Part shown: one piece after another, positions 1 through 64,000 of the stretch
Numbering within the stretch: the stretch's first letter is position 1
Layout of the letters: each line of letters opens with the position of its first letter
Assembly (NCBI GenBank): GCA_001873995.1
Contig: MNVR01000028.1
Coordinates: 1 to 64,000 of the forward strand
Direction of reading: 5' to 3'
Length of the DNA stretch: 64,000 nucleotides
DNA from: Candidatus Phelpsiimicrobium noxiivivens
GTDB lineage: Bacteria; Omnitrophota; Gorgyraeia; Velamenicoccales; Velamenicoccaceae
Notes under the pieces: model-generated
Seen by the model: the letters and a program-made list of their open reading frames with translations, nothing else
Told to the model about the DNA's origin: nothing
The model's database searches: none
Position numbers and translations under genes: made by a program

Positions 1-237
1 AAGGATTCTTATACCCACTTATTTTCTCCAAGAAGTAAAAGGTTCAGATCTAGAAAAGGGGTATTTTTGAAGTTTTATTGGTAGGATGTCAAGTTTTGAG
101 TTCTGGAAAACCCCCGAATAAAAATAGGGGTCATTTTGCTTAGGATGCCCCAGGTTGAAAGACTGTTTTAAAGCAGGAGGATTCTACGTTTGGGGATTCT
201 GAGGTGAGATCATTGATTGTAGATCATATTTGGAACA
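1..237. other. no gene recognised; possible terminator for leftward genes
   Basis: I see no convincing coding frame here. A run of five C at 111-115 can pair with GGGG at 127-130. Read on the minus strand this is a short G/C hairpin followed by a T-run, so it could end the leftward transcript that carries the small membrane gene ending at 238. The stem is only about 5 bp, so the call is tentative. Confidence 0.35.
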
Positions 238-378
238 TTATTTTTTGGGGTATTGGTCTGTAACTTCCCAGACAGCAGCTTTGATAATGAGTTTTAAAAT
301 CCAAGCTGCTCCGCATGTAAGGATACAGGCAAGAATATAGAAAAACATGTCCGTTCCTCGCATTCTTTTATTTTCCAT
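238..378 (-). CDS. small single-helix membrane protein (46 aa), unknown function
   Basis: The frame starts at the ATG at 378, 4 nt after a good Shine-Dalgarno (GGAGGAA), and overlaps the end of the upstream 224-aa gene by 11 nt, which suggests translational coupling. A charged start (MENKRMRG) is followed by a hydrophobic stretch at about residues 10-34 with two cysteines, then a polar tail ending QYPKK. It looks like a type II or III single-pass inner-membrane peptide. I do not recognise a family. It is the last gene of a leftward set of small cargo genes in the integrated element. The overlap and the ribosome site support reality; function is unknown. Confidence 0.6.
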   Translation of the reverse strand: MENKRMRGTDMFFYILACILTCGAAWILKLIIKAAVWEVTDQYPKK

Positions 379-1042
379 TGCTTCCTCCTTTATAGGCTAA
401 ATTCGGGGTGGCGTTTTGATACGTTTCTATTTTTTCATTTAGATACTCACTCCAACCTTCTAACTCTGGGAAATATTCTACTATTAGCTTTAAGTTTTCA
501 ATTTGTTCTTTGGTTCCCATTGGTTGTTCTTTAATCCCCCTTGGCAAGAATCGTTTAATGACATATTCAAGAGCTGGAATACTTGTTATAGCAAAGTCTC
601 CATATTTCTCTATATTTTCTTTGATTACTGACTCTATTAACGGAAAGCTTAAATAGCAATACTTTAAACGCTCTTCTGTTTCTAGCTTATTGTTTTCAAT
701 TTTTCCAAGATATTCATAATAAAGGTCAACCGCCTCTTTGGTGTTAAGTTTTAGATTTTCTCGATAATTTTGTATTAAAGCGGGTGGGTTGGGCGGAGGG
801 GTGTAAGTTACTTTTTGTTTTGTTTCTTCAGAAGATTCGGGGAAGCGCAGTTTTGAATTTGGAAAAGTAGGCTTAATAAAGTTTCTTAAATTTCCAAATA
901 TCGTTCCGCCTTTATCTAAATCTCCAAGTAAGTCTTTTTGTATTTGTTCGTTGGTATCGCCTTGGTCTCTACGGAGCTGAATGTATTGCTCAAGGGTGAT
1001 GGGCTGTTTTGCGGAGGGTTTCTTTTTAAAGAAGTTAAACAT
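368..1042 (-). CDS. hypothetical soluble protein (224 aa)
   Basis: This is a leftward gene of the integrated element. It has no signal peptide and no membrane helix, and is rich in Lys, Glu and Asn. The N-terminal part (about residues 18-50, starting TLEQYIQLRRDQG) looks like a short helical segment; residues 75-90 are proline-rich; the C-terminal half is predicted helical with many charged residues. I recognise no family. The start at 1042 has no strong Shine-Dalgarno and follows the 53-aa membrane gene by 9 nt. It ends by overlapping the next small gene by 11 nt, so it sits inside an operon with the neighbouring membrane and lipoprotein genes. Confidence 0.7.
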   Translation of the reverse strand: MFNFFKKKPSAKQPITLEQYIQLRRDQGDTNEQIQKDLLGDLDKGGTIFGNLRNFIKPTFPNSKLRFPESSEETKQKVTYTPPPNPPALIQNYRENLKLNTKEAVDLYYEYLGKIENNKLETEERLKYCYLSFPLIESVIKENIEKYGDFAITSIPALEYVIKRFLPRGIKEQPMGTKEQIENLKLIVEYFPELEGWSEYLNEKIETYQNATPNLAYKGGSNGK

Positions 1043-1051
1043 GGGTAATAG

Positions 1052-1213
1052 CTAATCTCTAATTTGGTGCTTCGGAATAATTTTGACATGGCTTACTGTA
1101 ATCGAACAAACAAGGGAAGCGAAAAGTATGAGAAGAGCAGCAAATAAGAATTGTTGCCAAACATTAGCGTCTTGAATGCGTGTTGTATTAAGCCATTGCC
1201 GCAGTTTTTTCAT
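1052..1213 (-). CDS. small single-helix membrane protein (53 aa), unknown function
   Basis: The frame begins at the ATG at 1213, preceded by GGAGGCAAGGA, a clear ribosome site. The product starts MKKLRQWLNTTR, then has a hydrophobic segment at about residues 22-40, followed by a short basic tail. It probably sits in the inner membrane with its N terminus in the cytoplasm. It lies 19 nt after the SmpA-like lipoprotein gene and 9 nt before the 224-aa gene, so it belongs to the same leftward operon. I recognise no family. Its compact spacing and ribosome site support it as a gene. Confidence 0.6.
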   Translation of the reverse strand: MKKLRQWLNTTRIQDANVWQQFLFAALLILFASLVCSITVSHVKIIPKHQIRD

Positions 1214-1232
1214 TCCTTGCCTCCGTTGCGGG

Positions 1233-1661
1233 TCATTTTTGCGAAGCTGGTTTATCGCCCTGATATACGGTTTGCTCGACTTTGACGGGGGGCATATTTT
1301 TCATCACTTCTCTCATGTTTTGAGTGCTTTTGTCTATCATGTCGGAATAATCTAATTGGTCACCCCACGACTGAACAACATCATTCTTGAAAGTCACGGT
1401 CAAACGATTGCCCGACCCAGCCATATTGGGGTCGTCAAATACAACGTAACCAATCATCTTTTTTGTCCAATATGCCCATTTTTCCTGAATCCCATCATCT
1501 AACTTTTGAACTGAAGTAGTCTTGGGTGCTCCAAGAATGTTTTTAACTTCCTGTTTAGACATACCGACTTTTAGCATTGTTGATTTTTCCCCTAATGTTG
1601 GGCAAGTCGCACAGCCGCACATGAATATTGCCATAGCGAATAGACAAACTAGCTTTTTCAT
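1233..1661 (-). CDS. BamE/SmpA-like lipoprotein (142 aa)
   Basis: The N terminus is a lipoprotein signal peptide: MKK, a hydrophobic core, then the lipobox MCGC with the lipidated Cys near residue 17. The mature part carries a SmpA/OmlA (BamE-like) fold signature at about residues 28-95: a 'VGMSKQEVKNILGAP' helix motif followed by beta strands with a WAYW core. In the wider family this fold is found in outer-membrane lipoproteins such as BamE and in many small relatives of unknown role. A ribosome site (GGAGGCAAAGA) precedes the ATG. It is first of the leftward set 1661 to 238. A second BamE-like lipoprotein is encoded on the other strand at 3043-3426. It is cargo, not the core BAM gene, by context. 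Confidence 0.75.
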   Translation of the reverse strand: MKKLVCLFAMAIFMCGCATCPTLGEKSTMLKVGMSKQEVKNILGAPKTTSVQKLDDGIQEKWAYWTKKMIGYVVFDDPNMAGSGNRLTVTFKNDVVQSWGDQLDYSDMIDKSTQNMREVMKNMPPVKVEQTVYQGDKPASQK

Positions 1662-1710
1662 TCTTTGCCTCCAGGTTAATTAAAAATATTCTAACACACA
1701 AAGGAGGCCT

Positions 1711-1851
1711 ATGCCAAAACAAAAGAACGTTGCAGACGAAGGACAGGATTCATGAGAAAAACCGCAGCCGAACGTAATTCCTAAACCTTCCTCATTGCTC
1801 CTTTTAGGCTCTGTATTGTTTGGAGCAGGGTTTCTTAGGAGGAGAAGATAG
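1711..1851 (+). pseudogene. PEP-CTERM-like tail interrupted by an in-frame TGA
   Basis: A ribosome site (AAGGAGG) precedes an ATG at 1711. The frame meets TGA at 1753-1755 after 14 codons. Read on in the same frame, it gives a proline-containing linker, then PKPSSLLLLGSVLFGAGF and four arginines before TAG at 1849. This is the layout of a PEP-CTERM sorting signal: Pro-x-Pro-Ser-Ser, a hydrophobic helix, then a basic end. Such tails are recognised by exosortase at the inner membrane. Here almost no passenger protein remains. I read it as a decayed remnant or a tail fragment. TGA works as a normal stop in many genes of this window, so recoding is unlikely. Confidence 0.5.
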
Positions 1852-1935
1852 ATTTTGACCTTTTTGGGCTTATGGGATATGATGATGCCAAGCCAAAAAG
1901 AGGTGTTAGTGAGGCAGAATTCAGAATAATTCATA

Positions 1936-1969
1936 AAGCAACTCTCTAAAGCAGGGAGTTGCTTTTTTT
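1936..1969 (+). terminator. strong intrinsic terminator
   Basis: Stem GCAACTCTC at 1938-1946 pairs with GGGAGTTGC at 1954-1962 (one G-U pair), loop of seven, then seven T. It ends whatever is transcribed rightward across the PEP-CTERM remnant. A 25-codon frame (ATG at 1872, stop at 1947 inside the hairpin loop) precedes it; I do not call that frame a gene because its only ribosome site lies too far upstream. Confidence 0.85.
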
Positions 1970-2063
1970 ATTGAATTATTATGTTTTACTTTCACCTTGC
2001 AGACGAACATGTGGATAAGGCAACGGATAAGTTTATAGAGTTTTAATCAAAAAGGGAGGCGAT

Positions 2064-2456
2064 ATGGGTAGAATACCAAAAGCAGTAACGGTTTTACTTT
2101 TTTGTGTATTGGCACTTTCTTTTGTAGGGTGCGCCACACTCTTTAAGGCAAAAACAAGAACAGTAGATTTTGATAGCGATCCTAAGGGGGCGGAGCTTTA
2201 TATCAATGGAAACCGCATGGGCACAACCCCTATGCCGCTGAACTTGTCTAACCTAAAAGCACTTACCGTCACTTTCAAGAAAGAAGGCTACGAAGATAAA
2301 ACCTACATTATCAATACAAAGGTTGGTGGGGGGTGGGTTGTCTTAGATTGCTTGGGCGGATTTATCCCTGTAATTATTGACGCAGTTACAGAGAATTGGT
2401 ATAACCTTGACACTGATAATGTAAAAGTTTTAATGGATGTTCAAAGGGTAAAATAA
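2064..2456 (+). CDS. PEGA-domain lipoprotein (130 aa)
   Basis: The N terminus is a lipoprotein signal: a basic start (MGRIPK), a hydrophobic core at about residues 8-21 and the lipobox FVGC, with Cys at residue 23. The following segment, DFDSDPKGAELYINGNRMGTT at about residues 36-56, matches the PEGA repeat (small beta domain with a conserved 'P-x-GA-x-v-x-inG-x-x-x-G-x-TP' pattern) often found in surface-exposed or periplasmic proteins. A second hydrophobic stretch at about 88-105 (GGGWVVLDCLGGFIPVIIDAV) resembles the C-terminal part of other small PEGA lipoproteins. Ribosome site GGGAGG precedes the ATG. First gene of the rightward cargo set 2064-4060. Confidence 0.8.
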   Translation: MGRIPKAVTVLLFCVLALSFVGCATLFKAKTRTVDFDSDPKGAELYINGNRMGTTPMPLNLSNLKALTVTFKKEGYEDKTYIINTKVGGGWVVLDCLGGFIPVIIDAVTENWYNLDTDNVKVLMDVQRVK

Positions 2457-2494
2457 GAACTCGAATATCGACAAAGACAAAAAGCAAGGGAGAA

Positions 2495-3046
2495 ATGAAG
2501 AGAATGCTTGTTTTACTGTTATGTTTGGGGTTATGTGGTTGTGCCACCCTTCCTGGAACCATCAAGGAAAGCGTCTCTGGATTCGACAAGGCTACGGAAA
2601 TAACAATGGAACCTGCCTGGGTTGGAAACGGACTCACCGGCTTTAAGCTTGGCTTATTTAGGTCATCTCGAATGGAACCAGATAAAGCCATCCTCACGGC
2701 TTACGCCATAGGTGCTTACAATTTTGACTACGGAGAATCGCTCCATTTTAACGTCGATGGCGAAATAATTTCCTTTAAGTCGATTGACTCCCTCACAAAA
2801 ATTGAGATGGTGCCAGGAGAATATAATTCGGTATATTCTTCCGCTCCATACAACTTATCGTCAAAGCGCTATGAGGTCACAAAGGATTTTATTAAGAGAT
2901 TACTTGATGCCAAAGAAGTATGGGGGAAAATCAGCTTGTCTCAAACCTATGTGGAAGCAAAGTTCTCTGTAAGTGTCCCTATGGGAGCTAAAAATGGCTT
3001 CAAGAAGTTCTATGCTAAGGCGTGGGGGAAGGGGGAGAGCAAGTGA
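2495..3046 (+). CDS. hypothetical lipoprotein (183 aa)
   Basis: The protein opens with a short lipoprotein signal (MKRMLVLLLCLGLCGC; lipobox LCGC, Cys at residue 16). The mature region is soluble, with mixed strands and helices and no repeats I can see. I recognise no named family. The Asp/Glu-rich middle part (around residues 68-110) and a basic C terminus are its main features. The ribosome site is AAGGGAG. Its stop codon overlaps the start of the next lipoprotein gene (GTGA), so the two are probably translationally coupled. It is part of the lipoprotein cargo of the element. Confidence 0.75.
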   Translation: MKRMLVLLLCLGLCGCATLPGTIKESVSGFDKATEITMEPAWVGNGLTGFKLGLFRSSRMEPDKAILTAYAIGAYNFDYGESLHFNVDGEIISFKSIDSLTKIEMVPGEYNSVYSSAPYNLSSKRYEVTKDFIKRLLDAKEVWGKISLSQTYVEAKFSVSVPMGAKNGFKKFYAKAWGKGESK

Positions 3047-3426
3047 CCCTCACAACCTCAAAAATTGAAAATCTTTTTGTTTTATTGCTGTGTCTGTCTT
3101 TTGCCGGATGCGCTACCGTTGGGCGGCAAGTCAATCAAGGCAACGCTGAGAAACTACAAAAGGGCGTTACAACAAAAGCAGAGGTAATCAAGATCTTCGG
3201 CCAGCCGAACAGCCAATCTTTCAACCAAGAGGGCAAGGTTATTTTTACATATATAGGATGCCAGGTAAAAAATACAGCATGGAATTTTATTCCCGTTGTC
3301 TCAACCTTTCATAGCGAAATAAAGATGAACAATCAAATTTTGACCATCACTTTCAAGAACGACATTGTAGAGGAATATAGTTTTTCAACCTCCTACACAC
3401 CTGTTAAATACGGCATAATCCCGTAG
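3043..3426 (+). CDS. BamE/SmpA-like lipoprotein (127 aa)
   Basis: I choose the GTG at 3043, whose GTGA overlaps the stop of the gene before and which has GGGGGAGAG just upstream. A GTG at 3022 would add seven polar residues before the signal peptide. The lipobox is FAGC (Cys near residue 23). The mature part has 'LQKGVTTKAEVIKIFGQP', the first helix of a SmpA/BamE-like domain, followed by strands and a 'ITFKNDIVEEY' strand very like the one in the lipoprotein at 1233-1661. The two are probably paralogues carried by the same element on opposite strands. A role in the envelope is inferred from the fold only. Confidence 0.75.
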   Translation: MTLTTSKIENLFVLLLCLSFAGCATVGRQVNQGNAEKLQKGVTTKAEVIKIFGQPNSQSFNQEGKVIFTYIGCQVKNTAWNFIPVVSTFHSEIKMNNQILTITFKNDIVEEYSFSTSYTPVKYGIIP

Positions 3427-3470
3427 CGACGAGATAATGACGGGGATAAGGATAAGATATAAGGGGAGAA

Positions 3471-3689
3471 ATGGAAATTAAAAAGCCGAAAGTTGAAACA
3501 AAAATGCTTCTTCTCTGGACAGTAATTTTTACAATTGTTTCTTTTCCGTTAAATGCCCTTATATTCCGAGAGGCAACACCAGAGTTTATCCGACTTCCGT
3601 ATGTTATTCTGGGCTACTTATTCTTTATTGGGATTATCGTCTCTTGGGTAGAGGTAGCCTTTAGAAAAATTAGGGGCAAAGCAAAGTAA
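3471..3689 (+). CDS. two-helix membrane protein (72 aa)
   Basis: Starts at an ATG after GGGGAGAA. It has a basic N terminus (MEIKKPKVETK), a hydrophobic helix at about residues 12-32 and a second at about 42-62, then a basic end (RKIRGKAK). This is a helical hairpin in the inner membrane with both ends in the cytoplasm. I recognise no family. It follows the lipoprotein genes by 44 nt and precedes another membrane protein by 41 nt, so it fits the same cargo transcript. Confidence 0.65.
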   Translation: MEIKKPKVETKMLLLWTVIFTIVSFPLNALIFREATPEFIRLPYVILGYLFFIGIIVSWVEVAFRKIRGKAK

Positions 3690-3730
3690 ATATAGGCTAA
3701 AATAAGCACGATAGCGATGGAGATATAAAT

Positions 3731-4060
3731 ATGAAGATAGTTTCTTTACTAATTTTTGCTTATATTATTTATATCGTTTGGAAATTATCATACGACGCAA
3801 GAGCTAAAATTGGACTTAAAAAAACCTTGTTTCAAGGGTTTCTTTGGTGTGTAGGTGTAGCGTTATTTGCAACCCTAACATTAGGGACACATATTGAAAA
3901 TTATGATGATGACCCGTTTTACGGAAAAGGTGAGACGATTCAAGATTATGAGCCTACTAATAAACAAAGGTTTACTAATTTCGCTTATTATATGATGATA
4001 CTTTATCTACCAGTTATTGCGGGAGCGATTAGAATAATAAGGAAAAAAGAAGAGGCTTAA
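3731..4060 (+). CDS. three-helix membrane protein (109 aa)
   Basis: Hydrophobic helices lie at about residues 1-17, 32-52 and 84-101. Between the second and third is an acidic loop (ENYDDDPFYGKGE) that would face the periplasm. The C terminus is RIIRKKEEA. No family is recognised. No good Shine-Dalgarno lies directly upstream (GGAGATATAA is the best). Last gene of the rightward cargo run; a G/C hairpin without a T-run (4061-4080) and a better terminator at 4181 follow. Confidence 0.6.
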   Translation: MKIVSLLIFAYIIYIVWKLSYDARAKIGLKKTLFQGFLWCVGVALFATLTLGTHIENYDDDPFYGKGETIQDYEPTNKQRFTNFAYYMMILYLPVIAGAIRIIRKKEEA

Positions 4061-4180
4061 TGCCCCCCATAAAAGGGCATAGTGGACAAAGGAGTTATGA
4101 GGGAATGAATAAAAAAGAGTAATAGTAGTTTAAAATAAGAGAGACTCGTCTAAATAGATTTTTGCCAACAAAGAATGCAA

Positions 4181-4212
4181 GGCTGGACTTAACCGTTCAG
4201 CCCATTTTATTT
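4181..4212 (+). terminator. intrinsic terminator after the cargo run
   Basis: GGCTGGAC at 4181-4188 pairs with GTTCAGCC at 4195-4202 (one G-U pair), followed by CATTTTATTT. It lies between the convergent cargo genes and the leftward XRE regulator and would end the rightward cargo transcript. The remaining bases between 4061 and 4292 hold no frame I would call. Confidence 0.7.
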
Positions 4213-4292
4213 GTAGGATTGTAAAACTAAGCGCTGTTTGACAGGGCGGAAGAGGAGGGCGCAGGCAATTAAGAGCTATTTCTTAAGGGTAC

Positions 4293-4652
4293 TCATTTTC
4301 TTTTTGCTTCGTTCAACATTCCCTCGGTTGATTTCAAAAGCTTCTTATTTTTTTTAACTAAGAGTTCCAATTCATCATTAAGTTTTTTATTTTTTATATT
4401 TAATAATTCTTCAGCAAATCTTTGTTTAGTTTTTCGGTAGAGATCAAAAATTTGGTTGGAGGGATCGAGCACATCCACAATTTTGTCAAGCACTTCGATA
4501 GAAGGGAGCTTGTTGTGTTTTTCTATTTGAGTGATATAGACAGGATTTACGCCTACTTTGTTTGCAAGTTCGTAAACCTTTAGACCCAATTCTTCTCTTT
4601 TTTCCCTAACTGCCTCACCAAAGTTTTTAGCCATAGAATAATTATCATTCAA
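4293..4652 (-). CDS. XRE-family transcriptional regulator (119 aa)
   Basis: Residues 10-65 form an XRE/Cro-type helix-turn-helix domain (FGEAVREKREELGLKVYELA, then VGVNPVYITQIEKHNKLPS). The C-terminal third is a Lys/Glu/Leu-rich coiled coil (about residues 75-119) that probably makes it a dimer. It is divergent from the recombinase operon at 4988-7020, and the DNA between carries several CTAAC/GTTAG repeats that look like its operators. By analogy to phage and ICE repressors, it likely represses the element's own promoters. Start is either the ATG at 4652 or the one at 4634 (M7); neither has a clear ribosome site. Confidence 0.8.
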   Translation of the reverse strand: MNDNYSMAKNFGEAVREKREELGLKVYELANKVGVNPVYITQIEKHNKLPSIEVLDKIVDVLDPSNQIFDLYRKTKQRFAEELLNIKNKKLNDELELLVKKNKKLLKSTEGMLNEAKRK

Positions 4653-4655
4653 TTA

Positions 4656-4735
4656 ACTAACAAAATCAAGTTATTTTTTTTCTTGACAAACTAACTAATA
4701 GATGTTAGCATAACTAACAATAGTTAGCTAGTATG
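4656..4735. promoter_or_regulatory. operator-like repeat cluster over a promoter
   Basis: Several copies of CTAAC or its complement lie here: TTAACTAAC near 4658, AACTAACTAAT after 4688, then the perfect inverted repeats GTTAG-5 nt-CTAAC and CTAAC-4 nt-GTTAG between about 4699 and 4726. A rightward promoter (TTGACA at 4683-4688, 17 nt, TAGCAT) is embedded among them. The layout fits autoregulation by the XRE protein encoded just to the left and control of the recombinase operon to the right. The protein-site pairing is inferred from position. Confidence 0.6.
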
Positions 4736-4761
4736 TAGTAGAACTTGACAACCACCATCAC

Positions 4762-4858
4762 TTGAAATGAACCATAATATATATTATACTTACTGTGAAG
4801 ATTAAAAAACACGGTACGGAGGCCGGTAACGCGGGCCTTTCGGTTCTTTTTTATTTTA
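4762..4858 (+). promoter_or_regulatory. promoter followed by a short leader with a terminator-like hairpin
   Basis: TTGAAA at 4762-4767, a 17-nt spacer and TATACT at 4785-4790 form a good sigma-70 type promoter. The predicted transcript starts near 4797. Only 20 nt later a G/C hairpin begins (GGAGGCC at 4818-4824 with GGCCTTT at 4834-4840, two G-U pairs), followed at 4847 by six T. This gives either an attenuator ahead of the recombinase operon or a separate RNA of about 60 nt. Confidence 0.45.
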
Positions 4859-4870
4859 AGGGGATTGACA

Positions 4871-4957
4871 ATGGCCACCATTAGTAGGAGGCACTTGACA
4901 ATAGGGGGCATGTATCAGAGAGGGTATTTAGCCGCCCTTTTTTTAAACAAAAACTGA
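4871..4957 (+). CDS. possible leader peptide (28 aa)
   Basis: An ATG at 4871 follows AAGGGGA with 6-7 nt spacing and opens a 28-codon frame rich in Arg, Gly and Leu that ends 30 nt before the HTH gene. It could be a leader peptide coupled to the upstream attenuator-like hairpin. Nothing else supports it; it could also be chance. Confidence 0.25.
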   Translation: MATISRRHLTIGGMYQRGYLAALFLNKN

Positions 4958-4987
4958 ATAAGAATAAAACTTGAAGGAGGAGACAAA

Positions 4988-5212
4988 ATGAAAAAAGGGA
5001 ATGCATTGTTGAAGTTTTATCGCAGTAGACTTGGTCTTACTCAATATGAACTTGCTGAAAGACTTGGTATAAAAGAAAGAATAATTACACTCTGGGAAAC
5101 GAATCGGGCTACGCCAGGTATTGAAACGATGGTTGATGTAGCCAGAGTGTTACAGACTGACCCTGCGGAGATATGGCCAAAAGCATTTTCAAGTAAGGAG
5201 GCAGTTAGATGA
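4988..5212 (+). CDS. small XRE-type HTH protein (74 aa)
   Basis: A perfect ribosome site (GGAGGAGACAAA) precedes the ATG. Residues 6-62 form a single helix-turn-helix domain of XRE type (LGLTQYELAERLGIKERIITLWE, then NRATPGIETMVDVARVLQ). There is no second domain. Its last codons overlap the start of the serine recombinase gene (ATGA), so the two are coupled, and the HTH protein is likely a partner or regulator of the recombinase. The small size and single domain fit a Cro-like or directionality factor. Function beyond DNA binding is inferred from context. Confidence 0.8.
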   Translation: MKKGNALLKFYRSRLGLTQYELAERLGIKERIITLWETNRATPGIETMVDVARVLQTDPAEIWPKAFSSKEAVR

Positions 5213-5739
5213 GAATTTCAATATACGCAAGAGTTTCAAAGTCTGATGAATCGCAAGACCCACAGAATCAACTTAATCCTCTTAGGGATTATGCCAAAGC
5301 TTTAGGTGGCGAGATTGTCGGTGAATATATTGACTTGGCAAGCGGTAGTAACGGAGATAGGGCAGAGTTTAAAAGAATGTTTGAGGATGCAGATAAACGC
5401 AAGTTTGATCTGTTACTTTTGTGGTCGCTTGATCGACTCAGCAGGGAAGGGATTTCAAATACTTTGGGTTATATTGAAAGGCTTAGGCGTAGTGGTATTG
5501 CTTTAAAATCACTTCAGGAATCATGGCTCGATACCCGGGATGAGGGCTTAGGTCAGCTTTTGCTTGCGATCTTTAGCTGGGTAGCCCAGCAGGAGCGTAA
5601 ACGCATCGTAGAACGGACAAGGGCAGGCCTGGATCGGGCTAAACGTGAAGGGAAGAAGTTGGGGAGGCCTGTGGGTAGCAAGGATGGCAAAGAAAGACGG
5701 AAAAGTGGCTATAACTTGAGATGGTCTAAGGAAAAATAA
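5209..5739 (+). CDS. small serine recombinase, resolvase/invertase family (176 aa)
   Basis: The resolvase catalytic domain fills about residues 1-140. The nucleophile is Ser10 in IYARVS, followed by the usual QNQL segment; LLLWSLDRLSREG carries the conserved arginines; QQERKRIVERTRAGL is the long E helix that links to the DNA-binding part. The C terminus is short (GRPVGSK, then a basic tail of about 25 residues), so the usual Hin-type HTH is reduced or missing. Enzymes of this size resolve dimers or invert DNA, or move small elements. It starts inside the stop of the HTH gene and precedes the excisionase-like gene by 10 nt. Having it in one operon with a tyrosine integrase is uncommon. Confidence 0.88.
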   Translation: MRISIYARVSKSDESQDPQNQLNPLRDYAKALGGEIVGEYIDLASGSNGDRAEFKRMFEDADKRKFDLLLLWSLDRLSREGISNTLGYIERLRRSGIALKSLQESWLDTRDEGLGQLLLAIFSWVAQQERKRIVERTRAGLDRAKREGKKLGRPVGSKDGKERRKSGYNLRWSKEK

Positions 5740-5749
5740 GGGGGAAAGA

Positions 5750-5917
5750 ATGAAAGAATATTGTGGGAAAGAAGAATTGGCTAAGACGTTTGATGTTCCA
5801 GCAAGCACTATTGATTATCTTAGGCGTAAAGGTGAACTTCCAGCTATACGAGTTGGGAAACACTTTAGATTCATTCCATCAGAGGTTAAGGCATATTTAA
5901 AGGAACGTTCAAGATGA
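5750..5917 (+). CDS. excisionase-type HTH protein (55 aa)
   Basis: The ATG at 5750 follows GGGGGAAAGA. The product, starting MKEYCGKEELAKTFDVPAS, is a compact winged-helix excisionase/MerR-like domain: 'K-E-E-L-A', a TIDYLRRKGELPAIRVG wing region, then FRFIPSEVKAYL. This is the pattern of Xis-like and 'helix-turn-helix domain-containing' factors that steer integrase direction. Its stop overlaps the integrase start (ATGA). The pairing with the integrase strongly suggests it is the recombination directionality factor. It is too short for many gene finders. Confidence 0.85.
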   Translation: MKEYCGKEELAKTFDVPASTIDYLRRKGELPAIRVGKHFRFIPSEVKAYLKERSR

Positions 5918-7020
5918 GTCTTGTTGTTGAAAAGCCCAAACGAAAGACAAGGCGACACTATTCGGGAGCCGGAGCCGTTGAACGGGGCGACTCTTGGCGT
6001 ATTTGGTGGCACGTTGACGGCAAACGTCAGTTTGGAACTCTTTCAAAGAATGATTTCACGACTTGGGAGAAAGCCTTCGATGAGGCTTTAAGAAGAAAGT
6101 TCGAAAGCCATATTAACGAGGCCACAGTAACATTTGAGGAGTGGTCAAAGAAATACATTGATTCCAGGAAGGATATTAACCAGGAGCCTTTAATAAGGTT
6201 TTCCGAACACTTTATTTCCTTTTTAAAGGAAAAAGGGTATGAGGAAAGGCTAAGGAAGATCACAGAGGACGCTATAAAGGAATTTCTTTTTGACTATCAA
6301 TCTAATGGGCACAATGCAGTTGGAACGAATAAGGCCCTTGAATATCTAAGGCAGATATTTGAAGTTGCTGTTGAAAAAAATATTTTATCGAAGAATCCCA
6401 CAAAAGGAATCAAGAAATTAAAAGCAGAAAAAAAGATAACCATATTACCAAGTAAAAAAGAATGGCAGATGGTTTTAAGTTGGTTTCTTAAAAATGAACG
6501 TAGATTGTTTCCCTGGTTTTACTTTGAAGCAACTAAGGGATGGAGAAGGGATGAATTAAGAAAGATGAAGGTTTCAGCCGTTGATTTAGAGAGAAAGAGG
6601 ATCCGGGTAATGCACTACAAGCAGAAAGTAGAGCGAGAATATCCCTTAGAGGACGAGGAGGTAAATATATTGAACGAACACTTCATTCTGCTTAAGAAGC
6701 TAGGTCTTTATAAAATAGATGGTCTATTGTTTCCAACAAGGACAGGAGGAATGATTCAAAAGGATGTTGTAAGGTTAAAAATCAAAAAGGCAGCTAAAGA
6801 GTTGGGAATTGCAAAAAATCTTACAAACCATATTTTTAGGCATTATGTGGTTACTTCACTAAAAGATTTTGGAATGACCTCAGAGAATATAAAGGAAATT
6901 ACGGGGCACCAAGATGCTGAGACTATAGATAGGGTTTATACACACGCCACAAGCGAGATTGTTAAAAGAGGGATGGATCCTCTCAGGCCAAACCTCGGAA
7001 AGGAGTTTGAGAAGGCTTAA
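5914..7020 (+). CDS. tyrosine integrase of the element (368 aa)
   Basis: An N-terminal arm-binding part (about residues 1-60, with a basic start and YSGAGAVERGDSWRIWWHVDG) is followed by a core-binding SAM-like domain (about 65-165) and the phage-integrase catalytic domain (about 175-350). Catalytic residues visible: Arg in GWRRDEL, the HxxR of HIFRHYVV, His in GHQDAETIDR and the nucleophile Tyr342 in VYTHA. It ends 70 nt from the 3' end of tRNA-Leu, the classic arrangement for a tRNA-targeting integrase. It is last in the operon HTH-serine recombinase-Xis-integrase. The element therefore extends leftward from here. Confidence 0.93.
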   Translation: MSLVVEKPKRKTRRHYSGAGAVERGDSWRIWWHVDGKRQFGTLSKNDFTTWEKAFDEALRRKFESHINEATVTFEEWSKKYIDSRKDINQEPLIRFSEHFISFLKEKGYEERLRKITEDAIKEFLFDYQSNGHNAVGTNKALEYLRQIFEVAVEKNILSKNPTKGIKKLKAEKKITILPSKKEWQMVLSWFLKNERRLFPWFYFEATKGWRRDELRKMKVSAVDLERKRIRVMHYKQKVEREYPLEDEEVNILNEHFILLKKLGLYKIDGLLFPTRTGGMIQKDVVRLKIKKAAKELGIAKNLTNHIFRHYVVTSLKDFGMTSENIKEITGHQDAETIDRVYTHATSEIVKRGMDPLRPNLGKEFEKA

Positions 7021-7089
7021 TCTGTGCCAAAATGTGTGCCAAAAGGTGTGTTGATATATAATACACCGACGTATATAATAGGAAAATAG
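7021..7089. repeat. direct repeats between integrase and tRNA-Leu; candidate attachment region
   Basis: TGTGCCAAAA occurs at 7023-7032 and again at 7035-7044, a 12-bp period, followed by an imperfect third half (GGTGTG). GGTGT at 7045 and ACACC at 7062 form an inverted repeat. Direct repeats next to an integrase gene and a tRNA 3' end are typical integrase arm or Xis sites. The crossover is expected in the tRNA 3' end. I found no second copy of that end elsewhere to the left, so the other junction is probably outside the window. Confidence 0.5.
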
Positions 7090-7173
7090 TGCCGGGAAAG
7101 GGAGTTGAACCCTTAAGCCCTTACGAGCATAGCGCCCTGAACGCTACGTGTTTGCCAATTTCACCATCCCGGC
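7090..7173 (-). tRNA. tRNA-Leu (CAG)
   Basis: Read on the minus strand it folds fully: acceptor GCCGGGA with TCCCGGC, a D arm of the long leucine type, anticodon stem TAGCG/CGCTA around loop TTCAGGG with CAG in the centre (7137-7139), a long variable arm (TGCTCGTAAGGGCTTA) and T arm AGGG-TTCAACT-CCCT. The length, 84 nt without CCA, and the variable arm are those of a class II tRNA. Discriminator base is A at 7090. CCA is not encoded. Its 3' end faces the integrase gene and is the likely integration target. Confidence 0.96.
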
Positions 7174-7203
7174 TTAACTTTGGTTTTTCGAAGGTTGGAT
7201 AAA

Positions 7204-7232
7204 AGTATACCTTTTGCTGCCAGGCGTGTCAA
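7204..7232 (-). promoter_or_regulatory. promoter of tRNA-Leu
   Basis: On the minus strand TTGACA (7232-7227), a 17-nt spacer and TATACT (7209-7204) form a near-consensus sigma-70 promoter about 30 nt upstream of the mature tRNA 5' end. Confidence 0.8.
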
Positions 7233-7253
7233 TCGCTTTAGTTATAGATTATA

Positions 7254-7281
7254 TTGACACAAAGTTTGTATTTGGTAAAAT
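7254..7281 (+). promoter_or_regulatory. promoter reading toward tRNA-Phe
   Basis: TTGACA at 7254-7259, a 16-nt spacer and TAAAAT at 7276-7281. It would transcribe the broken tRNA-Phe copy and then the intact tRNA-Phe gene 140 nt downstream. It is back-to-back with the tRNA-Leu promoter. Confidence 0.7.
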
Positions 7282-7320
7282 GTAGTGCATTTTCTGGCCA
7301 AAGGCATTTATAGATTTTAG

Positions 7321-7385
7321 TTGCCCAGATAGCTCCCAGCCGTAGGCTGGTCCGCCTTCGGCGGAAGTCGGTCCTGAGATGGACT
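7321..7385 (+). pseudogene. broken 5' half of tRNA-Phe with a palindromic insertion
   Basis: TTGCCCAGATAGCTC at 7321-7335 repeats the 5' end of the intact tRNA-Phe (7421-7435). Then come 30 foreign bases (7336-7365), after which tRNA-like sequence resumes with AGTCGGT and, a little later, GATGGACT, in the order found in the true gene. The 3' half is absent. This is a partial tRNA duplicate whose D loop has been split by the 30-bp double-hairpin repeat. It cannot make a tRNA. Confidence 0.7.
7336..7365 (+). repeat. 30-bp double-hairpin repeat, copy 1
   Basis: Two adjoining hairpins, CAGCC-nnn-GGCTG and CCGCC-nn-GGCGG with a closing A. The same unit occurs at 16939-16969 and, inverted, at 60755-60784. 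Here it interrupts a tRNA-Phe copy between AGCTC and AGTCGGT, so insertion without loss of flanking bases can be read directly. Confidence 0.8.
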
Positions 7386-7422
7386 ACTTAATATCGGGTA
7401 TTGATATAGTTGTTGATTTCTT

Positions 7423-7495
7423 GCCCAGATAGCTCAGTCGGTAGAGCGATGGACTGAAAATCCATGCGTCGGGGGTTCAATTCCCTCTCTGGGCA
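7423..7495 (+). tRNA. tRNA-Phe (GAA)
   Basis: Acceptor GCCCAGA pairs with TCTGGGC; D arm GCTC/GAGC; anticodon stem ATGGA/TCCAT with loop CTGAAAA (anticodon GAA); T arm GGGGG-TTCAATT-CCCTC with one wobble; discriminator A. 73 nt, CCA not encoded. A T-run follows directly (7497-7503), which may help end transcription. Confidence 0.96.
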
Positions 7496-7644
7496 CTTTT
7501 TTTACTGTCGCGTAGCGACGAAATCATCCCCAAGGGGTGACAGCGGAATACCGACGATGAATAAGAGCCGGTATGAAGCGCAAGAGGGGCGAAGCCCCTA
7601 TTGAGCAGGGGTTTGGGGATGAGTTCATGCGTCGGGGGTTCAAT
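7496..7644. repeat. nested palindrome flanked by copies of the tRNA-Phe T arm
   Basis: The perfect inverted repeat TCATCCCCAA (7524-7533) / TTGGGGATGA (7613-7622) encloses smaller hairpins (GTCGC/GCGAC at the left, AGGGGC/GCCCCT at the right). A 19-bp copy of the tRNA-Phe variable/T-arm sequence starting CATGCGTCGGGGG lies at 7626-7644, matching 7463-7481 inside the tRNA. The unit looks like a small inserted element bounded by tRNA-derived direct repeats. No gene is seen inside it. Confidence 0.65.
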
Positions 7645-8185
7645 GGATATTGAAGAGCACATAAAAGACATACAGGAGATCTCTATCGCCATAGACTCCT
7701 GGGATGACGTATTTTCAGATTTTGACCCCAGCCCGCTTGAGCACAGGATATTATCCGAAGATTTTATCTCTGAGCTGAAAAAAAGGCACAGGGAGACTAA
7801 ACGGGGCAATTTTATAATCACGATCTACGCGCCTATTTCTTTGAAAGATGAGGTTTCTGAACGCCTTGTCAACAAACGCCTCAAGCAATATTTTAAATTC
7901 ACGCAACTTTCTATTCAAAAAGAGATAAATGAATCCAGAGGTAAGGGTGTCATTTTTGTCATCTGTGGCATCTTTTTTCTTGCTCTTTTGACGTTTGTCG
8001 CTTATTTTAAGATGATAGATACTTTGGCGCTTGAGCTGGTAAGTATTCTTCTTATGCCATTAGGATGGTTTGGCATATGGGAAGGGTTCTCGCATATAAT
8101 AGAGACGCCGCCTTTTTTAAAGCAGGACCTTGAGGTGTTTGAAAAGATGAGCAAGGCTATATTCAAATTTAAATACGCTAGTTAA
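7643..8185 (+). CDS. membrane protein with two helices (180 aa), unknown function
   Basis: I choose the ATG at 7643; a longer frame to 7601 would begin in the palindromic repeat and tRNA-derived sequence. The product has a soluble N-terminal part (about residues 1-100, acidic then basic), two membrane helices at about 107-128 and 133-152 (IFVICGIFFLALLTFVAYF and LVSILLMPLGWFGIW), and a short C-terminal helix. It looks like an inner-membrane protein with both ends in the cytoplasm. I do not recognise the family. The tRNA-derived GGGGGTTCA now serves as its Shine-Dalgarno region, so the repeat may have replaced its original leader. It precedes a DUF2490 gene by 17 nt. Confidence 0.7.
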   Translation: MDIEEHIKDIQEISIAIDSWDDVFSDFDPSPLEHRILSEDFISELKKRHRETKRGNFIITIYAPISLKDEVSERLVNKRLKQYFKFTQLSIQKEINESRGKGVIFVICGIFFLALLTFVAYFKMIDTLALELVSILLMPLGWFGIWEGFSHIIETPPFLKQDLEVFEKMSKAIFKFKYAS

Positions 8186-8202
8186 GCAGGGGAGGCAGCG
8201 AG

Positions 8203-8859
8203 TTGAAGCGCGCAGGGGCATTGATCCTCGTTTTGTCCATAGTCTTAGGTACAGCCAGCACGGTTTTCGCGAAAAAGCACGATATGCAATATTGGCATAC
8301 TGATGGGATCACATATAAAATAGATAAGGATTGGAAAGTTACCTTCGGAGAAGAGGGTTATCTTAACGATACAGCAAGCCACGCATGGTATCAGGAGCTG
8401 GATCTGGGTGTGGTGTATTCAGATATCGCTAAGTGGTTGGACGTAAGTTTAAATTATAAATATTCAATAACTGAGATCAAAAATAGATGGTTCAGGCAGG
8501 ATAGGCCGCATATAAACGCTACTCTGAAATATACCATAAAGGGATTTAATATTTCAGATAGGAATCGTATTGAATATCGCATAAAAGAGAACGCGGAAGA
8601 GACATGGTATTACAGGAATTTGTTAACGGTCAAGTTTCCTTTTAAGTTTACTGCTAAAGAGATCCAGCCGTATATTGCCGATGAAATATTGGTGGATTTT
8701 GATAGAAGGCAGTTGAGCGAGAATAGAGGATACGCCGGTTTTACCTTCAAGATCGCAAAGAATTTAAGCGCCGATGTTTATTATATGAAGTGGAGGGTTA
8801 AGCCTGCTTCTATTTCGTATAGTGATATCGTAGGCACGCGGTTTAATTATTCGTTCTAA
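8203..8859 (+). CDS. DUF2490-family beta-barrel-like protein (218 aa)
   Basis: The start is TTG at 8203 after GGGGAGGCAGCGAG. A cleavable signal peptide ([23 protein letters not shown]) is followed by a mature chain of alternating aromatic/polar strands: [23 protein letters not shown], then repeated '[22 protein letters not shown]' type hairpins, ending in phenylalanine (FNYSF). This is the signature of DUF2490 proteins, thought to form small outer-membrane barrels, and the terminal Phe fits recognition by the BAM machine. It follows the 180-aa membrane protein and precedes trpB by 17 nt. The role is unknown. Confidence 0.75.
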
Positions 8860-8876
8860 GTATAAATATTCTAAGT

Positions 8877-10055
8877 ATGAAATTACCTGATAGTTTAGGA
8901 CATTTTGGTATTTACGGCGGCAAATATGTTCCGGAGACGCTTATGGGCGCGCTTAAGGAATTAGAAGTGATCTATGCTAAAGCCCGCCGTGATAAAAATT
9001 TCAAACAAGAACTCGCCTATTACCTAAAAGAATACGCTGGCAGGCCAACGCCGCTGTATTTCGCCAAGAATTTAAGCCATATCTTAGGCCACGTCAAAAT
9101 ATATTTAAAAAGAGAAGACCTTCTCCACACAGGCGCGCATAAGATAAATAATACGCTCGGCCAGGCGCTTTTGACGCTGCGCATGGGAAAGAAACGTGTT
9201 GTTGCTGAGACTGGCGCCGGCCAGCATGGTGTGGCCACAGCCACTGCATGCGCCCTCTTTGGCCTTGATTGTTTTGTTTATATGGGTGTTAAGGATATAG
9301 AGAGGCAGGCGCTCAACGTCTATCGCATGAAATTGCTGGGCGCGATCGTCGTGCCGGTAAAGAGCGGGTCCCAAACGCTTAAAGACGCCATGTCAGAGGC
9401 TATTAGGGATTGGGTTACTAATGTAAGGACGACAAATTATATCATAGGTTCTGTCGCAGGGCCTCATCCATATCCGATGCTGGTTAGGGATTTTCAGGCA
9501 GTCATTGGTAAAGAGGCCAGGAGCCAGATCCTGGCGGTTGAAAGAAGGTTGCCGGATTATCTGGTAGCTTGCGTGGGCGGCGGAAGTAATTCTATGGGGT
9601 TATTCTATCCATTTTACAAAGATAAAAAAGTCAAATTCATAGGCGTTGAAGCCGCGGGTTTTGGCCTTAACACTAGTTATTATGCGGCAACTATCCTGCG
9701 AGGCAGCGTTGGCGTATTGCATGGTTCTAAAAGTAAACTTCTGCAGGATGATGACGGACAGGTCAAGATAGCGCATTCCATTGCCGCGGGCCTGGACTAT
9801 CCGGGCGTAGGGCCTGAACACGCTTATTATAAGGATACAGGACGGGCAGAATACTTTGCTGTGACTGATAAAGAGGCAGTAGAATCTTTTAGGTTCCTTT
9901 CTGTCACTGAGGGCATAATACCAGCGCTTGAGTCAGCTCACGCTATCGCTTATTTAAAAAAGTCATCGCGGAAGTTTAAAAAAGGCGCGGTTATCATCGT
10001 TTGTCTTTCGGGGCGCGGAGATAAAGATGTACAATCGCTGAAATCATTAAAATGA
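8877..10055 (+). CDS. trpB: tryptophan synthase beta chain
   Basis: Full-length (392 aa) TrpB of the standard type. It condenses indole with L-serine on pyridoxal phosphate to give tryptophan. The PLP lysine is Lys89 in HTGAHKINN; the ETGAGQHG loop at about residue 108, the GGGSNSMG phosphate-binding loop at about 234-241 and SGRGDKD near the end are all present. Its stop overlaps the trpA start by 4 nt (ATGA). No other trp genes and no leader peptide are visible in the window, so the pair is detached from the rest of the pathway. Confidence 0.97.
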
Positions 10056-10840
10056 ACAGAATAGATAGTAAATTCAGAGAATTAAGAAAGAATCGCCAAA
10101 AGGCTTTTATAGCTTTTCTGACCGCCGGATACCCTGGCCTCGCTGCTACTGAAAAACTTGTCCTGGAGTTTGAGAAAAATGGAGCTGACATAATCGAGCT
10201 GGGCGTGCCTTTTTCTGATCCTATCGCGGACGGCCCTGTTATCCAGATGTCCTCTTATACCGCTTTGAAAAAAGGCGTGACATTAAAGAAAATATTGGAT
10301 TCTGTTTCGCGCCTACGCCGGAGATCCGCGATACCGCTGATAGCCATGAGTTATTTTAACCCCATTCTGCGCTATGGCCTGCCGCGTTTTATCAAGGATG
10401 CTGTAAAGGCTGGGCTTGACGCGGTCATTATTCCTGACTTGCCTCCGGAAGAAGAGAAAGATTTTGCCAAGGAAGCTTTAAGCGCGGGCCTTTACGTGAT
10501 CAGATTTATCGCTCCTACGACTACACTTTCGCGCGCGAGATCTATCGCGCGCTCAGCTCGCGGATTTATTTATTTTGTTTCATTGACAGGGGTGACAGGG
10601 GCGCGTAGCAGCATGCCCGATGGGCTTAGGCTTCAATTGAGCAGCGTCAAAAAGATAGCAGGCCCTATCCCGGTATGCGCCGGGTTTGGCGTGTCAACTC
10701 CGGCTCAAGCGCGCTTTGTCTCTTCAATGTGCGATGGCGTTATAGTTGGCAGCGCGATTATAAAGATGATATCAAAATACATCGGACGGCCCGGCTTGGC
10801 CTCGTCAGTTGGCGCGTTCGTTAAAAGACTGAAAGGTTGA
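10052..10840 (+). CDS. trpA: tryptophan synthase alpha chain
   Basis: 262-aa TIM barrel that cleaves indole-3-glycerol phosphate to indole and glyceraldehyde 3-phosphate and passes indole through a tunnel to TrpB. The catalytic Glu lies in [20 protein letters not shown] (about residues 44-63), followed by the catalytic Asp region; [10 protein letters not shown] near the end is the phosphate-binding loop. Start overlaps trpB and stop overlaps the next gene's TTG start, so trpB, trpA and the M16 peptidase are likely one transcript. Confidence 0.97.
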
Positions 10841-12114
10841 CCAAATTGTATAAGATTATTGAGTATAACAATAGCGTCAAACTTATTTATAAAAAAATGC
10901 CGGATGTTTCATCTGTTTCCTTTGGCATATGGTTTAACACGGGGTCAAGGAATGAAGATATAGCTATAAACGGGATAAGCCATTTTTTAGAACATCTGGT
11001 TTTTAAAGGTTCAAAGAATTATACAGCTGACGAGATCAAGGAATCCATAGAGGGCGTCGGAGGTTCTCTGAACGCTTTTACTTCAGAAGAGAATACTTGT
11101 TATTACGCTAAGTTCCTGGCAAAACATTTAAAGAGCGCTATGAAGGTGCTTTCGGATATGGTGCTTTGCCCTTTGTTGAAGAAAGAGGACATAGATAAAG
11201 AGCGGACTGTAATCATCGAAGAGATCAAGATGTATAAAGACTTGCCGCAGTTTCAGGTGCAGGAGCTTTTTGATGATATGATGTGGCCTGATCATCCGCT
11301 TGGCCGTAATATCGCGGGATCCATAGGATCCGTATCCGGCATAGGCCGTAGTCAAATAATGAAGTATCATGGCTCTTGGTATACTCCGCAGAATATTGTA
11401 ATTGCCTGCGCGGGCAATTTGGATGAAGCTTTGCTTGAAGCGAGCGCTAAAAGCATTTTTTCAAGATCGAAAAATGATCCCGGTGAGGCATTCATACCTT
11501 TTTTAGCATCTGATACCGGGCCTCAAGTCAGGATCATCTCCAAAGATATCAAACAGACGCACATCAATATGGGATTTCCAGGGCTTAACCGTTTTCACAA
11601 AGACCGTTACGCGCTTGGGTTGCTGCATGTGATATTAGGCGGTAATATGTCCAGCCGTCTTTTTAATGAGGTTCGTGAAAAGAAAGGGCTCGCTTACGAG
11701 ATCGCGACCCATATTAAAAGATTAAAAGATACCGGCGCTTTTTTTGTCCACGCGGGTATTGACAATAAAAGATTAATAGATGCCACAACGGTCATCTTTA
11801 AGGAATTTGAAAGGATAAAGAAAGAGAAGGTATCTCGCGGAGAGCTTAGGCGCGCCAAAGATTTTTTTATCGCTCAGTCGCAGATGGCGCTGGATGATTC
11901 CCTTGATCACATGCTATGGATGGGGGAGTCTTTAATGAACATGGGGTTCGTGCAGACTAAGGCTGAGATGCGAGATTATATTGAACGCGTCACCTCGGAA
12001 GATATACAGCGGCTATGCCGCGAGATATTAAGATTTGATAGGCTGCAGTTTGCCGTCGTTGGGGCTCAGGGCCGTGGCGCTGAGAAAAAAATAAAAGACA
12101 TGATCTTAAAATGA
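10837..12114 (+). CDS. M16-family zinc peptidase (processing-peptidase-like)
   Basis: 425 aa, two M16 half-domains. The inverted zinc motif HFLEH is at residues 49-53, with the downstream Glu in the 'E-E-N-T' region near 90. The second half (residues about 190-420) has the usual inactive fold and R/Y substrate-binding motif (GGNMSSRLFNEVREKKGLAYEI). Family members cut small or unfolded peptides in the cytoplasm or periplasm; no signal peptide is seen here. It starts at TTG overlapping the trpA stop. No functional tie to tryptophan synthesis is implied. A promoter follows, so the operon probably ends here. Confidence 0.9.
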   Translation: MTKLYKIIEYNNSVKLIYKKMPDVSSVSFGIWFNTGSRNEDIAINGISHFLEHLVFKGSKNYTADEIKESIEGVGGSLNAFTSEENTCYYAKFLAKHLKSAMKVLSDMVLCPLLKKEDIDKERTVIIEEIKMYKDLPQFQVQELFDDMMWPDHPLGRNIAGSIGSVSGIGRSQIMKYHGSWYTPQNIVIACAGNLDEALLEASAKSIFSRSKNDPGEAFIPFLASDTGPQVRIISKDIKQTHINMGFPGLNRFHKDRYALGLLHVILGGNMSSRLFNEVREKKGLAYEIATHIKRLKDTGAFFVHAGIDNKRLIDATTVIFKEFERIKKEKVSRGELRRAKDFFIAQSQMALDDSLDHMLWMGESLMNMGFVQTKAEMRDYIERVTSEDIQRLCREILRFDRLQFAVVGAQGRGAEKKIKDMILK

Positions 12115-12116
12115 AT

Positions 12117-12145
12117 TTGACAGTGATAGGGAGTTATGGTAAAAC
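12117..12145 (+). promoter_or_regulatory. possible promoter for DUF5679-rsfS-argS
   Basis: TTGACA at 12117-12122, 17-nt spacer, TAAAAC at 12140-12145. The -10 is only 4/6, but its place just after the M16 gene and before leader element A makes it plausible. Confidence 0.4.
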
Positions 12146-12171
12146 TAAACAAGTATTTTAGGGAGTTTAAT

Positions 12172-12287
12172 TAACTCCTTGCCTGAATGCTTGTAAATTT
12201 TCAGCGCAGCCGCTGAAAATTTACAAGCAGGCTTCGGAGTTAGTTTTGTAAGGGATAATTACCTAAAATTAAGCAAAGCTAAGGAGG
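12172..12287 (+). promoter_or_regulatory. leader element A (three-stem domain plus Shine-Dalgarno hairpin)
   Basis: Stem 1: TAACTCC (12172-12178) with GGAGTTA (12236-12242). Stem 2: GCCT (12181-12184) with AGGC (12229-12232). Stem 3: 18 perfect pairs, 12189-12206 with 12211-12228. Hairpin: TTAGTTTTG (12240-12248) with CAAAGCTAA (12274-12282, one G-U), immediately followed by GGAGG. The same plan recurs before five other genes in the window with co-varying stems (see findings). Confidence 0.75.
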
Positions 12288-12291
12288 CATT

Positions 12292-12435
12292 ATGGAAGGT
12301 TATTGCGTCAAGTGTAAGTCAAAGAGAGAAATGAAGGATCCAAAAGATCAGATCATGAAGAACGGCCGCAAAGCGGCTAAGGGTAAATGCGTGACCTGCG
12401 GTACATCCATGTTCAAGATCCTTGGAAATAAGTAA
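12292..12435 (+). CDS. DUF5679 zinc-ribbon-like protein (47 aa)
   Basis: A short protein with a perfect ribosome site (AAGGAGGCAT). It has two Cys pairs, CVKC at residues 5-8 and CVTC at 33-36, separated by a basic linker ending NGRKAAKGK. This matches DUF5679, a family of about 50-residue two-CxxC proteins usually encoded near translation genes. The four cysteines would bind one zinc. Role unknown; nucleic-acid binding is a reasonable guess. It heads the rsfS-argS transcript and sits behind leader element A. Confidence 0.85.
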   Translation: MEGYCVKCKSKREMKDPKDQIMKNGRKAAKGKCVTCGTSMFKILGNK

Positions 12436-12841
12436 GTCCTGCAAGGGGGAAGAGAAAATAGAAACAAAGAAAAAGGCTCTATTAGCGGCCAATCTTGCTC
12501 TTGAGAGGAAGGCAGAAGATGTAGTCGTCCTTGATATGAGAAAGGTGGCTAATTTCTGTGACTACTTTGTAATATGCAGCGCTTCCTCGCAAAGAAGAGC
12601 GACCGCCATAGCAGAGCTTATTGAAGAGAAATTTGACGAGCACGGCCTGGTGCTTAAGTCAAAAGAAGGCAAGAAAGAAGGCGTGTGGATACTATTGGAT
12701 TATTCTGATATAGTTATCCACATTTTTTTTACTGATGTACGCGATTATTACGCTCTAGATAGGCTATGGGCGGACGCCAAAAGGGTAAATGTTCCAAAGG
12801 GTAGAAAAACAACTTCTGTCTCTCCTCAAAGAGAGCATTGA
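12422..12841 (+). CDS. rsfS: ribosome silencing factor RsfS
   Basis: Binds L14 on the 50S subunit and blocks subunit joining when nutrients are low. The RsfS domain runs from about ALLAANLALERKAEDVVVLDM to the end, with the typical CDYFVICSASS and DYSDIVIHIFF segments and YALDRLWADA. The frame opens at TTG 12422, inside the DUF5679 gene, but this start has no ribosome site. An ATA codon at 12458 lies 7 nt after AAGGGGGA and gives the usual N terminus (IETKKKALLAANLA). So the true start may be this rare codon. The argS start overlaps its 3' end by 53 nt. Confidence 0.88.
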   Translation: MEISKSCKGEEKIETKKKALLAANLALERKAEDVVVLDMRKVANFCDYFVICSASSQRRATAIAELIEEKFDEHGLVLKSKEGKKEGVWILLDYSDIVIHIFFTDVRDYYALDRLWADAKRVNVPKGRKTTSVSPQREH

Positions 12842-14489
12842 AAGCTCTTGTTGCGGTATTTTCCAGCAGCCCGCTTTTTACGATATCCTCAATAGCCTGA
12901 CCTTGGAAGTCCCCAAAGAAAAAGAGTTTGGGGACTTTTCATGTAATGCCGCCCTGCAATTAGCAAGCCTCTTACATAAAAATCCTAAAAGTGTAGCGCA
13001 GGATATTGTCTCCGTGTTAAAAAAACTGTCGTTACAGCACGGAGGCGATGCTTTTGTTAAAGACGCCGAGGTCAAAGGCGCGGGTTTTATTAATATTTTC
13101 CTGAAAGAAAAAGTATTTTTTGATTATCTTAACCTCATTAATGATTCGCGCGAGCAGGCGCTTAAGCTTGGCCTTGGAGGCGGCGCGCGCGTTCTTCTTG
13201 AGTTCGTTAGCGCTAATCCTACCGGATCTTTGTCCGTGGCCCACGCCAGGCAGGCTGCTGTAGGCGACGCGCTCGCCAATGTGTTGGCCGCGGCCGGTTA
13301 TGATGTGACTCGCGAGTATTATCTAAATGACGAAGGCAACCAGATCAATATACTGGGCCGTTCTATTCTTTTGCGTTTTAAGGAGCTTAGCGGAGAAACG
13401 GTAGAATTTCCCGAAGACCATTATCAGGGCGCTTATATAACGGATCTGGCCAGGGAATTATTTGATGATAAGGTGTTACGTTTAAAAATAGAAAATTTTT
13501 CCGCGCCTGAAAAGGAAATATTTTTCAGCGAACATGGCGCGCATAGGATCCTTGATATTATTAAGAAAGAATTGGATGATTTTGGAGTTAGTTTTGACGT
13601 TTGGTTCAGCCAAAAAGAGCTTGGAAAGTCCGGAAAGATAGAATCCACACTGGATAACCTTAAAAAGAAGGGCTTTATATATGAGGCCGATGGCGCTGTC
13701 TGGTTCAAGTCTACGGAGTTTGGAGATGATAAAGACAGGGTAGTCCGTAAGTCTGACGGCTCTTATACATATTTGGCCCCGGATATCGCCTATCACGAAG
13801 ATAAGTTCAGGAGAGGTTTCAAAAGGCTTATTAATCTCTGGGGGCCTGACCATCATGGCTATATACCTCGCATGAAGGCCGCTGTGCGGGCTTTAGGTAG
13901 AGATGCGCAAGACCTTTCAGTTATCATAGTGCAGTTGGCTACTTTATTCAGGAAAGGCGTGCCAGTGCCTATGTCAACGCGCAAGGGTCAATATGTGACG
14001 CTGCGTGAGGTCTTAGCTGAGGTCGGACGCGACGCCTCAAGGTTCTTTTTTCTTATGAGAAAGACCGACAGCCACCTTGATTTTGACCTTGAGCTTGCTA
14101 AAAAACAGACTTCGGAAAATCCAGTTTATTATGTTCAATATGCCCATGCTCGTATCTCAAGCATTTTAGCTAGCGCGCAGGATAAAAAATTTGATAGTAA
14201 AGAGCCCGACCTTTCGCTTTTAAAAGAGCCTGAAGAGCGGGATCTTATGAAAGCGATCTTTGAGTTCAGTTATTGCCTTTTTGTATGCGCCAAGCAGTTA
14301 GATCCTTATGGCCTGACTATGTATCTGCAGTATTTGTCCGGCGTTTTTCATCGTTTTTATGATAAGCACAAATGCCTTTCCCCTGATGGCCGCTTGACCC
14401 AGGCGCGTCTGTATCTTATCAGCGCCGTCAAGGTTGAGCTTGCCTGTGGCCTCAGGATCCTCGGAGTCTCTTCACCCGAACGGATGTAG
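12789..14489 (+). CDS. argS: arginyl-tRNA synthetase
   Basis: 566 aa class I synthetase. N-terminal Add1 domain (about residues 1-95), then the signature SANPTG at 141-146 with a HIGH-like element read as SVAH at 149-152, an unusual but tolerated form. The KMSK-type loop is PMSTRKG near residue 400. The DALR anticodon-binding domain fills the last 110 residues (YVQYAHARISS, then LYLISAVKVELACGLRILGV). It charges tRNA-Arg in the cytoplasm. Start ATG 12789 lies inside rsfS after AAAAGGG. A 9-bp hairpin (14489-14509) follows the stop. Confidence 0.96.
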   Translation: MFQRVEKQLLSLLKESIESSCCGIFQQPAFYDILNSLTLEVPKEKEFGDFSCNAALQLASLLHKNPKSVAQDIVSVLKKLSLQHGGDAFVKDAEVKGAGFINIFLKEKVFFDYLNLINDSREQALKLGLGGGARVLLEFVSANPTGSLSVAHARQAAVGDALANVLAAAGYDVTREYYLNDEGNQINILGRSILLRFKELSGETVEFPEDHYQGAYITDLARELFDDKVLRLKIENFSAPEKEIFFSEHGAHRILDIIKKELDDFGVSFDVWFSQKELGKSGKIESTLDNLKKKGFIYEADGAVWFKSTEFGDDKDRVVRKSDGSYTYLAPDIAYHEDKFRRGFKRLINLWGPDHHGYIPRMKAAVRALGRDAQDLSVIIVQLATLFRKGVPVPMSTRKGQYVTLREVLAEVGRDASRFFFLMRKTDSHLDFDLELAKKQTSENPVYYVQYAHARISSILASAQDKKFDSKEPDLSLLKEPEERDLMKAIFEFSYCLFVCAKQLDPYGLTMYLQYLSGVFHRFYDKHKCLSPDGRLTQARLYLISAVKVELACGLRILGVSSPERM

Positions 14490-14513
14490 ATTTCAGCTTC
14501 GCTGAAATCATCC
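14482..14513. repeat. hairpin at the argS 3' end
   Basis: GGAT (14482-14485) with ATCC (14510-14513) outside, GATTTCAGC (14489-14497) with GCTGAAATC (14501-14509) inside, loop TTC. It overlaps the argS stop. There is no T-run, so it is unlikely to be a terminator; it resembles the nested palindromes found at many other gene boundaries here. Confidence 0.6.
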
Positions 14514-14546
14514 TGCGCGAAGGCACAGGATATAACCTTAATATTT

Positions 14547-16229
14547 ATGCAGAAGGCCTGGAAAATAAAGGAACCTGACGTTGAATTGAAGAATTCGCTG
14601 GCTAGCGATCTAAGCGTCAGCGGCCTATTCGCGCAGCTTTTGATAAATCGCGGCATAAGCGGAAAAGCTGAAGCTTTAAGTTTTTTGAGGCCTGGGCTCT
14701 CGGGCCTGCATGATCCATTTGCCATGGAAGGTATGGCAAAATGCGTTGAGCGTATACGCCTCGCTGTCAAAAGAAAAGAAAAAGTATTTATCGCGACTGA
14801 CTTTGACGTTGATGGTGTGACGTCATGCGTCTTGCTTGAAACTGAACTTAAGCGCTTGAAGCTGGAAGTGGCGCATTATGTGCCTAACCGCGTAAAAGAC
14901 GGGTATGGTTTAAACCGGCAAGCTGTAGAATTAGCTAAGCGTTTTGGCGCTAATGTCTTTATTTCTCTTGACTGCGGGATAACGAGCGTCAGGGAAATAA
15001 AGGAATTAAAAAATTTAAAGATAGATTGCCTTATCGTGGACCACCACGAACCGCCAGCAGGCGAACTTCCCCCTGCCTTTGCCATCCTGGACCCCAAACA
15101 AAAGACATGCCATTATCCTTTTAAAGACTTGGCGGGCGTGGGCCTTGCGTATAAACTGGCCCAGGCGCTGGGTACGAGTGACCCGCGCGAACACTTAGAC
15201 CTGGTTGCTTTAGGTACTGTAGCGGATGTTGTCCCATTAAGAGGCGAAAACAGGATCTTTGTGAAACACGGCCTTGACGTTTTGAACGCTACTAAGAAAG
15301 AAGGTTTAAAGTCGCTTATGGCCGTAGCTGGCATTAAAAAAAAGAAGATCTCAACACACTCAATAAGTTTTATTTTAGCGCCTCGTATTAACGCGAGCGG
15401 CAGGGTTGATTCCGCCAATTCTTCGCTAGACATGCTTTTGAGCGAGGATCCTAAAGAGGCTGACAGGTTGGCTCAATATATTAATGAGAACAACAAAGAA
15501 AGGCAGAAGATAGAAGAGAAAGTGCTTACTGAAGCTATGGGCCTGATAGAGCGCGACGTGAATTTTAAAGATGACCTTATAATAGTCCTTTGCAAAGAAG
15601 ACTGGCATCCAGGGGTTTTAGGGATAGTCGCTTCAAAGATAGTAGATCGTTTTTACAGGCCGGCCATTATTATATCATTACAGGATAATGTTGGCAGAGG
15701 GTCAGCGCGTTCTGTGCGCAACTTTCATATATACGAAGCATTGGCCCAATGCGGTAGTTTTTTAAAAGAATTCGGCGGCCATAAATACGCGGCAGGCTTG
15801 ACCATAGACCGGGCTAATATCGCGGAATTTAAGGCATTTTTGAATGTAATAGCCCGCGCCAAATTCAAGAATGAAAACCTCTCGCCGATCCTTGAAGTGG
15901 ATGCCCAGATCCCACTGTCCCTCATAGATGAGAGACTGTTTCGGGATATTGATAGGCTTAGTCCTTATGGCGAAGGTAACCGCAGGCCTATTTTTGTTTC
16001 CAGGGATTTAGTCGTTAAGTCAAAACCGCAGCTTGTAGGAAAAAATTCATTAAAGTTCTGGGTCAGCGATGGGGAGTTAACTTATGAAGCTATCGGGTTT
16101 GGTATGAAGGATTTTTTTGGGATGGTGAGTGAAGCTCGCCCAATAGATCTGGCGTATTGCCTTGGCCGGGACGATTGGAATTCTGCGAATCTCCTTCAAT
16201 TAGAGATCAAAGATATTAAGCCTTCTTGA
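14547..16229 (+). CDS. recJ: single-stranded-DNA 5'-3' exonuclease RecJ
   Basis: 560 aa. DHH domain: DFDVDGVTS at residues 85-93 supplies metal ligands, DCGIT near 142, and DHHEPP at 165-170 is the motif that names the family. The DHHA1 domain carries GRGSARS and FGGHKYAAGLTI (about 385-420), and a C-terminal OB fold (about 450-555) binds ssDNA. RecJ trims 5' ends in mismatch repair, base excision repair and RecF-type recombination. It starts 58 nt after argS with only a weak ribosome site and its 3' end overlaps the convergent rpmB gene by 14 nt. Confidence 0.96.
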   Translation: MQKAWKIKEPDVELKNSLASDLSVSGLFAQLLINRGISGKAEALSFLRPGLSGLHDPFAMEGMAKCVERIRLAVKRKEKVFIATDFDVDGVTSCVLLETELKRLKLEVAHYVPNRVKDGYGLNRQAVELAKRFGANVFISLDCGITSVREIKELKNLKIDCLIVDHHEPPAGELPPAFAILDPKQKTCHYPFKDLAGVGLAYKLAQALGTSDPREHLDLVALGTVADVVPLRGENRIFVKHGLDVLNATKKEGLKSLMAVAGIKKKKISTHSISFILAPRINASGRVDSANSSLDMLLSEDPKEADRLAQYINENNKERQKIEEKVLTEAMGLIERDVNFKDDLIIVLCKEDWHPGVLGIVASKIVDRFYRPAIIISLQDNVGRGSARSVRNFHIYEALAQCGSFLKEFGGHKYAAGLTIDRANIAEFKAFLNVIARAKFKNENLSPILEVDAQIPLSLIDERLFRDIDRLSPYGEGNRRPIFVSRDLVVKSKPQLVGKNSLKFWVSDGELTYEAIGFGMKDFFGMVSEARPIDLAYCLGRDDWNSANLLQLEIKDIKPS

Positions 16230-16446
16230 TCTTTCCTGCCTTGAGGCATTTGGCGCAGACATATACCGTGCGGACCGTGCCTTTGTTATCCACAATACGC
16301 ATCCTTTGGACATTAGGTTTGAACGTACGTTTGGAGCGGCCCGTGATCTTTCGGCCAGCGCCGCCTTTGATCCTAGCCATACCGCGCCTAGCTATGTGGC
16401 CGCCAACAACAGTATGTTTTTTGCATATAAAACAGAATTTAGCCAT
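16216..16446 (-). CDS. rpmB: 50S ribosomal protein L28
   Basis: 76 aa, very basic. The sequence MAKFCFICKKHTVVG, then IARRGMARIKGG and VQRMRIVDNKGTVRTVYVCAKCLKAGKI is typical of L28; CxxC pairs at both ends (CFIC, CAKC) mark the zinc-containing form. It is convergent with recJ and overlaps it slightly. The ATG at 16446 has no Shine-Dalgarno; a consensus promoter ends just 7 nt upstream, so translation is probably from a leaderless mRNA. Confidence 0.97.
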   Translation of the reverse strand: MAKFCFICKKHTVVGGHIARRGMARIKGGAGRKITGRSKRTFKPNVQRMRIVDNKGTVRTVYVCAKCLKAGKIKKA

Positions 16447-16453
16447 GGGTGTA

Positions 16454-16481
16454 ATTATACTAAAGTGAAGTGCAATGTCAA
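16454..16481 (-). promoter_or_regulatory. promoter of rpmB (leaderless)
   Basis: On the minus strand TTGACA (16481-16476), a 16-nt spacer and TATAAT (16459-16454). Only 7 nt separate the -10 box from the rpmB ATG, so the transcript should start at or within 1-2 nt of the start codon. Confidence 0.85.
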
Positions 16482-16546
16482 GCGAAAGTTAGATAGCCGC
16501 TCATTTAAGTATTGACGCTGCGCGAGTTACGTTATAAGTTAAGGGC

Positions 16547-16879
16547 ATGAATGTTAAGGGGTTAAAAATAGAATATTATAAAAGCGGCGGCCCTGGCGGC
16601 CAGCATAAAAATAAGCGCAATATGGCTGTTCGCGTCACGCATCTTGCGACAGGCCTGACCGCTGTGGGCCAGGAATATCGCGCTCAGGGCCAGAATAAAA
16701 AAGCAGCGTTAGAAAGGTTAAAGGAAAAATTAAAAGAGAAATATCGGCGCGAAAAGATCCGGATCGCGACACGGCAGCCGCGAGCCGTAAAGGCGCGCGT
16801 GCTTGAATGGAAAAAGAAGAGAGGCATAAAGAAGCGGTTAAGGCAGGAAAAGATAACGGATGACTGCTCCGAAGCTTAA
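16547..16879 (+). CDS. release-factor-like GGQ-domain protein (110 aa)
   Basis: The domain starts at once: LKIEYYKSGGPGGQHKNKRNM carries the GGQ motif (residues about 15-19) that triggers peptidyl-tRNA hydrolysis in class I release factors. The rest is a basic helix-rich tail (KEKLKEKYRREKIR). No codon-recognition domain is present. This is the ArfB/YaeJ or 'peptide chain release factor-like' group, which frees stalled ribosomes by placing the basic tail in the mRNA channel. It is divergent from rpmB. Its last codons form the left arm of leader element K. Confidence 0.87.
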   Translation: MNVKGLKIEYYKSGGPGGQHKNKRNMAVRVTHLATGLTAVGQEYRAQGQNKKAALERLKEKLKEKYRREKIRIATRQPRAVKARVLEWKKKRGIKKRLRQEKITDDCSEA

Positions 16880-17013
16880 ACGCTAGCAAATTCTGCCCAG
16901 GTGCGCCGGGCACAATTTACTTCGCGATCTTCGGAGTTTCAGCCGAAGGCTGAGCCGCCCACGGCGGAAATGTTGTAAGGCATGATTGGCCATAATAGGC
17001 AACATTAAGGAGG
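16867..17013 (+). promoter_or_regulatory. leader element K, split by a 30-bp repeat
   Basis: Stem 1: CTCCGAAG (16867-16874) with CTTCGGAG (16929-16936). Stem 3: AAATT-C-TGCCC (16888-16898) with GGGCA-C-AATTT (16908-16918). Shine-Dalgarno hairpin: AATGTTG (16969-16975) with CAACATT (17000-17006), then AAGGAGG. Between stem 1 and the hairpin, where element A has none, lies the double-hairpin repeat. It ends just before the ATG of the 96-aa protein. Confidence 0.65.
16939..16969 (+). repeat. double-hairpin repeat, copy 2
   Basis: CAGCC-GAA-GGCTG followed by CCGCC-CAC-GGCGGAA. It sits exactly where other leader elements read straight from CGGAGTT into the next stem, so it is an insertion into that leader. 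It matches the unit at 7336-7365 except for a few loop bases. Confidence 0.8.
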
Positions 17014-17018
17014 AAGGC

Positions 17019-17309
17019 ATGGTGTTTAAAAAGGTTCTTTACGTGGTTTTTGGTTTTGTGGTTGGTTTCGCGATAGCAAATATAGTTTCTGTGCCTGAGA
17101 TCATGGCGCAAAGCGGTTTTTCGAAAAACTCAGGCGTTTTTGAGGAATCAGCCATGGAGCCACCAGTTCCCGCGAGTTACGGTAAATTAGCCGCTATTTC
17201 AGGTATTGATATGTATTTCCAGGGGGAGAATGGGAATGTTTATATCGTCAAGCCTCGTTCAAGCAGCACATTAGATACCCGCGTGACAGTGATAAAAAGA
17301 GGCCAGTGA
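17019..17309 (+). CDS. membrane-anchored or secreted small protein (96 aa)
   Basis: Start ATG 17019 after AAGGAGGAAGGC; an upstream in-frame ATG at 16986 falls in the leader hairpin and is rejected. A signal or anchor sequence, MVFKKVLYVVFGFVVGFAIA, is followed by VSVPEIMAQS, a possible cleavage site after MAQ. The mature part has about 65 residues with a 'YFQGENGNVYIVKPRSSSTLDTRVTVIKRGQ' style beta end. I recognise no family. It is 7 nt upstream of tex, so likely co-transcribed. Confidence 0.65.
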   Translation: MVFKKVLYVVFGFVVGFAIANIVSVPEIMAQSGFSKNSGVFEESAMEPPVPASYGKLAAISGIDMYFQGENGNVYIVKPRSSSTLDTRVTVIKRGQ

Positions 17310-17316
17310 TATTTTT

Positions 17317-19488
17317 ATGGTGGATATACCAAAGATCTTAGAAAATGAATTTAGCTTAAGCCCGGCCCATACAAGAAATATCCTGCAGTTGCTCCACGAA
17401 AAGGCGACTATTCCTTTTATGGCGCGTTACCGCAAAGACATGACAGGTAATAGCGATGAAGTAAAACTGCGCGCTTTTTCCGAGCGTTTCAGCTATCTCG
17501 TGCATTTAGAAGAGCGTAAAGAGACTGTGTTAAAGACTATTGAAGAACAGGGTAAGCTTACTCCTGGACTAAAAGCGAGAATAGATAATTGTATCTCTAA
17601 CGTTGAGCTTGAAGACCTGTATCTTCCTTTTAAGCCCAAGAGGCGCACGCGCGCAACACAGGCCGGGGAAAAAGGCCTGCAAGGCCTGGCCGATGAGATA
17701 AGGTTAGTGAGCGACGCGTCCTGTAACCTGGCCGCGTTGGCAAAAAAATATGTTTGTTTGGAAAGAGGAGTTTTTGACGAAAGCGAAGCGTTGAGCGGTG
17801 CGGCTGATATATTGGCCGAGGAGTCTTCAGAAAAGAGCGAATACAGGGATTTTATACGCAGATACTTTTTTAAAAATGGGATCTTTCAATCAAGGGCGAA
17901 AGTCGGTTTTGAAGGCAAGAAGACTAAGTTTGAGATGTATTATAATTTTCAGGCAAAAGTAAGCGAGGTATCTTCGCATAACCTTTTGGCTATTTTGCGC
18001 GGAGAGAATGAAGGTGTCCTGGCTATGCAGCTTGTTGTTGACGCTGGCCCCATACTGCATTTTTTATGCTCACAGGAGATACGCGTGACAAAAGGCCCTG
18101 TTGCCGATTTTCTAAAAAGCATGTTGGAAGACGCTTATGAGCGGCTGATGAGGGTTTCTATCACTGCGGACGTAAGAGTAATGTGCAAAGAAACTGCTGA
18201 CCAGGTTGCTATTAAAGCTTTTGAGACGAACTTGCGCCAGCTCTTGTTGTCCGCGCCCGCGGGCATGAGGCCGGTGCTAGGTGTTGATCCGGGTTTTGTC
18301 ACGGGGTGCAAGGTAGTGGCGCTTGACGAGACGGGAAAGTTCTTAGAATATAATACTATTTATCCCAACGCGCCTCAGAATAATAAAGAGGACGCGGCAC
18401 GCACTTTGGCTGCTATGTGCAAGAAGCATAAAATAGAGCTCATTGCTATTGGTAACGGCACAGCCTCACGTGAAACAGAGAGTTTTGTAAGTGAAGTCAT
18501 AAAAGCGCTTAAAGGTGAACTTGAGCCTCTGCCTTTTAGCGTCATTGTCAATGAATCAGGGGCATCCATATATTCCGCAAGCCCGTTGGCAGCTGAAGAA
18601 TTTCCTGATAAAGACGCGACAGTGCGCGGTTCTATAAGCATCGCGCGCCGCCTGCAGGACCCTTTGGCAGAGCTTGTGAAAATTGACCCGAAATCAATAG
18701 GTGTGGGGCAATACCAGCATGACGTGGACCAGAAGAAACTTAAAGTAAAATTAGAGGAGGTTGTAGAGAGCTGTGTTAATTTTGTTGGCGTGGACTTAAA
18801 CCTTGCTTCTGGAGAGCTGCTATCTTATGTCTCCGGAGTCAATTCAAGGATAGCTAAAGAGATAGTGAGCTATAGAAATGAACGCGGCGCGTTTAAGGCG
18901 AGGGAGGAGCTTTTAAAGATACCAGCTTTTGGCAATAAGACATTTGAACAGGCAGCTGGATTTTTACGCATACGTGACGCGGCTAATCCGCTTGACAATA
19001 CTGCTATCCATCCTGAAAGTTATCCCATAGTTGAGAAGATGTGCAATGACATTAAATTGACCGTGGAAGGTGCTGTTGAACATCCTGAGCGGTTATCAGG
19101 CATAAAAGCTGCTGATTATGTTGATGATAAGGCGGGCGCGTTTACCGTGCAGGATATTATTAACGAATTAAAAAAGCAGACGCGCGACCCAAGGGAAAAA
19201 TTCAAATACGCTAAATTTAACGAGGCGGTAAAAGAAATAAAAGACCTAAAGCTGGGCATGAAATTGGAAGGAACCGTGACGAACGTCGCTAATTTTGGCG
19301 CATTTGTGGATATAGGCGTGCATCAGGATGGCCTCGTGCACATCTCCCAGATAGCTGATACCTATGTAAAAGACCCGAACCAATTCGTGAAAGTCGGAGA
19401 CGTAGTTAAGGTCACAGTGCTTGAAGTTGACGCGGAATTAAAGCGAATAAGCCTTTCTATGAAAAAGAAACCAGAAGTCAGGAAGTGA
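17317..19488 (+). CDS. tex: Tex-type RNA-binding transcription accessory protein
   Basis: 723 aa, the normal Tex size. Domains in order: Tex N-terminal helical region (about 1-200), YqgF/RNase-H-like domain starting at VLGVDPGFVTGCKVVALDE (about 325-450), helix-hairpin-helix (about 500-560), and a C-terminal S1 domain (LGMKLEGTVTNVANFGAFVDIGVHQDGLVH, about 640-715). It binds RNA or ssDNA and is linked to transcription and stress tolerance. It has an ATG start, a weak ribosome site and overlaps the next gene's upstream GTG codon. Confidence 0.95.
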   Translation: MVDIPKILENEFSLSPAHTRNILQLLHEKATIPFMARYRKDMTGNSDEVKLRAFSERFSYLVHLEERKETVLKTIEEQGKLTPGLKARIDNCISNVELEDLYLPFKPKRRTRATQAGEKGLQGLADEIRLVSDASCNLAALAKKYVCLERGVFDESEALSGAADILAEESSEKSEYRDFIRRYFFKNGIFQSRAKVGFEGKKTKFEMYYNFQAKVSEVSSHNLLAILRGENEGVLAMQLVVDAGPILHFLCSQEIRVTKGPVADFLKSMLEDAYERLMRVSITADVRVMCKETADQVAIKAFETNLRQLLLSAPAGMRPVLGVDPGFVTGCKVVALDETGKFLEYNTIYPNAPQNNKEDAARTLAAMCKKHKIELIAIGNGTASRETESFVSEVIKALKGELEPLPFSVIVNESGASIYSASPLAAEEFPDKDATVRGSISIARRLQDPLAELVKIDPKSIGVGQYQHDVDQKKLKVKLEEVVESCVNFVGVDLNLASGELLSYVSGVNSRIAKEIVSYRNERGAFKAREELLKIPAFGNKTFEQAAGFLRIRDAANPLDNTAIHPESYPIVEKMCNDIKLTVEGAVEHPERLSGIKAADYVDDKAGAFTVQDIINELKKQTRDPREKFKYAKFNEAVKEIKDLKLGMKLEGTVTNVANFGAFVDIGVHQDGLVHISQIADTYVKDPNQFVKVGDVVKVTVLEVDAELKRISLSMKKKPEVRK

Positions 19489-19496
19489 GGAAAATA

Positions 19497-20594
19497 ATGA
19501 GCGATCCAAGAGTTGAGAAATTAGCTGATATTATCGTAAATTATTCAACTGAAGTAAAAAAAGGAGATGTCGTAGCCATTGATTTTAGCGGTGCCAGGCC
19601 TCTGCCCCTGGTCAGGGAGATCTATAGAAAGTGCCTGAAGAACGGCGCAAAATACGTGGAATACAATTATTCATCTGAAGACCTGACGAAAGATTTTTAT
19701 TCCTTAGCAAAAGGCGGACAGCTTACCTATTTTCCCAAGCACCGGCTGGAGGCTATGAAAAAAGCGACCGTTTATATCGGTATAGGAGGATTAGAAAATA
19801 CGCAGGCATTCGCGACAACACCTTTGGCAAGTATGGTTAAGAGAGAAAAGGCGCTCAGGCCTATTATCAACAGGCGCGTGGATCACACGCGCTGGGTGGT
19901 GACGCGCTATCCGACGAACGGCCTAGCCCAGGATGCGAAGATGAGCTATGATGAATTTGAGGCATTTTATTTTAAGGCGTGTAATATTGACTGGCATGAT
20001 TTTTCAGATAAGATAACGAAGTTGTGGCAGTTGGTAAATCGCTCCAAAGAAGTCAGGATCAGAGCGTCTGATACTGACCTAAGGTTTTCTATCAAAGGAA
20101 TACCTGCCATTAAGTCCGAAGGCCTGCGTAATATGCCTGACGGCGAAGTTTTTACAGCGCCTGTCAGGAATTCGGTACAAGGATATATTACCTATAATAC
20201 GCCAAGCTTTTATCATGGCAAAGAGTTTAACGGCGTCAGGCTTGAGTTTAAGGATGGAAAGGCCATAGGCGCCAAGGCGCAAACAGGCCCCGGCCAGGAG
20301 TTGAATAAGATCTTAGACAGTGATAAGGGTGCCCGATATATAGGAGAGTTCGCTTTTGGCCTGAATAAGAACATAACGCAGCCGATGAAGAATATCCTCT
20401 TTGATGAAAAAATTGCCGGCTCTATTCATTTTACTCCTGGCCAGGCATATAAGGACGCGGATAACGGTAACCGCTCGTCTATACACTGGGACTTGGTTAA
20501 GATATTGAAAGGCGACGGAGAGATATATCTGGACGGAAAACTAATACAGAAAGACGGCAAGTTCGTTATTAAAGAGTTAAAAGGATTGAATTAG
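19497..20594 (+). CDS. M29-family metallo-aminopeptidase
   Basis: 365 aa with the ATG at 19497 (GTGAGGA before it); an in-frame GTG at 19485 would overlap tex. The C-terminal catalytic part shows the M29 metal-site series: Glu in FNGVRLEFKDGKAI, GEFAFGLNKNI, FDEKIAGSIHFTPGQAY and NRSSIHWDLVKIL, which supply Glu, Glu, His, Tyr, His and Asp. Family members (aminopeptidase T/AmpS) remove N-terminal residues from peptides in the cytoplasm and use two metal ions. A large palindrome follows. Confidence 0.92.
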   Translation: MSDPRVEKLADIIVNYSTEVKKGDVVAIDFSGARPLPLVREIYRKCLKNGAKYVEYNYSSEDLTKDFYSLAKGGQLTYFPKHRLEAMKKATVYIGIGGLENTQAFATTPLASMVKREKALRPIINRRVDHTRWVVTRYPTNGLAQDAKMSYDEFEAFYFKACNIDWHDFSDKITKLWQLVNRSKEVRIRASDTDLRFSIKGIPAIKSEGLRNMPDGEVFTAPVRNSVQGYITYNTPSFYHGKEFNGVRLEFKDGKAIGAKAQTGPGQELNKILDSDKGARYIGEFAFGLNKNITQPMKNILFDEKIAGSIHFTPGQAYKDADNGNRSSIHWDLVKILKGDGEIYLDGKLIQKDGKFVIKELKGLN

Positions 20595-20624
20595 GCTATC
20601 TTTTTGCAACGTAACATTGATTTC

Positions 20625-20789
20625 GCAGCACGGGTTACTGTAACGCAGACGGTATTTTTTGCCGTCTGCTACGGTTTACACCTCGGGTGTTACGCTCCAT
20701 AAAAGCGTGTCGCTGCACCCTTACCGTAAATCCTTGCAGACATTTGGCAAAAAATCCCTGATTGTCTGCGTTACAGTAACCCGTACTGC
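20625..20789. repeat. 165-bp long inverted repeat with nested hairpins
   Basis: The arms 20625-20650 and 20764-20789 are 26 nt long and complementary at all but one base. Inside, further pairs follow in order: TTTTTTGCC (near 20655) with GGCAAAAAA (20746-20754), GTCTGC (20664) with GCAGAC (20736), and two small hairpins, ACACC/GGTGT and ACGCT/AGCGT. Bases 20649-20677 are identical, in reverse complement, to 42651-42679. No gene is seen between 20595 and 20841. Confidence 0.85.
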
Positions 20790-20841
20790 TTAAAGTTTTT
20801 AACATTCGGTCAGTCAGCGCGAATTAACATAGGAGACAGAA

Positions 20842-21510
20842 ATGGACGCTATAAAGAGTAAATCAATAAGAAATCTTGAGCAGAAAATGGCACAAATTGA
20901 ACCTGGGTCTTTGCGTTATCAAGTGCTTGAGGCATCAAAGAAATTTAAATCGTCGTGGATAGAGCTCGGCCAGATCCTATATACTGTTTACAGGGATAAG
21001 CATTTTAAGGAGTGGGGATATCTGTCATTTGAGGCGTATTGCCAAGCTGAGGTGGGCATACAAAAACAGACAGCAGGCAAGCTTATTCATTCTTACTATT
21101 TTCTGGAAAAAGACGAACCGGAATTGCTTAAAGGTATTCATGCTGATGGTTTAGCTGGGCCCAAAAATATCCCAAGCCTTGACGCGGTAAATGTTCTGCG
21201 GCTTGTTGCTAAGAACAAAGAATTAACGGAAGATGATTATAAAGAATTTAAGAAGAGCGTATTTGAGGATGGGAAAGATGGCAAAGAGGTAAAGAAACAG
21301 GTAGGCCTGAGGTTGCGCTCGCTTCGTGAGGGAGAAGACCCTCAAAAAGCAAGAGCCCAACACAGAACTTCAACACTTCGTCGGCTTTACGCGACGCTCA
21401 AGACCTTAGAAAAAGAGGTCAATGCCGCTAATCTCGTATCTGACCGAACGTCTAAGGAAATAGAAAAGCTGCTTGGTTATCTTGAGTCTGAGATAGGGCA
21501 GGCGCAGTAA
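20842..21510 (+). CDS. conserved-looking hypothetical protein (222 aa), possible DNA-associated
   Basis: Soluble, charged, mostly helical. The N-terminal half has a striking block: KFKSSWIELGQILYTVYRDKHFKEWGY, then SFEAYCQAEVGIQKQTAGKL, rich in aromatics and followed by SYYFLEKDEPELL. From memory such 'YKEWGY...FEAYC...E.GI...TA..L' blocks occur in uncharacterised proteins of PVC and delta-type bacteria and resemble the helix-turn-helix cores of ParB-like proteins; I cannot confirm this. The last 60 residues look like a coiled coil. It has its own ribosome site (AGGAGACAGAA) and lies between a palindrome and the rpsO promoter. Confidence 0.7.
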   Translation: MDAIKSKSIRNLEQKMAQIEPGSLRYQVLEASKKFKSSWIELGQILYTVYRDKHFKEWGYLSFEAYCQAEVGIQKQTAGKLIHSYYFLEKDEPELLKGIHADGLAGPKNIPSLDAVNVLRLVAKNKELTEDDYKEFKKSVFEDGKDGKEVKKQVGLRLRSLREGEDPQKARAQHRTSTLRRLYATLKTLEKEVNAANLVSDRTSKEIEKLLGYLESEIGQAQ

Positions 21511-21553
21511 TATACTTTGTTTCGTTAACGCTATTTAACGGCCTTAATTCCCC

Positions 21554-21582
21554 TTGACTTACCGGAACTTAAAAGGTATACT
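21554..21582 (+). promoter_or_regulatory. promoter of rpsO-pnp
   Basis: TTGACT at 21554-21559, 17-nt spacer, TATACT at 21577-21582. The leader to rpsO is about 48 nt and ends in CAGGAGGATAG. Confidence 0.85.
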
Positions 21583-21637
21583 AAAAACCTGTTAAAAAAT
21601 AATAACTTATTATATATACCCAGGAGGATAGAAATTA

Positions 21638-21904
21638 ATGTTAGAAATCGCTAAAAAGAAGGAAATAATAGAAGACTACAAGATCCACGAAAAAGATACG
21701 GGCTCTGCCTTTGTGCAGGTCGCCCTTTTAACCGCGCGTATCAATCAGCTTTCCAAGCATTTCGAATTACACAAGAAAGACCGCCATTCCCGCCAAGGGC
21801 TGCTGAAAATGGTCAGCACGCGTCGTCGTCTTTTGTCATTTTTAAAGAAGAATGATATAAAGAAGTACGAAGAGATCCTTTCTAAGCTGGGATTGCGTAA
21901 ATAA
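21638..21904 (+). CDS. rpsO: 30S ribosomal protein S15
   Basis: 88 aa, the normal length. The segment starting at [20 protein letters not shown], then [31 protein letters not shown] is the S15 signature that binds the 16S rRNA three-way junction early in assembly. Strong ribosome site AGGAGG. It is 13 nt upstream of pnp, the widely kept rpsO-pnp order, in which PNPase and RNases control the shared mRNA. Confidence 0.98.
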
Positions 21905-21917
21905 TCGTGAGGAAAAT

Positions 21918-24017
21918 ATGTCTATTGAAAAATCAGAAGTTCCTTTTGGGAATGGCAATATGATATTAGAAACAGGTAAATTAGCTAAACAGGCTGATGG
22001 TTCTGTGACCGTGCGTTTGGGCGGAACAATGGTCCTGGTCACAGTATGTGTTTCAAGGGGAGTCAAAGAAGGCAAGGATTTTTTCCCTCTGACTGTTGAA
22101 TATCAGGAAAAGACTTATGCCGCGGGCCGCATACCCGGAGGATTTTTTAAGCGCGAAGGCAGGCCTTCAGAGAGCGAAATATTGATCTCACGCATAATAG
22201 ATAGGCCGATCCGTCCGCTTTTTCCGGAAGGTTTTATGAATGAAGTCCAGGTGATCGCGCTTGTGCTTTCCAGTGATGCCGAAAACGACCCTGATGTCCT
22301 GGCTGTTGTTGGCGCGTCTGCCGCGATAGGTATTTCAAGCATACCTTTTCAGGGCCCAATAGGAGCTTGCCGCGTTGGCCGCGTTGACGGCCAGTTTATT
22401 TTAAATCCTACGTACGCGCAGAGGGCAGCAGGGGATATGGATCTAATAGTTGTGGGGACCCGTGAAAAGGTCGTGATGATAGAGGGAGAGTCCAAGGAGT
22501 TGAAAGAATCTGTTATCTTTGACGCGCTTAAATTTGGGCACAAGAGCCTTCAGGCGTCTATTGATATTCAGGAAGAGTTAATTAAAAAAGCAGGATTGCC
22601 CAAGATGGCTTTTGAAGACAAGAGCGTAAGCGTTGATTTTGTTAAAGGTATAAGGTCTGCTTATATGCCTAAGGTTAAAAAGATCTGCTCGATCGCGCAG
22701 AAAGAACAGCGCATGGAAGCATCTGAGATGTTGTATAAAGAGATATCCGAGAAGTTCTGCGCTGAGAAAGAAGAAGGTAAGGTTTGTGACGCGGATATAA
22801 AGGGCGCGTTAGATAAGATAGAGCAAGAAGAGATACGCCGGCTGGCTTTAGATGAGAATAAAAGGGTGGATGGCAGGGGTTTTGATGAGATAAGGCCGAT
22901 CACATGCGAAATAGGAATGTTACCCAGGACGCATGGATCGGGTTTATTTACCCGCGGCCAGACGCAGAGTTTGGCTGTTACGACCTTAGGCACGCGCGCT
23001 GATGAGCAGATGGTAGAGGCCCTGGAGGGGAAATCATATAAGAAATTCATGCTGCATTACAGTTTTCCTCCGTTTAGCGTAGGAGAGATCAAACCTGTCC
23101 GAGGCCCAGGCCGTCGTGAGATAGGCCACGGGGCATTGGCAGAAAAATCTTTGAAGCCGATTATGCCTACAACTGAAAAATTTCCTTATACAGTCAGGAT
23201 TGTTTCCGAGATATTAGAGTCTAACGGGTCATCTAGTATGGCGACTGTCTGCGCTTCGTCGCTTTCGCTCATGGACGCGGGTGTACCTATTAAAGAGCCT
23301 GTAGCGGGTATTGCCCTTGGGTTAGTCCAGGAGGGCGCGCGGCATGTCATTTTAACTGATATCGCGGGCCTTGAGGATCATCATGGCGATATGGATTTTA
23401 AAGTCGCTGGGACTCGCAGCGGAATAACAGCCATCCAGATGGACCTGAAGATAAGAGGTATTTCTCTGGGTATGATAGAAGAGATATTGGAGCACGCGCT
23501 CAAAGGCAGGAATTTTATACTTGATAGAATGATCGCTGTTATCGCGATCCCTAAAGTTGAGCTTTCCGAATTCGCGCCCCGTATTATTAATCTAAAGATC
23601 AATCAGGAGCGTATAGGTGACCTGATAGGGCCAGGAGGAAAGAATATTCGCAAGATCATCGAACTTACGGGCGTCGCTATTGATGTGGAAGATGACGGCA
23701 GCGTTCTGGTAGCCTCTAATGACAGCGAGGCTTCAAAGAGGGCTATTGAAATGATCAATGGGCTTACTGAAGACGCCGAGGTAGGTAAGCTTTATAGGGG
23801 TAAGGTCAAGAGGCTTATGAATTTCGGAGCCTTTGTTGAGATACTTCCCGGCAAAGAAGGCCTTGTGCATGTATCAGAACTCGCGGATAAGTACGTAAAG
23901 AATGTGGAAGACGTCGTGAAACTTGGTGATGAGTTCATGGTTAAGGTCATCGGTATAGATGAATTGGGCCGCATCAATTTGAGCAAGAAGCAGGCGGAGC
24001 AAAAGAATAAAGAATAA
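21918..24017 (+). CDS. pnp: polyribonucleotide nucleotidyltransferase (PNPase)
   Basis: 699 aa. Two RNase PH domains (about residues 10-225 and 310-545) around an all-helical linker, then KH (INQERIGDLIGPGGKNIRKI, about 555-610) and S1 (GKLYRGKVKRLMNFGAFVEI, about 620-690). The catalytic core is in the second PH domain, with the GPGRREIGHGALAEKSL segment and conserved aspartates in DIAGLEDHHGDMDFKVAG. It degrades RNA 3'-5' with phosphate as a trimer. Translation follows rpsO closely. Confidence 0.98.
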   Translation: MSIEKSEVPFGNGNMILETGKLAKQADGSVTVRLGGTMVLVTVCVSRGVKEGKDFFPLTVEYQEKTYAAGRIPGGFFKREGRPSESEILISRIIDRPIRPLFPEGFMNEVQVIALVLSSDAENDPDVLAVVGASAAIGISSIPFQGPIGACRVGRVDGQFILNPTYAQRAAGDMDLIVVGTREKVVMIEGESKELKESVIFDALKFGHKSLQASIDIQEELIKKAGLPKMAFEDKSVSVDFVKGIRSAYMPKVKKICSIAQKEQRMEASEMLYKEISEKFCAEKEEGKVCDADIKGALDKIEQEEIRRLALDENKRVDGRGFDEIRPITCEIGMLPRTHGSGLFTRGQTQSLAVTTLGTRADEQMVEALEGKSYKKFMLHYSFPPFSVGEIKPVRGPGRREIGHGALAEKSLKPIMPTTEKFPYTVRIVSEILESNGSSSMATVCASSLSLMDAGVPIKEPVAGIALGLVQEGARHVILTDIAGLEDHHGDMDFKVAGTRSGITAIQMDLKIRGISLGMIEEILEHALKGRNFILDRMIAVIAIPKVELSEFAPRIINLKINQERIGDLIGPGGKNIRKIIELTGVAIDVEDDGSVLVASNDSEASKRAIEMINGLTEDAEVGKLYRGKVKRLMNFGAFVEILPGKEGLVHVSELADKYVKNVEDVVKLGDEFMVKVIGIDELGRINLSKKQAEQKNKE

Positions 24018-24034
24018 AGCTATCCTACCAATGA

Positions 24035-24140
24035 ATCCCGTCACACCTTCCTATACACGGCATTTTTCGTCCTGGAACGTCAAATATTTAGATAGACCGG
24101 GTGCGCGGGAATAAATGTGATCGTTGAGGTGTAACGGGAT
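24035..24140. repeat. nested palindrome ending on the ftsK start codon
   Basis: ATCCCGT (24035-24041) pairs with ACGGGAT (24134-24140) and ACACCT (24043-24048) with AGGTGT (24127-24132). The right arm runs into the ATG of ftsK and supplies the only purine-rich stretch before it. Same end sequences as the unit before pgsA at 28539-28647. Confidence 0.7.
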
Positions 24141-26352
24141 GAAGAAGGAATATGTTTTAGAGATCATTGGTATATTTATTTTCGCGCTTACTGTTCTCAT
24201 TTTTTTAAGTTTTTTTTCCTATAATTCCGCGGACCTTTCTTTTTATACTTCGCATCCTAACACGCCTCCAAAGAACCTTATCAATGTTTTCGGCGCTTAT
24301 CTTTCGGGTATATTCTTTTTTGTATTTGGTTGGGCGTCATATCTTTTCCCGACTTTTTTATTTTTGTGGGGTTTGAAATTTGTCAGGGCCGAAAAGATAA
24401 GGGCCAATATTATAAAAATATTGGGGTTTCTTATATTGACGGTGGCGTTAAGTTCATTTCTGGCGATGTTCTTTATCACACAGCAGACGCTTAGGTTTAG
24501 GCGCGGCGGTATCGTAGGCCTTGTATTTTCTGATTTTTTATCTCACTATTTCGGCAGGACAGGCGCTTATGTCATGCTTCTTATGCTGGGATTGCTTTCG
24601 CTGCCCCTGATAGGCGAGATCTTGATATTTCCATTTCTCGCTGGTTTCTTTGAAAATATAAAAGTGAGATTTAGCTTAAAAGGAATACTAGCCGCGATAC
24701 CTTTGTTCCAGAAATTTTTGAAGTCCCGTCAGGAAGCTCCAAGGAAGACCGAGCGCATTGAGGCTAAAGTGGCAAAACTTCCGGGATCTTCAAACTATAC
24801 CTCTAAGGCCAAGCCCAAGAAGGTTTTCGAAACAGGCCCTGTTAACATAAAAATAGCTAAGCCTAAAGATGCCGCCGTTAACGAGAAGTCGCCTGTGCGT
24901 GAGGCGTCTGATGAGGATTACGTGCTTCCCTCGCTTGACCTGCTTGATTCTCCGCCGCCATTTTCCATGCGCCAGCTTAAAGATGACTTGGTTGATAACG
25001 CTAAAATTTTAGAAGATACATTGAATGATTTTGGGATAACTGTCCGCGTGGCTGATATTGAGCGTGGACCGGTTATAACGAGGTATGAACTTGAACCGGC
25101 GCCAGGCGTCAAGGTCCAGAGGATCGTGAACCTTGCTGATGATATCGCCCTTACCATGAAAGCTACATCAGTGCGTATTGTAGCGCCTATTCCTGGGAAG
25201 AATAGGGTGGGGGTAGAGGTCCCCAATATCAAGATGAGCATGGTTTTTTTAAAAGAGGTCATTGCCTGCGATGATTTCAGGAATAGCAAGTCAAAATTAA
25301 CGCTTGCTTTAGGTATGGATATCGGCGGTAAGCCTATCATAGCGGACTTAGGAGAGATGCCGCATCTTTTGATAGCCGGCACTACCGGTTCCGGCAAAAC
25401 AGTGTGTGTCAATGGTATTATTTTATCCATGCTTTTTAACGCGACGCCAAACGACGTAAAATTTTTAATGGTTGACCCGAAAATGGTGGAATTGGCTCCT
25501 TATAACGGCCTGCCTCATCTTTTGTGCCCTGTTGTGACAGACCCCAAAAAAGTAGCTTCGGCCCTGGCGTGGGTGACATCAGAGATGGACGAGCGCTATC
25601 GCCTGCTTGCTAAAGAAGGCTGTAGGAATATAGAGGCCTATAATCAAAAAAAACAGAAATTACCTTATATAGTAGTTGTTATTGATGAATTGGCTGACCT
25701 GATGATGATGGTCAGGGATCAGGTGGAGAGCGCTATCGCGCGCCTGGCGCAATTATCGCGCGCCGTAGGTATACACCTTGTCTTAGCGACGCAGCGACCA
25801 TCTGTAGATGTTATCACAGGCGTCATCAAAGCTAATTTTCCGGCTCGCATATCTTTTAAAGTAGCTTCTAAGGTGGACTCAAGGACGGTTTTGGATATGA
25901 ACGGCGCGGATAAATTATTAGGCAGAGGAGACCTTTTGTTCTTACAGCCGGGCCAGGCTAAGCCTATCAGGGCGCAAAGTTCATATGTTAAAGATACCGA
26001 GATCGAAAATGTGCTGCAATTTATCCGTAAGCAAGCCGAGCCTGTATATGATGAGAGTATCCTAAAGCAACAGGAGCAGTCCCAGCTCGGAGCTATCACG
26101 GAGAAGGATGAACTTTATGAAACTGCCGCGAAATTGATAATTGAAACAGGGCAGGCCTCTGTGTCTATTTTGCAGCGGCGCTTACGGTTGGGTTATACCC
26201 GCGCCGCGCGGCTTATTGATATGATGCAGGACGAAGGCCTGGTTGGCCCATATCGCGGAAGTAAACCGCGCGAGATCCTTGTAGACCGAGAGCAGTGGCT
26301 TAAGGACGATATGAAGAAAGGCCAGGTGGTAGAGCAAGATGGCGGAAAATAA
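24139..26352 (+). CDS. ftsK: FtsK/SpoIIIE DNA translocase
   Basis: 737 aa from the ATG at 24139; an in-frame TTG at 24124 lies in the palindrome and is less likely. Four N-terminal membrane helices (about residues 7-165), a variable linker with basic and proline-rich parts (about 190-270), the RecA-like motor with Walker A GTTGSGKT near residue 414 and Walker B VVVIDELADLMMM, and a C-terminal winged-helix gamma domain (about 650-715) that reads KOPS-type DNA motifs. It pumps chromosome DNA through the septum and activates XerCD; a xerD gene is at 42861. Confidence 0.95.
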   Translation: MKKEYVLEIIGIFIFALTVLIFLSFFSYNSADLSFYTSHPNTPPKNLINVFGAYLSGIFFFVFGWASYLFPTFLFLWGLKFVRAEKIRANIIKILGFLILTVALSSFLAMFFITQQTLRFRRGGIVGLVFSDFLSHYFGRTGAYVMLLMLGLLSLPLIGEILIFPFLAGFFENIKVRFSLKGILAAIPLFQKFLKSRQEAPRKTERIEAKVAKLPGSSNYTSKAKPKKVFETGPVNIKIAKPKDAAVNEKSPVREASDEDYVLPSLDLLDSPPPFSMRQLKDDLVDNAKILEDTLNDFGITVRVADIERGPVITRYELEPAPGVKVQRIVNLADDIALTMKATSVRIVAPIPGKNRVGVEVPNIKMSMVFLKEVIACDDFRNSKSKLTLALGMDIGGKPIIADLGEMPHLLIAGTTGSGKTVCVNGIILSMLFNATPNDVKFLMVDPKMVELAPYNGLPHLLCPVVTDPKKVASALAWVTSEMDERYRLLAKEGCRNIEAYNQKKQKLPYIVVVIDELADLMMMVRDQVESAIARLAQLSRAVGIHLVLATQRPSVDVITGVIKANFPARISFKVASKVDSRTVLDMNGADKLLGRGDLLFLQPGQAKPIRAQSSYVKDTEIENVLQFIRKQAEPVYDESILKQQEQSQLGAITEKDELYETAAKLIIETGQASVSILQRRLRLGYTRAARLIDMMQDEGLVGPYRGSKPREILVDREQWLKDDMKKGQVVEQDGGK

Positions 26353-27208
26353 CATAGAGAAGAGTTTCGGTTTTATTTTAAAAGAAGCGCGCTCCGATAA
26401 ACATATAGGCCTTGAGGAAGCGAGCAAGCACACGCGTATTCATATCAATATCCTAAAGGCTATTGAAAATGATGATGTGGCGTCCCTGGGGGCTGTGTAC
26501 GTCAAGAGTTTCTTAAGGTTATATGCTGATTATCTTGGGGTTGACAAAGAAGAGGTCTTGCGCTGTTACCGCCAGGCTGCGGGCCAGCCAGAGCCTGCGG
26601 ATATCCGTAAGGTAGAGCCTTCTGGGCATTTCCCGAAACATCATTTGAGCCAAGATAACATATTCTTAAAGAATTATAAGTTCTTTATAGTGGGGGTGTT
26701 GGCATTTATCGCGGTTGTATCAACCGTTAGGTTTATAAAAAATCACCCGGCAAAACCAAGATCAGCCCAAGTATCAGCTCAAAAATCCGCTCAGAGAACG
26801 GCTCAGGTGGCCGCTAAAAAGGCGGCGGTTGAGAAGGCCCTTATTCCTGCGCCGGTCAAAAAAGTTATTCCCGTTGAATTGCCTATGCCTCAACCCGTAG
26901 TTGTTAAAAAACATGCTATTCTTAATACTACGGCTAAAAATACACAAAAGAATATCGTGCTTGTCATAAAGGCCAAGGATAAATGCTGGCTTCAGGTAAA
27001 AGTTGACGGCAAGGTAGTTTTACAAAACATTATGCCAAAGGGAAACTCTGAGAGTTGGCAGGCCTATGATAAAATTGAGTTGTGGTTAGGCAACGCGGGC
27101 GCTGTTCAGCTTGAGATCAACGGAAAACTACTGCAGAAAATAGGCAGGCCTGGGCAGACCTTAAGGCACGTTGTTGTGACAATGGCCGGACTTTCTATCC
27201 GCGAATAA
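26339..27208 (+). CDS. RodZ-like cytoskeletal-type protein (289 aa)
   Basis: An N-terminal HTH_25 domain (residues about 8-75: FGFILKEARSDKHIGLEEASKHTRIHINILKAIE) is followed by a basic linker, one membrane helix (about 110-128: FFIVGVLAFIAVVSTVRFI), an Ala/Lys/Pro-rich periplasmic linker (about 135-205) and a C-terminal DUF4115 beta domain (KAKDKCWLQVKVDGKVVLQN to the end). This order is that of RodZ, which anchors MreB to the membrane. It overlaps ftsK by 14 nt. Confidence 0.85.
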   Translation: MAENNIEKSFGFILKEARSDKHIGLEEASKHTRIHINILKAIENDDVASLGAVYVKSFLRLYADYLGVDKEEVLRCYRQAAGQPEPADIRKVEPSGHFPKHHLSQDNIFLKNYKFFIVGVLAFIAVVSTVRFIKNHPAKPRSAQVSAQKSAQRTAQVAAKKAAVEKALIPAPVKKVIPVELPMPQPVVVKKHAILNTTAKNTQKNIVLVIKAKDKCWLQVKVDGKVVLQNIMPKGNSESWQAYDKIELWLGNAGAVQLEINGKLLQKIGRPGQTLRHVVVTMAGLSIRE

Positions 27209-27239
27209 CGTATTTCCTGCCAGCATTTCTTAATAAAAT

Positions 27240-28538
27240 ATGAGAAAACAAGAAGTAAGAAAAGAATTTTTTGGAGAACGCGTCGGTATGGTAACGCTGG
27301 GTTGCGCTAGGAATACAGTAGATTCCGAGGCTATATTATCAGATGCGATAGCGCAAGGGGCCAAGATAACTACTCCCGATAAGGCTGCTGTGATCATGGT
27401 AAATACCTGCGCTTTTACGAAAGAGGCTAAAGAAGAGTCCATAGAGGCCATCATAGGCCTTATTGAACTTAAGAAAAAAGGAAAGATAAAAAAAATCATA
27501 GTGTATGGCTGTCTTGTAGAGCGTTATTTAAAAGAACTCAAAGATAATTTTAGCGAGGTTGACAAGTTTGTGGGTATCGCGGATTTTAAAACGCGTTTTA
27601 ACGCGGCGGCGCGATTGACGCCCGCTCACTACGCGTATATTAAAATAGCGGAGGGCTGCGCCAATCGCTGCAGCTATTGTTCTATTCCCTTGATCAAGGG
27701 CCCTTTAAGGAGCAGGGGCGAAGCTGATATTTTAAACGAGGTAAGGCGGCTTGAAGAAAACGGAACGCGGGAACTTAATATCATCGGCCAGGACATTACT
27801 CTTTTTGGAGCGGACCTGAGCCGTCAAAAAGGCCCTAAAACTTCTCTGGCATCTTTGCTTAAAAAAATATTGAAGATAAGCCGCATACCGTGGATAAGGC
27901 TTTTGTATCTTCATCCTAAACGAATAACGGATGAACTTTTGGAGCTTTTTTCTGTTAAAGGCCGTATCTGCCCTTATATTGACTTGCCTCTCCAGCATAT
28001 TAATGAAAGGCTGCTTAAATTGATGGATCGCGGCGTAAGTAAACGAGCGATCCTTGATCTAATCTTTAAACTAAGAGGCCGCGCCTCTGGCCTGGCGTTA
28101 AGGACATCGTTCATAGTGGGTTTCCCATCCGAGACAAATAAAGAATTTCAGGAACTGTTGGATTTTATTAAGGCAACAGAGTTTGATAAACTCGGCGCGT
28201 TTAAGTATTCCCGCGAGGAAGGCACAAGAGCGTACGATTTTAGAGGACAACGCTCAGGCCGGATTAAGGAAGAAAGATACAGCCGACTGATGTCATTACA
28301 AAAGGAGATTTCGAAAAGATTACTTCATAAGGCATTGGGCCGGACTGTCAGCGTTATGGTGGATGAAGAAAAAGCTATTAGGCCAGGCGTTTACGTGGGC
28401 CGCACAGAATGCGACGCGCCTGAGGTGGATGGTGTTGTTTATTTAAAAAGTAGTGAATATTTAAAGCCAGGAAGTATCGTAACATGCCATATAACGGATA
28501 CTTATGAATATGATATGGAGGCAGAGGCAGCAGTATGA
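27240..28538 (+). CDS. rimO: ribosomal protein S12 methylthiotransferase RimO
   Basis: 432 aa. N-terminal UPF0004 domain with conserved Cys residues (GCARNTVDSE, NTCAFTKEAKEES, YGCLVERY), a radical-SAM domain with CxxxCxxC in EGCANRCSYCSIP at about residues 139-146, and a C-terminal TRAM domain (about 365-430). It adds a methylthio group to Asp of S12 using two 4Fe-4S clusters. GCANRCSYC and the SIPLIKGPLRSR motif favour RimO over MiaB. No clear Shine-Dalgarno. Its stop opens the next palindrome. Confidence 0.94.
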   Translation: MRKQEVRKEFFGERVGMVTLGCARNTVDSEAILSDAIAQGAKITTPDKAAVIMVNTCAFTKEAKEESIEAIIGLIELKKKGKIKKIIVYGCLVERYLKELKDNFSEVDKFVGIADFKTRFNAAARLTPAHYAYIKIAEGCANRCSYCSIPLIKGPLRSRGEADILNEVRRLEENGTRELNIIGQDITLFGADLSRQKGPKTSLASLLKKILKISRIPWIRLLYLHPKRITDELLELFSVKGRICPYIDLPLQHINERLLKLMDRGVSKRAILDLIFKLRGRASGLALRTSFIVGFPSETNKEFQELLDFIKATEFDKLGAFKYSREEGTRAYDFRGQRSGRIKEERYSRLMSLQKEISKRLLHKALGRTVSVMVDEEKAIRPGVYVGRTECDAPEVDGVVYLKSSEYLKPGSIVTCHITDTYEYDMEAEAAV

Positions 28539-28647
28539 ATCCCCTTAGGCCTTGCGCTGGGCGTTTTGATTATATGAGAACGTATGTGTTAGTGTGAACG
28601 AAACTTTTTTTGGTGATGAGCCGTATGGACGGGAGGCCTAACGGGAT
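28539..28647. repeat. nested palindrome ending on the pgsA start codon
   Basis: ATCCC (28539-28543) pairs with GGGAT (28643-28647) and TTAGGCCT (28545-28552) with AGGCCTAA (28634-28641). The inner stem differs from that before ftsK while both halves still pair. The right arm ends in the pgsA ATG. Confidence 0.7.
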
Positions 28648-29224
28648 GAATATCTCAAATAAATTGACGCTTTCGCGCGTAGGGCTGACTTTTTTAATGA
28701 TGGAGTTTATTTTTTTAAATGGCGTTATTCCCAAGATGTGCGCTTTCATTATTTTTCTTTTAGCGTGCCTTACCGATTTTTTGGATGGTTGGTTGGCAAG
28801 AAAGAGAAATGAGATATCTGATTTTGGAAAGATAATGGACCCTGTGGCTGATAAAGTTTTGGTATTAGGCGCTTTATTGTCTTTTGTCCAGCTTCAGTTA
28901 GTGCCGGCCTGGATGGTTGTGTTGGTTATCATAAGAGAATTTTTGATAACAGGAATGCGCCTATTCGCTATCAGGAAAGGTGTTGTGCTGGCAGCTGAGT
29001 CAGCGGGCAAGCATAAGACTGTCTCCCAGATGGTTACTATATTCTTTATCCTTATTTTTCTTGTTATCCGGGAATCAGCCGTTTCTTTTTCATTCTGGGA
29101 TGAAAGATTCCAAGAGGGTTTTAGATCCGGCATATTAGTGCTTATGAGTATCACCGTTATTTTTACTCTTTATTCCGGCTGGAGCTATTTGTGGCAGAAC
29201 AGGAAGTTTATCAGGAGCCTTTGA
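28646..29224 (+). CDS. pgsA: CDP-diacylglycerol-glycerol-3-phosphate 3-phosphatidyltransferase
   Basis: 192 aa starting MNISNKLTLSRV, the usual PgsA N terminus; an in-frame GTG at 28610 lies in the palindrome. The CDP-alcohol phosphotransferase motif D-x2-DG-x2-AR-x8-G-x3-D-x3-D is complete in LTDFLDGWLARKRNE, then ISDFGKIMDPVADK. About five membrane helices. It makes phosphatidylglycerophosphate from CDP-diacylglycerol; the next gene removes the phosphate. Confidence 0.94.
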   Translation: MNISNKLTLSRVGLTFLMMEFIFLNGVIPKMCAFIIFLLACLTDFLDGWLARKRNEISDFGKIMDPVADKVLVLGALLSFVQLQLVPAWMVVLVIIREFLITGMRLFAIRKGVVLAAESAGKHKTVSQMVTIFFILIFLVIRESAVSFSFWDERFQEGFRSGILVLMSITVIFTLYSGWSYLWQNRKFIRSL

Positions 29225-29676
29225 TGGAGCGCTTGGTCAAGTTTTTTTCTACTTTTTTCTATGTTGGTATGATACCGTTCGCTCCCGGCACCATGGGAAG
29301 TATCGCTGGGCTTCTCATTTTTTTAAGCGTAAAAAACGTACCTGTAGTTTGCGCGGCTTTATTCGTGCTTATCGTAGGGCTCGGTTTTTTTTCAGCCGGA
29401 CGCGCTGAAAAGGTATTCGGTAAGAAAGACCCCGGGGAGGTCGTTATTGATGAGGTTGCAGGCATCTTTATTGTTTTTTTTATGGTGCCGATAAATGCGC
29501 TAAATCTTTTGTCGGGTTTTGTACTTTATCGCGTTTTGGATATATTTAAACCTTTCCCTGCCAGGCGGCTGGAAAATATTCGCGGGAGTCTCGGCATCAT
29601 GTCAGATGACCTGCTCTGCGGCCTTTATGCCAACCTTATTTTACAGGTTTTTTTAAAATTAAATATTTTGCATTAG
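29224..29676 (+). CDS. pgpA: phosphatidylglycerophosphatase A
   Basis: 150 aa starting at the ATG at 29224 (TGATG overlap with pgsA, ribosome site AGGAG); a GTG at 29191 is the alternative. Motifs: PFAPGTMGS near the start and DPGEVVIDEVAGIF in the middle, with several hydrophobic helices. It dephosphorylates PGP to phosphatidylglycerol in the inner membrane. With pgsA it forms a two-gene pathway unit for PG. Confidence 0.93.
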   Translation: MERLVKFFSTFFYVGMIPFAPGTMGSIAGLLIFLSVKNVPVVCAALFVLIVGLGFFSAGRAEKVFGKKDPGEVVIDEVAGIFIVFFMVPINALNLLSGFVLYRVLDIFKPFPARRLENIRGSLGIMSDDLLCGLYANLILQVFLKLNILH

Positions 29677-29696
29677 GGGGTTTTTTTGTATAGAAT
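29668..29696 (+). promoter_or_regulatory. possible promoter for the GspE-like gene
   Basis: TTGCAT at 29668-29673, 17-nt spacer, TAGAAT at 29691-29696, overlapping the end of pgpA and directly upstream of leader element B. Confidence 0.35.
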
Positions 29697-29717
29697 AGAT
29701 GAATGAAAAGAAGGTTT

Positions 29718-29834
29718 ATCCCTTGCGAAGACGCTTGTAAATTTTCACACGAGATCCTTGTTCAAAATTTACTACGCTCGCTACGGGATTAATATTGTAG
29801 GGAATAAATACCTATAATAGGCAATATTAAGGAG
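29718..29834 (+). promoter_or_regulatory. leader element B
   Basis: Stem 1: ATCCC (29718-29722) with GGGAT (29785-29789). Stem 2: GCGA (29725-29728) with TCGC (29778-29781); other copies have GCCT/AGGC here. Stem 3: GTAAATTTT (29737-29745) with AAAATTTAC (29764-29772). Hairpin: TTAATATTG (29789-29797) with CAATATTAA (29822-29830), enclosing an inner TAGG/CCTA, then GGAG and the ATG 9 nt on. Confidence 0.75.
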
Positions 29835-29839
29835 ACAAA

Positions 29840-30964
29840 ATGGTTGAACGAAGAGCAGAGGTCAGGCAGGAATCGCTGGATATGATATATGATACTATTC
29901 GTAAGGGCATAAAAGAGCGAGCTACTGACATACACTGGGAGCCGTTTGCTTCAGCTGGCAAAGAGGAAATAGTCATTCGTTTCAGGGTAGATGGTATTTT
30001 AAAAGACGCTGAGCATCTCGTGGAAGATAAGACGAGCCTTTCTTCGGTGGTTAACGCTATCAAGATCATGGCATCAATGGATCCCACTAAGAGGCGCAAC
30101 CAGCAGGATGGTCGTTTTACTTTTATGTTTGATAATACCGAGTATGATGTGCGCGCCTCTACCATGCCTACGCTCTTGGGAGAAAAGATAGTCATGAGGC
30201 TTATGGACCGCAATAAGTATTGCATGAATCTTGCGGATCTTGGCATGTCAAAAGAAATATTGCAGCTTTTAGATTCTATGATCTATAGGCCGGAGGGATT
30301 TTTTGTAATTACCGGCCCAACCGGAGCCGGCAAGACAACGACACTTTATTCCATCTTGCAGCATATCTATACCAGGGAAAAGAATATCTGCACTATAGAA
30401 GACCCCGTTGAAGTAAAGTTTTTGGGTATTAATCAGATACCCGTAGAACATGAGTTTGGCATGACTTTTGTCACAGGGTTAAGGGCTATTATGCGGCAGG
30501 ACCCAAATATTATCGCAGTAGGAGAAATGCGCGATGCTGAGACCGTGCGCACGGCGCTTCAGGCCGCTCTTTCTGGCGCCATGGTGTTCTCTACGCTTCA
30601 TTCCAGGGACGCTATTAATACCATCGTAAGGCTGTTGGATATGGGGGTTGAACCGTTCTTTATAGCTACCGCGCTGACAGGCGTTATATCGCAGAGGTTA
30701 GTAAGAGTAGTATGCAAGGTCTGTAAGGGCCGCGGATGCCGACAATGTTCTAACATGGGTTTTAGAAAAAGAACGGGCGTATTTGAAATTTTAAAGATAA
30801 GTGATATAATGAGGCAGCTTATTTTGCAGAGGGCATCTGCCGAAGAATTGAAGGCCGCGGCCGTAGAACAGGGCATGGTGCCTTTTTCAAAGTCGATAGA
30901 GTCTCTGTTGGCCTCAGGCTTAACGACTCAAGAGGAGATAGACCGCGTCTTGGCGTTGCAATAG
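29840..30964 (+). CDS. GspE/PilB-type secretion or pilus ATPase lacking the N1 domain
   Basis: 374 aa. Starts in the N2 domain with DIHWEPFASAGKEEIVIRFRVDG, then the RecA-like core: Walker A GPTGAGKTTT near residue 160, Asp box EDPVE, Walker B IAVGEMRDAET and the His box. A short Cys cluster (CKVCKGRGCRQC, about 294-305) is the zinc-binding element of GspE/PilB, not PilT. The normal N-terminal T2SSE_N/MshEN part is missing here but is encoded by the next gene. It powers a type II secretion or type IV pilus machine. The rest of that machine is not in the window. Confidence 0.88.
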   Translation: MVERRAEVRQESLDMIYDTIRKGIKERATDIHWEPFASAGKEEIVIRFRVDGILKDAEHLVEDKTSLSSVVNAIKIMASMDPTKRRNQQDGRFTFMFDNTEYDVRASTMPTLLGEKIVMRLMDRNKYCMNLADLGMSKEILQLLDSMIYRPEGFFVITGPTGAGKTTTLYSILQHIYTREKNICTIEDPVEVKFLGINQIPVEHEFGMTFVTGLRAIMRQDPNIIAVGEMRDAETVRTALQAALSGAMVFSTLHSRDAINTIVRLLDMGVEPFFIATALTGVISQRLVRVVCKVCKGRGCRQCSNMGFRKRTGVFEILKISDIMRQLILQRASAEELKAAAVEQGMVPFSKSIESLLASGLTTQEEIDRVLALQ

Positions 30965-30977
30965 GGAAGGCACTAAT

Positions 30978-31562
30978 ATGAAAGTCCCGCGAAAATTAGG
31001 AGAGATGTTAGTGGAGAACGGCCTACTGACCGAGAGCCAGCTCCTTGACGCGCTACAGACCCAGAATAGGGAAAGAAAACTTTTAGGCGAGATCATAGTG
31101 CAGCAAGGTTATACGACAAAAGAAAAACTTGACGCCGCCCTGGCGCACCAATACGGCTCAAAGTTGGGAGAGATCCTCATAAATAAAGGCCTGATCACTT
31201 TTGACCAGCTATTGCAATGTTTTGAGGAGCAGAAGAATTCGTCAAAATCCGTTGGTGAACTCCTTATTGACAATGGTTTTATGAAGGAGGCTGACCTGAT
31301 GGAGGGGTTGTCTAAGCAGTATGATATACCTTATGTGAAGTTGTCTAATTATGAGATCAATCCTGATGCTGTTTCCAAAATACCTCTGGACGCCCTGAAA
31401 AAGTATTGTATCTTTCCTGTCAACGTAGAAGATAACATGCTTGTAGTCGCCACGTCAAATCCTGAAGATTTTATCGCGGAGTCAGATCTAAGGTTCTTGT
31501 CAGGCATGTATATCAAATTTGTCCTCGCTTCAAGATCAGATATTCTGTCCTTTCTAGAGTAA
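30978..31562 (+). CDS. MshEN/T2SSE_N-domain protein, detached GspE N-terminal domain
   Basis: 194 aa, with no ATPase. Repeated units 'LGEMLVENGLLTESQLLDAL', 'LGEIIVQQGYTTKEKLDAAL', 'LGEILINKGLITFDQLLQCF' and 'VGELLIDNGFMKEADLMEGL' start each helix pair, followed by a fold ending in a SDLRFLSGMYIKFVLASRSDI segment typical of the N1 domain of GspE/PilB/MshE. In MshE this domain binds cyclic di-GMP. It starts 13 nt after the ATPase gene, so domains normally fused are two proteins in reversed order. A second reading is a stand-alone regulator of the ATPase. Confidence 0.85.
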   Translation: MKVPRKLGEMLVENGLLTESQLLDALQTQNRERKLLGEIIVQQGYTTKEKLDAALAHQYGSKLGEILINKGLITFDQLLQCFEEQKNSSKSVGELLIDNGFMKEADLMEGLSKQYDIPYVKLSNYEINPDAVSKIPLDALKKYCIFPVNVEDNMLVVATSNPEDFIAESDLRFLSGMYIKFVLASRSDILSFLE

Positions 31563-32114
31563 TTACATCAAAAATTTAACACCGTGAAGGATCGTGTAGG
31601 CAGGGCCTTTAGCGGAAAGCCTGCTTTCAAAGAGGGTTATATTGTCTATAAAAAAGTCATACGGCTTAAACGTTAAGTTTAATTTTTTAATTTGTTCAAT
31701 AAACGCTGTTATTTCGTAAGAAGAGCGAAAGCGCCCGAGTGTAGCGTGAAGTTGGAATTCCCTATCACTTAAGGGATTGCCCAGAAGGCGCGCTATTTTT
31801 TTTGAGTTGTTTTGTTTATCTTCAAAACCTGCCCATAAGATCCGCGGCGCCTGCAGTGAAGGAAAACATCCTATGCGATCCAATGTAACCTTGAAGCTTT
31901 TATTTAACGAGAAGTCTTTTTCTAAAAGTTTGCCTATTTTTTCAGATACCTTAGCTTCCACGTTGCCTAAAAATTTTATAGTTAAATGTATATTTTTTGG
32001 CTCAACCCATTTGACGTCAGGGCCGAATTTTTTTAGTTCATTTTGTATTGACTGGAGGCGTTTCTTTACGTCAGGCGGAAGTTCTGTCGCAATAAATAAT
32101 CTTTTTAGAGGCAT
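31563..32114 (-). CDS. thpR: RNA 2',3'-cyclic phosphodiesterase (2H family)
   Basis: 183 aa with the two catalytic HxT motifs: HLTIKFLG (about residues 43-50) and HATLGRF (about 126-132). FIATELPPDVKKRL at the start and the overall length fit ThpR/LigT. It opens 2',3'-cyclic phosphates on RNA ends. Its start overlaps the pncC stop by 10 nt, so the pair is one leftward transcript from the promoter at 32582-32610. It converges with the MshEN gene, only 1 nt apart. Confidence 0.92.
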   Translation of the reverse strand: MPLKRLFIATELPPDVKKRLQSIQNELKKFGPDVKWVEPKNIHLTIKFLGNVEAKVSEKIGKLLEKDFSLNKSFKVTLDRIGCFPSLQAPRILWAGFEDKQNNSKKIARLLGNPLSDREFQLHATLGRFRSSYEITAFIEQIKKLNLTFKPYDFFIDNITLFESRLSAKGPAYTILHGVKFLM

Positions 32115-32575
32115 TCTAGCAGGAGGTGAAGGGCCGCGTCTTTGGCTGATCGTTTGATCTTTAGCCTGTTTCCGGAAAAGTTAAATTTTTTGAAGTAATT
32201 GTAGTGGCCGAGGGATACAGCTATAAAGACTAAGCCCACGGGTTTTGAGGGCGTCGCGCCTCCCGGGCCAGCGATGCCCGTGATACCAAGGCCTACGTCA
32301 GTTTGTCCTAATCGTTTGACATTTTGGGCAAGCATGAGCGCTGTCTCTTTGGATACGGCGCCGTGTTGTTTTAAGATATCTCCAGGTATATTCAGGAGTT
32401 TGACCTTTGCCTCGTTAGAATACGCTACGATGCCTAATATAAAATATTTTGAACTTCCTGGGATATTTGTCAGGGAGTCGGCTACCAGGCCGCCGGTGCA
32501 GGATTCGGCTAATGCCAGTGTTAATTTTTTATTCGTAAGGACGCGCGCTATGGTTTTTTCTATAGTTTTAAGCAT
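32105..32575 (-). CDS. pncC: nicotinamide-nucleotide amidohydrolase (CinA C-terminal type)
   Basis: 156 aa from the ATG at 32575; an upstream in-frame ATG at 32626 lies beyond the promoter. Motifs: TLALAESCTGGLVADSLTN, SSKYFILGIVAYSNEAKV and GITGIAGPGGATPSKPVG, all typical. It deamidates NMN to NaMN to recycle NAD by-products. The N-terminal COG1058 half of full CinA is absent, as in many species. A -10 box lies 6 nt upstream of the ATG with no Shine-Dalgarno, so the mRNA is probably leaderless. Confidence 0.93.
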   Translation of the reverse strand: MLKTIEKTIARVLTNKKLTLALAESCTGGLVADSLTNIPGSSKYFILGIVAYSNEAKVKLLNIPGDILKQHGAVSKETALMLAQNVKRLGQTDVGLGITGIAGPGGATPSKPVGLVFIAVSLGHYNYFKKFNFSGNRLKIKRSAKDAALHLLLECL

Positions 32576-32581
32576 TGTGTT

Positions 32582-32632
32582 ATTATACACCAGAACAATC
32601 CTCTTGACAATTCGCCGCTGAAACATTATATT
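32582..32632. promoter_or_regulatory. divergent promoters sharing one -35 box
   Basis: Rightward: TTGACA 32604-32609, 17 nt, TATATT 32627-32632, leading into the FMN riboswitch. Leftward: TTGTCA (32610-32605), 17 nt, TATAAT (32587-32582), leading into pncC. The two -35 hexamers overlap by five bases, so one polymerase excludes the other. Confidence 0.8.
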
Positions 32633-32640
32633 TATAGCAT

Positions 32641-32845
32641 GGTCTTCGGGATCCCTGCCGCTGAACCTTGTGGCGGGTTGGGTGAAAGTCCCAGCTGGCA
32701 GTTATCCGCTTACGGCGGAAAGCCTGCGAGCCCTGATAAAGGGCAGATCAAGTGTAAACCACGTTAGAAACGTTCAAAGAAATTTTAGCGGGTTTCTAAC
32801 TGGGTAAATCTTGAGCCAATAGTAGAGCCTAGATGATAGAAGATC
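32641..32845 (+). promoter_or_regulatory. FMN riboswitch (RFN element) with two expanded regions
   Basis: Conserved pieces are in order: closing stem P1 GGTCTTC (32641-32647) with GAAGATC (32839-32845); P2 GGG-TGAAAG-TCCC; GGCAGT and AAGCCTGCGAG around P3; P4 GCCC/GGGC; P5 TCAAG (32748-32752) with CTTGA (32810-32814); then GCCAATAGTAGAGCCTAGATG. Two stretches are longer than usual: about 29 nt between P1 and P2, and about 57 nt in the P5 loop, which contains a perfect 9-bp stem. Ligand binding should lower expression of the rib operon downstream. Confidence 0.85.
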
Positions 32846-32873
32846 AGGATCATTATTTTTAGATCAACTATTT

Positions 32874-32899
32874 CCCGAAGATTTATCTTCGGGTTTTTT
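32874..32899 (+). terminator. riboswitch expression-platform terminator
   Basis: CCCGAAGA (32874-32881) pairs with TCTTCGGG (32886-32893), followed by six T. The 5' arm is also fully complementary to TCTTCGGG at 32643-32650 in P1, so the same bases can form either P1 with terminator (off) or an antiterminator (on). Confidence 0.85.
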
Positions 32900-32904
32900 A
32901 ATGA

Positions 32905-33025
32905 GCGCACAACTTATGGAGTGTATTTTCGACATAAGTTGTGCGCGCGAATTATCCCATGATTTACGAGCAGATTTTATGCGCGTAGCTCCAGAAATAC
33001 GCGACGTGTACAGATCATGGGATAA
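32905..33025. repeat. two perfect inverted repeats in the ribBA leader
   Basis: GCGCACAACTTATG (32905-32918) with CATAAGTTGTGCGC (32933-32946), 14 of 14 pairs. TTATCCCATGAT (32952-32963) with ATCATGGGATAA (33014-33025), 12 of 12 pairs. They lie after the terminator and before the ribBA ribosome site. The second has the ATCCC/GGGAT ends of the palindrome family. Confidence 0.8.
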
Positions 33026-33044
33026 CCGGATTAGGAGATGTCAG

Positions 33045-34268
33045 ATGGTTTTCAACTCAATAGAAGAGATCCTGGAAGACTTGAAACAGGGCTCGATGGT
33101 TATCGTCGTAGATGATGAGGACCGCGAGAATGAAGGCGATCTTGTCATGGCCGCGGGATTTGTGACTCCCGAACATATTAATTTTATGGCAAAGTTCGGC
33201 AGAGGCCTGATCTGTGTGCCTATGGAAGATGAAAGATTAAAGGCCTTGGATATCTATTCGATGGTTAGCCCTTTTGCCAGGGATGGTTTCGAGCGGGATC
33301 CTTACGCTACGGCTTGGATGATATCTGTTGATGCAAGGGAAGGTGTTACTACGGGTATTTCAGCTCATGACCGCTCTCGCACGATAAAAAAATTAATTTC
33401 GCCTAACACTAAGCCAAGCGATCTTATCAGGCCGGGCCATCTTTTTCCTCTGCGGGCCCTGCGCGGAGGGGTATTAGTGAGAGCGGGGCATACTGAAGCC
33501 TCTGTTGATCTGGCGAGGCTCGCAGGAGTATATCCCGCGGGCGTGATTTGCGAGATCATGAACGAGGACGGGACGATGAGCCGCCTACCGCAATTGATAG
33601 AATTTTCCGTTAAGCACTCTTTAAAGATATGTTCCATTGAGGGCCTTATTGAATATAGGCGTAAAAGCGAAGTCCTCGTTAAAAAAATAGTTGAGACAAA
33701 GCTTCCTACAGAATTCGGTGAATTCAGAATGGCCCTTTATGAATCCATACTAGATGGGTCTAATCATGTTGCTCTATGCATGGGCAACGTCTCCGAGGCT
33801 AATAAAGATGAGGCGGTCTTAGTGCGCGTTCATTCGGAATGCCTGACTGGAGATGTTTTCGGGTCTTTGCGCTGTGATTGCGGCCAGCAATTAAAAAAAG
33901 CCATGGAGCTAGTAGCCAGACAAAAGAGAGGCGTTATTCTTTATATGAAACAAGAGGGCCGTGGCATCGGCCTTGCCAATAAGATCAAAGCTTATTCTCT
34001 TCAGGACCAGGGATTGGATACGGTTGAGGCCAATGAGGCATTAGGGTTTCCTGCGGACCTAAGGGATTACGGTATAGGGGCTCAGATCTTGGCGGATCTG
34101 GGTATCAAAAAGATCAGGCTTTTAACTAACAATCCCCGCAAGATCGTCGGCTTAGAAGGTTATGGCCTGCATATCGCGGAGAGATTAAGCCTGGAGCCTG
34201 AGAAGACCAGGGAAAACGCGAGGTACCTTAAGACAAAAAAGGAAAAACTGGGGCATTTGTTTAAATGA
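33045..34268 (+). CDS. ribBA: bifunctional DHBP synthase / GTP cyclohydrolase II
   Basis: 407 aa from ATG 33045 (AGGAG at 33032), giving the normal N terminus [20 protein letters not shown]. An open frame back to 32901 is created by palindromic repeats and is rejected. RibB half: [12 protein letters not shown] and the [11 protein letters not shown] segment. RibA half (from about residue 210): [23 protein letters not shown] provides the zinc cysteines, and [12 protein letters not shown] the catalytic loop. It makes both riboflavin precursors, the four-carbon unit from ribulose 5-phosphate and the pyrimidine from GTP. First gene under the FMN riboswitch. Confidence 0.97.
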
Positions 34269-34273
34269 AAAGC

Positions 34274-34385
34274 ATCCCTTGCCTAACCGTTTGTAAGTTT
34301 AAGCTACTACGCTTAAATTTACTGCGCAGGCTTCGGGATTAACTTTGCAGGGAATAGATACCTGCAATATGCAAACTTAAGGAGG
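34274..34385 (+). promoter_or_regulatory. leader element C (before ribH)
   Basis: Stem 1: ATCCC (34274-34278) with GGGAT (34335-34339). Stem 2: GCCT (34281-34284) with AGGC (34328-34331). Stem 3: GTAAGTTTAAGC (34293-34304) with GCTTAAATTTAC (34311-34322). Hairpin: TTAACTTTG (34339-34347) with CAAACTTAA (34372-34380, one mismatch) and inner TGCAGG/CCTGCA, then GGAGG. It lies inside the riboflavin operon. Confidence 0.75.
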
Positions 34386-34390
34386 TTCAA

Positions 34391-34855
34391 ATGGTCAAAG
34401 TTAATGAAGGCAGTATGGTGGTAAAGGGGAAACGTTTTAGTATAGTTATTTCGCGTTTTAATGATTTTGTGACAAAATCTTTGCTTGACGGGTGTTGTGA
34501 CACATTAAAACGCCACGGCGCGAAAGAAAGTGAAATAGAGGTTTCCTGGGTGCCAGGCGCTTTTGAGATACCGACTATCGCTTTAAAGCTTGCTAAGAGT
34601 AAAAAGTTTGACGCAGTGATATGCCTTGGCACGATCATACGCGGTGATACGCCGCATTTTGATTTTATAGCGGGAGAAGCCGCTAAGGGCATTGCTCATG
34701 TTTCCCTGGAAACTGGCCTTCCCGTGATCTTTGGTATTATTACCGCGGATACGATGGAACAGGCGATGGAACGGGCCGGCACTAAGGGCGGCAATAAAGG
34801 TAAGGACGCGGCCTTAAATGCTATTGAAATGGTTAATTTGTTGGATATAATATAA
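34391..34855 (+). CDS. ribH: 6,7-dimethyl-8-ribityllumazine synthase
   Basis: 154 aa, standard length. [19 protein letters not shown] at the start, [30 protein letters not shown] with the catalytic His region, and [23 protein letters not shown] near the end. It condenses the ribBA product with the RibD/phosphatase product; the enzyme forms pentamers or 60-mers. Leader C places a hairpin right at its ribosome site. Confidence 0.97.
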
Positions 34856-34887
34856 GGCATGGTTGACTCCTTAAATATACAAAATTG

Positions 34888-35316
34888 ATGCGTAAACGGA
34901 CAAAGGCCAGGGAATTGGCGCTTCAGCTTCTTTACCAGGCTGACGTCACGAACACCCGCGTTAAAGAGTTTGTGGATGATTTTTTCGCCATGACTGCTAA
35001 TGCCGAGGAAGAATCATCTGTAAGGGCTTTTGCTACGGAATTAGCCACGAGTGTCGGAGATAATATTGCTGTCATAGATAAAACGATAGCTATGGCTGCT
35101 ACCAATTGGCAGCTAGACCGTATGGCTACCGTTGATAGGAATATACTGCGCCTGGCTAGCTATGAGTTACTTTTTAGGGACGATATCCCTCCTAAAGTGG
35201 CCATTAATGAAGCGGTTGAATTGGCAAAGAAATACGGAGACCTTGAATCCGGCAAATTCGTCAATGGTATCCTGGATAATATCAGTAAGATAAAAACCCC
35301 CGGCCTTAAATCTTAA
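34888..35316 (+). CDS. nusB: transcription antitermination factor NusB
   Basis: 142 aa. [18 protein letters not shown] at the start and the C-terminal block [14 protein letters not shown], then [29 protein letters not shown] are characteristic. It binds boxA RNA with S10 and helps rRNA transcription. A ribH-nusB pair is common in bacteria. Start is the ATG at 34888; a TTG at 34885 directly precedes it. Confidence 0.96.
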
Positions 35317-35330
35317 ATTGACTAACCTAA

Positions 35331-36161
35331 ATGTGCTCAAAATTTGCCGATCTACACGTTCATAGCAGTTTTTCAGACGGCACGTTTTCGCCTCAGGAAA
35401 TAATCGCCCAGGCCCGCGGATCAGGGCTTGCCTGCATTTCAATAACAGACCATGATACTGTAGATGCTATTGACCCGGCATTAAAAGCCGCGGGGCAAGA
35501 ACTTGAAGTGCTTACCGGTATTGAGTTGACCGCCGAAGCAAATGGCCAGGAGATCCATATCTTAGGGTATCTTTTTGACCACAGGGATAAGGATTTTTTA
35601 AAGATGCTTAAAAATATGCAAGATATTAGGGTTAAGCGTATTTACGAAATATGTAAGAAATTAAAAGATCGCAAAGTGGTTATAGAACCGCAGGATATTT
35701 TTGATCTGGCTGGCGGGGGGGGCAGTATCGGCCGCTTACATGTGGCAAGGGTCATGTATAAAAAAGGCTATGTGGGTTCTATAGCTGAGGCGTTCTATCG
35801 TTATATCGGTGACAAGGCCCCTGCCTATGTAGGAAAGTTCAAAATGACGCCAAAAGAGGCTATCGGCTGGATCTTAAAGGTCAAGGGCATACCTGTTTTG
35901 GCTCATCCGTATATTCTTGATGATAGCGCGTTAATATCTGATTTTGTCAAAGCCGGCATTATGGGTATTGAAGTTTTTTACGCGGAGCACTCCGAATATC
36001 AAAGGAAAGAATTCATAAAAATAGCCGAAAAATATGATCTTCTCATGACAGGCGGTTCTGATTGCCATGGCGAGGCCAAAGATGTGGTCCGCATGGGTAA
36101 AGTAAAACTGCCTTATGAGTATGTGGAAAAATTAAAAGAGGCCCGGTGCAAACTGACGTGA
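35331..36161 (+). CDS. PHP-domain phosphoesterase (RNase AM / YciV-like)
   Basis: 276 aa. PHP motifs: ADLHVHSSFSDGTFSPQEII (residues about 5-24), SITDHDTVDAI, GIELTAE, and the later HxxR-type and GGSDCHGEAK metal motifs. This group removes nucleotides from RNA 5' ends or hydrolyses 3',5'-bisnucleotides, using three metal ions. It follows nusB by 14 nt and overlaps ribD by 16 nt, so it rides in the riboflavin operon, though it has no known role there. Confidence 0.88.
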   Translation: MCSKFADLHVHSSFSDGTFSPQEIIAQARGSGLACISITDHDTVDAIDPALKAAGQELEVLTGIELTAEANGQEIHILGYLFDHRDKDFLKMLKNMQDIRVKRIYEICKKLKDRKVVIEPQDIFDLAGGGGSIGRLHVARVMYKKGYVGSIAEAFYRYIGDKAPAYVGKFKMTPKEAIGWILKVKGIPVLAHPYILDDSALISDFVKAGIMGIEVFYAEHSEYQRKEFIKIAEKYDLLMTGGSDCHGEAKDVVRMGKVKLPYEYVEKLKEARCKLT

Positions 36162-37240
36162 AGAGATATATGCGCATGGCCATATCTTTGGCAGAAAGCG
36201 CGCGTGGTGATACTTTTCCTAATCCTTTAGTGGGCGCGATTGTTGTCAAAAATGGCAGGGTCATAGGCCGAGGTTTTCATAAGAAGGCCGCAGGCCCGCA
36301 CGCTGAGATCTACGCTTTAAAAGAGGCCGGTAGATATGCCCAAGGTGCTAGCCTATATTGCACTTTTGAGCCTTGTAGCCATTATGGCCGCACCGGGCCA
36401 TGCGTGGATGAGATAATCTCGGCGGGTATTAAAAAAGTCTATTGTGGCATGATAGACCCTGATCCTATTACAAGCGGCAGGGGTGTAGAAGCATTAAGAA
36501 AGTCAGGGATTTCAGTAAGCGTTGGATCTTTTGAAGATGAGATAAGGCTTCTGAATGAGCCTTTTATTAAAGCAGTTACAAAGGGTATGCCTTTTGTAAC
36601 TGTTAAGATAGCTGAATCTTTAGACGGAAAGACCGCGACAAACGCTGGCGAGTCTAAGTGGATAACAAGCGAGCCTTCGCGTCAATACGCGCGTCTCAGG
36701 CGCAGGTTTTATGATTGTATTATGGCCGGTATTAATACAGTATTAAAAGATGATCCTTGTCTGGAGCCATCGGAGCGCTTTAAGGGGCATAAGCTCATAA
36801 AAGTAGTAGTTGATTCGCGCTTAAGAATACCATTGCGGGCTCGATTATTAAATACCTATCAGCCTGTGATAGTGGCCTGCGTGAAAAAGGATATTTTAAA
36901 AGAAAATAGATTGATGCAAAGAGGAGTTCTGGTCATTCACACAAGATCAAAGAAGGGCAGGGTGGATATAAAGGAACTTTTGAAAAAGCTTAGTAAGCTG
37001 GAGATAAGGAATATCCTGGTGGAGGGAGGTTCAACATTGATCGGTTCATTTTTAGATGAACGCCTGGCTGATAAAGCTATTGTGTTTATAGCGCCGAAGT
37101 TTATAGGTGGTGTCAATAGCCAGCCTGCCGTGGGTGGAGATGGAGTTAAACGATTGAGTTCCGCCATTAAATTAAATGATGTAACGATCAGGCGGCTTTC
37201 AGGTGATGTTATATTAGAGGGGTATTTGAGGTATAAATAA
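36146..37240 (+). CDS. ribD: bifunctional pyrimidine deaminase / reductase RibD
   Basis: 364 aa. Deaminase half: PHAEIYALKEAG and CTFEPCSHYGRTGPCVD give the zinc His and two Cys with the catalytic Glu. Reductase half (from about residue 147): VTVKIAESLDGKTA and a C-terminal LVEGGSTLIGSFLDE. Start is uncertain: GTG at 36146 has AGAGG upstream, GTG at 36158 overlaps the PHP gene stop. It converts the GTP-derived pyrimidine in two steps. Located between PHP and ribE. Confidence 0.96.
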   Translation: MQTDVKRYMRMAISLAESARGDTFPNPLVGAIVVKNGRVIGRGFHKKAAGPHAEIYALKEAGRYAQGASLYCTFEPCSHYGRTGPCVDEIISAGIKKVYCGMIDPDPITSGRGVEALRKSGISVSVGSFEDEIRLLNEPFIKAVTKGMPFVTVKIAESLDGKTATNAGESKWITSEPSRQYARLRRRFYDCIMAGINTVLKDDPCLEPSERFKGHKLIKVVVDSRLRIPLRARLLNTYQPVIVACVKKDILKENRLMQRGVLVIHTRSKKGRVDIKELLKKLSKLEIRNILVEGGSTLIGSFLDERLADKAIVFIAPKFIGGVNSQPAVGGDGVKRLSSAIKLNDVTIRRLSGDVILEGYLRYK

Positions 37241-37244
37241 GCTT

Positions 37245-37817
37245 ATGTTTACCGGCATTATTGAGGAAACAGGGGAACTAAAAGTATCGCGAAAGTCTGG
37301 CGTTATAACGCGTCTTGATATTTTGTCCGATAAAATTGTTGAAGGCGCGAAAGTGGGCGATAGTATTTCTGTTAACGGAGTATGCCTTACAGTTACAGCT
37401 ATGCGTGGGTCCATTTTTTCGTTTGACGTGATTCCAGAAACGTTACGCGTTACCACTCTCAAGAGTTTGCGATATGGAGAGCGTGTAAATTTGGAAAGGG
37501 CATTGAAGGTAGGCGATCGCGTAGGCGGCCATTTTGTCTCAGGCCACGTGGATTGTATTGCCGTTATCCGTTCAAGGAAGGCATTCAAAGGTAATTTGGA
37601 ATTTCAGATAGGTGTTTCCCCTAAATTTTTAAAATATATCGTTCGCAAAGGATCCGTGGCTGTGGATGGCATTAGCTTAACGATAGCTGATATAAAAAGC
37701 GGAGGGTTTTCTATTTGTATAATACCGCATACTGCTGAAGTAACTACTTTGTGGGAAAAGCAGTCAGGTGATAAAGTCAATATAGAGTTTGACATGCTTT
37801 TAAAGGGCGCATATTGA
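37245..37817 (+). CDS. ribE: riboflavin synthase alpha chain
   Basis: 190 aa with two lumazine-binding domains: MFTGIIEETGELKVSR with SVNGVCLTV and FVSGHVDC in the first, and VAVDGISLTI with the C-terminal IPHTAEVTTL in the second. It dismutates two lumazines into riboflavin. It ends the rib operon; palindromes follow and no clear terminator is seen. Confidence 0.96.
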   Translation: MFTGIIEETGELKVSRKSGVITRLDILSDKIVEGAKVGDSISVNGVCLTVTAMRGSIFSFDVIPETLRVTTLKSLRYGERVNLERALKVGDRVGGHFVSGHVDCIAVIRSRKAFKGNLEFQIGVSPKFLKYIVRKGSVAVDGISLTIADIKSGGFSICIIPHTAEVTTLWEKQSGDKVNIEFDMLLKGAY

Positions 37818-37912
37818 GCACCTTAATGTGCGCCAAAGGCGCATACAGCGAAATCCCGTGGAGCGTGTTAAAATTATCGCAGAGAATTTTAACATATTTT
37901 GCGAAGCGGGAT
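37818..37912. repeat. two palindromes after ribE
   Basis: First, TGCGCC (37829-37834) with GGCGCA (37838-37843). Second, a nested unit with ends ATCCCG (37853-37858) / CGGGAT (37907-37912) and inner GTTAAAATT (37867-37875) / AATTTTAAC (37885-37893). The outer and inner stems resemble stems 1 and 3 of the leader elements, but no gene start follows. Confidence 0.7.
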
Positions 37913-37958
37913 AGATCGTTTAATATTTGTTATGGGCGTATATTCCAGTCAAATCCTA

Positions 37959-37987
37959 TTGAGGTTATTTTACAGGTATGATAAAAT
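37959..37987 (+). promoter_or_regulatory. promoter of tRNA-Pro
   Basis: TTGAGG at 37959-37964, 17-nt spacer, TAAAAT at 37982-37987, about 16 nt before the mature tRNA. Confidence 0.55.
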
Positions 37988-38003
37988 AGTTTGGTTTTAT
38001 TCT

Positions 38004-38078
38004 CGGGGGGTGGCTCAGCTCGGTTAGAGCGCTTGGTTCGGGACCAAGAAGCCGCGGGTTCAAATCCCGCTCCCCCGA
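38004..38078 (+). tRNA. tRNA-Pro (CGG)
   Basis: Acceptor CGGGGGG with TCCCCCG (one G-U); D arm GCTC/GAGC; anticodon stem CTTGG/CCAAG with loop TTCGGGA, anticodon CGG; T arm GCGGG-TTCAAAT-CCCGC; discriminator A. 75 nt, no encoded CCA (the next bases are CAA). Confidence 0.95.
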
Positions 38079-38310
38079 CAAAATTTTAACTTTGGCGGGA
38101 TTTGAAGCCGACCCCTGCCTACCGGCAGGCAGGCGAGCGGCATTGCTTCAAGCGAGGGCGGCCGGTTCCGAAGGAGCCGAGCGAATGCGAGGCGGGCGAG
38201 GAAAAATCCCGCTCCCCAGACCATTTTTTGCGACAGAGCAAAAAATGGTCGGGTGCCGCAGTGAGCGTAATGCCCCGATAAGGGGCATAGCGAATCATGC
38301 GGCCCCGACA
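38079..38310. repeat. palindrome-rich stretch with tRNA-Pro T-arm copies
   Basis: GCGGGATTTG (38095-38104) is the exact complement of the tRNA-Pro T-arm bases 38061-38070, and AAATCCCGCTCCCC recurs at 38204-38217. The two bound an insert of about 100 bp. Inside it, 38112-38134 is a 23-bp palindromic unit that occurs again, inverted, at 42575-42597. Further right are a perfect 13-bp hairpin (GACCATTTTTTGC with its complement, near 38219-38250) and nested GCCGCA/TGCGGC with ATGCCCC/GGGGCAT. Open frames cross this stretch but look repeat-made. Confidence 0.75.
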
Positions 38311-38327
38311 CCTTAGTGTGTTTTACG

Positions 38328-38600
38328 ATGCAAAAGCAGATCCACGTTATATTTAGCGGTCAAGTCCAGGGTGTGGGATTCAGATATACGACTGAGTCTA
38401 TTGCGAATCAACTTGGGTTATCAGGTTGGGTAAAGAATATTCGCGGGGGAGATGTTGAGGTCCTTGCCGAAGGAGAAGAGGCGGTATTGGAAGATATCAT
38501 ATCCCGGTTAGAAGAGCAATTTTCTGGTTATATAGTAAAAAAAGATGTTACATGGGGTCCTGCTACGGGTGAGTTTAAAGATTTTGGTATAGAGTTTTAA
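38328..38600 (+). CDS. acyP: acylphosphatase
   Basis: 90 aa from the ATG at 38328; a GTG at 38316 is less likely. QIHVIFSGQVQGVGFRYTTESIA holds the catalytic Arg, and SGWVKNIRGGDVEVLAEG the catalytic Asn. It hydrolyses acyl-phosphates. Small cytoplasmic enzyme, followed after 8 nt by a phosphoesterase gene. Confidence 0.94.
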   Translation: MQKQIHVIFSGQVQGVGFRYTTESIANQLGLSGWVKNIRGGDVEVLAEGEEAVLEDIISRLEEQFSGYIVKKDVTWGPATGEFKDFGIEF

Positions 38601-38608
38601 GGTATTCA

Positions 38609-41333
<2,725 letters not shown>

Positions 41334-41334
<1 letters not shown>

Positions 41335-41840
41335 TGGATAATAAAGAAAAAATAACGTTGGTTTTTGTAGTTATCATATCATGCATTTTTATGACGACAG
41401 GTTGTGAGAGTTTAAGGAAAAAATTTACCCGCAAACGCAAAAACAGGGAGTCGCAGGAGCAGATGATCATTGTGCCCCGCGATTATAGCGCGCACCCTTT
41501 TCCTAGCGATGTCATGTATAAGCAATATTTCATTTATTGGAAATCCTGGAATCAGGAGCTTGTAACAAGCCTTAATGATTATTCTTCTTATAAGAAGATA
41601 TTGGATTGCGTTGAGCAGGCGATCATGAACTTAAAAAAGATGGCTGCCTATCTTAATGAAGCCAAGTCTAAAGAGCTTGAAGTCTATATCAAGAAAACTG
41701 AGGGCTTAAAGACGCAGATCCAAGCCGCAAAAGCAATGCCGCCTTCCAGGATGGCTATGTTGCGCTACGACGCCGAACGTATTTTGAGCTCCGTCAACAG
41801 GCTATATGATTTAAAAAAGATGAAGGATAGTCTTAAATGA
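41334..41840 (+). CDS. putative lipoprotein with helical C-terminal part (168 aa)
   Basis: The N terminus has a membrane segment (ITLVFVVIISCIFMTTGC) that ends in a plausible lipobox TTGC (Cys about residue 24), then a very basic patch (KKFTRKRKNR). The rest is helical, with a conserved-looking DYSAHPFPSDVMYKQYFIYWKSW block and coiled-coil helices. I recognise no family. It is coupled to ligA through TAATG and lies 54 nt before the MBL gene. Confidence 0.65.
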
Positions 41841-41908
41841 TGGAACTGCATGGGATTGGCGATATCGTTGACGGCTCCAGAGTAGGCGCGATTTATGAAA
41901 ATATATAA
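41840..41908 (+). CDS. possible short coupling peptide (22 aa)
   Basis: An ATG in the stop of the lipoprotein gene opens a frame of 22 codons (MELHGIGDIVDGSRVGAIYENI) that ends 13 nt inside the next gene. It may serve as a coupling frame between the two genes. No other support. Confidence 0.25.
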   Translation: MELHGIGDIVDGSRVGAIYENI

Positions 41909-42497
41909 AGTTATCGTTGGAGAATTGCAGACGAATTGCTATATAGTGGCGTCTGACAAGGGCAATGCTTTTATCATTGACCCGGGTGATGATGTTGAAA
42001 AGATCAGGGATGTTTTAAAAGAGCGCATGCTGAAGGCTGTGTTCATCATTAATACGCATGGCCATATTGACCATATAAAAGCTAACGCGGCCCTAAAACT
42101 TCCGCTTTACATACATGAAAAAGAGAAAGATATGGTCGCGGACCCCAGGAAGAACCTTATGACTCTTTTTTTTGGAGCTTTTACTGCCGTAAAACCTGAG
42201 AGGCTGTTGAAAGATGGCGACAGGGTGGAGCTTGATGAGCTGTCTTTTGAGGTTATTCATACGCCCGGCCACACAATGGGCGGGATATGCCTTTTGGGCG
42301 GCGGCGTCCTTTTTTCAGGAGATACGCTTTTTTATAACGGTGTAGGCCGCACGGATTTTCCGGGGGCAAGCCACGCTGAACTATTGAAGTCTTTAAAAAA
42401 ATTGTCGTTTCTTAAAGAAGATATACGCGTTTATCCCGGGCATGGGCCGAATACGACTATAGGGCGCGAGGCAAGAGCAGGTACGTTTAATGGATAA
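41895..42497 (+). CDS. metallo-beta-lactamase-fold hydrolase, GloB-like (200 aa)
   Basis: The metal motif is NTHGHIDHIKA (H-x-H-x-D-H, about residues 53-58); further ligands are His in HTPGHTMGG (about 125), Asp in FSGDTLF and His in YPGHGPNT. The order and length fit the small glyoxalase II-like group that cleaves thioesters, but the substrate is not known from sequence. Its stop is followed by a long palindrome-rich gap. Confidence 0.9.
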   Translation: MKIYKVIVGELQTNCYIVASDKGNAFIIDPGDDVEKIRDVLKERMLKAVFIINTHGHIDHIKANAALKLPLYIHEKEKDMVADPRKNLMTLFFGAFTAVKPERLLKDGDRVELDELSFEVIHTPGHTMGGICLLGGGVLFSGDTLFYNGVGRTDFPGASHAELLKSLKKLSFLKEDIRVYPGHGPNTTIGREARAGTFNG

Positions 42498-42860
42498 CAA
42501 CTTATAGAGGAACGCAAAAGGAATGAAAGATTCTTTAAGCGCACAATCAGGTATTTTTTGGCAAGAGTCTGCGAGCCTGCCTGCCGGTAGGCAGGGGAAT
42601 TGCATTTTAGCTGTAGCGACACGTTCTTTGGAGCGTAACAACGAAAATGCAAACCGTAGCAGACGGCAAAAAATACCGTGCGCAAAGAAGCTTTTATTGC
42701 TTTTGCGTAAGTCAATAGATAGATCCCGATTACCAAACCGCTACGCGAATTTCTGGCGCTACGCGCCTAAAATTCGCTCGCAGGTGACGGGATAAATTCG
42801 GCCAACATACTTACGTTTACCGCCGAATAGCTGCGGTTCCGTAAGTCTGGGCCTCATTTA
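42498..42860. repeat. 363-bp gap packed with palindromic repeats
   Basis: Left to right: the 23-bp palindromic unit (42575-42597, inverted copy of 38112-38134); a segment at about 42604-42679 similar to the reverse complement of 20649-20730, with 29 identical bases; a unit with ends ATCCCG (near 42723) and CGGGAT (near 42788), next stem ACC/GGT and inner GCGAATTT/AAATTCGC; and, up to xerD, nested GGCC/GGCC, CTTACG/CGTAAG and ACCGC/GCGGT (42800-42853). No gene is called; frames that cross it on either strand are repeat-made. Confidence 0.75.
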
Positions 42861-43748
42861 ATGGATAAATACGTTGACCTGTTCTTGGATTATTTAAGCG
42901 TTGAAAGAGGGCTTTCTTTAAATACCCTTGTTTCTTATCGCAGGGACCTGAATACTTATTTAAAATTTCTGGACGCAGTGGCTAAAAAAACCATTTCAGA
43001 CACATCGCGCGAGGATATTAGGGATTTTATGATGCACGAAAAAGATAAGGGGCTCTCGGTTAACAGTATCGCGAGGAACTTGGCAGCCCTCAGGACGTTT
43101 TATAGTTTCTTGGCCCGTGAGAAGCTGATAAGATCTGATGTCTCAAGTTATATTGATTCACCTAAACTTTGGAAAAAGATCCCTGATATTTTGAGTTTTG
43201 ACGAAGTAGACAGGTTGATAGAGTCCACTGATTTGAATAAGCCTCAGGGCATAAGGGACAGGGCTATTCTGGAATTGATGTACGCGACAGGTATGCGCGT
43301 TTCTGAAGTCTCGAACATAAAGGTCAGCGATGTGCATATGGACGTAGGATTTGTGCGTTGTATTGGTAAAGGTAAAAAGGAACGCATTATACCTTTAGGC
43401 AAGAAGGCTATTACAGCTATTGCCAGGTATTTAGAAAAAGTAAGGCCAGGCCAACTAAAGGGCTCAGGTTCTGCTGAGCTTTTTTTGAATAGGTCGGGCA
43501 AAAAGATTTCGCGTGTTTCTCTATGGAAGCTTGTAAAAGGTTACGCGAGGAAGGTGAGGATAAAAAAAGAGATGAGGCCGCATATTTTGCGCCACACTTT
43601 TGCCACTCATCTTTTAGAGAGAGGCGCTGATCTGAGGAGCGTTCAGGAGATGTTAGGGCACGCCAACATATCTACAACACAGATATACACGCACGTGACG
43701 CAAGACAGGCTAAAGTCTATTCACAAAATGTTCCATCCCAGAGGATGA
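42861..43748 (+). CDS. xerD: tyrosine recombinase XerD/XerC
   Basis: 295 aa. SAM-like core-binding domain (about 1-85), then catalytic domain with Arg in ATGMRVSEV, the HILRHTFATHLL segment (H-x-x-R), the second His in GHANISTTQIYTH, and Tyr276. Sequence and length fit XerD better than an element integrase. It resolves chromosome dimers at dif, together with FtsK. No other Xer gene is in view. Its start follows a palindrome with no Shine-Dalgarno. Confidence 0.92.
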   Translation: MDKYVDLFLDYLSVERGLSLNTLVSYRRDLNTYLKFLDAVAKKTISDTSREDIRDFMMHEKDKGLSVNSIARNLAALRTFYSFLAREKLIRSDVSSYIDSPKLWKKIPDILSFDEVDRLIESTDLNKPQGIRDRAILELMYATGMRVSEVSNIKVSDVHMDVGFVRCIGKGKKERIIPLGKKAITAIARYLEKVRPGQLKGSGSAELFLNRSGKKISRVSLWKLVKGYARKVRIKKEMRPHILRHTFATHLLERGADLRSVQEMLGHANISTTQIYTHVTQDRLKSIHKMFHPRG

Positions 43749-45025
43749 TCGTGTTTTACGAAAAACTTAACGAGCTGCCTAAAGAGATACCTGGTTTTAT
43801 CCATAAGGCAGGTGCTTTGGCGGATGAGAAGGGTATTAACGCTTATGTAGTGGGAGGATTTGTCCGTGATATATTTTTAGGCGTTAAGAATTTTGACGTG
43901 GATCTGGTAGTGGAAGGAGATGGAATAGCCTTTGCCTCGGAGTGCGCCCGAGAACTTGATCTGAAACTTGTGTCCCACAAGAGATTCGGTACAGCTACTC
44001 TTTATGGGCTGTGTGGATTCAAAGTGGATATCACTTCAGCGCGCAGAGAGACCTATGAAAAACCCGCGGCCCTTCCGACTGTTTTTAAAGGGTATATCAA
44101 AGATGATCTCTTCAGGCGCGATTTTACCGTTAACGCTATGGCCATAATTATCAATAAACATCGTTTCGGCCAGCTTGTTGATCTCTACGGCGGCCATAAT
44201 GACTTAAAGAAAGGTGTTATTAGGGCGTTGCACGCTAATAGTTTTATTGATGATCCCACGCGCATACTGCGCGCGGCGCGGTTTGAGCAACGGTTTGATT
44301 TTAAGATAGATAAAGCCACCTTATCGTGGATTAAAAGCGCCACGCGCCGCAAGATGCTGCAACAGGTGCAAAAACACCGCCTCAGGGATGAGTTGATACC
44401 GATATTCAAAGAAGGCCTGCCTTTAAAATCTTTAAGGCGCCTCTGGGATCTAGCCGGATTTTCGTATTTAGCGCCTGGCCTTCGTTTTCAGAAAGAGTGG
44501 CATGGATCTTTTGAAGAAGTGGCAAAAAATGCCAGGTGGTTTGAGGAGAACTTTTCGCATAAGCACCACCTTGAGCCATACATTATGTATATGAGCCTGT
44601 TTTTTTATTCCTTGGCCCGCAAAGAACTGTGCCAAGCTATGCGCAATCTTGCTTTTCATAAGAGTGAGAGTTCAAGGATCCTTTCTTTTAGAGAAAATTT
44701 CGGGCGAGTTGAAAAAGAACTTTCTAAAAAAAATGTCCGTGGAAGTATGGTGTATCGGACCTTTAAGCCTTTGAGCTATGAGGAGGTGTTGTTGTCCGCG
44801 GCTTTGTCTTCGAGCCGGCTTGTCTTAAAAAGAGCCCAGGATTTTTTGTTTATTTATAACGGCCAGAGTATCCATACAAAAGGCGAAGATCTAAAATGCC
44901 TCGGTGTCAAGCCCGGGCCTCATTTTAAGATGATATTAGATGAATTATTGTACGCGAAGATAGACGCAGAGGTGAGGGACAAAGAAGAAGAGCTTGCTTT
45001 GGCGCAGAAGTTAATTCAAAGATAA
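43745..45025 (+). CDS. CCA-adding-type tRNA nucleotidyltransferase / poly(A) polymerase family
   Basis: 426 aa. YVVGGFVRDIFLGVKNFDVDLVVEGDG near residue 35 holds the nucleotidyltransferase motif and catalytic aspartates; RRDFTVNAMAI and the DDPTRILRAARFEQRF segment are class II features. The C-terminal 200 residues lack an evident HD motif. Since the three tRNA genes here do not encode CCA, such an enzyme is needed. Overlaps xerD by 4 nt (ATGA). Confidence 0.88.
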   Translation: MIVFYEKLNELPKEIPGFIHKAGALADEKGINAYVVGGFVRDIFLGVKNFDVDLVVEGDGIAFASECARELDLKLVSHKRFGTATLYGLCGFKVDITSARRETYEKPAALPTVFKGYIKDDLFRRDFTVNAMAIIINKHRFGQLVDLYGGHNDLKKGVIRALHANSFIDDPTRILRAARFEQRFDFKIDKATLSWIKSATRRKMLQQVQKHRLRDELIPIFKEGLPLKSLRRLWDLAGFSYLAPGLRFQKEWHGSFEEVAKNARWFEENFSHKHHLEPYIMYMSLFFYSLARKELCQAMRNLAFHKSESSRILSFRENFGRVEKELSKKNVRGSMVYRTFKPLSYEEVLLSAALSSSRLVLKRAQDFLFIYNGQSIHTKGEDLKCLGVKPGPHFKMILDELLYAKIDAEVRDKEEELALAQKLIQR

Positions 45026-45037
45026 GGGGTTGGAAAA

Positions 45038-45466
45038 ATGAGCAGATCAGATAAGGTCGCCGAGGAGATAAGAAAAGAAGTCAGCATGATAGTCGCTGAA
45101 GAGCTTAGGGATCCGCGATTGGGGTTTACCACTATCACGCGTTGCGCGCTTACTCCTGACTTGAGGTTCGCGCGCGTATTTTTTAGCGTCTATGGGGATG
45201 AGCAGAAGTGGAAAGATACTCAGGCAGGCCTGGAACATGCCATTGGTTTTATCCGCCGCGCGCTCGGGGAGAGGCTGGATCTGCGGTTTGTGCCTGAGAT
45301 AGTCTTCGCGAGCGACCACTCATCAGAATATAGCATTATCATTGAACAACGGCTTGAAGAGATAAAGAGCCAACAGGCTATTACGAATAAGCCAAAACCA
45401 AAAAAAAGAAAGGCCGGGCATGCTGCCAAAAAAACTCTTAGACGCCTTAAGAAAAAAACAAAATAA
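45038..45466 (+). CDS. rbfA: ribosome-binding factor A
   Basis: 142 aa. KVAEEIRKEVSMIVAEELRDPRLGFTTITR at the start, then SVYGDEQKWKDTQAGLEHA and LRFVPEIVFASDHSSEYS, with a basic 25-residue tail (KPKPKKRKAGHAAKK). It helps late 16S maturation of the 30S subunit. The nrnA gene starts inside this tail, in another frame. Confidence 0.94.
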   Translation: MSRSDKVAEEIRKEVSMIVAEELRDPRLGFTTITRCALTPDLRFARVFFSVYGDEQKWKDTQAGLEHAIGFIRRALGERLDLRFVPEIVFASDHSSEYSIIIEQRLEEIKSQQAITNKPKPKKRKAGHAAKKTLRRLKKKTK

Positions 45467-46385
45467 AGTATTCCTGGTGTCCGCTCATATTAACCTGGAA
45501 GGTGATGCCTTGGGTTCTGAGCTGGCATTGGCGAGTTTGTTAAAACGACTTGGGAAAAAAGTCATAGTATTAAATCAGGATGAGCCGCCAGTGGAATATG
45601 GTTTTTTGCCGGGCCTGGGTTCTATCAGGCATAATGTTATTTTGTATGATTATGACGTGGGCGCCCTTGTTGATTGTTCGGATATTTCAAGGATCGGCAA
45701 AGCCGCGAAGGCTTTTAGGAAAGATCGGCTGCTGTTGAACATTGACCACCATATAAGCAACACAATGTTCGCAGATGTCAATTGGGTGAAGCCAAACGCC
45801 TCCTGCGCTTCGGAGATGGTATATGAGTTATTTAAGGCCCTTAGCGTTAAAATAAATAAAGCTGAAGCTCTGTGCCTTTACACGGGTATTTTAGCGGATA
45901 CGGGTTCTTTTAAATATTCATCGACGTCATCTTTTACTCATTTAGCCGCAAGCGAGCTCTTGAAACATAACCTTGATGTTAACGGCATTTATCGCCATAT
46001 CCACGAGTCTTTGGATGTCCGCACAGTGAAGGCTCTGGGGAAAGTCATAGAGACTTTAAAAATAGCGCGAAAAGGAAAGCTCGCGTGGCTTGAAGTAAAA
46101 AATGGGCTTATAAAAAAAGAGCCCGCGCTTGCTGAGATGACTGATGAGATTATTCATTTTGCCCGCGCTATCAAGGGTGTTGAGGTAGCTCTTTTATTTA
46201 AAGAGATAAAGGCCGGCAGGGAAGTAAGGGTTAACCTCCGTTCTCGGGGTAAAGTAGACGTGAATGGATTGGCTTCGTTTTTCGGAGGCGGCGGGCATAA
46301 GATGGCGAGCGGCTGTACCATGAAAGGTTCTCTCAAAGATGCCGTAAATCGCTTCACGACCGAGGCGCGAAGGCGGATCCAGTGA
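45420..46385 (+). CDS. nrnA: DHH-family oligoribonuclease / pAp phosphatase NrnA-like
   Basis: 321 aa. DHH domain: SAHINLEGDALGSELAL in place of the more usual D-G-D motif, then VDCSDISRIG, and NIDHHISNTMF with the DHH. DHHA1 at the C terminus with FFGGGGHKMASGC. It degrades short RNA or 3'-phosphoadenosine 5'-phosphate. It is encoded in overlap with rbfA (47 nt) and overlaps truB by 4 nt, an order (rbfA-nrnA-truB-ribF) common in bacteria. Confidence 0.92.
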   Translation: MLPKKLLDALRKKQNKVFLVSAHINLEGDALGSELALASLLKRLGKKVIVLNQDEPPVEYGFLPGLGSIRHNVILYDYDVGALVDCSDISRIGKAAKAFRKDRLLLNIDHHISNTMFADVNWVKPNASCASEMVYELFKALSVKINKAEALCLYTGILADTGSFKYSSTSSFTHLAASELLKHNLDVNGIYRHIHESLDVRTVKALGKVIETLKIARKGKLAWLEVKNGLIKKEPALAEMTDEIIHFARAIKGVEVALLFKEIKAGREVRVNLRSRGKVDVNGLASFFGGGGHKMASGCTMKGSLKDAVNRFTTEARRRIQ

Positions 46386-47047
46386 AAGAAGGCATACTTA
46401 TCATAGATAAACCGTCAGGCGTCACGTCGCATGATATCGTAGATATAGTGAGAAAAAAGATAAATATAAAGCAGGTGGGGCATAGCGGGACATTAGACCC
46501 ATTGGCCACGGGCGTGCTTGTGCTTTTAGTGGGAAAGGCGACGAAGCTTTTTTCCAAATTCGTTAATTTTGATAAAGAATATGAAGCGACCTTAATGCTT
46601 GGTATCGTGACTTCAACAGGGGATTCTCAAGGGAAGATATTAAGCAAAAATGATTTTAGCCATTTGACCCAAGATAATGTGAGGGGCGCGTTTTTGGAGT
46701 TTATCGGGCCCAGTCTTCAGGTGCCGCCTATGGTATCGGCCATTAAATATAAGGGTCGCAGGCTATATGAGTTGGCGCGCAGGGGCATTGAGGTTAAACG
46801 AGCGGCGCGGCCGATCAATATTTATGAATTGAATATTTCTCGGATGGAACTGCCAGAGGTAGATTTTTTGGTAAAATGTTCAAAAGGCACATATATTCGC
46901 CGTTTGGGAGAAGAGATAGGCGAAAAACTATGCGTAGGTGGTTATATTTCGCGTATCCGCAGAACCGCGTTAGGGCCTTTTAACATTCGGGACGCTGTTT
47001 CTTTAGAGGATATTCATGAAAGTAATATACGGGACTGGAAGCCTTAA
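46382..47047 (+). CDS. truB: tRNA pseudouridine-55 synthase
   Basis: 221 aa, shorter than the 300-aa forms because the C-terminal PUA-like part is missing or reduced. GILIIDKPSGVTSHDIVD, then VGHSGTLDPLATGVL with the catalytic Asp, and KCSKGTYIRRLGEEIG are clear. It modifies U55 in the T loop. It begins at GTG overlapping nrnA and its last codons overlap the ribF start by 32 nt. Confidence 0.95.
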   Translation: MKEGILIIDKPSGVTSHDIVDIVRKKINIKQVGHSGTLDPLATGVLVLLVGKATKLFSKFVNFDKEYEATLMLGIVTSTGDSQGKILSKNDFSHLTQDNVRGAFLEFIGPSLQVPPMVSAIKYKGRRLYELARRGIEVKRAARPINIYELNISRMELPEVDFLVKCSKGTYIRRLGEEIGEKLCVGGYISRIRRTALGPFNIRDAVSLEDIHESNIRDWKP

Positions 47048-47969
47048 AAGATCTAAGATCAAAAAGAAAGTCGTAGCAGTAGGTGTTTTTGACGGCGTTC
47101 ATCTTGGCCATCAGATGATATTGCGCCGCGTGGCCCACGAGGCTAAGCGTTCATCCATAAAGAGCGCCGTAGTAACTTTTTCTTTTCATCCGTCGCATCT
47201 TTTTGACCCTCTCAAGAAGATCCCGCACCTAACTCCCTTAGAACACAAGATATCGATCATAGCCGCTTGCGGCATAGACTATTGCTATGTTGTTCATTTT
47301 GACAGGGCATTCGCGTCTATGACGCCAGAATTTTTTATCAGAGGTATTTTACTTAAAAAAATAGGCATGGTTTCCCTGTATGTGGGTGAAGATTTTATGT
47401 TCGGCAAAGGCGCCAAGGGCGGCAAAGGGCTCTTGGAGGTGTTATCAAACAAATTCCATTTCAAACTGCACGTCTTAAAGCACCTTAAGATAGGTAATAA
47501 AATAGTCTCAAGCACTATTATTCGCGCGTTGGTCAGAAAAGGCCGGCTTGCGTTAGCTTCGCGTTTTCTCGGCCGCCATGTTTCTATTTTAGGTGAAGTT
47601 ATAAAAGGTGAAGGGCTGGGTGCTGAATTGGGATATCCTACGGCGAATATAATGCCTTATCATGAAGTCCTTGTGCCAGATGGTATTTACGCGACTTATA
47701 GTATTTCCAGAGGCAAGGCGTTCAAGAGTGTCACCTATATAGGGACAAGGCCGACGTTTGAGGCCGAAGGCAGGGCCGACGGCCCACGCCGCGGCGTTGA
47801 ATCTTTTTTACTTGATTTCAGAAAGAATATTTATGGCTCCAAAATGGAGATACAGTTTATAAAGAAAATAAGGGATGATAGAAAATTTTCTTCCGCGAGC
47901 GAACTTGCCAAAGCTATAAAACAGGATGTCTTTTCCGCAAGAAAGATCCTAAATGCAGTTCCGCGATAA
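47016..47969 (+). CDS. ribF: bifunctional riboflavin kinase / FAD synthetase
   Basis: 317 aa. FAD-synthetase half: VVAVGVFDGVHLGHQMILRR and SFHPSHLF. Flavokinase half: GYPTANIMPYHEVLVPDGIYAT and FLLDFRKNIYG. It turns riboflavin to FMN and FAD, so it produces the ligand that the riboswitch at 32641 senses. No riboswitch is seen before ribF itself. Confidence 0.95.
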   Translation: MKVIYGTGSLKRSKIKKKVVAVGVFDGVHLGHQMILRRVAHEAKRSSIKSAVVTFSFHPSHLFDPLKKIPHLTPLEHKISIIAACGIDYCYVVHFDRAFASMTPEFFIRGILLKKIGMVSLYVGEDFMFGKGAKGGKGLLEVLSNKFHFKLHVLKHLKIGNKIVSSTIIRALVRKGRLALASRFLGRHVSILGEVIKGEGLGAELGYPTANIMPYHEVLVPDGIYATYSISRGKAFKSVTYIGTRPTFEAEGRADGPRRGVESFLLDFRKNIYGSKMEIQFIKKIRDDRKFSSASELAKAIKQDVFSARKILNAVPR

Positions 47970-48006
47970 CCTCATCTAATAAACCATAATTTTGTCAAAT
48001 TTTCTC

Positions 48007-48070
48007 TTGACAAAGTGGTGTAATTTTCCTATAATTTGGATACAAGTGGAGTAAAGTGGAGTAAAGTGGT
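48007..48070 (+). promoter_or_regulatory. dcw promoter with MraZ box
   Basis: TTGACA at 48007-48012, 17-nt spacer, TATAAT at 48030-48035: a full-consensus promoter, start near 48042. Just after it are three direct repeats with a 10-bp period, GTGGAGTAAA at 48046 and 48056 and GTGGTAAAAA at 48066. Known MraZ boxes are (T/G)GGGN5 repeats at 10-bp spacing; here they read GTGGAG/GTGGTA. MraZ, encoded 98 nt downstream, likely represses its own operon by binding here. Confidence 0.85.
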
Positions 48071-48167
48071 AAAAAGAATTGTTGACCATCTGGTCCAACT
48101 TCACCCTTATGCGGCACTATTGAAAGGTTTCGTTGGATGTCACTGAAATAGGACATAAAGGAGTTCC

Positions 48168-48608
48168 ATGTTTTACGGTGAATACGCCCATTCCATAGAC
48201 AATAAAGGCCGCCTTATCCTGCCTTCTAAATTAAGGGAGACGGCCAAGAATAATTTTGTGGAGAAGTTTTATATAACGCGCGGCCTGGATAAATGCCTCT
48301 TTATGTTCAGTGAAGAAGAGTGGAAGGCCGCGGAGCAGAAGTTTAAGTCCATGTCTTTTACAAAACAGGATTCAAGAAAATTCAACCGTCTTTATTTTTC
48401 CGGGGCTGTTGAAATAATCCCTGATAAACAGGGCAGGATACTTCTGCCTCCGTATTTGAAAGATTTCGCGCAGATCAAAAGGGATGTCGTCATAATCGGT
48501 GTTTCCAGCAGAATAGAAGTTTGGGCTAAAGACCAGTGGCAGGAGTTTTATAGATCCAATCTAGAATCTTTTGAGGACACAGCTGAAAAGCTGATAGAAA
48601 ACTTATAG
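48168..48608 (+). CDS. mraZ: transcriptional regulator MraZ
   Basis: 146 aa with two AbrB-like beta halves: MFYGEYAHSIDNKGRLILPSKLRE and FSGAVEIIPDKQGRILLPPYLKD, each with DxxGRxxLP. It forms rings and binds repeat boxes in the dcw promoter. GGAG ribosome site. It is the first gene of the cluster, with the binding repeats 98 nt upstream. A hairpin (AGACC-CTCCC with GGGAG-GGGTCT, about 48622-48654) separates it from the PilZ gene. Confidence 0.95.
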   Translation: MFYGEYAHSIDNKGRLILPSKLRETAKNNFVEKFYITRGLDKCLFMFSEEEWKAAEQKFKSMSFTKQDSRKFNRLYFSGAVEIIPDKQGRILLPPYLKDFAQIKRDVVIIGVSSRIEVWAKDQWQEFYRSNLESFEDTAEKLIENL

Positions 48609-48666
48609 CTCAGAAAAGGCAGACCCTCCCAATATCATATAAGGGAGGGGTCTAAGGGAGGATCTT

Positions 48667-49032
48667 ATGATCAAAACTACAATGGCCTTACCGGAAGCCC
48701 GCAATATCGTAAGAACAGACAACAGGATATTTTTTCGTAATCCTCTCTATGACGTTAAAACACAGGTCAAGAATGTCAACACCGGCGAAAGATTTAATGC
48801 TTTTGTCAAAGATCTAAGTGGTTCAGGCATGGGTTTAGCCACATCAGAAGTATTTTCCGCGGGGACTATTTTTGAGATATCGCTTGAGATACCAGATGGG
48901 TTTGGCCCGCTTAAACTGCTTGGGCGCGTGGTGTGGTCTAAAGAAGTAGATTTTTTAGGTTACAAAACGGGCGTGGTGATATTAAATCCTCGGTTTATGT
49001 CAGTATCAAGAATACTTAAATTATTCTTTTAA
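48667..49032 (+). CDS. PilZ-domain protein in the dcw cluster (121 aa)
   Basis: A single PilZ domain. The cyclic di-GMP motifs are both there: RTDNR (R-x3-R, about residues 17-21) and DLSGSG (D-x-S-x2-G, about 49-54). Nothing else is attached, so it is a stand-alone c-di-GMP effector. It lies between mraZ and rsmH, a place where most bacteria have no gene, with ribosome site AAGGGAGG. It may link c-di-GMP to division or envelope growth; that is inference from place and motif. Confidence 0.85.
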   Translation: MIKTTMALPEARNIVRTDNRIFFRNPLYDVKTQVKNVNTGERFNAFVKDLSGSGMGLATSEVFSAGTIFEISLEIPDGFGPLKLLGRVVWSKEVDFLGYKTGVVILNPRFMSVSRILKLFF

Positions 49033-49129
49033 TAATACGATGTGGTCAGACATTATGGCTTTTAGCGGTGCAGGAGGGCAAACCAGCCAGCTTTTGGAGC
49101 CTTCCTTAGAAATTGATGGCGGGTTTCCC

Positions 49130-50026
49130 ATGCAAACATATAAACATCAGCCGGTTATGTATAAAGAAGTGTTGTCGTTCCTTGACCTCAAGGATGGAAT
49201 GGTTGTCCTTGACGCGACACTTGGGTTAGGCGGGCATGCCGCAGGCATCTTAGAGAAGATAACTCCTCATGGTAGATTTATCGGTATAGATAAGGATGCT
49301 GAATCCTTGAATATGGCTCAAGATAATCTGAAAAAATTTTCAAAACACTGCACTTTTGTCCAAGATGATTTCAGGAATTTTGATAAGGTTCTTGAGGGGA
49401 AAAGTATCAGGCGCGTTGATGCTTTTCTTTTTGACCTTGGGATATCTTCATATCAGCTTGATAACGCGGCGCGCGGGTTTGGCATTAGAAGCGAAGGGCC
49501 TTTGGATATGCGCATGGACCGCAATAGTTTTATTTCGGCATATGACCTTTTGAATAATCTGACAGAGGAAGAGATATCTTCAGTTATTTGGCGGTTTGGC
49601 CAGGAAAGGTTTTCTCGCCGTATAGCCCGGGCTGTAGTAAGGCGCAGAGAGAAGGCGCCTATATCTTCTACTAAAGAATTAGTAGAGCTGGTCTTGAACG
49701 TCCTGCCTTATAAATTAAGATTTCATAGGATCCATCCTGCAACGCGTACATTTCAAGCCTTGCGGATAGCTGTTAACAGGGAATTGGACGCTTTAGACGA
49801 GGCGCTTAAGAAAACCAGCTTATTCCTAAATAAGGGCGGCCGCGTATGCGTGATCTCGTTCCATTCGTTGGAAGATAAAATAGTCAAAGATAATTTTAGG
49901 GAGTTGGTAAAAACAGGGCGATACCGCCTTCTTTTTAAAAAAATACTGCGGCCGCAGGAGGAAGAGATATCAGATAATCCCAGAAGCCGCAGCGCCAAGA
50001 TGCGAGTCATAGAAAGGTTCAAATGA
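49130..50026 (+). CDS. rsmH: 16S rRNA (cytosine-1402-N4)-methyltransferase (MraW)
   Basis: 298 aa from the ATG at 49130, which gives the usual YKHQPVMYKEVLSFL start; an open frame to 49040 adds 30 residues without family likeness. SAM-binding: VLDATLGLGGHAAGIL, GIDKDAES; later FDLGISSYQLDNAARGF, AVNRELDALDEAL and CVISFHSLEDKIVK. It methylates C1402 in the decoding centre. It is in its standard dcw place, before ftsL. Confidence 0.95.
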   Translation: MQTYKHQPVMYKEVLSFLDLKDGMVVLDATLGLGGHAAGILEKITPHGRFIGIDKDAESLNMAQDNLKKFSKHCTFVQDDFRNFDKVLEGKSIRRVDAFLFDLGISSYQLDNAARGFGIRSEGPLDMRMDRNSFISAYDLLNNLTEEEISSVIWRFGQERFSRRIARAVVRRREKAPISSTKELVELVLNVLPYKLRFHRIHPATRTFQALRIAVNRELDALDEALKKTSLFLNKGGRVCVISFHSLEDKIVKDNFRELVKTGRYRLLFKKILRPQEEEISDNPRSRSAKMRVIERFK

Positions 50027-50043
50027 AAAAACAGCGACTTGCA

Positions 50044-50139
50044 TCCTTGTCTAATCGCTTGGAAATTTTTTTTCGGAAATTTTCCTACGCAGACTGCGGA
50101 GTTAATTTTATAAGGAAATTCTGGAAGGGGTAAAATTAA
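50044..50139 (+). promoter_or_regulatory. leader element D (before ftsL)
   Basis: Stem 1 is short (TCC 50044 with GGA 50098-50100). Stem 2: GTCT (50049-50052) with AGAC (50091-50094), where other copies have GCCT/AGGC. Stem 3: GGAAATTT with AAATTTTCC. The last hairpin TTAATTTTA (50102-50110) / TAAAATTAA (50131-50139) is perfect and here holds the ribosome site (GGAAGGGG) in its loop. Confidence 0.65.
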
Positions 50140-50140
50140 A

Positions 50141-50536
50141 ATGAGGACGTCGCGCTGTATTCTTTATACCGCTTTGGGCACTGTATTGTGCCTGTTTTAT
50201 GTCTTTCAACAAACAGAGATCGTCAAGTTGGCTTATAAGATCACAACTACCGAAAAGATCCTGGAGAATATCTTGGATAAGAAGACGTCGCTTGAATATA
50301 CTTTATCCAGCCTGGAATCGCCGCTAAGCCTTGACAAGAACCTATTTTTGAAAAACAACGGATTTGAGATGGCTGGAAAATATAAATTGGTAAAAGTTGA
50401 CAAAGGCATTGCATCGGCAAGAGCGCCTATAAAGGCAGCGGCCGTTAAGACTTCAAGCCGCGGTGTTCTATTCAAACGCTTGGCTTTTTCAACCATCTTT
50501 GCAAGCAAACAAGCGGAAGCCAAGACAGTCAAATGA
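50141..50536 (+). CDS. ftsL: FtsL-like divisome protein (131 aa)
   Basis: A short cytoplasmic N terminus (MRTSR), one membrane helix (about residues 6-24), then a helical, coiled-coil-like stretch (about 27-60) and a basic, Ala-rich tail. There is little sequence conservation in FtsL, so the call rests on size, topology and position between rsmH and ftsI. It would act with FtsB and FtsQ to activate FtsWI. Confidence 0.75.
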   Translation: MRTSRCILYTALGTVLCLFYVFQQTEIVKLAYKITTTEKILENILDKKTSLEYTLSSLESPLSLDKNLFLKNNGFEMAGKYKLVKVDKGIASARAPIKAAAVKTSSRGVLFKRLAFSTIFASKQAEAKTVK

Positions 50537-50572
50537 GCGCCATAATATATTAGTTTAGCGAAATCTTAGTAA

Positions 50573-52249
50573 GTGCGACTTAAAATCAAATCTTTAAGGT
50601 TTTCGGTAGTCCTTATTTTTTTTATGGGGCTACTTTTTATTTTTTTTGGCCAACTTATTTTTGTACAGTTTTTCCGCTCGTCTTCCCTCCTGAAGCTGGC
50701 TGCTAAACAGCATAATTATTATCTTCAGCTTTCTCCTGACAGAGGGGCTATTTATGACCGCTATATGAGGCCCATGGCTGTAAATGTCTCCACTTTTTCT
50801 CTTTACGCTATACCGCCTCAGGTCAAAAATAAAGAAGCGTTGGCTGGGTATTTAAATTCGCTTATCGGGCTGGATAAGAACTTTATAATGGAGAGGCTTT
50901 CAAGGAAAAAACAGTTTGTCTGGTTAGCGCGCAAGCTGGATTGGGAAGCTATGGAAAAGATAAAAGCTCAAGATCTGACTGGGCTTGGTTTTATCAGGGA
51001 AAGCAAGCGATCTTACCCCAATTCAAAATTATCCAGTCAATTGATTGGGTTTGCCGGATTGGATAACACAGGGCTTGATGGCCTGGAGATGCATTATGAT
51101 AATTACCTTAAGGGTGAGCCTGGCTGGACCTTTGTGTTGAGGGACGCGAGAAGAAGGGATATAGCGCTTCAAGATGTCCTGCAGCCTCCTGTGGATGGAT
51201 ATTCCCTTGTGTTGACGATAGATCAGGTCATTCAGTATATCGCGGAGCGCGAAATAGATAAGATCTATCAGAAATATAATGCCAAGGGCGCGTCCATAGT
51301 CGTTTTGGATGTCAAGACAGGCGAAGTTCTTGCTATGGCCAGCCGTCCGACGTTTGATTTAAATGACCCTTCTTCTTACTCTCTTGAGTCCAGGCGCAAT
51401 AGGGCTGTTACAGATTTTTTTGAGCCTGGTTCAGTTTTTAAGATCGTTACGGCAACAGCAGCTCTAAATGAAGGAAAATTTGTGCCACAAGACAGGATTT
51501 TTTGCGAAAATGGAGAATATAGCGTTGCTAATCATACTCTTCATGATGTTCACCCCTATGGATCGCTTGAGTTTCGCGAAGTAATAATTCAGTCCAGCAA
51601 TATCGGGACGACAAAAATAGCCCAAAAGATAGGTGGTACGGCTGTGTATAACTACGCGAAGGCTTTTGGATTTGGCAGTGTTACTTCCGTCGGCTTGCCC
51701 GGTGAGGTAGGGGGTGTTTTAAAGCCTGTTTCAACATGGTCTAAGACATCTATCGGCGCGGTGCCTATAGGCCAGGAAGTATGTGTGACGACTCTGCAGC
51801 TGGCTTGCGCTATTTCCGCGATAGCAAACAAAGGCACTTATATGAAGCCATACGTTGTGCGCGCAGTAATTGATAAAAAGAAAGAGGTGATAAAAAGTTT
51901 TGACCCTCAGCCTTTACGGCAAGTAATGACGCCGGAAACGTCAAAGACCATGCGCGATATTTTGGCGGATGTGGTGGAGTTAGGCACGGGTAAATTAGCG
52001 CAGTCCAAGCTTTTTAAATTCGCGGGCAAGACAGGCACCGGGCAGAAAATAGATCCTAACGGGACTTATTCTCATACTAAGTTCACGGCATCTTTTATAG
52101 GGTTCGCGCCTGTGGAGGATCCCCAGATAGCAATAGCGGTTATCGTAGATGAACCCAGGCCTTATTATTACGGAGGCGTTGTTTCGGCGCCGGCTTTTAA
52201 GCTTGTGGCGGAAGATGTGCTAAAATATAGGCAAGCCAGTGAAAATTAA
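50573..52249 (+). CDS. ftsI: division transpeptidase FtsI (PBP3)
   Basis: 558 aa from GTG 50573. One membrane helix (about 10-32), PBP dimer domain (DRGAIYDRYMRPMAVN), then transpeptidase: active Ser in EPGSVFKI at about residue 287, SSN in QSSNIGTTK and KTG in AGKTGTGQK. No PASTA domains. It cross-links septal peptidoglycan together with FtsW. It overlaps murE by 11 nt. Confidence 0.95.
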   Translation: MRLKIKSLRFSVVLIFFMGLLFIFFGQLIFVQFFRSSSLLKLAAKQHNYYLQLSPDRGAIYDRYMRPMAVNVSTFSLYAIPPQVKNKEALAGYLNSLIGLDKNFIMERLSRKKQFVWLARKLDWEAMEKIKAQDLTGLGFIRESKRSYPNSKLSSQLIGFAGLDNTGLDGLEMHYDNYLKGEPGWTFVLRDARRRDIALQDVLQPPVDGYSLVLTIDQVIQYIAEREIDKIYQKYNAKGASIVVLDVKTGEVLAMASRPTFDLNDPSSYSLESRRNRAVTDFFEPGSVFKIVTATAALNEGKFVPQDRIFCENGEYSVANHTLHDVHPYGSLEFREVIIQSSNIGTTKIAQKIGGTAVYNYAKAFGFGSVTSVGLPGEVGGVLKPVSTWSKTSIGAVPIGQEVCVTTLQLACAISAIANKGTYMKPYVVRAVIDKKKEVIKSFDPQPLRQVMTPETSKTMRDILADVVELGTGKLAQSKLFKFAGKTGTGQKIDPNGTYSHTKFTASFIGFAPVEDPQIAIAVIVDEPRPYYYGGVVSAPAFKLVAEDVLKYRQASEN

Positions 52250-53708
52250 ACAATTGATGGAAGTTTTGGATATCGCGGGTGAGCCGCCTAAATTTATAAA
52301 TGTGGAGGTTAGGCGTATTTCTTGCGATTCAAGAAATGTGGCCCCTGGCACGGTCTTTGTAGCTGTCCGCGGGCCAATGCAAGACGGCCACAGGTATATT
52401 GACGATGCGGTAAAGAAAAAAGCGAGCGCTGTCATTTTGGAAGATATCTCTTTGAAGCCTCCTGAGGGTTCACGCGTGCCTTTTATAGTAGTTAAAGATT
52501 CAAAAGAGGCTTTAAGTAAAATATCAGACGTTTTCTTCGGCCATCCCTATCAGCGTGTTAAATGCGTTGGAATAACTGGAACTAACGGCAAGACTACGGT
52601 GTCTTATTTAATAAAAAGTATTTTGAATTCGGCTGATATTAAATGCGGGCTTATAGGCACGATAGGCAATAAGGTCCGGGAAGAAAATCTTAAAACTAAT
52701 AACACTACCCCGGGGGTGCTGGAATTGCATGGGTTAATAAAGGATATGGCCCAAGCAGGCGATACCTACGTGGCCCTGGAAGTCTCTTCTCACGCCCTTG
52801 ACCAGGAAAGGGTGAAGGGCATCATTTTTAGATCTGCCATCTTTACTAATCTGACGCAGGACCATCTGGATTACCACAAGACTATGGAGGATTATTTTTT
52901 AGCTAAACAGAAGCTTTTCACGGAATGCGCTGGTAGAGACACGAATTTTATTATCAATAAGGATGAGGCTTTTGGGCAACGCCTTCTGGGGTCATTGAAT
53001 GGGAGAATATTGACGTATGGATTTTCTTCAGACGCCGACGTGTGTGTTATGCGCCACGAACTCTCGCGCAACGGCAGCCAGGCCATCATTAAGATACCGC
53101 AAGGTGTAATAAATATTGTATCTTCCTTAGTCGGCAGGCACAATCTGTATAATATCATGGCCGCGGTAGCTTTTGGGGTCTCTGAAGGGTTAGGCCCTGT
53201 TTCCATAAAGAACGGCATAGAAGCTGTTTCTTACGTGCCCGGCAGGCTTGAGAGAATAGATACAAAAAAAGGTTTCAGTGTTTTTGTGGATTATGCCCAT
53301 ACAGACGATGCTCTTAAGAATGTTCTTGAATCTTTGCGCCTGATTCTCCATAATGGCAGGATTATCACTGTATTCGGTTGCGGCGGGGATAGAGATAAAG
53401 GTAAGAGGCCTAAGATGGGGCGCGTGGTAAGCGCTTTATCTGACTATTGTTTTGTAACAAGCGATAATCCCCGCGACGAAGATCAGGCAGTGATCATTGA
53501 ACAGATCATAGCCGGTATGGAAAAAAATAATTTTGAAGTTATTCCCGACAGATTTAAAGCTATTCAGAAAGCTCTTGTCATGGCAGCCGATGGCGATTTT
53601 GTTTTAGTCGCCGGCAAGGGCCATGAGACATATCAGATCGTTAAAGGTAAAACTTTAGCTTTTGACGATAAGTCTGTTGTTTTGAAGATCCTATCTTTAC
53701 CCCGTTAG
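52239..53708 (+). CDS. murE: UDP-MurNAc-tripeptide synthetase (meso-DAP-adding)
   Basis: 489 aa. Start GTG 52239 in overlap with ftsI. ATP loop GITGTNGKTTVSYL (about 110-123), central Mur-ligase motifs, and SDNPRDED near residue 410; the DNPR motif indicates use of meso-diaminopimelate, not lysine. It adds the third residue of the stem peptide in the cytoplasm. A long perfect hairpin overlaps its stop. Confidence 0.96.
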   Translation: MKIKQLMEVLDIAGEPPKFINVEVRRISCDSRNVAPGTVFVAVRGPMQDGHRYIDDAVKKKASAVILEDISLKPPEGSRVPFIVVKDSKEALSKISDVFFGHPYQRVKCVGITGTNGKTTVSYLIKSILNSADIKCGLIGTIGNKVREENLKTNNTTPGVLELHGLIKDMAQAGDTYVALEVSSHALDQERVKGIIFRSAIFTNLTQDHLDYHKTMEDYFLAKQKLFTECAGRDTNFIINKDEAFGQRLLGSLNGRILTYGFSSDADVCVMRHELSRNGSQAIIKIPQGVINIVSSLVGRHNLYNIMAAVAFGVSEGLGPVSIKNGIEAVSYVPGRLERIDTKKGFSVFVDYAHTDDALKNVLESLRLILHNGRIITVFGCGGDRDKGKRPKMGRVVSALSDYCFVTSDNPRDEDQAVIIEQIIAGMEKNNFEVIPDRFKAIQKALVMAADGDFVLVAGKGHETYQIVKGKTLAFDDKSVVLKILSLPR

Positions 53709-53730
53709 AGAACGAAGCTCTCTAACGGGG
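53700..53730. repeat. hairpin over the murE stop codon
   Basis: CCCCGTTAGAG (53700-53710) pairs with CTCTAACGGGG (53720-53730), 11 of 11 pairs, with a 9-nt loop. The murE stop TAG lies in the left arm. Only three T follow, so it may pause or protect the mRNA more than end it. Confidence 0.8.
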
Positions 53731-53744
53731 TTTACCGGAGAGCT

Positions 53745-55115
53745 ATGTTCAGCACAAAAGACCTGATAAGCGCGACAGGCGGCGGCCTAATCGCGGGTTT
53801 GAAGCGCGCGCGTTTTTCTGGGATTTCTATTGATACGCGCACGCTAATAGAGGGACAGGCCTTTTTAGCTATTGTTGGCAAGAATTTTGATGGGCATGAT
53901 TTTATTATAGAGGCCGTTGGCAAAGGCGCGAAAGCCGTGGTCTACGCTGATGCTAAAAAAGTAACCGCATTCCAGAAGGGTATTACCTATATTAAAGTCG
54001 GCGATACTACGCAAGCCTTGGGCGCTATCGCTGGTTTCCATCGCAGGAGGTTTGTCATACCCATCATCGCCGTGACAGGAAGTAGCGGCAAAACGACGAC
54101 TAAAGAGATGATAGCATGGGTGCTTTCGGAGAAGTATAATGTTTTAAAGAACGCCGGCACTCAGAATAATCTTATCGGAGTGCCCTTGACCCTTTTGAAC
54201 ATACGATCTAAGCATGATATATGTGTTGTTGAAATGGGCACGAACCGTTTCGGAGAAATAGGAAAGTTATCTCAGATCGCGGGGCCTAATGTGGGTGTTT
54301 TGACTAATATTGGGCCGGCGCATCTTGAGTTTTTAGATAATTTAAGAGGCGTATATAAGGAAAAGATGGAATTGATCAAGCGGCTATCACCTCCGGGTAT
54401 AGCTTTCTTAAACCGCTCCGACATTATTTTGGGGAGACTCAGCCGCGTAAGCTCAAGGTTCTTCTTTTTTTACGGCATTAACAGGGAATGCGACCTTAGG
54501 GCGACTGAGATAGATTACAAATCTTCGAGCATCTCTTTTGTCTTGAATGGGAATCATATAATGGAAGTTAAGCACAGCGCGCTTCACAATGTCAGTAATG
54601 CCTTGGCTGCCATAGGCTGCGGTCTTCTTTTTGGGTTGGATATCTCAGAGATCAAAGAAAAAATAGAGACTTTTGATCCGCCTGACATGAGGCTTAAAGA
54701 GATAAAATTAAAGAAATGCATGGTCTTTGACGATTCTTATAATTCCAACCCACAGTCTTTAAAACATGCTATTGATGTTTTGTGCCGCCAGGAGACAAGC
54801 GGCCGGCGTATTCTCGTTATGGGTGATATGTTGGAGTTGGGAAACAAATCCGAGGAATTCCACTCTTATTTCGGGAGATATGTCTCTAATAAACAGGTTG
54901 ATATTCTTGTTACAATGGGCCATTTTTCAAAAGGCACAGCCGAGAGCGCCAAAAAAAGCGGAATGAGCGATATGGCTGTCTTTCATTTTGATGATTGCCC
55001 AGCTGTCTTGGAATTTTTGTTGTCTAAAATTAAAGAAGGAGATACGCTTTTGATCAAGGGGTCGCGCTCTATGCAGATGGAACGTATTGTCGTGTCTTTG
55101 AAAGAAATGAAATAA
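53745..55115 (+). CDS. murF: UDP-MurNAc-pentapeptide synthetase
   Basis: 456 aa. N-terminal domain with FSGISIDTRTLIEGQAFLA; ATP loop VTGSSGKTTTKEMI (about 108-121); Mur-ligase Glu and His residues in EMGTNRFGEIGKLS, TNIGPAHLEFL; C-terminal DDSYNSNPQSLKHAI. It adds D-Ala-D-Ala, made by the Ddl encoded at the window's end. Ribosome site GGAGAG. Confidence 0.96.
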   Translation: MFSTKDLISATGGGLIAGLKRARFSGISIDTRTLIEGQAFLAIVGKNFDGHDFIIEAVGKGAKAVVYADAKKVTAFQKGITYIKVGDTTQALGAIAGFHRRRFVIPIIAVTGSSGKTTTKEMIAWVLSEKYNVLKNAGTQNNLIGVPLTLLNIRSKHDICVVEMGTNRFGEIGKLSQIAGPNVGVLTNIGPAHLEFLDNLRGVYKEKMELIKRLSPPGIAFLNRSDIILGRLSRVSSRFFFFYGINRECDLRATEIDYKSSSISFVLNGNHIMEVKHSALHNVSNALAAIGCGLLFGLDISEIKEKIETFDPPDMRLKEIKLKKCMVFDDSYNSNPQSLKHAIDVLCRQETSGRRILVMGDMLELGNKSEEFHSYFGRYVSNKQVDILVTMGHFSKGTAESAKKSGMSDMAVFHFDDCPAVLEFLLSKIKEGDTLLIKGSRSMQMERIVVSLKEMK

Positions 55116-55131
55116 TTTGTAGAGGTATAAA

Positions 55132-56223
55132 ATGTTTTATTATTTTCTTTATCCGTTAAGGGATATATTTTCAGGTTTTAATATTTTTAAATACATTACA
55201 TTCAGGTCTGCCATGGCCGCTATAACGACTTTTTTTATCTGCATTATTTTCGGATCCAGGGTTATTGGGAAACTTACTCAGTTGCATATTTGCGAGAATG
55301 TCAGGAAGAAGGATGAGGTGGCGGGGCTTTATGACCTCCACCAACACAAACAGGGGACACCTACTATGGGCGGGCTGCTTATGGTCTCCGCGATCATTTT
55401 TTCTACGTTATTGTGGGCTGACCTTTCTAACAAATATATTTTGGTCAGCCTTATCGCCATATTTTGGTTGGGATTGGTCGGGTTCGCAGACGATTATATA
55501 AAGTTAAGATTCAAGAGGTCGAAAGGATTAAGCGTAAGGGCAAAATTTTTAGGCCAGATAATCCTCGGGCTCGCGATAGGGACATTTCTTTATCTTGACC
55601 CTGAGACTTCAACTCGGTTGGATGTGCCGTTTTTAAAAAACGTAGCTTTTGAATTGGGTATTTTTTATATCTTTTTCGTTATGTTCGTCGTCGTAGGTAC
55701 TTCTAACGCGGTAAATCTTACGGATGGCCTTGACGGCCTGGCAACCGGATGCCTTTTGATGGCTATTTTTTCATATGGTATTATGAGTTATGTCAGCGGC
55801 CATTTGCGGTTCAGCCAGTATCTGCTTATCCCATATATTGACGGAGTCGGTGAATTGACTGTTTTTTGCGCCGCGATGATGGGCGCCTGTCTGGGGTTTC
55901 TCTGGTTTAATTGTCATCCGGCTTCGGTATTTATGGGTGATGTAGGTTCTTTGGCCCTTGGCGGCGCCATAGGGCTTGTGGCTATTTTTATAAAAAAGGA
56001 ACTCTTGCTTGGAATTGTGGGAGGCATATTTGTTATTGAGGCGTTCTCGGTTATATTACAGGTGGGTTCGTTCAAACTGCGTAAAAAAAGGATCTTTAGG
56101 ATGGCGCCGCTTCATCATCATTTCCAGATGATGGGATGGCCTGAGTCAAAGATCATAGTCAGGTTTTGGATCGTAGCGGCTATTCTCGCGTTATTTACTC
56201 TGACCACGCTAAAATTAAGATGA
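55132..56223 (+). CDS. mraY: phospho-MurNAc-pentapeptide transferase
   Basis: 363 aa with about ten membrane helices. Catalytic motifs: FADDYIKLRFKRSKGLS, NLTDGLDGLATG and the HHHFQMMGWPESK segment. It loads phospho-MurNAc-pentapeptide on undecaprenyl phosphate to make lipid I. Its stop overlaps the murD ATG (ATGA). Confidence 0.97.
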   Translation: MFYYFLYPLRDIFSGFNIFKYITFRSAMAAITTFFICIIFGSRVIGKLTQLHICENVRKKDEVAGLYDLHQHKQGTPTMGGLLMVSAIIFSTLLWADLSNKYILVSLIAIFWLGLVGFADDYIKLRFKRSKGLSVRAKFLGQIILGLAIGTFLYLDPETSTRLDVPFLKNVAFELGIFYIFFVMFVVVGTSNAVNLTDGLDGLATGCLLMAIFSYGIMSYVSGHLRFSQYLLIPYIDGVGELTVFCAAMMGACLGFLWFNCHPASVFMGDVGSLALGGAIGLVAIFIKKELLLGIVGGIFVIEAFSVILQVGSFKLRKKRIFRMAPLHHHFQMMGWPESKIIVRFWIVAAILALFTLTTLKLR

Positions 56224-57476
56224 AGTCGTATAAAAATTTAAAGATAACTGTGGTGGGCCTCGCGCGCAGCGGCATGGCGGCAGCCAGGCTCCTTAAAAGA
56301 TCAGGCGCCTCAGTCAGTATTACGGAAAAAAAGAATACTCCTGCTTTAGAGAAGCTTTCCACACAACTGAAGACTGAGGGTATAGGCGTTGAGTTAGGGG
56401 CTCACAGCCGTTCTTTTATTGAAGGCAGAGATCTTATCGTCATAAGCCCGGGTGTGCGCCTCGATGCCGATCCTGTAAAATGGGCGAAAGGATCGAATAT
56501 AGAAGTTATAAGTGAGATTGAACTTTCATTTTCTCTTTGTCCCGCGCCTGTCATAGCCATCACAGGCACTAATGGTAAGACAACTACCACAACACTCGTA
56601 GGAGAGGTCATAAAGGCATGCGGTAAAAAGGTATTTGTCTTGGGTAATATCGGCACGCCGTTCTCTTCGGCCGTACTTTCCATGCGCGGGGATGACCTTG
56701 TTTCTTTAGAAGTCAGTTCTTTTCAGCTTGAGGCCATAAAAGATTTTAAGCCAAAGATCGCCGTCATCCTGAATTTGACGCCTGACCATCTGGACCGTTA
56801 CAGAGATGTGGATGAATATTTAGAGGCAAAAAAGCGTATTTATATGAATCAGGAAAAAGATGATATCCTTATTTTAAATTATGGGGATAATGCTTTGCGT
56901 AAGATCGCGGAAGAGGCCAAGCCTAAGGTAGAATTTTTTAACAAAGAGGAGTGGGAAAAAGATCTTGACCAGAATCAGATGGCTGTTTTGGCTGTGGCTG
57001 AGGCCTTAGGTATTAAACGCTCCGTTTGCGCGCAGGTCTTTAAGAAATTTAAAGGCGTTGAACACAGAATGGAATTTGTCCGCGACATAGGCGGAATAGA
57101 GTTTATCAACGATTCAAAAGCCACTAATATTGATTCTACTATTTGGGCGCTAACGAATATACGTAAGCCGGCGGTTTTGATAGCGGGCGGCCGCGATAAG
57201 GGCAGTGATTTTGCCTCTATCAGAGCTCTTGTTAAAGATAAGGTGCGCGAGGCCGTCCTTGTCGGCGAGGCAAGCGAACGTATTGCCGCGGCGTGGGATG
57301 GAGTAGTGCCTATTTACCGCGTTGAGACATTTCATGAAGCTGTGACAGCTGCTTATAAGAGAGCGAGGCCAGGGGAGATGGTCCTTTTTTCTCCGATGTG
57401 CAAAAGTTTTGATATGTTCACCGATTACGAACATCGCGGCCGCGTATTCAAGGAACTTGTAAATAAATTTACTTAG
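56220..57476 (+). CDS. murD: UDP-MurNAc-L-alanine:D-glutamate ligase
   Basis: 418 aa from the ATG at 56220, overlapping the mraY stop; a longer frame into mraY is rejected. LKITVVGLARSGMAAARLL at the start, ATP loop ITGTNGKTTTTTLVGE, LNLTPDHLDRY, and NDSKATNIDSTIWAL. It adds D-Glu. A leader-type element with a terminator follows. Confidence 0.96.
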   Translation: MKSYKNLKITVVGLARSGMAAARLLKRSGASVSITEKKNTPALEKLSTQLKTEGIGVELGAHSRSFIEGRDLIVISPGVRLDADPVKWAKGSNIEVISEIELSFSLCPAPVIAITGTNGKTTTTTLVGEVIKACGKKVFVLGNIGTPFSSAVLSMRGDDLVSLEVSSFQLEAIKDFKPKIAVILNLTPDHLDRYRDVDEYLEAKKRIYMNQEKDDILILNYGDNALRKIAEEAKPKVEFFNKEEWEKDLDQNQMAVLAVAEALGIKRSVCAQVFKKFKGVEHRMEFVRDIGGIEFINDSKATNIDSTIWALTNIRKPAVLIAGGRDKGSDFASIRALVKDKVREAVLVGEASERIAAAWDGVVPIYRVETFHEAVTAAYKRARPGEMVLFSPMCKSFDMFTDYEHRGRVFKELVNKFT

Positions 57477-57487
57477 CGGCCCTTAGG

Positions 57488-57620
57488 CTCCTTGCCTAAG
57501 CGCTCGTAAGATTTCAGCCAAAACCTTGCCTGAAATTTTATACCCCGTTCGCAGGCTGCGGAGTTAATCCAGAAAGGATAGGCCTTCCTAATCCCGAATT
57601 AAGGAAGGGCCTAATTTTTC
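57488..57620 (+). terminator. leader element E ending in an intrinsic terminator (between murD and ftsW)
   Basis: Stem 1: CTCC (57488-57491) with GGAG (57560-57563). Stem 2: GCCT (57494-57497) with AGGC (57553-57556). Stem 3: GTAAGATTTCAG (57506-57517) with CTGAAATTTTAT (57530-57541), twelve pairs with two G-U. Then comes a terminator, TAGGCC-TTCCT at 57579-57589 with AGGAA-GGGCCTA, one bulge, followed by ATTTTTC. So the same leader domain is joined to a terminator here, not to a ribosome-site hairpin. It may attenuate ftsW and the genes after it. Confidence 0.7.
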
Positions 57621-57651
57621 AAGGAAGAAATACAAACAATATACAAAACTA

Positions 57652-58746
57652 ATGCGAAGCACCAGGATCTCCATTTTTATCACGATGCTTATCCTTATAG
57701 GCATAGGCATTGTGATGATCTATAGCGCGAGCTCCATACCTATGTGGCAAAGCACAGGCAGGAGCGCCAACCTTTTAAAAAAACACTTCCTGTACCTTGT
57801 CCTTGGTTTTGCAGCTATGTTCGTCAGCATGGCCATTGATTATCAGAAACTACGTAAGATAGCTAAGCCGTTTTTGGTATTTACTATTGTGCCTTTGGTC
57901 CTTGTCTTTGTCCCGGGTATATCCAGAGAGTCGGGAGGGGCTAAAAGGTGGCTTCATGCTTTTGGTTTTAATTATCAGCCTTCGGAGTTCGTTAAGATAG
58001 CCCTTATTATTTACGTAGCTGATTATATTAATCGCAACGCGCGGTTTCTTAAGGAATTTTGGCGCGGTTTTGCGCCGCCTATGTTTGTTTTAGGGTTTGT
58101 GACTTTACTTGTTTTGCTTCAGCCGGATCTGGGCACCGCCGTTTCTTTTGTGGTCCTGGTATTTATGATGTTGTTTGTTTCAGGCGCAAGGCCGCGGCAT
58201 ATTATCCTGACTTTTATATCAGCATTACCATTCTTGTATCTTCTTGTTTTTAGTGTTCCTTACCGTAGGGCGAGGATACTGGCTTTTTTAAATCCGTGGC
58301 TTGATCCTAGGGGGAGTGGTTTCCAAATCATTCAGTCTCAGATAGCGCTTGGCTCAGGCGGCCTTTTTGGAGTCGGATTGGGGCAGGGTAAACAAAAGCT
58401 TTTTTATCTGCCAGCGGCGCATACGGATTTTATTTTTTCCATCATTGGCGAAGAACTGGGGCTTTTAGGCTCCGGTTTAGTCGTGCTCCTTTTTATTTTT
58501 ATGATATGGCATATGTCTAAGATAGTTTATAGCGTCCGCGACCCTTTTGGAAAATTGATCTGCGTAGGTGTTTTGACCCTTATAGCTTTCTCGGCGGTTG
58601 TTAATATCGGCGTTTCAATAGGTTCTCTGCCTACTAAGGGCCTGCCTCTGCCTTTTATCAGTTACGGAGGTTCTTCTTTGATATTTCATATGGTTGCTGT
58701 GGGATTGCTATTGAATATTTCAAAGACCGAAGAGGTTACACTATGA
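57652..58746 (+). CDS. ftsW: SEDS peptidoglycan polymerase FtsW
   Basis: 364 aa with about ten membrane helices. LILIGIGIVMIYSASS near the start, the RWL/QPSEF region (RWLHAFGFNYQPSEFVKIA), LLQPDLGTA, and PLPFISYGGSSLIFHM near the end. It polymerises glycan strands from lipid II with FtsI. No ribosome site close to the ATG. Its last codon overlaps the murG ATG. Confidence 0.95.
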   Translation: MRSTRISIFITMLILIGIGIVMIYSASSIPMWQSTGRSANLLKKHFLYLVLGFAAMFVSMAIDYQKLRKIAKPFLVFTIVPLVLVFVPGISRESGGAKRWLHAFGFNYQPSEFVKIALIIYVADYINRNARFLKEFWRGFAPPMFVLGFVTLLVLLQPDLGTAVSFVVLVFMMLFVSGARPRHIILTFISALPFLYLLVFSVPYRRARILAFLNPWLDPRGSGFQIIQSQIALGSGGLFGVGLGQGKQKLFYLPAAHTDFIFSIIGEELGLLGSGLVVLLFIFMIWHMSKIVYSVRDPFGKLICVGVLTLIAFSAVVNIGVSIGSLPTKGLPLPFISYGGSSLIFHMVAVGLLLNISKTEEVTL

Positions 58747-59921
58747 CACCCCGCGCTAATCGGAATTGCGCAGGTGTGCCGCCTTCTGCGGCCGCACCCG
58801 GAGCTAATGGCACCCGGCCTTTAAAAGGATTGGGCAGGTGTTCGCTTAGTGGCGAAAATTGCGCCGGTGTTGCGTCTATACGTAAGATCATGGTAATTGC
58901 CTCAGGCAGCTGCGGACATGTGTTTCCCGCGATCAGTTTTTGCAATGAGCTAAAAGAAACGCATCAGGGCAGCGTGAGAATAATTTTTGTGACTACTCCG
59001 GATTTTGATATGGTGCCTTCTGAATTCAATCCTGTTTTTTTGAAAGTTAATAAGTCGGCGCGGGGTATTTTTCGGCTCGTCATCGCGGCTTTTAAGCTTA
59101 TCTTCGGTTCGCGGCCGGATATCGTTTTTGGTTTTGGCGGGTACATCTCTGTGCCCTTTTTGATACTGGCAAAAATAACAGGTAAAAAAACACTTTTTCA
59201 TGAACAGAACGTTGTTCCTGGCAGGGCCAATAGATTTTTAGCTGCCTGGGTTGATAGAATAGCTATTTCTTTTCCCGGGACCGAAAAATACCTTGAAAGA
59301 TATAGAAAAAAGGTATGCCTTGTGCGTTATCCTTTAAGAAAAAATATTCGCGTCGTTCCAAAAGATGAAACGCTGAGATTTTTTGGTTTTGACGCAGGTT
59401 TTTTCACGGTCTTGGCCGTAGGCGGCAGCCAAGGAGCAAACCGGATCAACAAGGTTTTTATAGAAGCTATTAAGATCAACAATAATTTATCTCGCCTTCA
59501 GGTAATTCATCTGGCTGGGCGCGCTAACGCGCCTGCTGTTCAGGAGGCTTATAGCCGTTTGAATGTAAAGAGTAAAGTTTTTGATTTTCTTGATGGTATG
59601 GAATATGCTTATTCGGCAGCGGACTTGGTTGTTAGCCGTTCAGGCGCGGGATGCGTAATAGAGATCATGCGTTTTGGCTTGCCTTCAATATTGGTACCGT
59701 ATCCCTTTGCCGGGGCGCATCAAGTGGAAAACGCGAAGGCCTTAGCTGACAAGGGCGGGGCCATAATGGTTGAAGATCGCATGCTGACCCCTGAACTGAT
59801 AAGCGGGCTTTTGGATATTTTTATTGATGATCAGATAAGAAGAAAAGCTATGTCGTCCATTGTTTCGTCACTTTATTTAACGGCGCAGAATTCTACATTA
59901 TGCGAACTGGTGACACTATGA
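58743..59921 (+). CDS. murG: lipid II-forming GlcNAc transferase MurG with N-terminal extension
   Basis: 392 aa from the ATG at 58743 (ATGA overlap with ftsW). Residues about 50-392 are a full MurG: VIASGSCGHVFPAISF in place of the usual GGTGGH glycine loop, FHEQNVVPGRANRFL, VGGSQGANRINKVF and SRSGAGCVIEIM, then FAGAHQVENAKAL. The first 49 residues (Cys, Pro, Gly, Arg-rich) have no MurG counterpart and are coded by palindromic DNA with 14-bp near-identical direct repeats at 58764 and 58857. So the repeat became part of the gene, or translation really begins at the ATG at 58890. Confidence 0.92.
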   Translation: MTPRANRNCAGVPPSAAAPGANGTRPLKGLGRCSLSGENCAGVASIRKIMVIASGSCGHVFPAISFCNELKETHQGSVRIIFVTTPDFDMVPSEFNPVFLKVNKSARGIFRLVIAAFKLIFGSRPDIVFGFGGYISVPFLILAKITGKKTLFHEQNVVPGRANRFLAAWVDRIAISFPGTEKYLERYRKKVCLVRYPLRKNIRVVPKDETLRFFGFDAGFFTVLAVGGSQGANRINKVFIEAIKINNNLSRLQVIHLAGRANAPAVQEAYSRLNVKSKVFDFLDGMEYAYSAADLVVSRSGAGCVIEIMRFGLPSILVPYPFAGAHQVENAKALADKGGAIMVEDRMLTPELISGLLDIFIDDQIRRKAMSSIVSSLYLTAQNSTLCELVTL

Positions 59922-60715
59922 AAATAACGATCATTGCCCTGGCGTGCTATCTTACGGTGTGTTCTTTTGTATACGCGCAAGGCCTTTCGGAAAAAAAGAG
60001 CGACCATTTTATCATATATTATAAAGATGTTCCGGCAGAGTTTGTCGGCACTATTATAGATTATAGTGAGAGGTATTATGATGAGCTGACAATAAAGCTT
60101 GGGTTCACGCGCTATGATTATTGGACGTGGGATAAGAGAGTTAAGATCTACGTCTATCCTGACCAGGAGGCGTATTTGAAAGAGACCAAGCAGCCATCCT
60201 GGTCATCGGGAGTCGCGGCTTACGATCAGAAGACTATATGGACATTCCCAAGGGAATCAGGCTTTTTTGATTCTCTCTTGCCGCATGAATTAGGCCATAT
60301 TATTTTCAGGGAAGTTATTGGCGCAGGTGATGTGCCGCTTTGGTTAGAAGAAGGTGTCGCCTCATATCTTGAGCAGGCCAAGCGTTTTGGGTCTGACAAG
60401 ATCGTGCTTGAGGCTCTTGATAATAAGTCATTTATCCCACTTAAAGAATTGACTCAGATAGATGCGAATGCCTTGAGAGGGAGGGCTGATATTAATCTTT
60501 TTTACGCGGAGTCGGTTAACATTATCAGCTATCTTGTTGATAAGTTCGGGACAGATGCGTTCAATGACTTCTGCAAGAAATTGAAAGATCGCAGATCTTT
60601 GGATGACGCTCTTGCTTACGCGTATTTTGATATACGCAGTTTATCGGATCTTGGCGAACTGTGGGAAGCCTCTTTGAAAGATAAGTTAAAAAGTAAAAGC
60701 AAAATGATCTTGTGA
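59918..60715 (+). CDS. secreted gluzincin-type metallopeptidase (265 aa)
   Basis: Start ATG 59918 overlaps the murG stop (ATGA). A signal peptide, MKITIIALACYLTVCSFVYAQ, is cut before GLSEKKS. The zinc motif is LLPHELGHIIF (HExxH, about residues 123-127), followed by LWLEEGVASYLEQ, whose Glu is the third ligand. This is the peptidase MA / M1-like group, with no catalytic clue to substrate. Its place in the dcw run suggests an envelope role, which is inference. Confidence 0.85.
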   Translation: MKITIIALACYLTVCSFVYAQGLSEKKSDHFIIYYKDVPAEFVGTIIDYSERYYDELTIKLGFTRYDYWTWDKRVKIYVYPDQEAYLKETKQPSWSSGVAAYDQKTIWTFPRESGFFDSLLPHELGHIIFREVIGAGDVPLWLEEGVASYLEQAKRFGSDKIVLEALDNKSFIPLKELTQIDANALRGRADINLFYAESVNIISYLVDKFGTDAFNDFCKKLKDRRSLDDALAYAYFDIRSLSDLGELWEASLKDKLKSKSKMIL

Positions 60716-61030
60716 GAGCATTAAAAAACCCAATGTTCTCTGATTACACAGATTTCCGCCGAAGACGGATCAGCCTCCGGCTGGAAAACAAGATTACAGC
60801 GATTAAACCAAGATTGCAAACGCATTAAATGAAGTGATATGATTTTGGCGTTTTTGGAGCGACTGTCGATTTTAGGCAAAGAAGCTTGAATAATTTCGGG
60901 AATCGCAACGTGGAAACATTGCGACGCGAATTGTTTGAGTCCGTCCTGGCGACAGCCGACGGACGAGTTATACAGCCGTCGAAATTGTGAAAGATCTTTG
61001 CCGTAAAAAAATCGACCCGGAGCGGAAAAA
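60716..61030. repeat. palindromic gap before murC
   Basis: No gene seen. First, GATTACA-type repeats (60742, 60792) flank the third copy of the double-hairpin repeat. Then a long hairpin extends from 60839 to 61043: ATGATTTTG (60839-60847) with CAAAATCAT (61035-61043), GTCGATTTT (60865-60873) with AAAATCGAC (61008-61016), GGCAAAG (60875-60881) with CTTTGCC (60996-61002), AATTTCG (60892-60898) with CGAAATT (60980-60986), and inner hairpins with GTCCGTC. It closes over the murC leader. Confidence 0.75.
60755..60784 (-). repeat. double-hairpin repeat, copy 3 (inverted)
   Basis: On the minus strand this reads CCAGCC-GGA-GGCTG then CCG-TCTT-CGGCGGA, the same two-hairpin design as at 7336 and 16939, with changes mainly in the loops and one shortened stem. 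Confidence 0.7.
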
Positions 61031-61066
61031 ATGTCAAAATCATGTCAGTATGTAACACGAAAATGA
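61031..61066 (+). CDS. possible leader frame coupled to murC (11 aa)
   Basis: An ATG at 61031, 8 nt after GGAG, opens MSKSCQYVTRK, whose TGA overlaps the murC ATG (ATGA). The real murC start has no ribosome site of its own, so reinitiation from this frame is a plausible mechanism. The frame lies in the right arm of the long hairpin. Confidence 0.4.
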   Translation: MSKSCQYVTRK

Positions 61067-62424
61067 AAAAAAGACATATTCACTTCATAGGTATTGGCGG
61101 TATAGGCGTCAGCGGGATAGCGCATTTAGTCTTAAAACAGGGAGAAGAGGTTTCTGGCTCCGATATAAAAGAGTCTGCTATTACGCGCAAACTCGCGAGC
61201 CTGGGCGCGCGTATTTATATTGGCCACAGGCCGGAGAGCATAGAAGGCGCGGACCTGGTAGTTTATTCCTCCGCAATACAGCTGGATAATCCTGAAATGA
61301 CTGCCGCGAGGAAGACGGGCGTACCGATAAGGAAAAGGGCTGAATTCTTAAGCGAGCTGATGAAAGATAAGAAGGTGATCACAGTCACGGGCGCTCATGG
61401 TAAGACAACGACTTCGTCTCTGGCCGCTACACTACTTATAGGGGTCGGTTTAAATCCGACTATAGCCGTCGGAGGTATTTTGCGTGGAGAAGGAGATAAC
61501 GCGAAGTTAGGCGGCAGTGATTATTTTGTCGCGGAGGCCGATGAAAGTGATGGCACGTTTTTATGCTATCAGCCTGCGTATTCCATTATCACTAATATTG
61601 ATCACGAACACATGAATTTCTACAAGACTTATGATAATCTCCTGAATTCTTTCTCGGCCTTTGTGGCTCAAACAAAAAAAGGAGGCTGTGTCTTTTATTA
61701 TAATGATGACGCTCCTCTAAAAGATATTGTATTGAAAAGCAATGTAAGGAGCGTAAGCTTCGGTTTTTCTCGGGAAGCTGGGTTTTATCCTGAAAATATT
61801 TTTTTGGCGCAGTGCCGCCTTGGATTTAGTTGTATTAAAGGCGGGCATAATGTTGGTGAGATTTCTTTGGCGCTGATGGGGCGTCATAATATTTTGAATT
61901 GCCTGGCCGTTATCGCCCTTGGATTTGAGCTAGGCCTGGATTTTGAAAAGATAAAGTATGCCTTGAGCGGTTTTAAGGGCGTTGAGCGGCGTTTCCAGGT
62001 GAAATATGAGGATGGAGATATTCTGATAGTTGATGATTACGCGCATCATCCTTCGGAGATAGCTGTGACCATAGAGGCGGCAAAAGTTTGCCCGCGCTCA
62101 AGGCTTATCGTGGTATTTCAGCCTCACAGGTACACGCGCACAAAACTTTTGATGGATAAGTTCGCTAAGAGTTTTATAAAAAGCGACCGCCTTATTATAA
62201 CTGACGTGTATGCGGCAAGCGAAGAGCCAATTGAGTCCGCGAGCGCCCAGGCGTTAGCTGAGCGCGTAAGGCAGGAGATAAACACCCCCGTTGACTATAT
62301 CGCAAAAGATCAAATAGTTGATTTTCTCAGGAAAAACATACGCCGGAATGATATGGTCTTGTTCTTGGGGGCAGGAGATATAACAAAGGTCAGCGATGAG
62401 TTTACGAAAAGATTTAAAAAATAG
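61063..62424 (+). CDS. murC: UDP-MurNAc-L-alanine ligase
   Basis: 453 aa from ATG 61063; an in-frame ATG at 61042 gives seven more residues. MKKRHIHFIGIGGIGVSGIAH at the start, VTGAHGKTTTSSL, DESDGTFLCY, NIDHEHMNFY, and DDYAHHPSEIAVTI. It adds the first residue (L-Ala). Overlaps murB by 29 nt. Confidence 0.97.
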   Translation: MKKRHIHFIGIGGIGVSGIAHLVLKQGEEVSGSDIKESAITRKLASLGARIYIGHRPESIEGADLVVYSSAIQLDNPEMTAARKTGVPIRKRAEFLSELMKDKKVITVTGAHGKTTTSSLAATLLIGVGLNPTIAVGGILRGEGDNAKLGGSDYFVAEADESDGTFLCYQPAYSIITNIDHEHMNFYKTYDNLLNSFSAFVAQTKKGGCVFYYNDDAPLKDIVLKSNVRSVSFGFSREAGFYPENIFLAQCRLGFSCIKGGHNVGEISLALMGRHNILNCLAVIALGFELGLDFEKIKYALSGFKGVERRFQVKYEDGDILIVDDYAHHPSEIAVTIEAAKVCPRSRLIVVFQPHRYTRTKLLMDKFAKSFIKSDRLIITDVYAASEEPIESASAQALAERVRQEINTPVDYIAKDQIVDFLRKNIRRNDMVLFLGAGDITKVSDEFTKRFKK

Positions 62425-63274
62425 GTTCAAAGAGCGTGAGCCCTTAAAGGAACGCACTACTTTTAAGATAGGTGGTGAGGCGCGATATTGGTTTGAGCCG
62501 AGAGACAGAAAAGAACTTGCCCTGTTCCTTAAAGACAATACTCTTAAGCTGCCTCTCTTTGTGATAGGCGCTGGTAGTAACCTTCTGGTTAAGGAAGGCC
62601 TTATCAATAAGATATTTATTCATTTAAGCGCGCCTGATTTTACTAAAATTGAGGCGCGCAAAGATAAGGTGATCGTTGGGGCTGGCGTCAAAATAGGCCG
62701 TTTGCTTTCTGTCTTAAGTTCAAGGAATATCGGTGGCTATGAGTTCCTGGCAGGCGTACCTGGCACTGTCGGAGGGGCTTTGGCGATGAACGCGGGTACT
62801 TATATGGAAATTAAAGATATTGTGTCGGAAGTGGATGTTTTGGATAGAAGCGGGCGCGGTTTAAAGTTACAAAGATCAGATATAGATTTTTCATACAGAA
62901 ATTCAAGCTTGCGGCCTTATATCATAGTTCGCGCAATTTTAAAATTAAGGACAGATAATAAGGCAAGAGTTCAGAAAAGAATAAAAGATATTTTGATAAA
63001 ACGGTTAATGGCGCAAGATTGGCAGCATCCAAGCGCCGGGAGTTTTTTCAGGAATCCTGATCTCATTCATCCGGCAGGCTTTTTGATAGATCAATGCCGT
63101 TTAAAAGGTTTAATGGCAGGCGGTGCACAGGTCAGCGAAAAACACGCGAATTTTATCATTAATATTAAAGACGCCAAGAGCGCTGACGTTATAAAGCTCA
63201 TGGAAATTATAAAGAAAAAAGTGTATAATCAGTTCAAAATTAGACTAACATCAGAGGTAAAAATTGTCTCTTAA
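62396..63274 (+). CDS. murB: UDP-N-acetylenolpyruvoylglucosamine reductase
   Basis: 292 aa. KERTTFKIGGEARYWFEP and VIGAGSNLLV for FAD binding, GVPGTVGGALAMNAGTY, and PSAGSFFRNPD with the catalytic Ser. It makes UDP-MurNAc with NADPH. Start lies in the 3' end of murC and the ddl start lies in its own 3' end. Confidence 0.97.
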   Translation: MSLRKDLKNRFKEREPLKERTTFKIGGEARYWFEPRDRKELALFLKDNTLKLPLFVIGAGSNLLVKEGLINKIFIHLSAPDFTKIEARKDKVIVGAGVKIGRLLSVLSSRNIGGYEFLAGVPGTVGGALAMNAGTYMEIKDIVSEVDVLDRSGRGLKLQRSDIDFSYRNSSLRPYIIVRAILKLRTDNKARVQKRIKDILIKRLMAQDWQHPSAGSFFRNPDLIHPAGFLIDQCRLKGLMAGGAQVSEKHANFIINIKDAKSADVIKLMEIIKKKVYNQFKIRLTSEVKIVS

Positions 63275-64000
63275 AGGAAAACGAATAGGTGTAATGATGG
63301 GGGGGCTCTCCGCGGAGAGGGATATCTCCTATAAGTCGGGGCACGCGGTCTTTAGCGCCCTTCAAAGGTCTGGCCTGGATGCGGTAGCTTTAGATATCAC
63401 GCGCGAGACTGAAGAAGAGATCAGGTCGGCAGTTGGCCATTCCTCGGTAGATATCGTTTTTATCGCTATGCACGGAGGTTTCGGCGAAGACGGCCGCCTG
63501 CAGCGTATCTTAGATAAAATGAACGTATCTTATACCGGGCCTCAGGCAAAGTGTAGCAGAATGGCTATGGATAAGATCATATCGTGCCGATTGTTCCGGA
63601 AAGCCGGATTGCGCATCGCGAAACACAGGCAATGGAGAAGAGGGTCTGGGCGTTTTTTTGCAGATCTTTTTTTGCGCTATCCGCTGGTCGTTAAGCCTTC
63701 GGCCCAAGGATCCAGCATCGGAATATCTTTTGTTAATTCTTCTTCGTTTCTTTCAGGAGCCCTGGATCTGGCTTTAAAGTTCGGAAATGAAGCGCTGGTA
63801 GAAGAATTTATCAAGGGCAGGGAGATCACCGTGTCAGTGCTTGACGGTAACGCGCTGCCAATAGTAGAGATAATACCCAAGAAACAATTCTTTGATTTTG
63901 AAGCGAAATACCAAAAAGGCATGACGGAATATGTGGTGCCAGCGCTTTTGGATGAAGCTACGGCGCGAAGAGCTAAAGCGGATGCCGTGGCCGCTTATAG
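63264..64000 (+). CDS. ddl: D-alanine:D-alanine ligase, 3' end outside the window
   Basis: The frame runs open to the last base. It begins at TTG 63264 after AGAGG, 11 nt inside murB; an ATG at 63294 is the alternative. RIGVMMGGLSAERDISYKSG, AMHGGFGEDGRLQRILD, YTGPQAKCSRMAMDKI and VVKPSAQGSSIGI are the expected ATP-grasp N-terminal and lid motifs; VEEFIKGREITVSVLDG follows. About 245 residues are visible out of about 300-310. It supplies the dipeptide for MurF. Confidence 0.95.
   Translation, partial: MSLKGKRIGVMMGGLSAERDISYKSGHAVFSALQRSGLDAVALDITRETEEEIRSAVGHSSVDIVFIAMHGGFGEDGRLQRILDKMNVSYTGPQAKCSRMAMDKIISCRLFRKAGLRIAKHRQWRRGSGRFFADLFLRYPLVVKPSAQGSSIGISFVNSSSFLSGALDLALKFGNEALVEEFIKGREITVSVLDGNALPIVEIIPKKQFFDFEAKYQKGMTEYVVPALLDEATARRAKADAVAAY

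Follow-up and report, generated by a model that had tools for sequence, protein, structure and literature searches.

FMN riboswitches of the attenuating RFN type (RF00050), such as that of Bacillus subtilis ribD, form a terminator when FMN is bound (PMC9495366), and J1/2 and P1 were described as parts of their switching helix (PMC3764141). Their loops are known to vary. Barrick and Breaker (2007, PMC2258182) describe FMN and AdoCbl riboswitches whose T-loops are interrupted by a helix at a position that tolerates it; the sites mentioned in the cited text are the P2, P3 and P5 caps, and J1/2 is not among them. Miniature inverted-repeat elements and Rickettsia palindromic elements (RPEs; PMC10969869) are short, palindromic and dispersed sequences, some copies of which have short direct repeats. 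Our literature searches found no work on Omnitrophota riboswitches and, among the titles listed, nothing relevant on palindromes in Omnitrophota.

Here we describe the leader at positions 32641-32899 (forward strand) of the window, the whole 64,000-nt stretch of an Omnitrophota genome that was analysed, which carries an FMN riboswitch followed by an intrinsic terminator. Like the B. subtilis ribD element, it has the P1-P6 core, the conserved junction letters and riboflavin genes downstream, and it is predicted to make its terminator when FMN is bound. It differs in a 32-nt J1/2 with an extra helix, in a 57-nt L5 that contains a repeat and in a score below the Rfam cut-off. It shares with the T-loop insertions of PMC2258182 an extra helix at a permissive point of a T-loop; in the present case this helix is recognisable as a dispersed palindromic repeat, which carries a probable target duplication. 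Two copies of this repeat lie within reading frames, as RPEs do, but it is shorter (47 bp against about 150 bp), has few copies per genome, and its target here is a structured regulatory RNA.

We consider it highly probable that this is a structurally intact FMN riboswitch, that it acts on ribBA as a repressor through transcription attenuation, and that dispersed palindromic repeats have enlarged its periphery. The riboswitch class and its mechanism are already known, and it is the state of this copy that is unusual and informative; what is new is a mobile-looking palindrome, with its probable target duplication, inside the T-loop of an intact riboswitch, together with a recurrent J1/2 helix.

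FMN aptamer in the leader of ribBA

As the earlier note had expected, the RF00050 model matched the leader from end to end (model positions 1-138; 60.0 bits, E 4e-13) with large inserts. The score is under the gathering score of 66.2, and a default Rfam scan therefore omits this riboswitch, apparently as a result of the inserts; several relatives of the same family (L034, L035, L036 and L039) are above it. Since the cut-off is a curation threshold rather than a structural feature, and the leader has the core letters, the helices and the downstream genes of the class, the predicted aptamer is still classed as an FMN aptamer. The RF00050 search gave no other credible match elsewhere in the same genome.

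For comparison within the class, a covariance model was built from 20 relatives, most of whose loops have no large inserts, and 112 class matches were aligned with it in two alignments. In the first alignment, 39 columns reached a conservation of 90% or more across the 59 other class matches. The window agrees with the conserved letter in every one of them; they cover the six-way junction and the T-loops, and relatives with inserts, from the same family and from others, keep 35-39 of them. Thus, no core decay is visible after the inserts. All of P1-P6 can be formed (Table 1), and the leader folds more stably than its dinucleotide shuffles (z -4.2; none of 200 was as good). The unconstrained minimum-energy fold differs from the aptamer; we set it aside as evidence against the aptamer because such a fold ignores the ligand and tertiary contacts.

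The two inserts that had been proposed, in J1/2 and in L5, were both found. A third, a small hairpin in L3, had been missed; L3 inserts are frequent in the class, with 43 of 112 loops longer than 12 nt.

Table 1 Features of the ribBA leader and of the genes after it (window positions)
Feature	Position	Strand	Description
Promoter	32604..32632	+	-35 TTGACA 32604-32609, 17-nt spacer, -10 TATATT 32627-32632; read directly
P1, 5′ strand	32641..32647	+	GGTCTTC; with GGGA of J1/2 also the 5′ half of the antiterminator
J1/2	32648..32679	+	32 nt; conserved GGG kept; hairpin CCTGCCGC-TGAACCTT-GTGGCGGG at 32654-32677, before P2
P2 and T-loop L2	32680..32692	+	L2 GGGTGAAAGTCCC; canonical
P3 and L3	32694..32729	+	facultative hairpin TCCGCTTACGGCGGA at 32705-32719
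P4	32730..32744	+	GCCCTGATAAAGGGC
P5 and L5	32748..32814	+	TCAAG 32748-32752 / CTTGA 32810-32814, enclosing the 57-nt L5
Inserted palindrome with flanks	32755..32808	+	palindrome 32759-32804 (CCACGTTAGAAACG...GTTTCTAACTGGG) between TAAA 32755-32758 and TAAA 32805-32808
P6	32820..32831	+	TAGTAGAGCCTA
P1, 3′ strand	32839..32845	+	GAAGATC
Antiterminator, 3′ half	32873..32881	+	TCCCGAAGA; partner of 32643-32651, overlapping with the terminator's left arm
Intrinsic terminator	32874..32899	+	CCCGAAGAT-TT-ATCTTCGGG, then T6
ribBA	33033..34268	+	RBS AGGAGAT 33033-33039; ATG 33045 is the likely start
ribH	34391	+	after ribBA
nusB	34885	+	after ribBA
ribD	36146	+	after ribBA

The promoter is well spaced and would place the predicted transcription start near P1, and its TTGACA-N17-TATATT layout can also be read in relatives such as L035. 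Downstream of the aptamer, ribBA, ribH and ribD are genes of the riboflavin synthesis and transport set that follows RF00050 elements. Two more palindromes lie between the terminator and the RBS of ribBA (32905-32946 and 32952-33025). The first (GCGCACAACTTATG/CATAAGTTGTGCGC) belongs to a dispersed repeat for which G001, G003, G004 and G006 have matches of 79-84%, and the same spacer is short in G002.

A class-wide attenuation switch

The segment TCTTCGGGA (32643-32651) can pair without mismatch over 9 bp with the 3′ half of the antiterminator, in the left arm of the terminator, and its alternative partner is the 3′ strand of P1, GAAGATC. The leader therefore holds mutually exclusive P1, 9-bp antiterminator and 9-bp terminator helices, the last followed by T6, and we take the B. 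subtilis ribD leader to use the same complementarity. In constrained folds the OFF (FMN-bound-like) state was at -89.2 and the ON (antiterminated) state at -90.3 kcal/mol, a gap of about 1 kcal/mol.

The same logic was found across the class. At 105 class loci the longest run complementary to the P1 5′ strand and J1/2 in the 200 nt downstream had a mean of 9.8 nt, against 7.6 nt in shuffles, and it reached at least 8 nt at 101 of them, mostly as the left arm of a terminator before T residues. Single loci were often non-significant in this test, as the segment is short and G-U pairs are allowed; the evidence lies in the recurring pattern. The two sides covary, so that a change on one is matched on the other (for example CTTCAGGG with CCCTGAAG). 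The three-way switch of the earlier note is thus real, but we dropped it as a special feature of this locus.

With FMN bound, P1 (32641-32647/32839-32845) would be held and the antiterminator blocked, so that the hairpin at 32874-32893 could form ahead of the U-run and transcription would stop. When FMN is absent, 32643-32651 would pair with 32873-32881 and break the terminator, and ribBA would be transcribed.

The J1/2 hairpin

J1/2 is enlarged as had been noted, at 32 nt, whereas most relatives in the class have about 5-6 nt. Of the 7 riboswitches found in the family, 6 carry a hairpin after the conserved GGGAT and before P2; it is absent in G003, and there is none in G008, from the same order. 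Across the six genomes that have it, 45 of 48 cells are paired; when the 3′ arms were permuted, 6 of 720 arrangements did equally well. Compensatory changes were seen at 7 of the 8 arm positions, among them position 8, which pairs in just 3 of the 6 genomes. In a RibD tree G003 falls with G000, G002 and G005, apart from the genus of G004, G006 and G007; this implies loss of the hairpin in G003 or more than one gain. Separate J1/2 hairpins occur in two further taxonomic families (L044 and L050). It is likely that the hairpin is an older helix of the taxonomic family, standing beside an unchanged GGG of J1/2.

The suggestion that repeats had entered the riboswitch is borne out at J1/2 in a relative: the hairpin of G005 is an exact copy of a dispersed repeat of 25 bp (GCCCGCC...GGCGGGC), found twice in tandem in its riboswitch and in six more copies in its genome. 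For the window the likeness is suggestive only. Its reading as a copy of this 25-bp repeat was weakened, as the two are alike in the arms only and shuffles of the loop alone matched as well in 176 of 800 cases.

Another possibility is that selection has favoured the J1/2 helix and the long L5 as new domains tuning the switch; they might, for instance, stabilise the antiterminator or slow transcription past the aptamer and so allow FMN to bind. The compensatory changes, which keep the J1/2 helix in three genera, and its rise or persistence at the same junction in the families of L044 and L050 agree with such a role. However, the hairpin was lost or never gained in G003, nested among genera that bear it, the tandem duplication in G005 points to little constraint on the size of J1/2, and palindromes are found at many positions of the class riboswitches, as expected of tolerated inserts. 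Selection of this kind is unlikely on these grounds, and enlargement by tolerated repeats remains our preferred reading.

A dispersed palindrome in L5

The P5 arms TCAAG/CTTGA pair around the 57-nt L5, and a perfect 9-bp stem (GTTAGAAAC/GTTTCTAAC) lies inside it, both as previously noted. L5 has 7 nt in 104 of the 112 class matches, and that of the window is the longest of all. It contains a palindrome of 46 nt (CCACGTTAGAAACGTTCAAAGAAATTTTAGCGGGTTTCTAACTGGG) with terminal inverted repeats (14-nt arms, 86% complementary). Removing the palindrome and one TAAA restores the loop that is standard in the class (57 - 46 - 4 = 7 nt), and joining the flanks gives TCAAG-TGTAAAT-CTTGA, which resembles TCAAG-TGAAAAT-CTTGA of G003.

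Dispersed copies of this palindrome, two in G000, two in G001 and one in G005, are 6-10 edits apart, with 8-10 edits for those in G001 and G005. The relative at G000:C2:84942 is 79% identical over 48 nt (E 1.6e-4 in the 1.56-Mb genome), and the insert shares both arms and centre (GTTAGAAACGTTCAAxxAAA) with distant copies. In genome-wide counts, which are those of pattern searches only, 3 of the 384 genomes searched from the class contained the exact pattern, each from the taxonomic family of the window. In a wider genome collection a pattern for the repeat was found in two Candidatus Omnitrophota records, and a pattern search of viral contigs did not find it. Two of the 47-bp copies (L076, 1501-1547, and L153, 1451-1497) lie in reading frames, with PVRNPHRSLLNVSDG and PVRNPQKSLLNVSNG in frame, and encode PVRNPxxSLLNVSxG, like protein-coding palindromic elements.

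The two TAAA flanks are a probable target-site duplication. A 47-bp copy in G001 (L196) is flanked by TTTA..TTTAC, the same duplication on the opposite strand. As L196 is the one copy of the four others examined that has TTTA flanks, which L076, L089 and L153 lack, the case for a target duplication comes mainly from the empty-site arithmetic and from L196.

Several genomes of the family also contain a related palindrome of 31 bp, with 54 pattern matches in G003. TTTA..TTTA was the commonest pair of flanks (11 of 40), and 16 of 40 copies had direct repeats 4 nt or longer; several copies in G003 have different outer flanks. One such palindrome (CCCCGTTAGAGAACGAAGCTCTCTAACGGGG) lies in the window at 53696-53734, with TTTA on both sides and ends related to those of the L5 insert.

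A copy of the 47-bp palindrome probably entered the GTAAA stretch of the L5 T-loop, possibly by transposition, and duplicated TAAA. With TAAA duplicated, all of the original loop letters would remain around the insert, and since T-loop letters stand on both of its sides, the inserted helix could be enclosed by a loop of the form U-G-U-A/A. The proposal that repeats entered the riboswitch is accordingly well supported for L5 by the dispersed palindrome, by the 4-nt duplication and by the 7-nt loop that its removal leaves.

Such inserts could also have arisen locally, through replication slippage or template switching at hairpins, with any likeness to repeats due to a general excess of palindromes; the local tandem duplication in G005 and the arms-only likeness of the window's J1/2 hairpin to the 25-bp repeat fit this, but the L5 insert shares arms and centre with distant copies at an E of 1.6e-4, its exact pattern was found in one family only among the 384 class genomes, and the 4-nt duplication is consistent with insertion, so that a local origin appears quite improbable.

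Function of the enlarged riboswitch

From the intact core and expression platform we infer that the switch presumably still works, binding FMN and switching in the cell. Both inserts are predicted to fold on themselves and to stay within the outer pairing in either state; therefore, little effect on the switch is expected of them. A point against this is that L5 participates in L3-L5 docking (PMC3764141), which a loop of 57 nt could weaken.

Decay of the riboswitch, in which the inserts damaged ligand binding and ribBA is constitutive or terminated regardless of FMN, could draw on this docking, on the score below the RF00050 cut-off and on L5 being the longest of 112 loops; yet it is improbable, as all 39 highly conserved positions are intact where several relatives keep 35-38, the promoter, P1, the antiterminator and the terminator are in place, intervening helices in T-loops are already known, and other class members also have inserts in L5 or L2.

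Palindromes and accessory helices in class riboswitches

Variable insertions are well known in riboswitches, and their origin is rarely visible. Here a loop of known tertiary role can be viewed both empty (the 7-nt loops of relatives) and occupied, side by side with the repeat family that is the source and with a probable target duplication. This suggests a concrete way for structured RNAs to acquire accessory helices and stay functional. We tentatively put forward, as a possibility, that mobile palindromic repeats seed peripheral helices of riboswitches in Omnitrophota, one repeat family having TTTAC/GTAAA, which is found in the L5 T-loop, as a preferred target and making a 4-nt duplication that keeps the T-loop letters on either side. 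If so, a tolerated insert could later become a permanent accessory helix, as the J1/2 helix may have done. Score cut-offs can also miss riboswitches invaded by repeats.

Other members of the class have hairpins in L5 (L050, L069 and L102), and many have them in L2, L3 and L6. P4 of L037 and L039, from two genera (G005 and G007), has a near-identical nested palindrome, CTGATTCGTTTTGCATTCGCAAAA(A/G)CGAATCAAAACGGTG, and that of L030 is similar. A similar double hairpin rich in GCGCA...GCGC is found in L3 of L006, L032, L063, L068 and L109, which represent several families of the class. L038 (G006) has inserts in J1/2 and L3 together with a 67-nt L6, more than the window copy, and scores 37 bits with the Rfam model.
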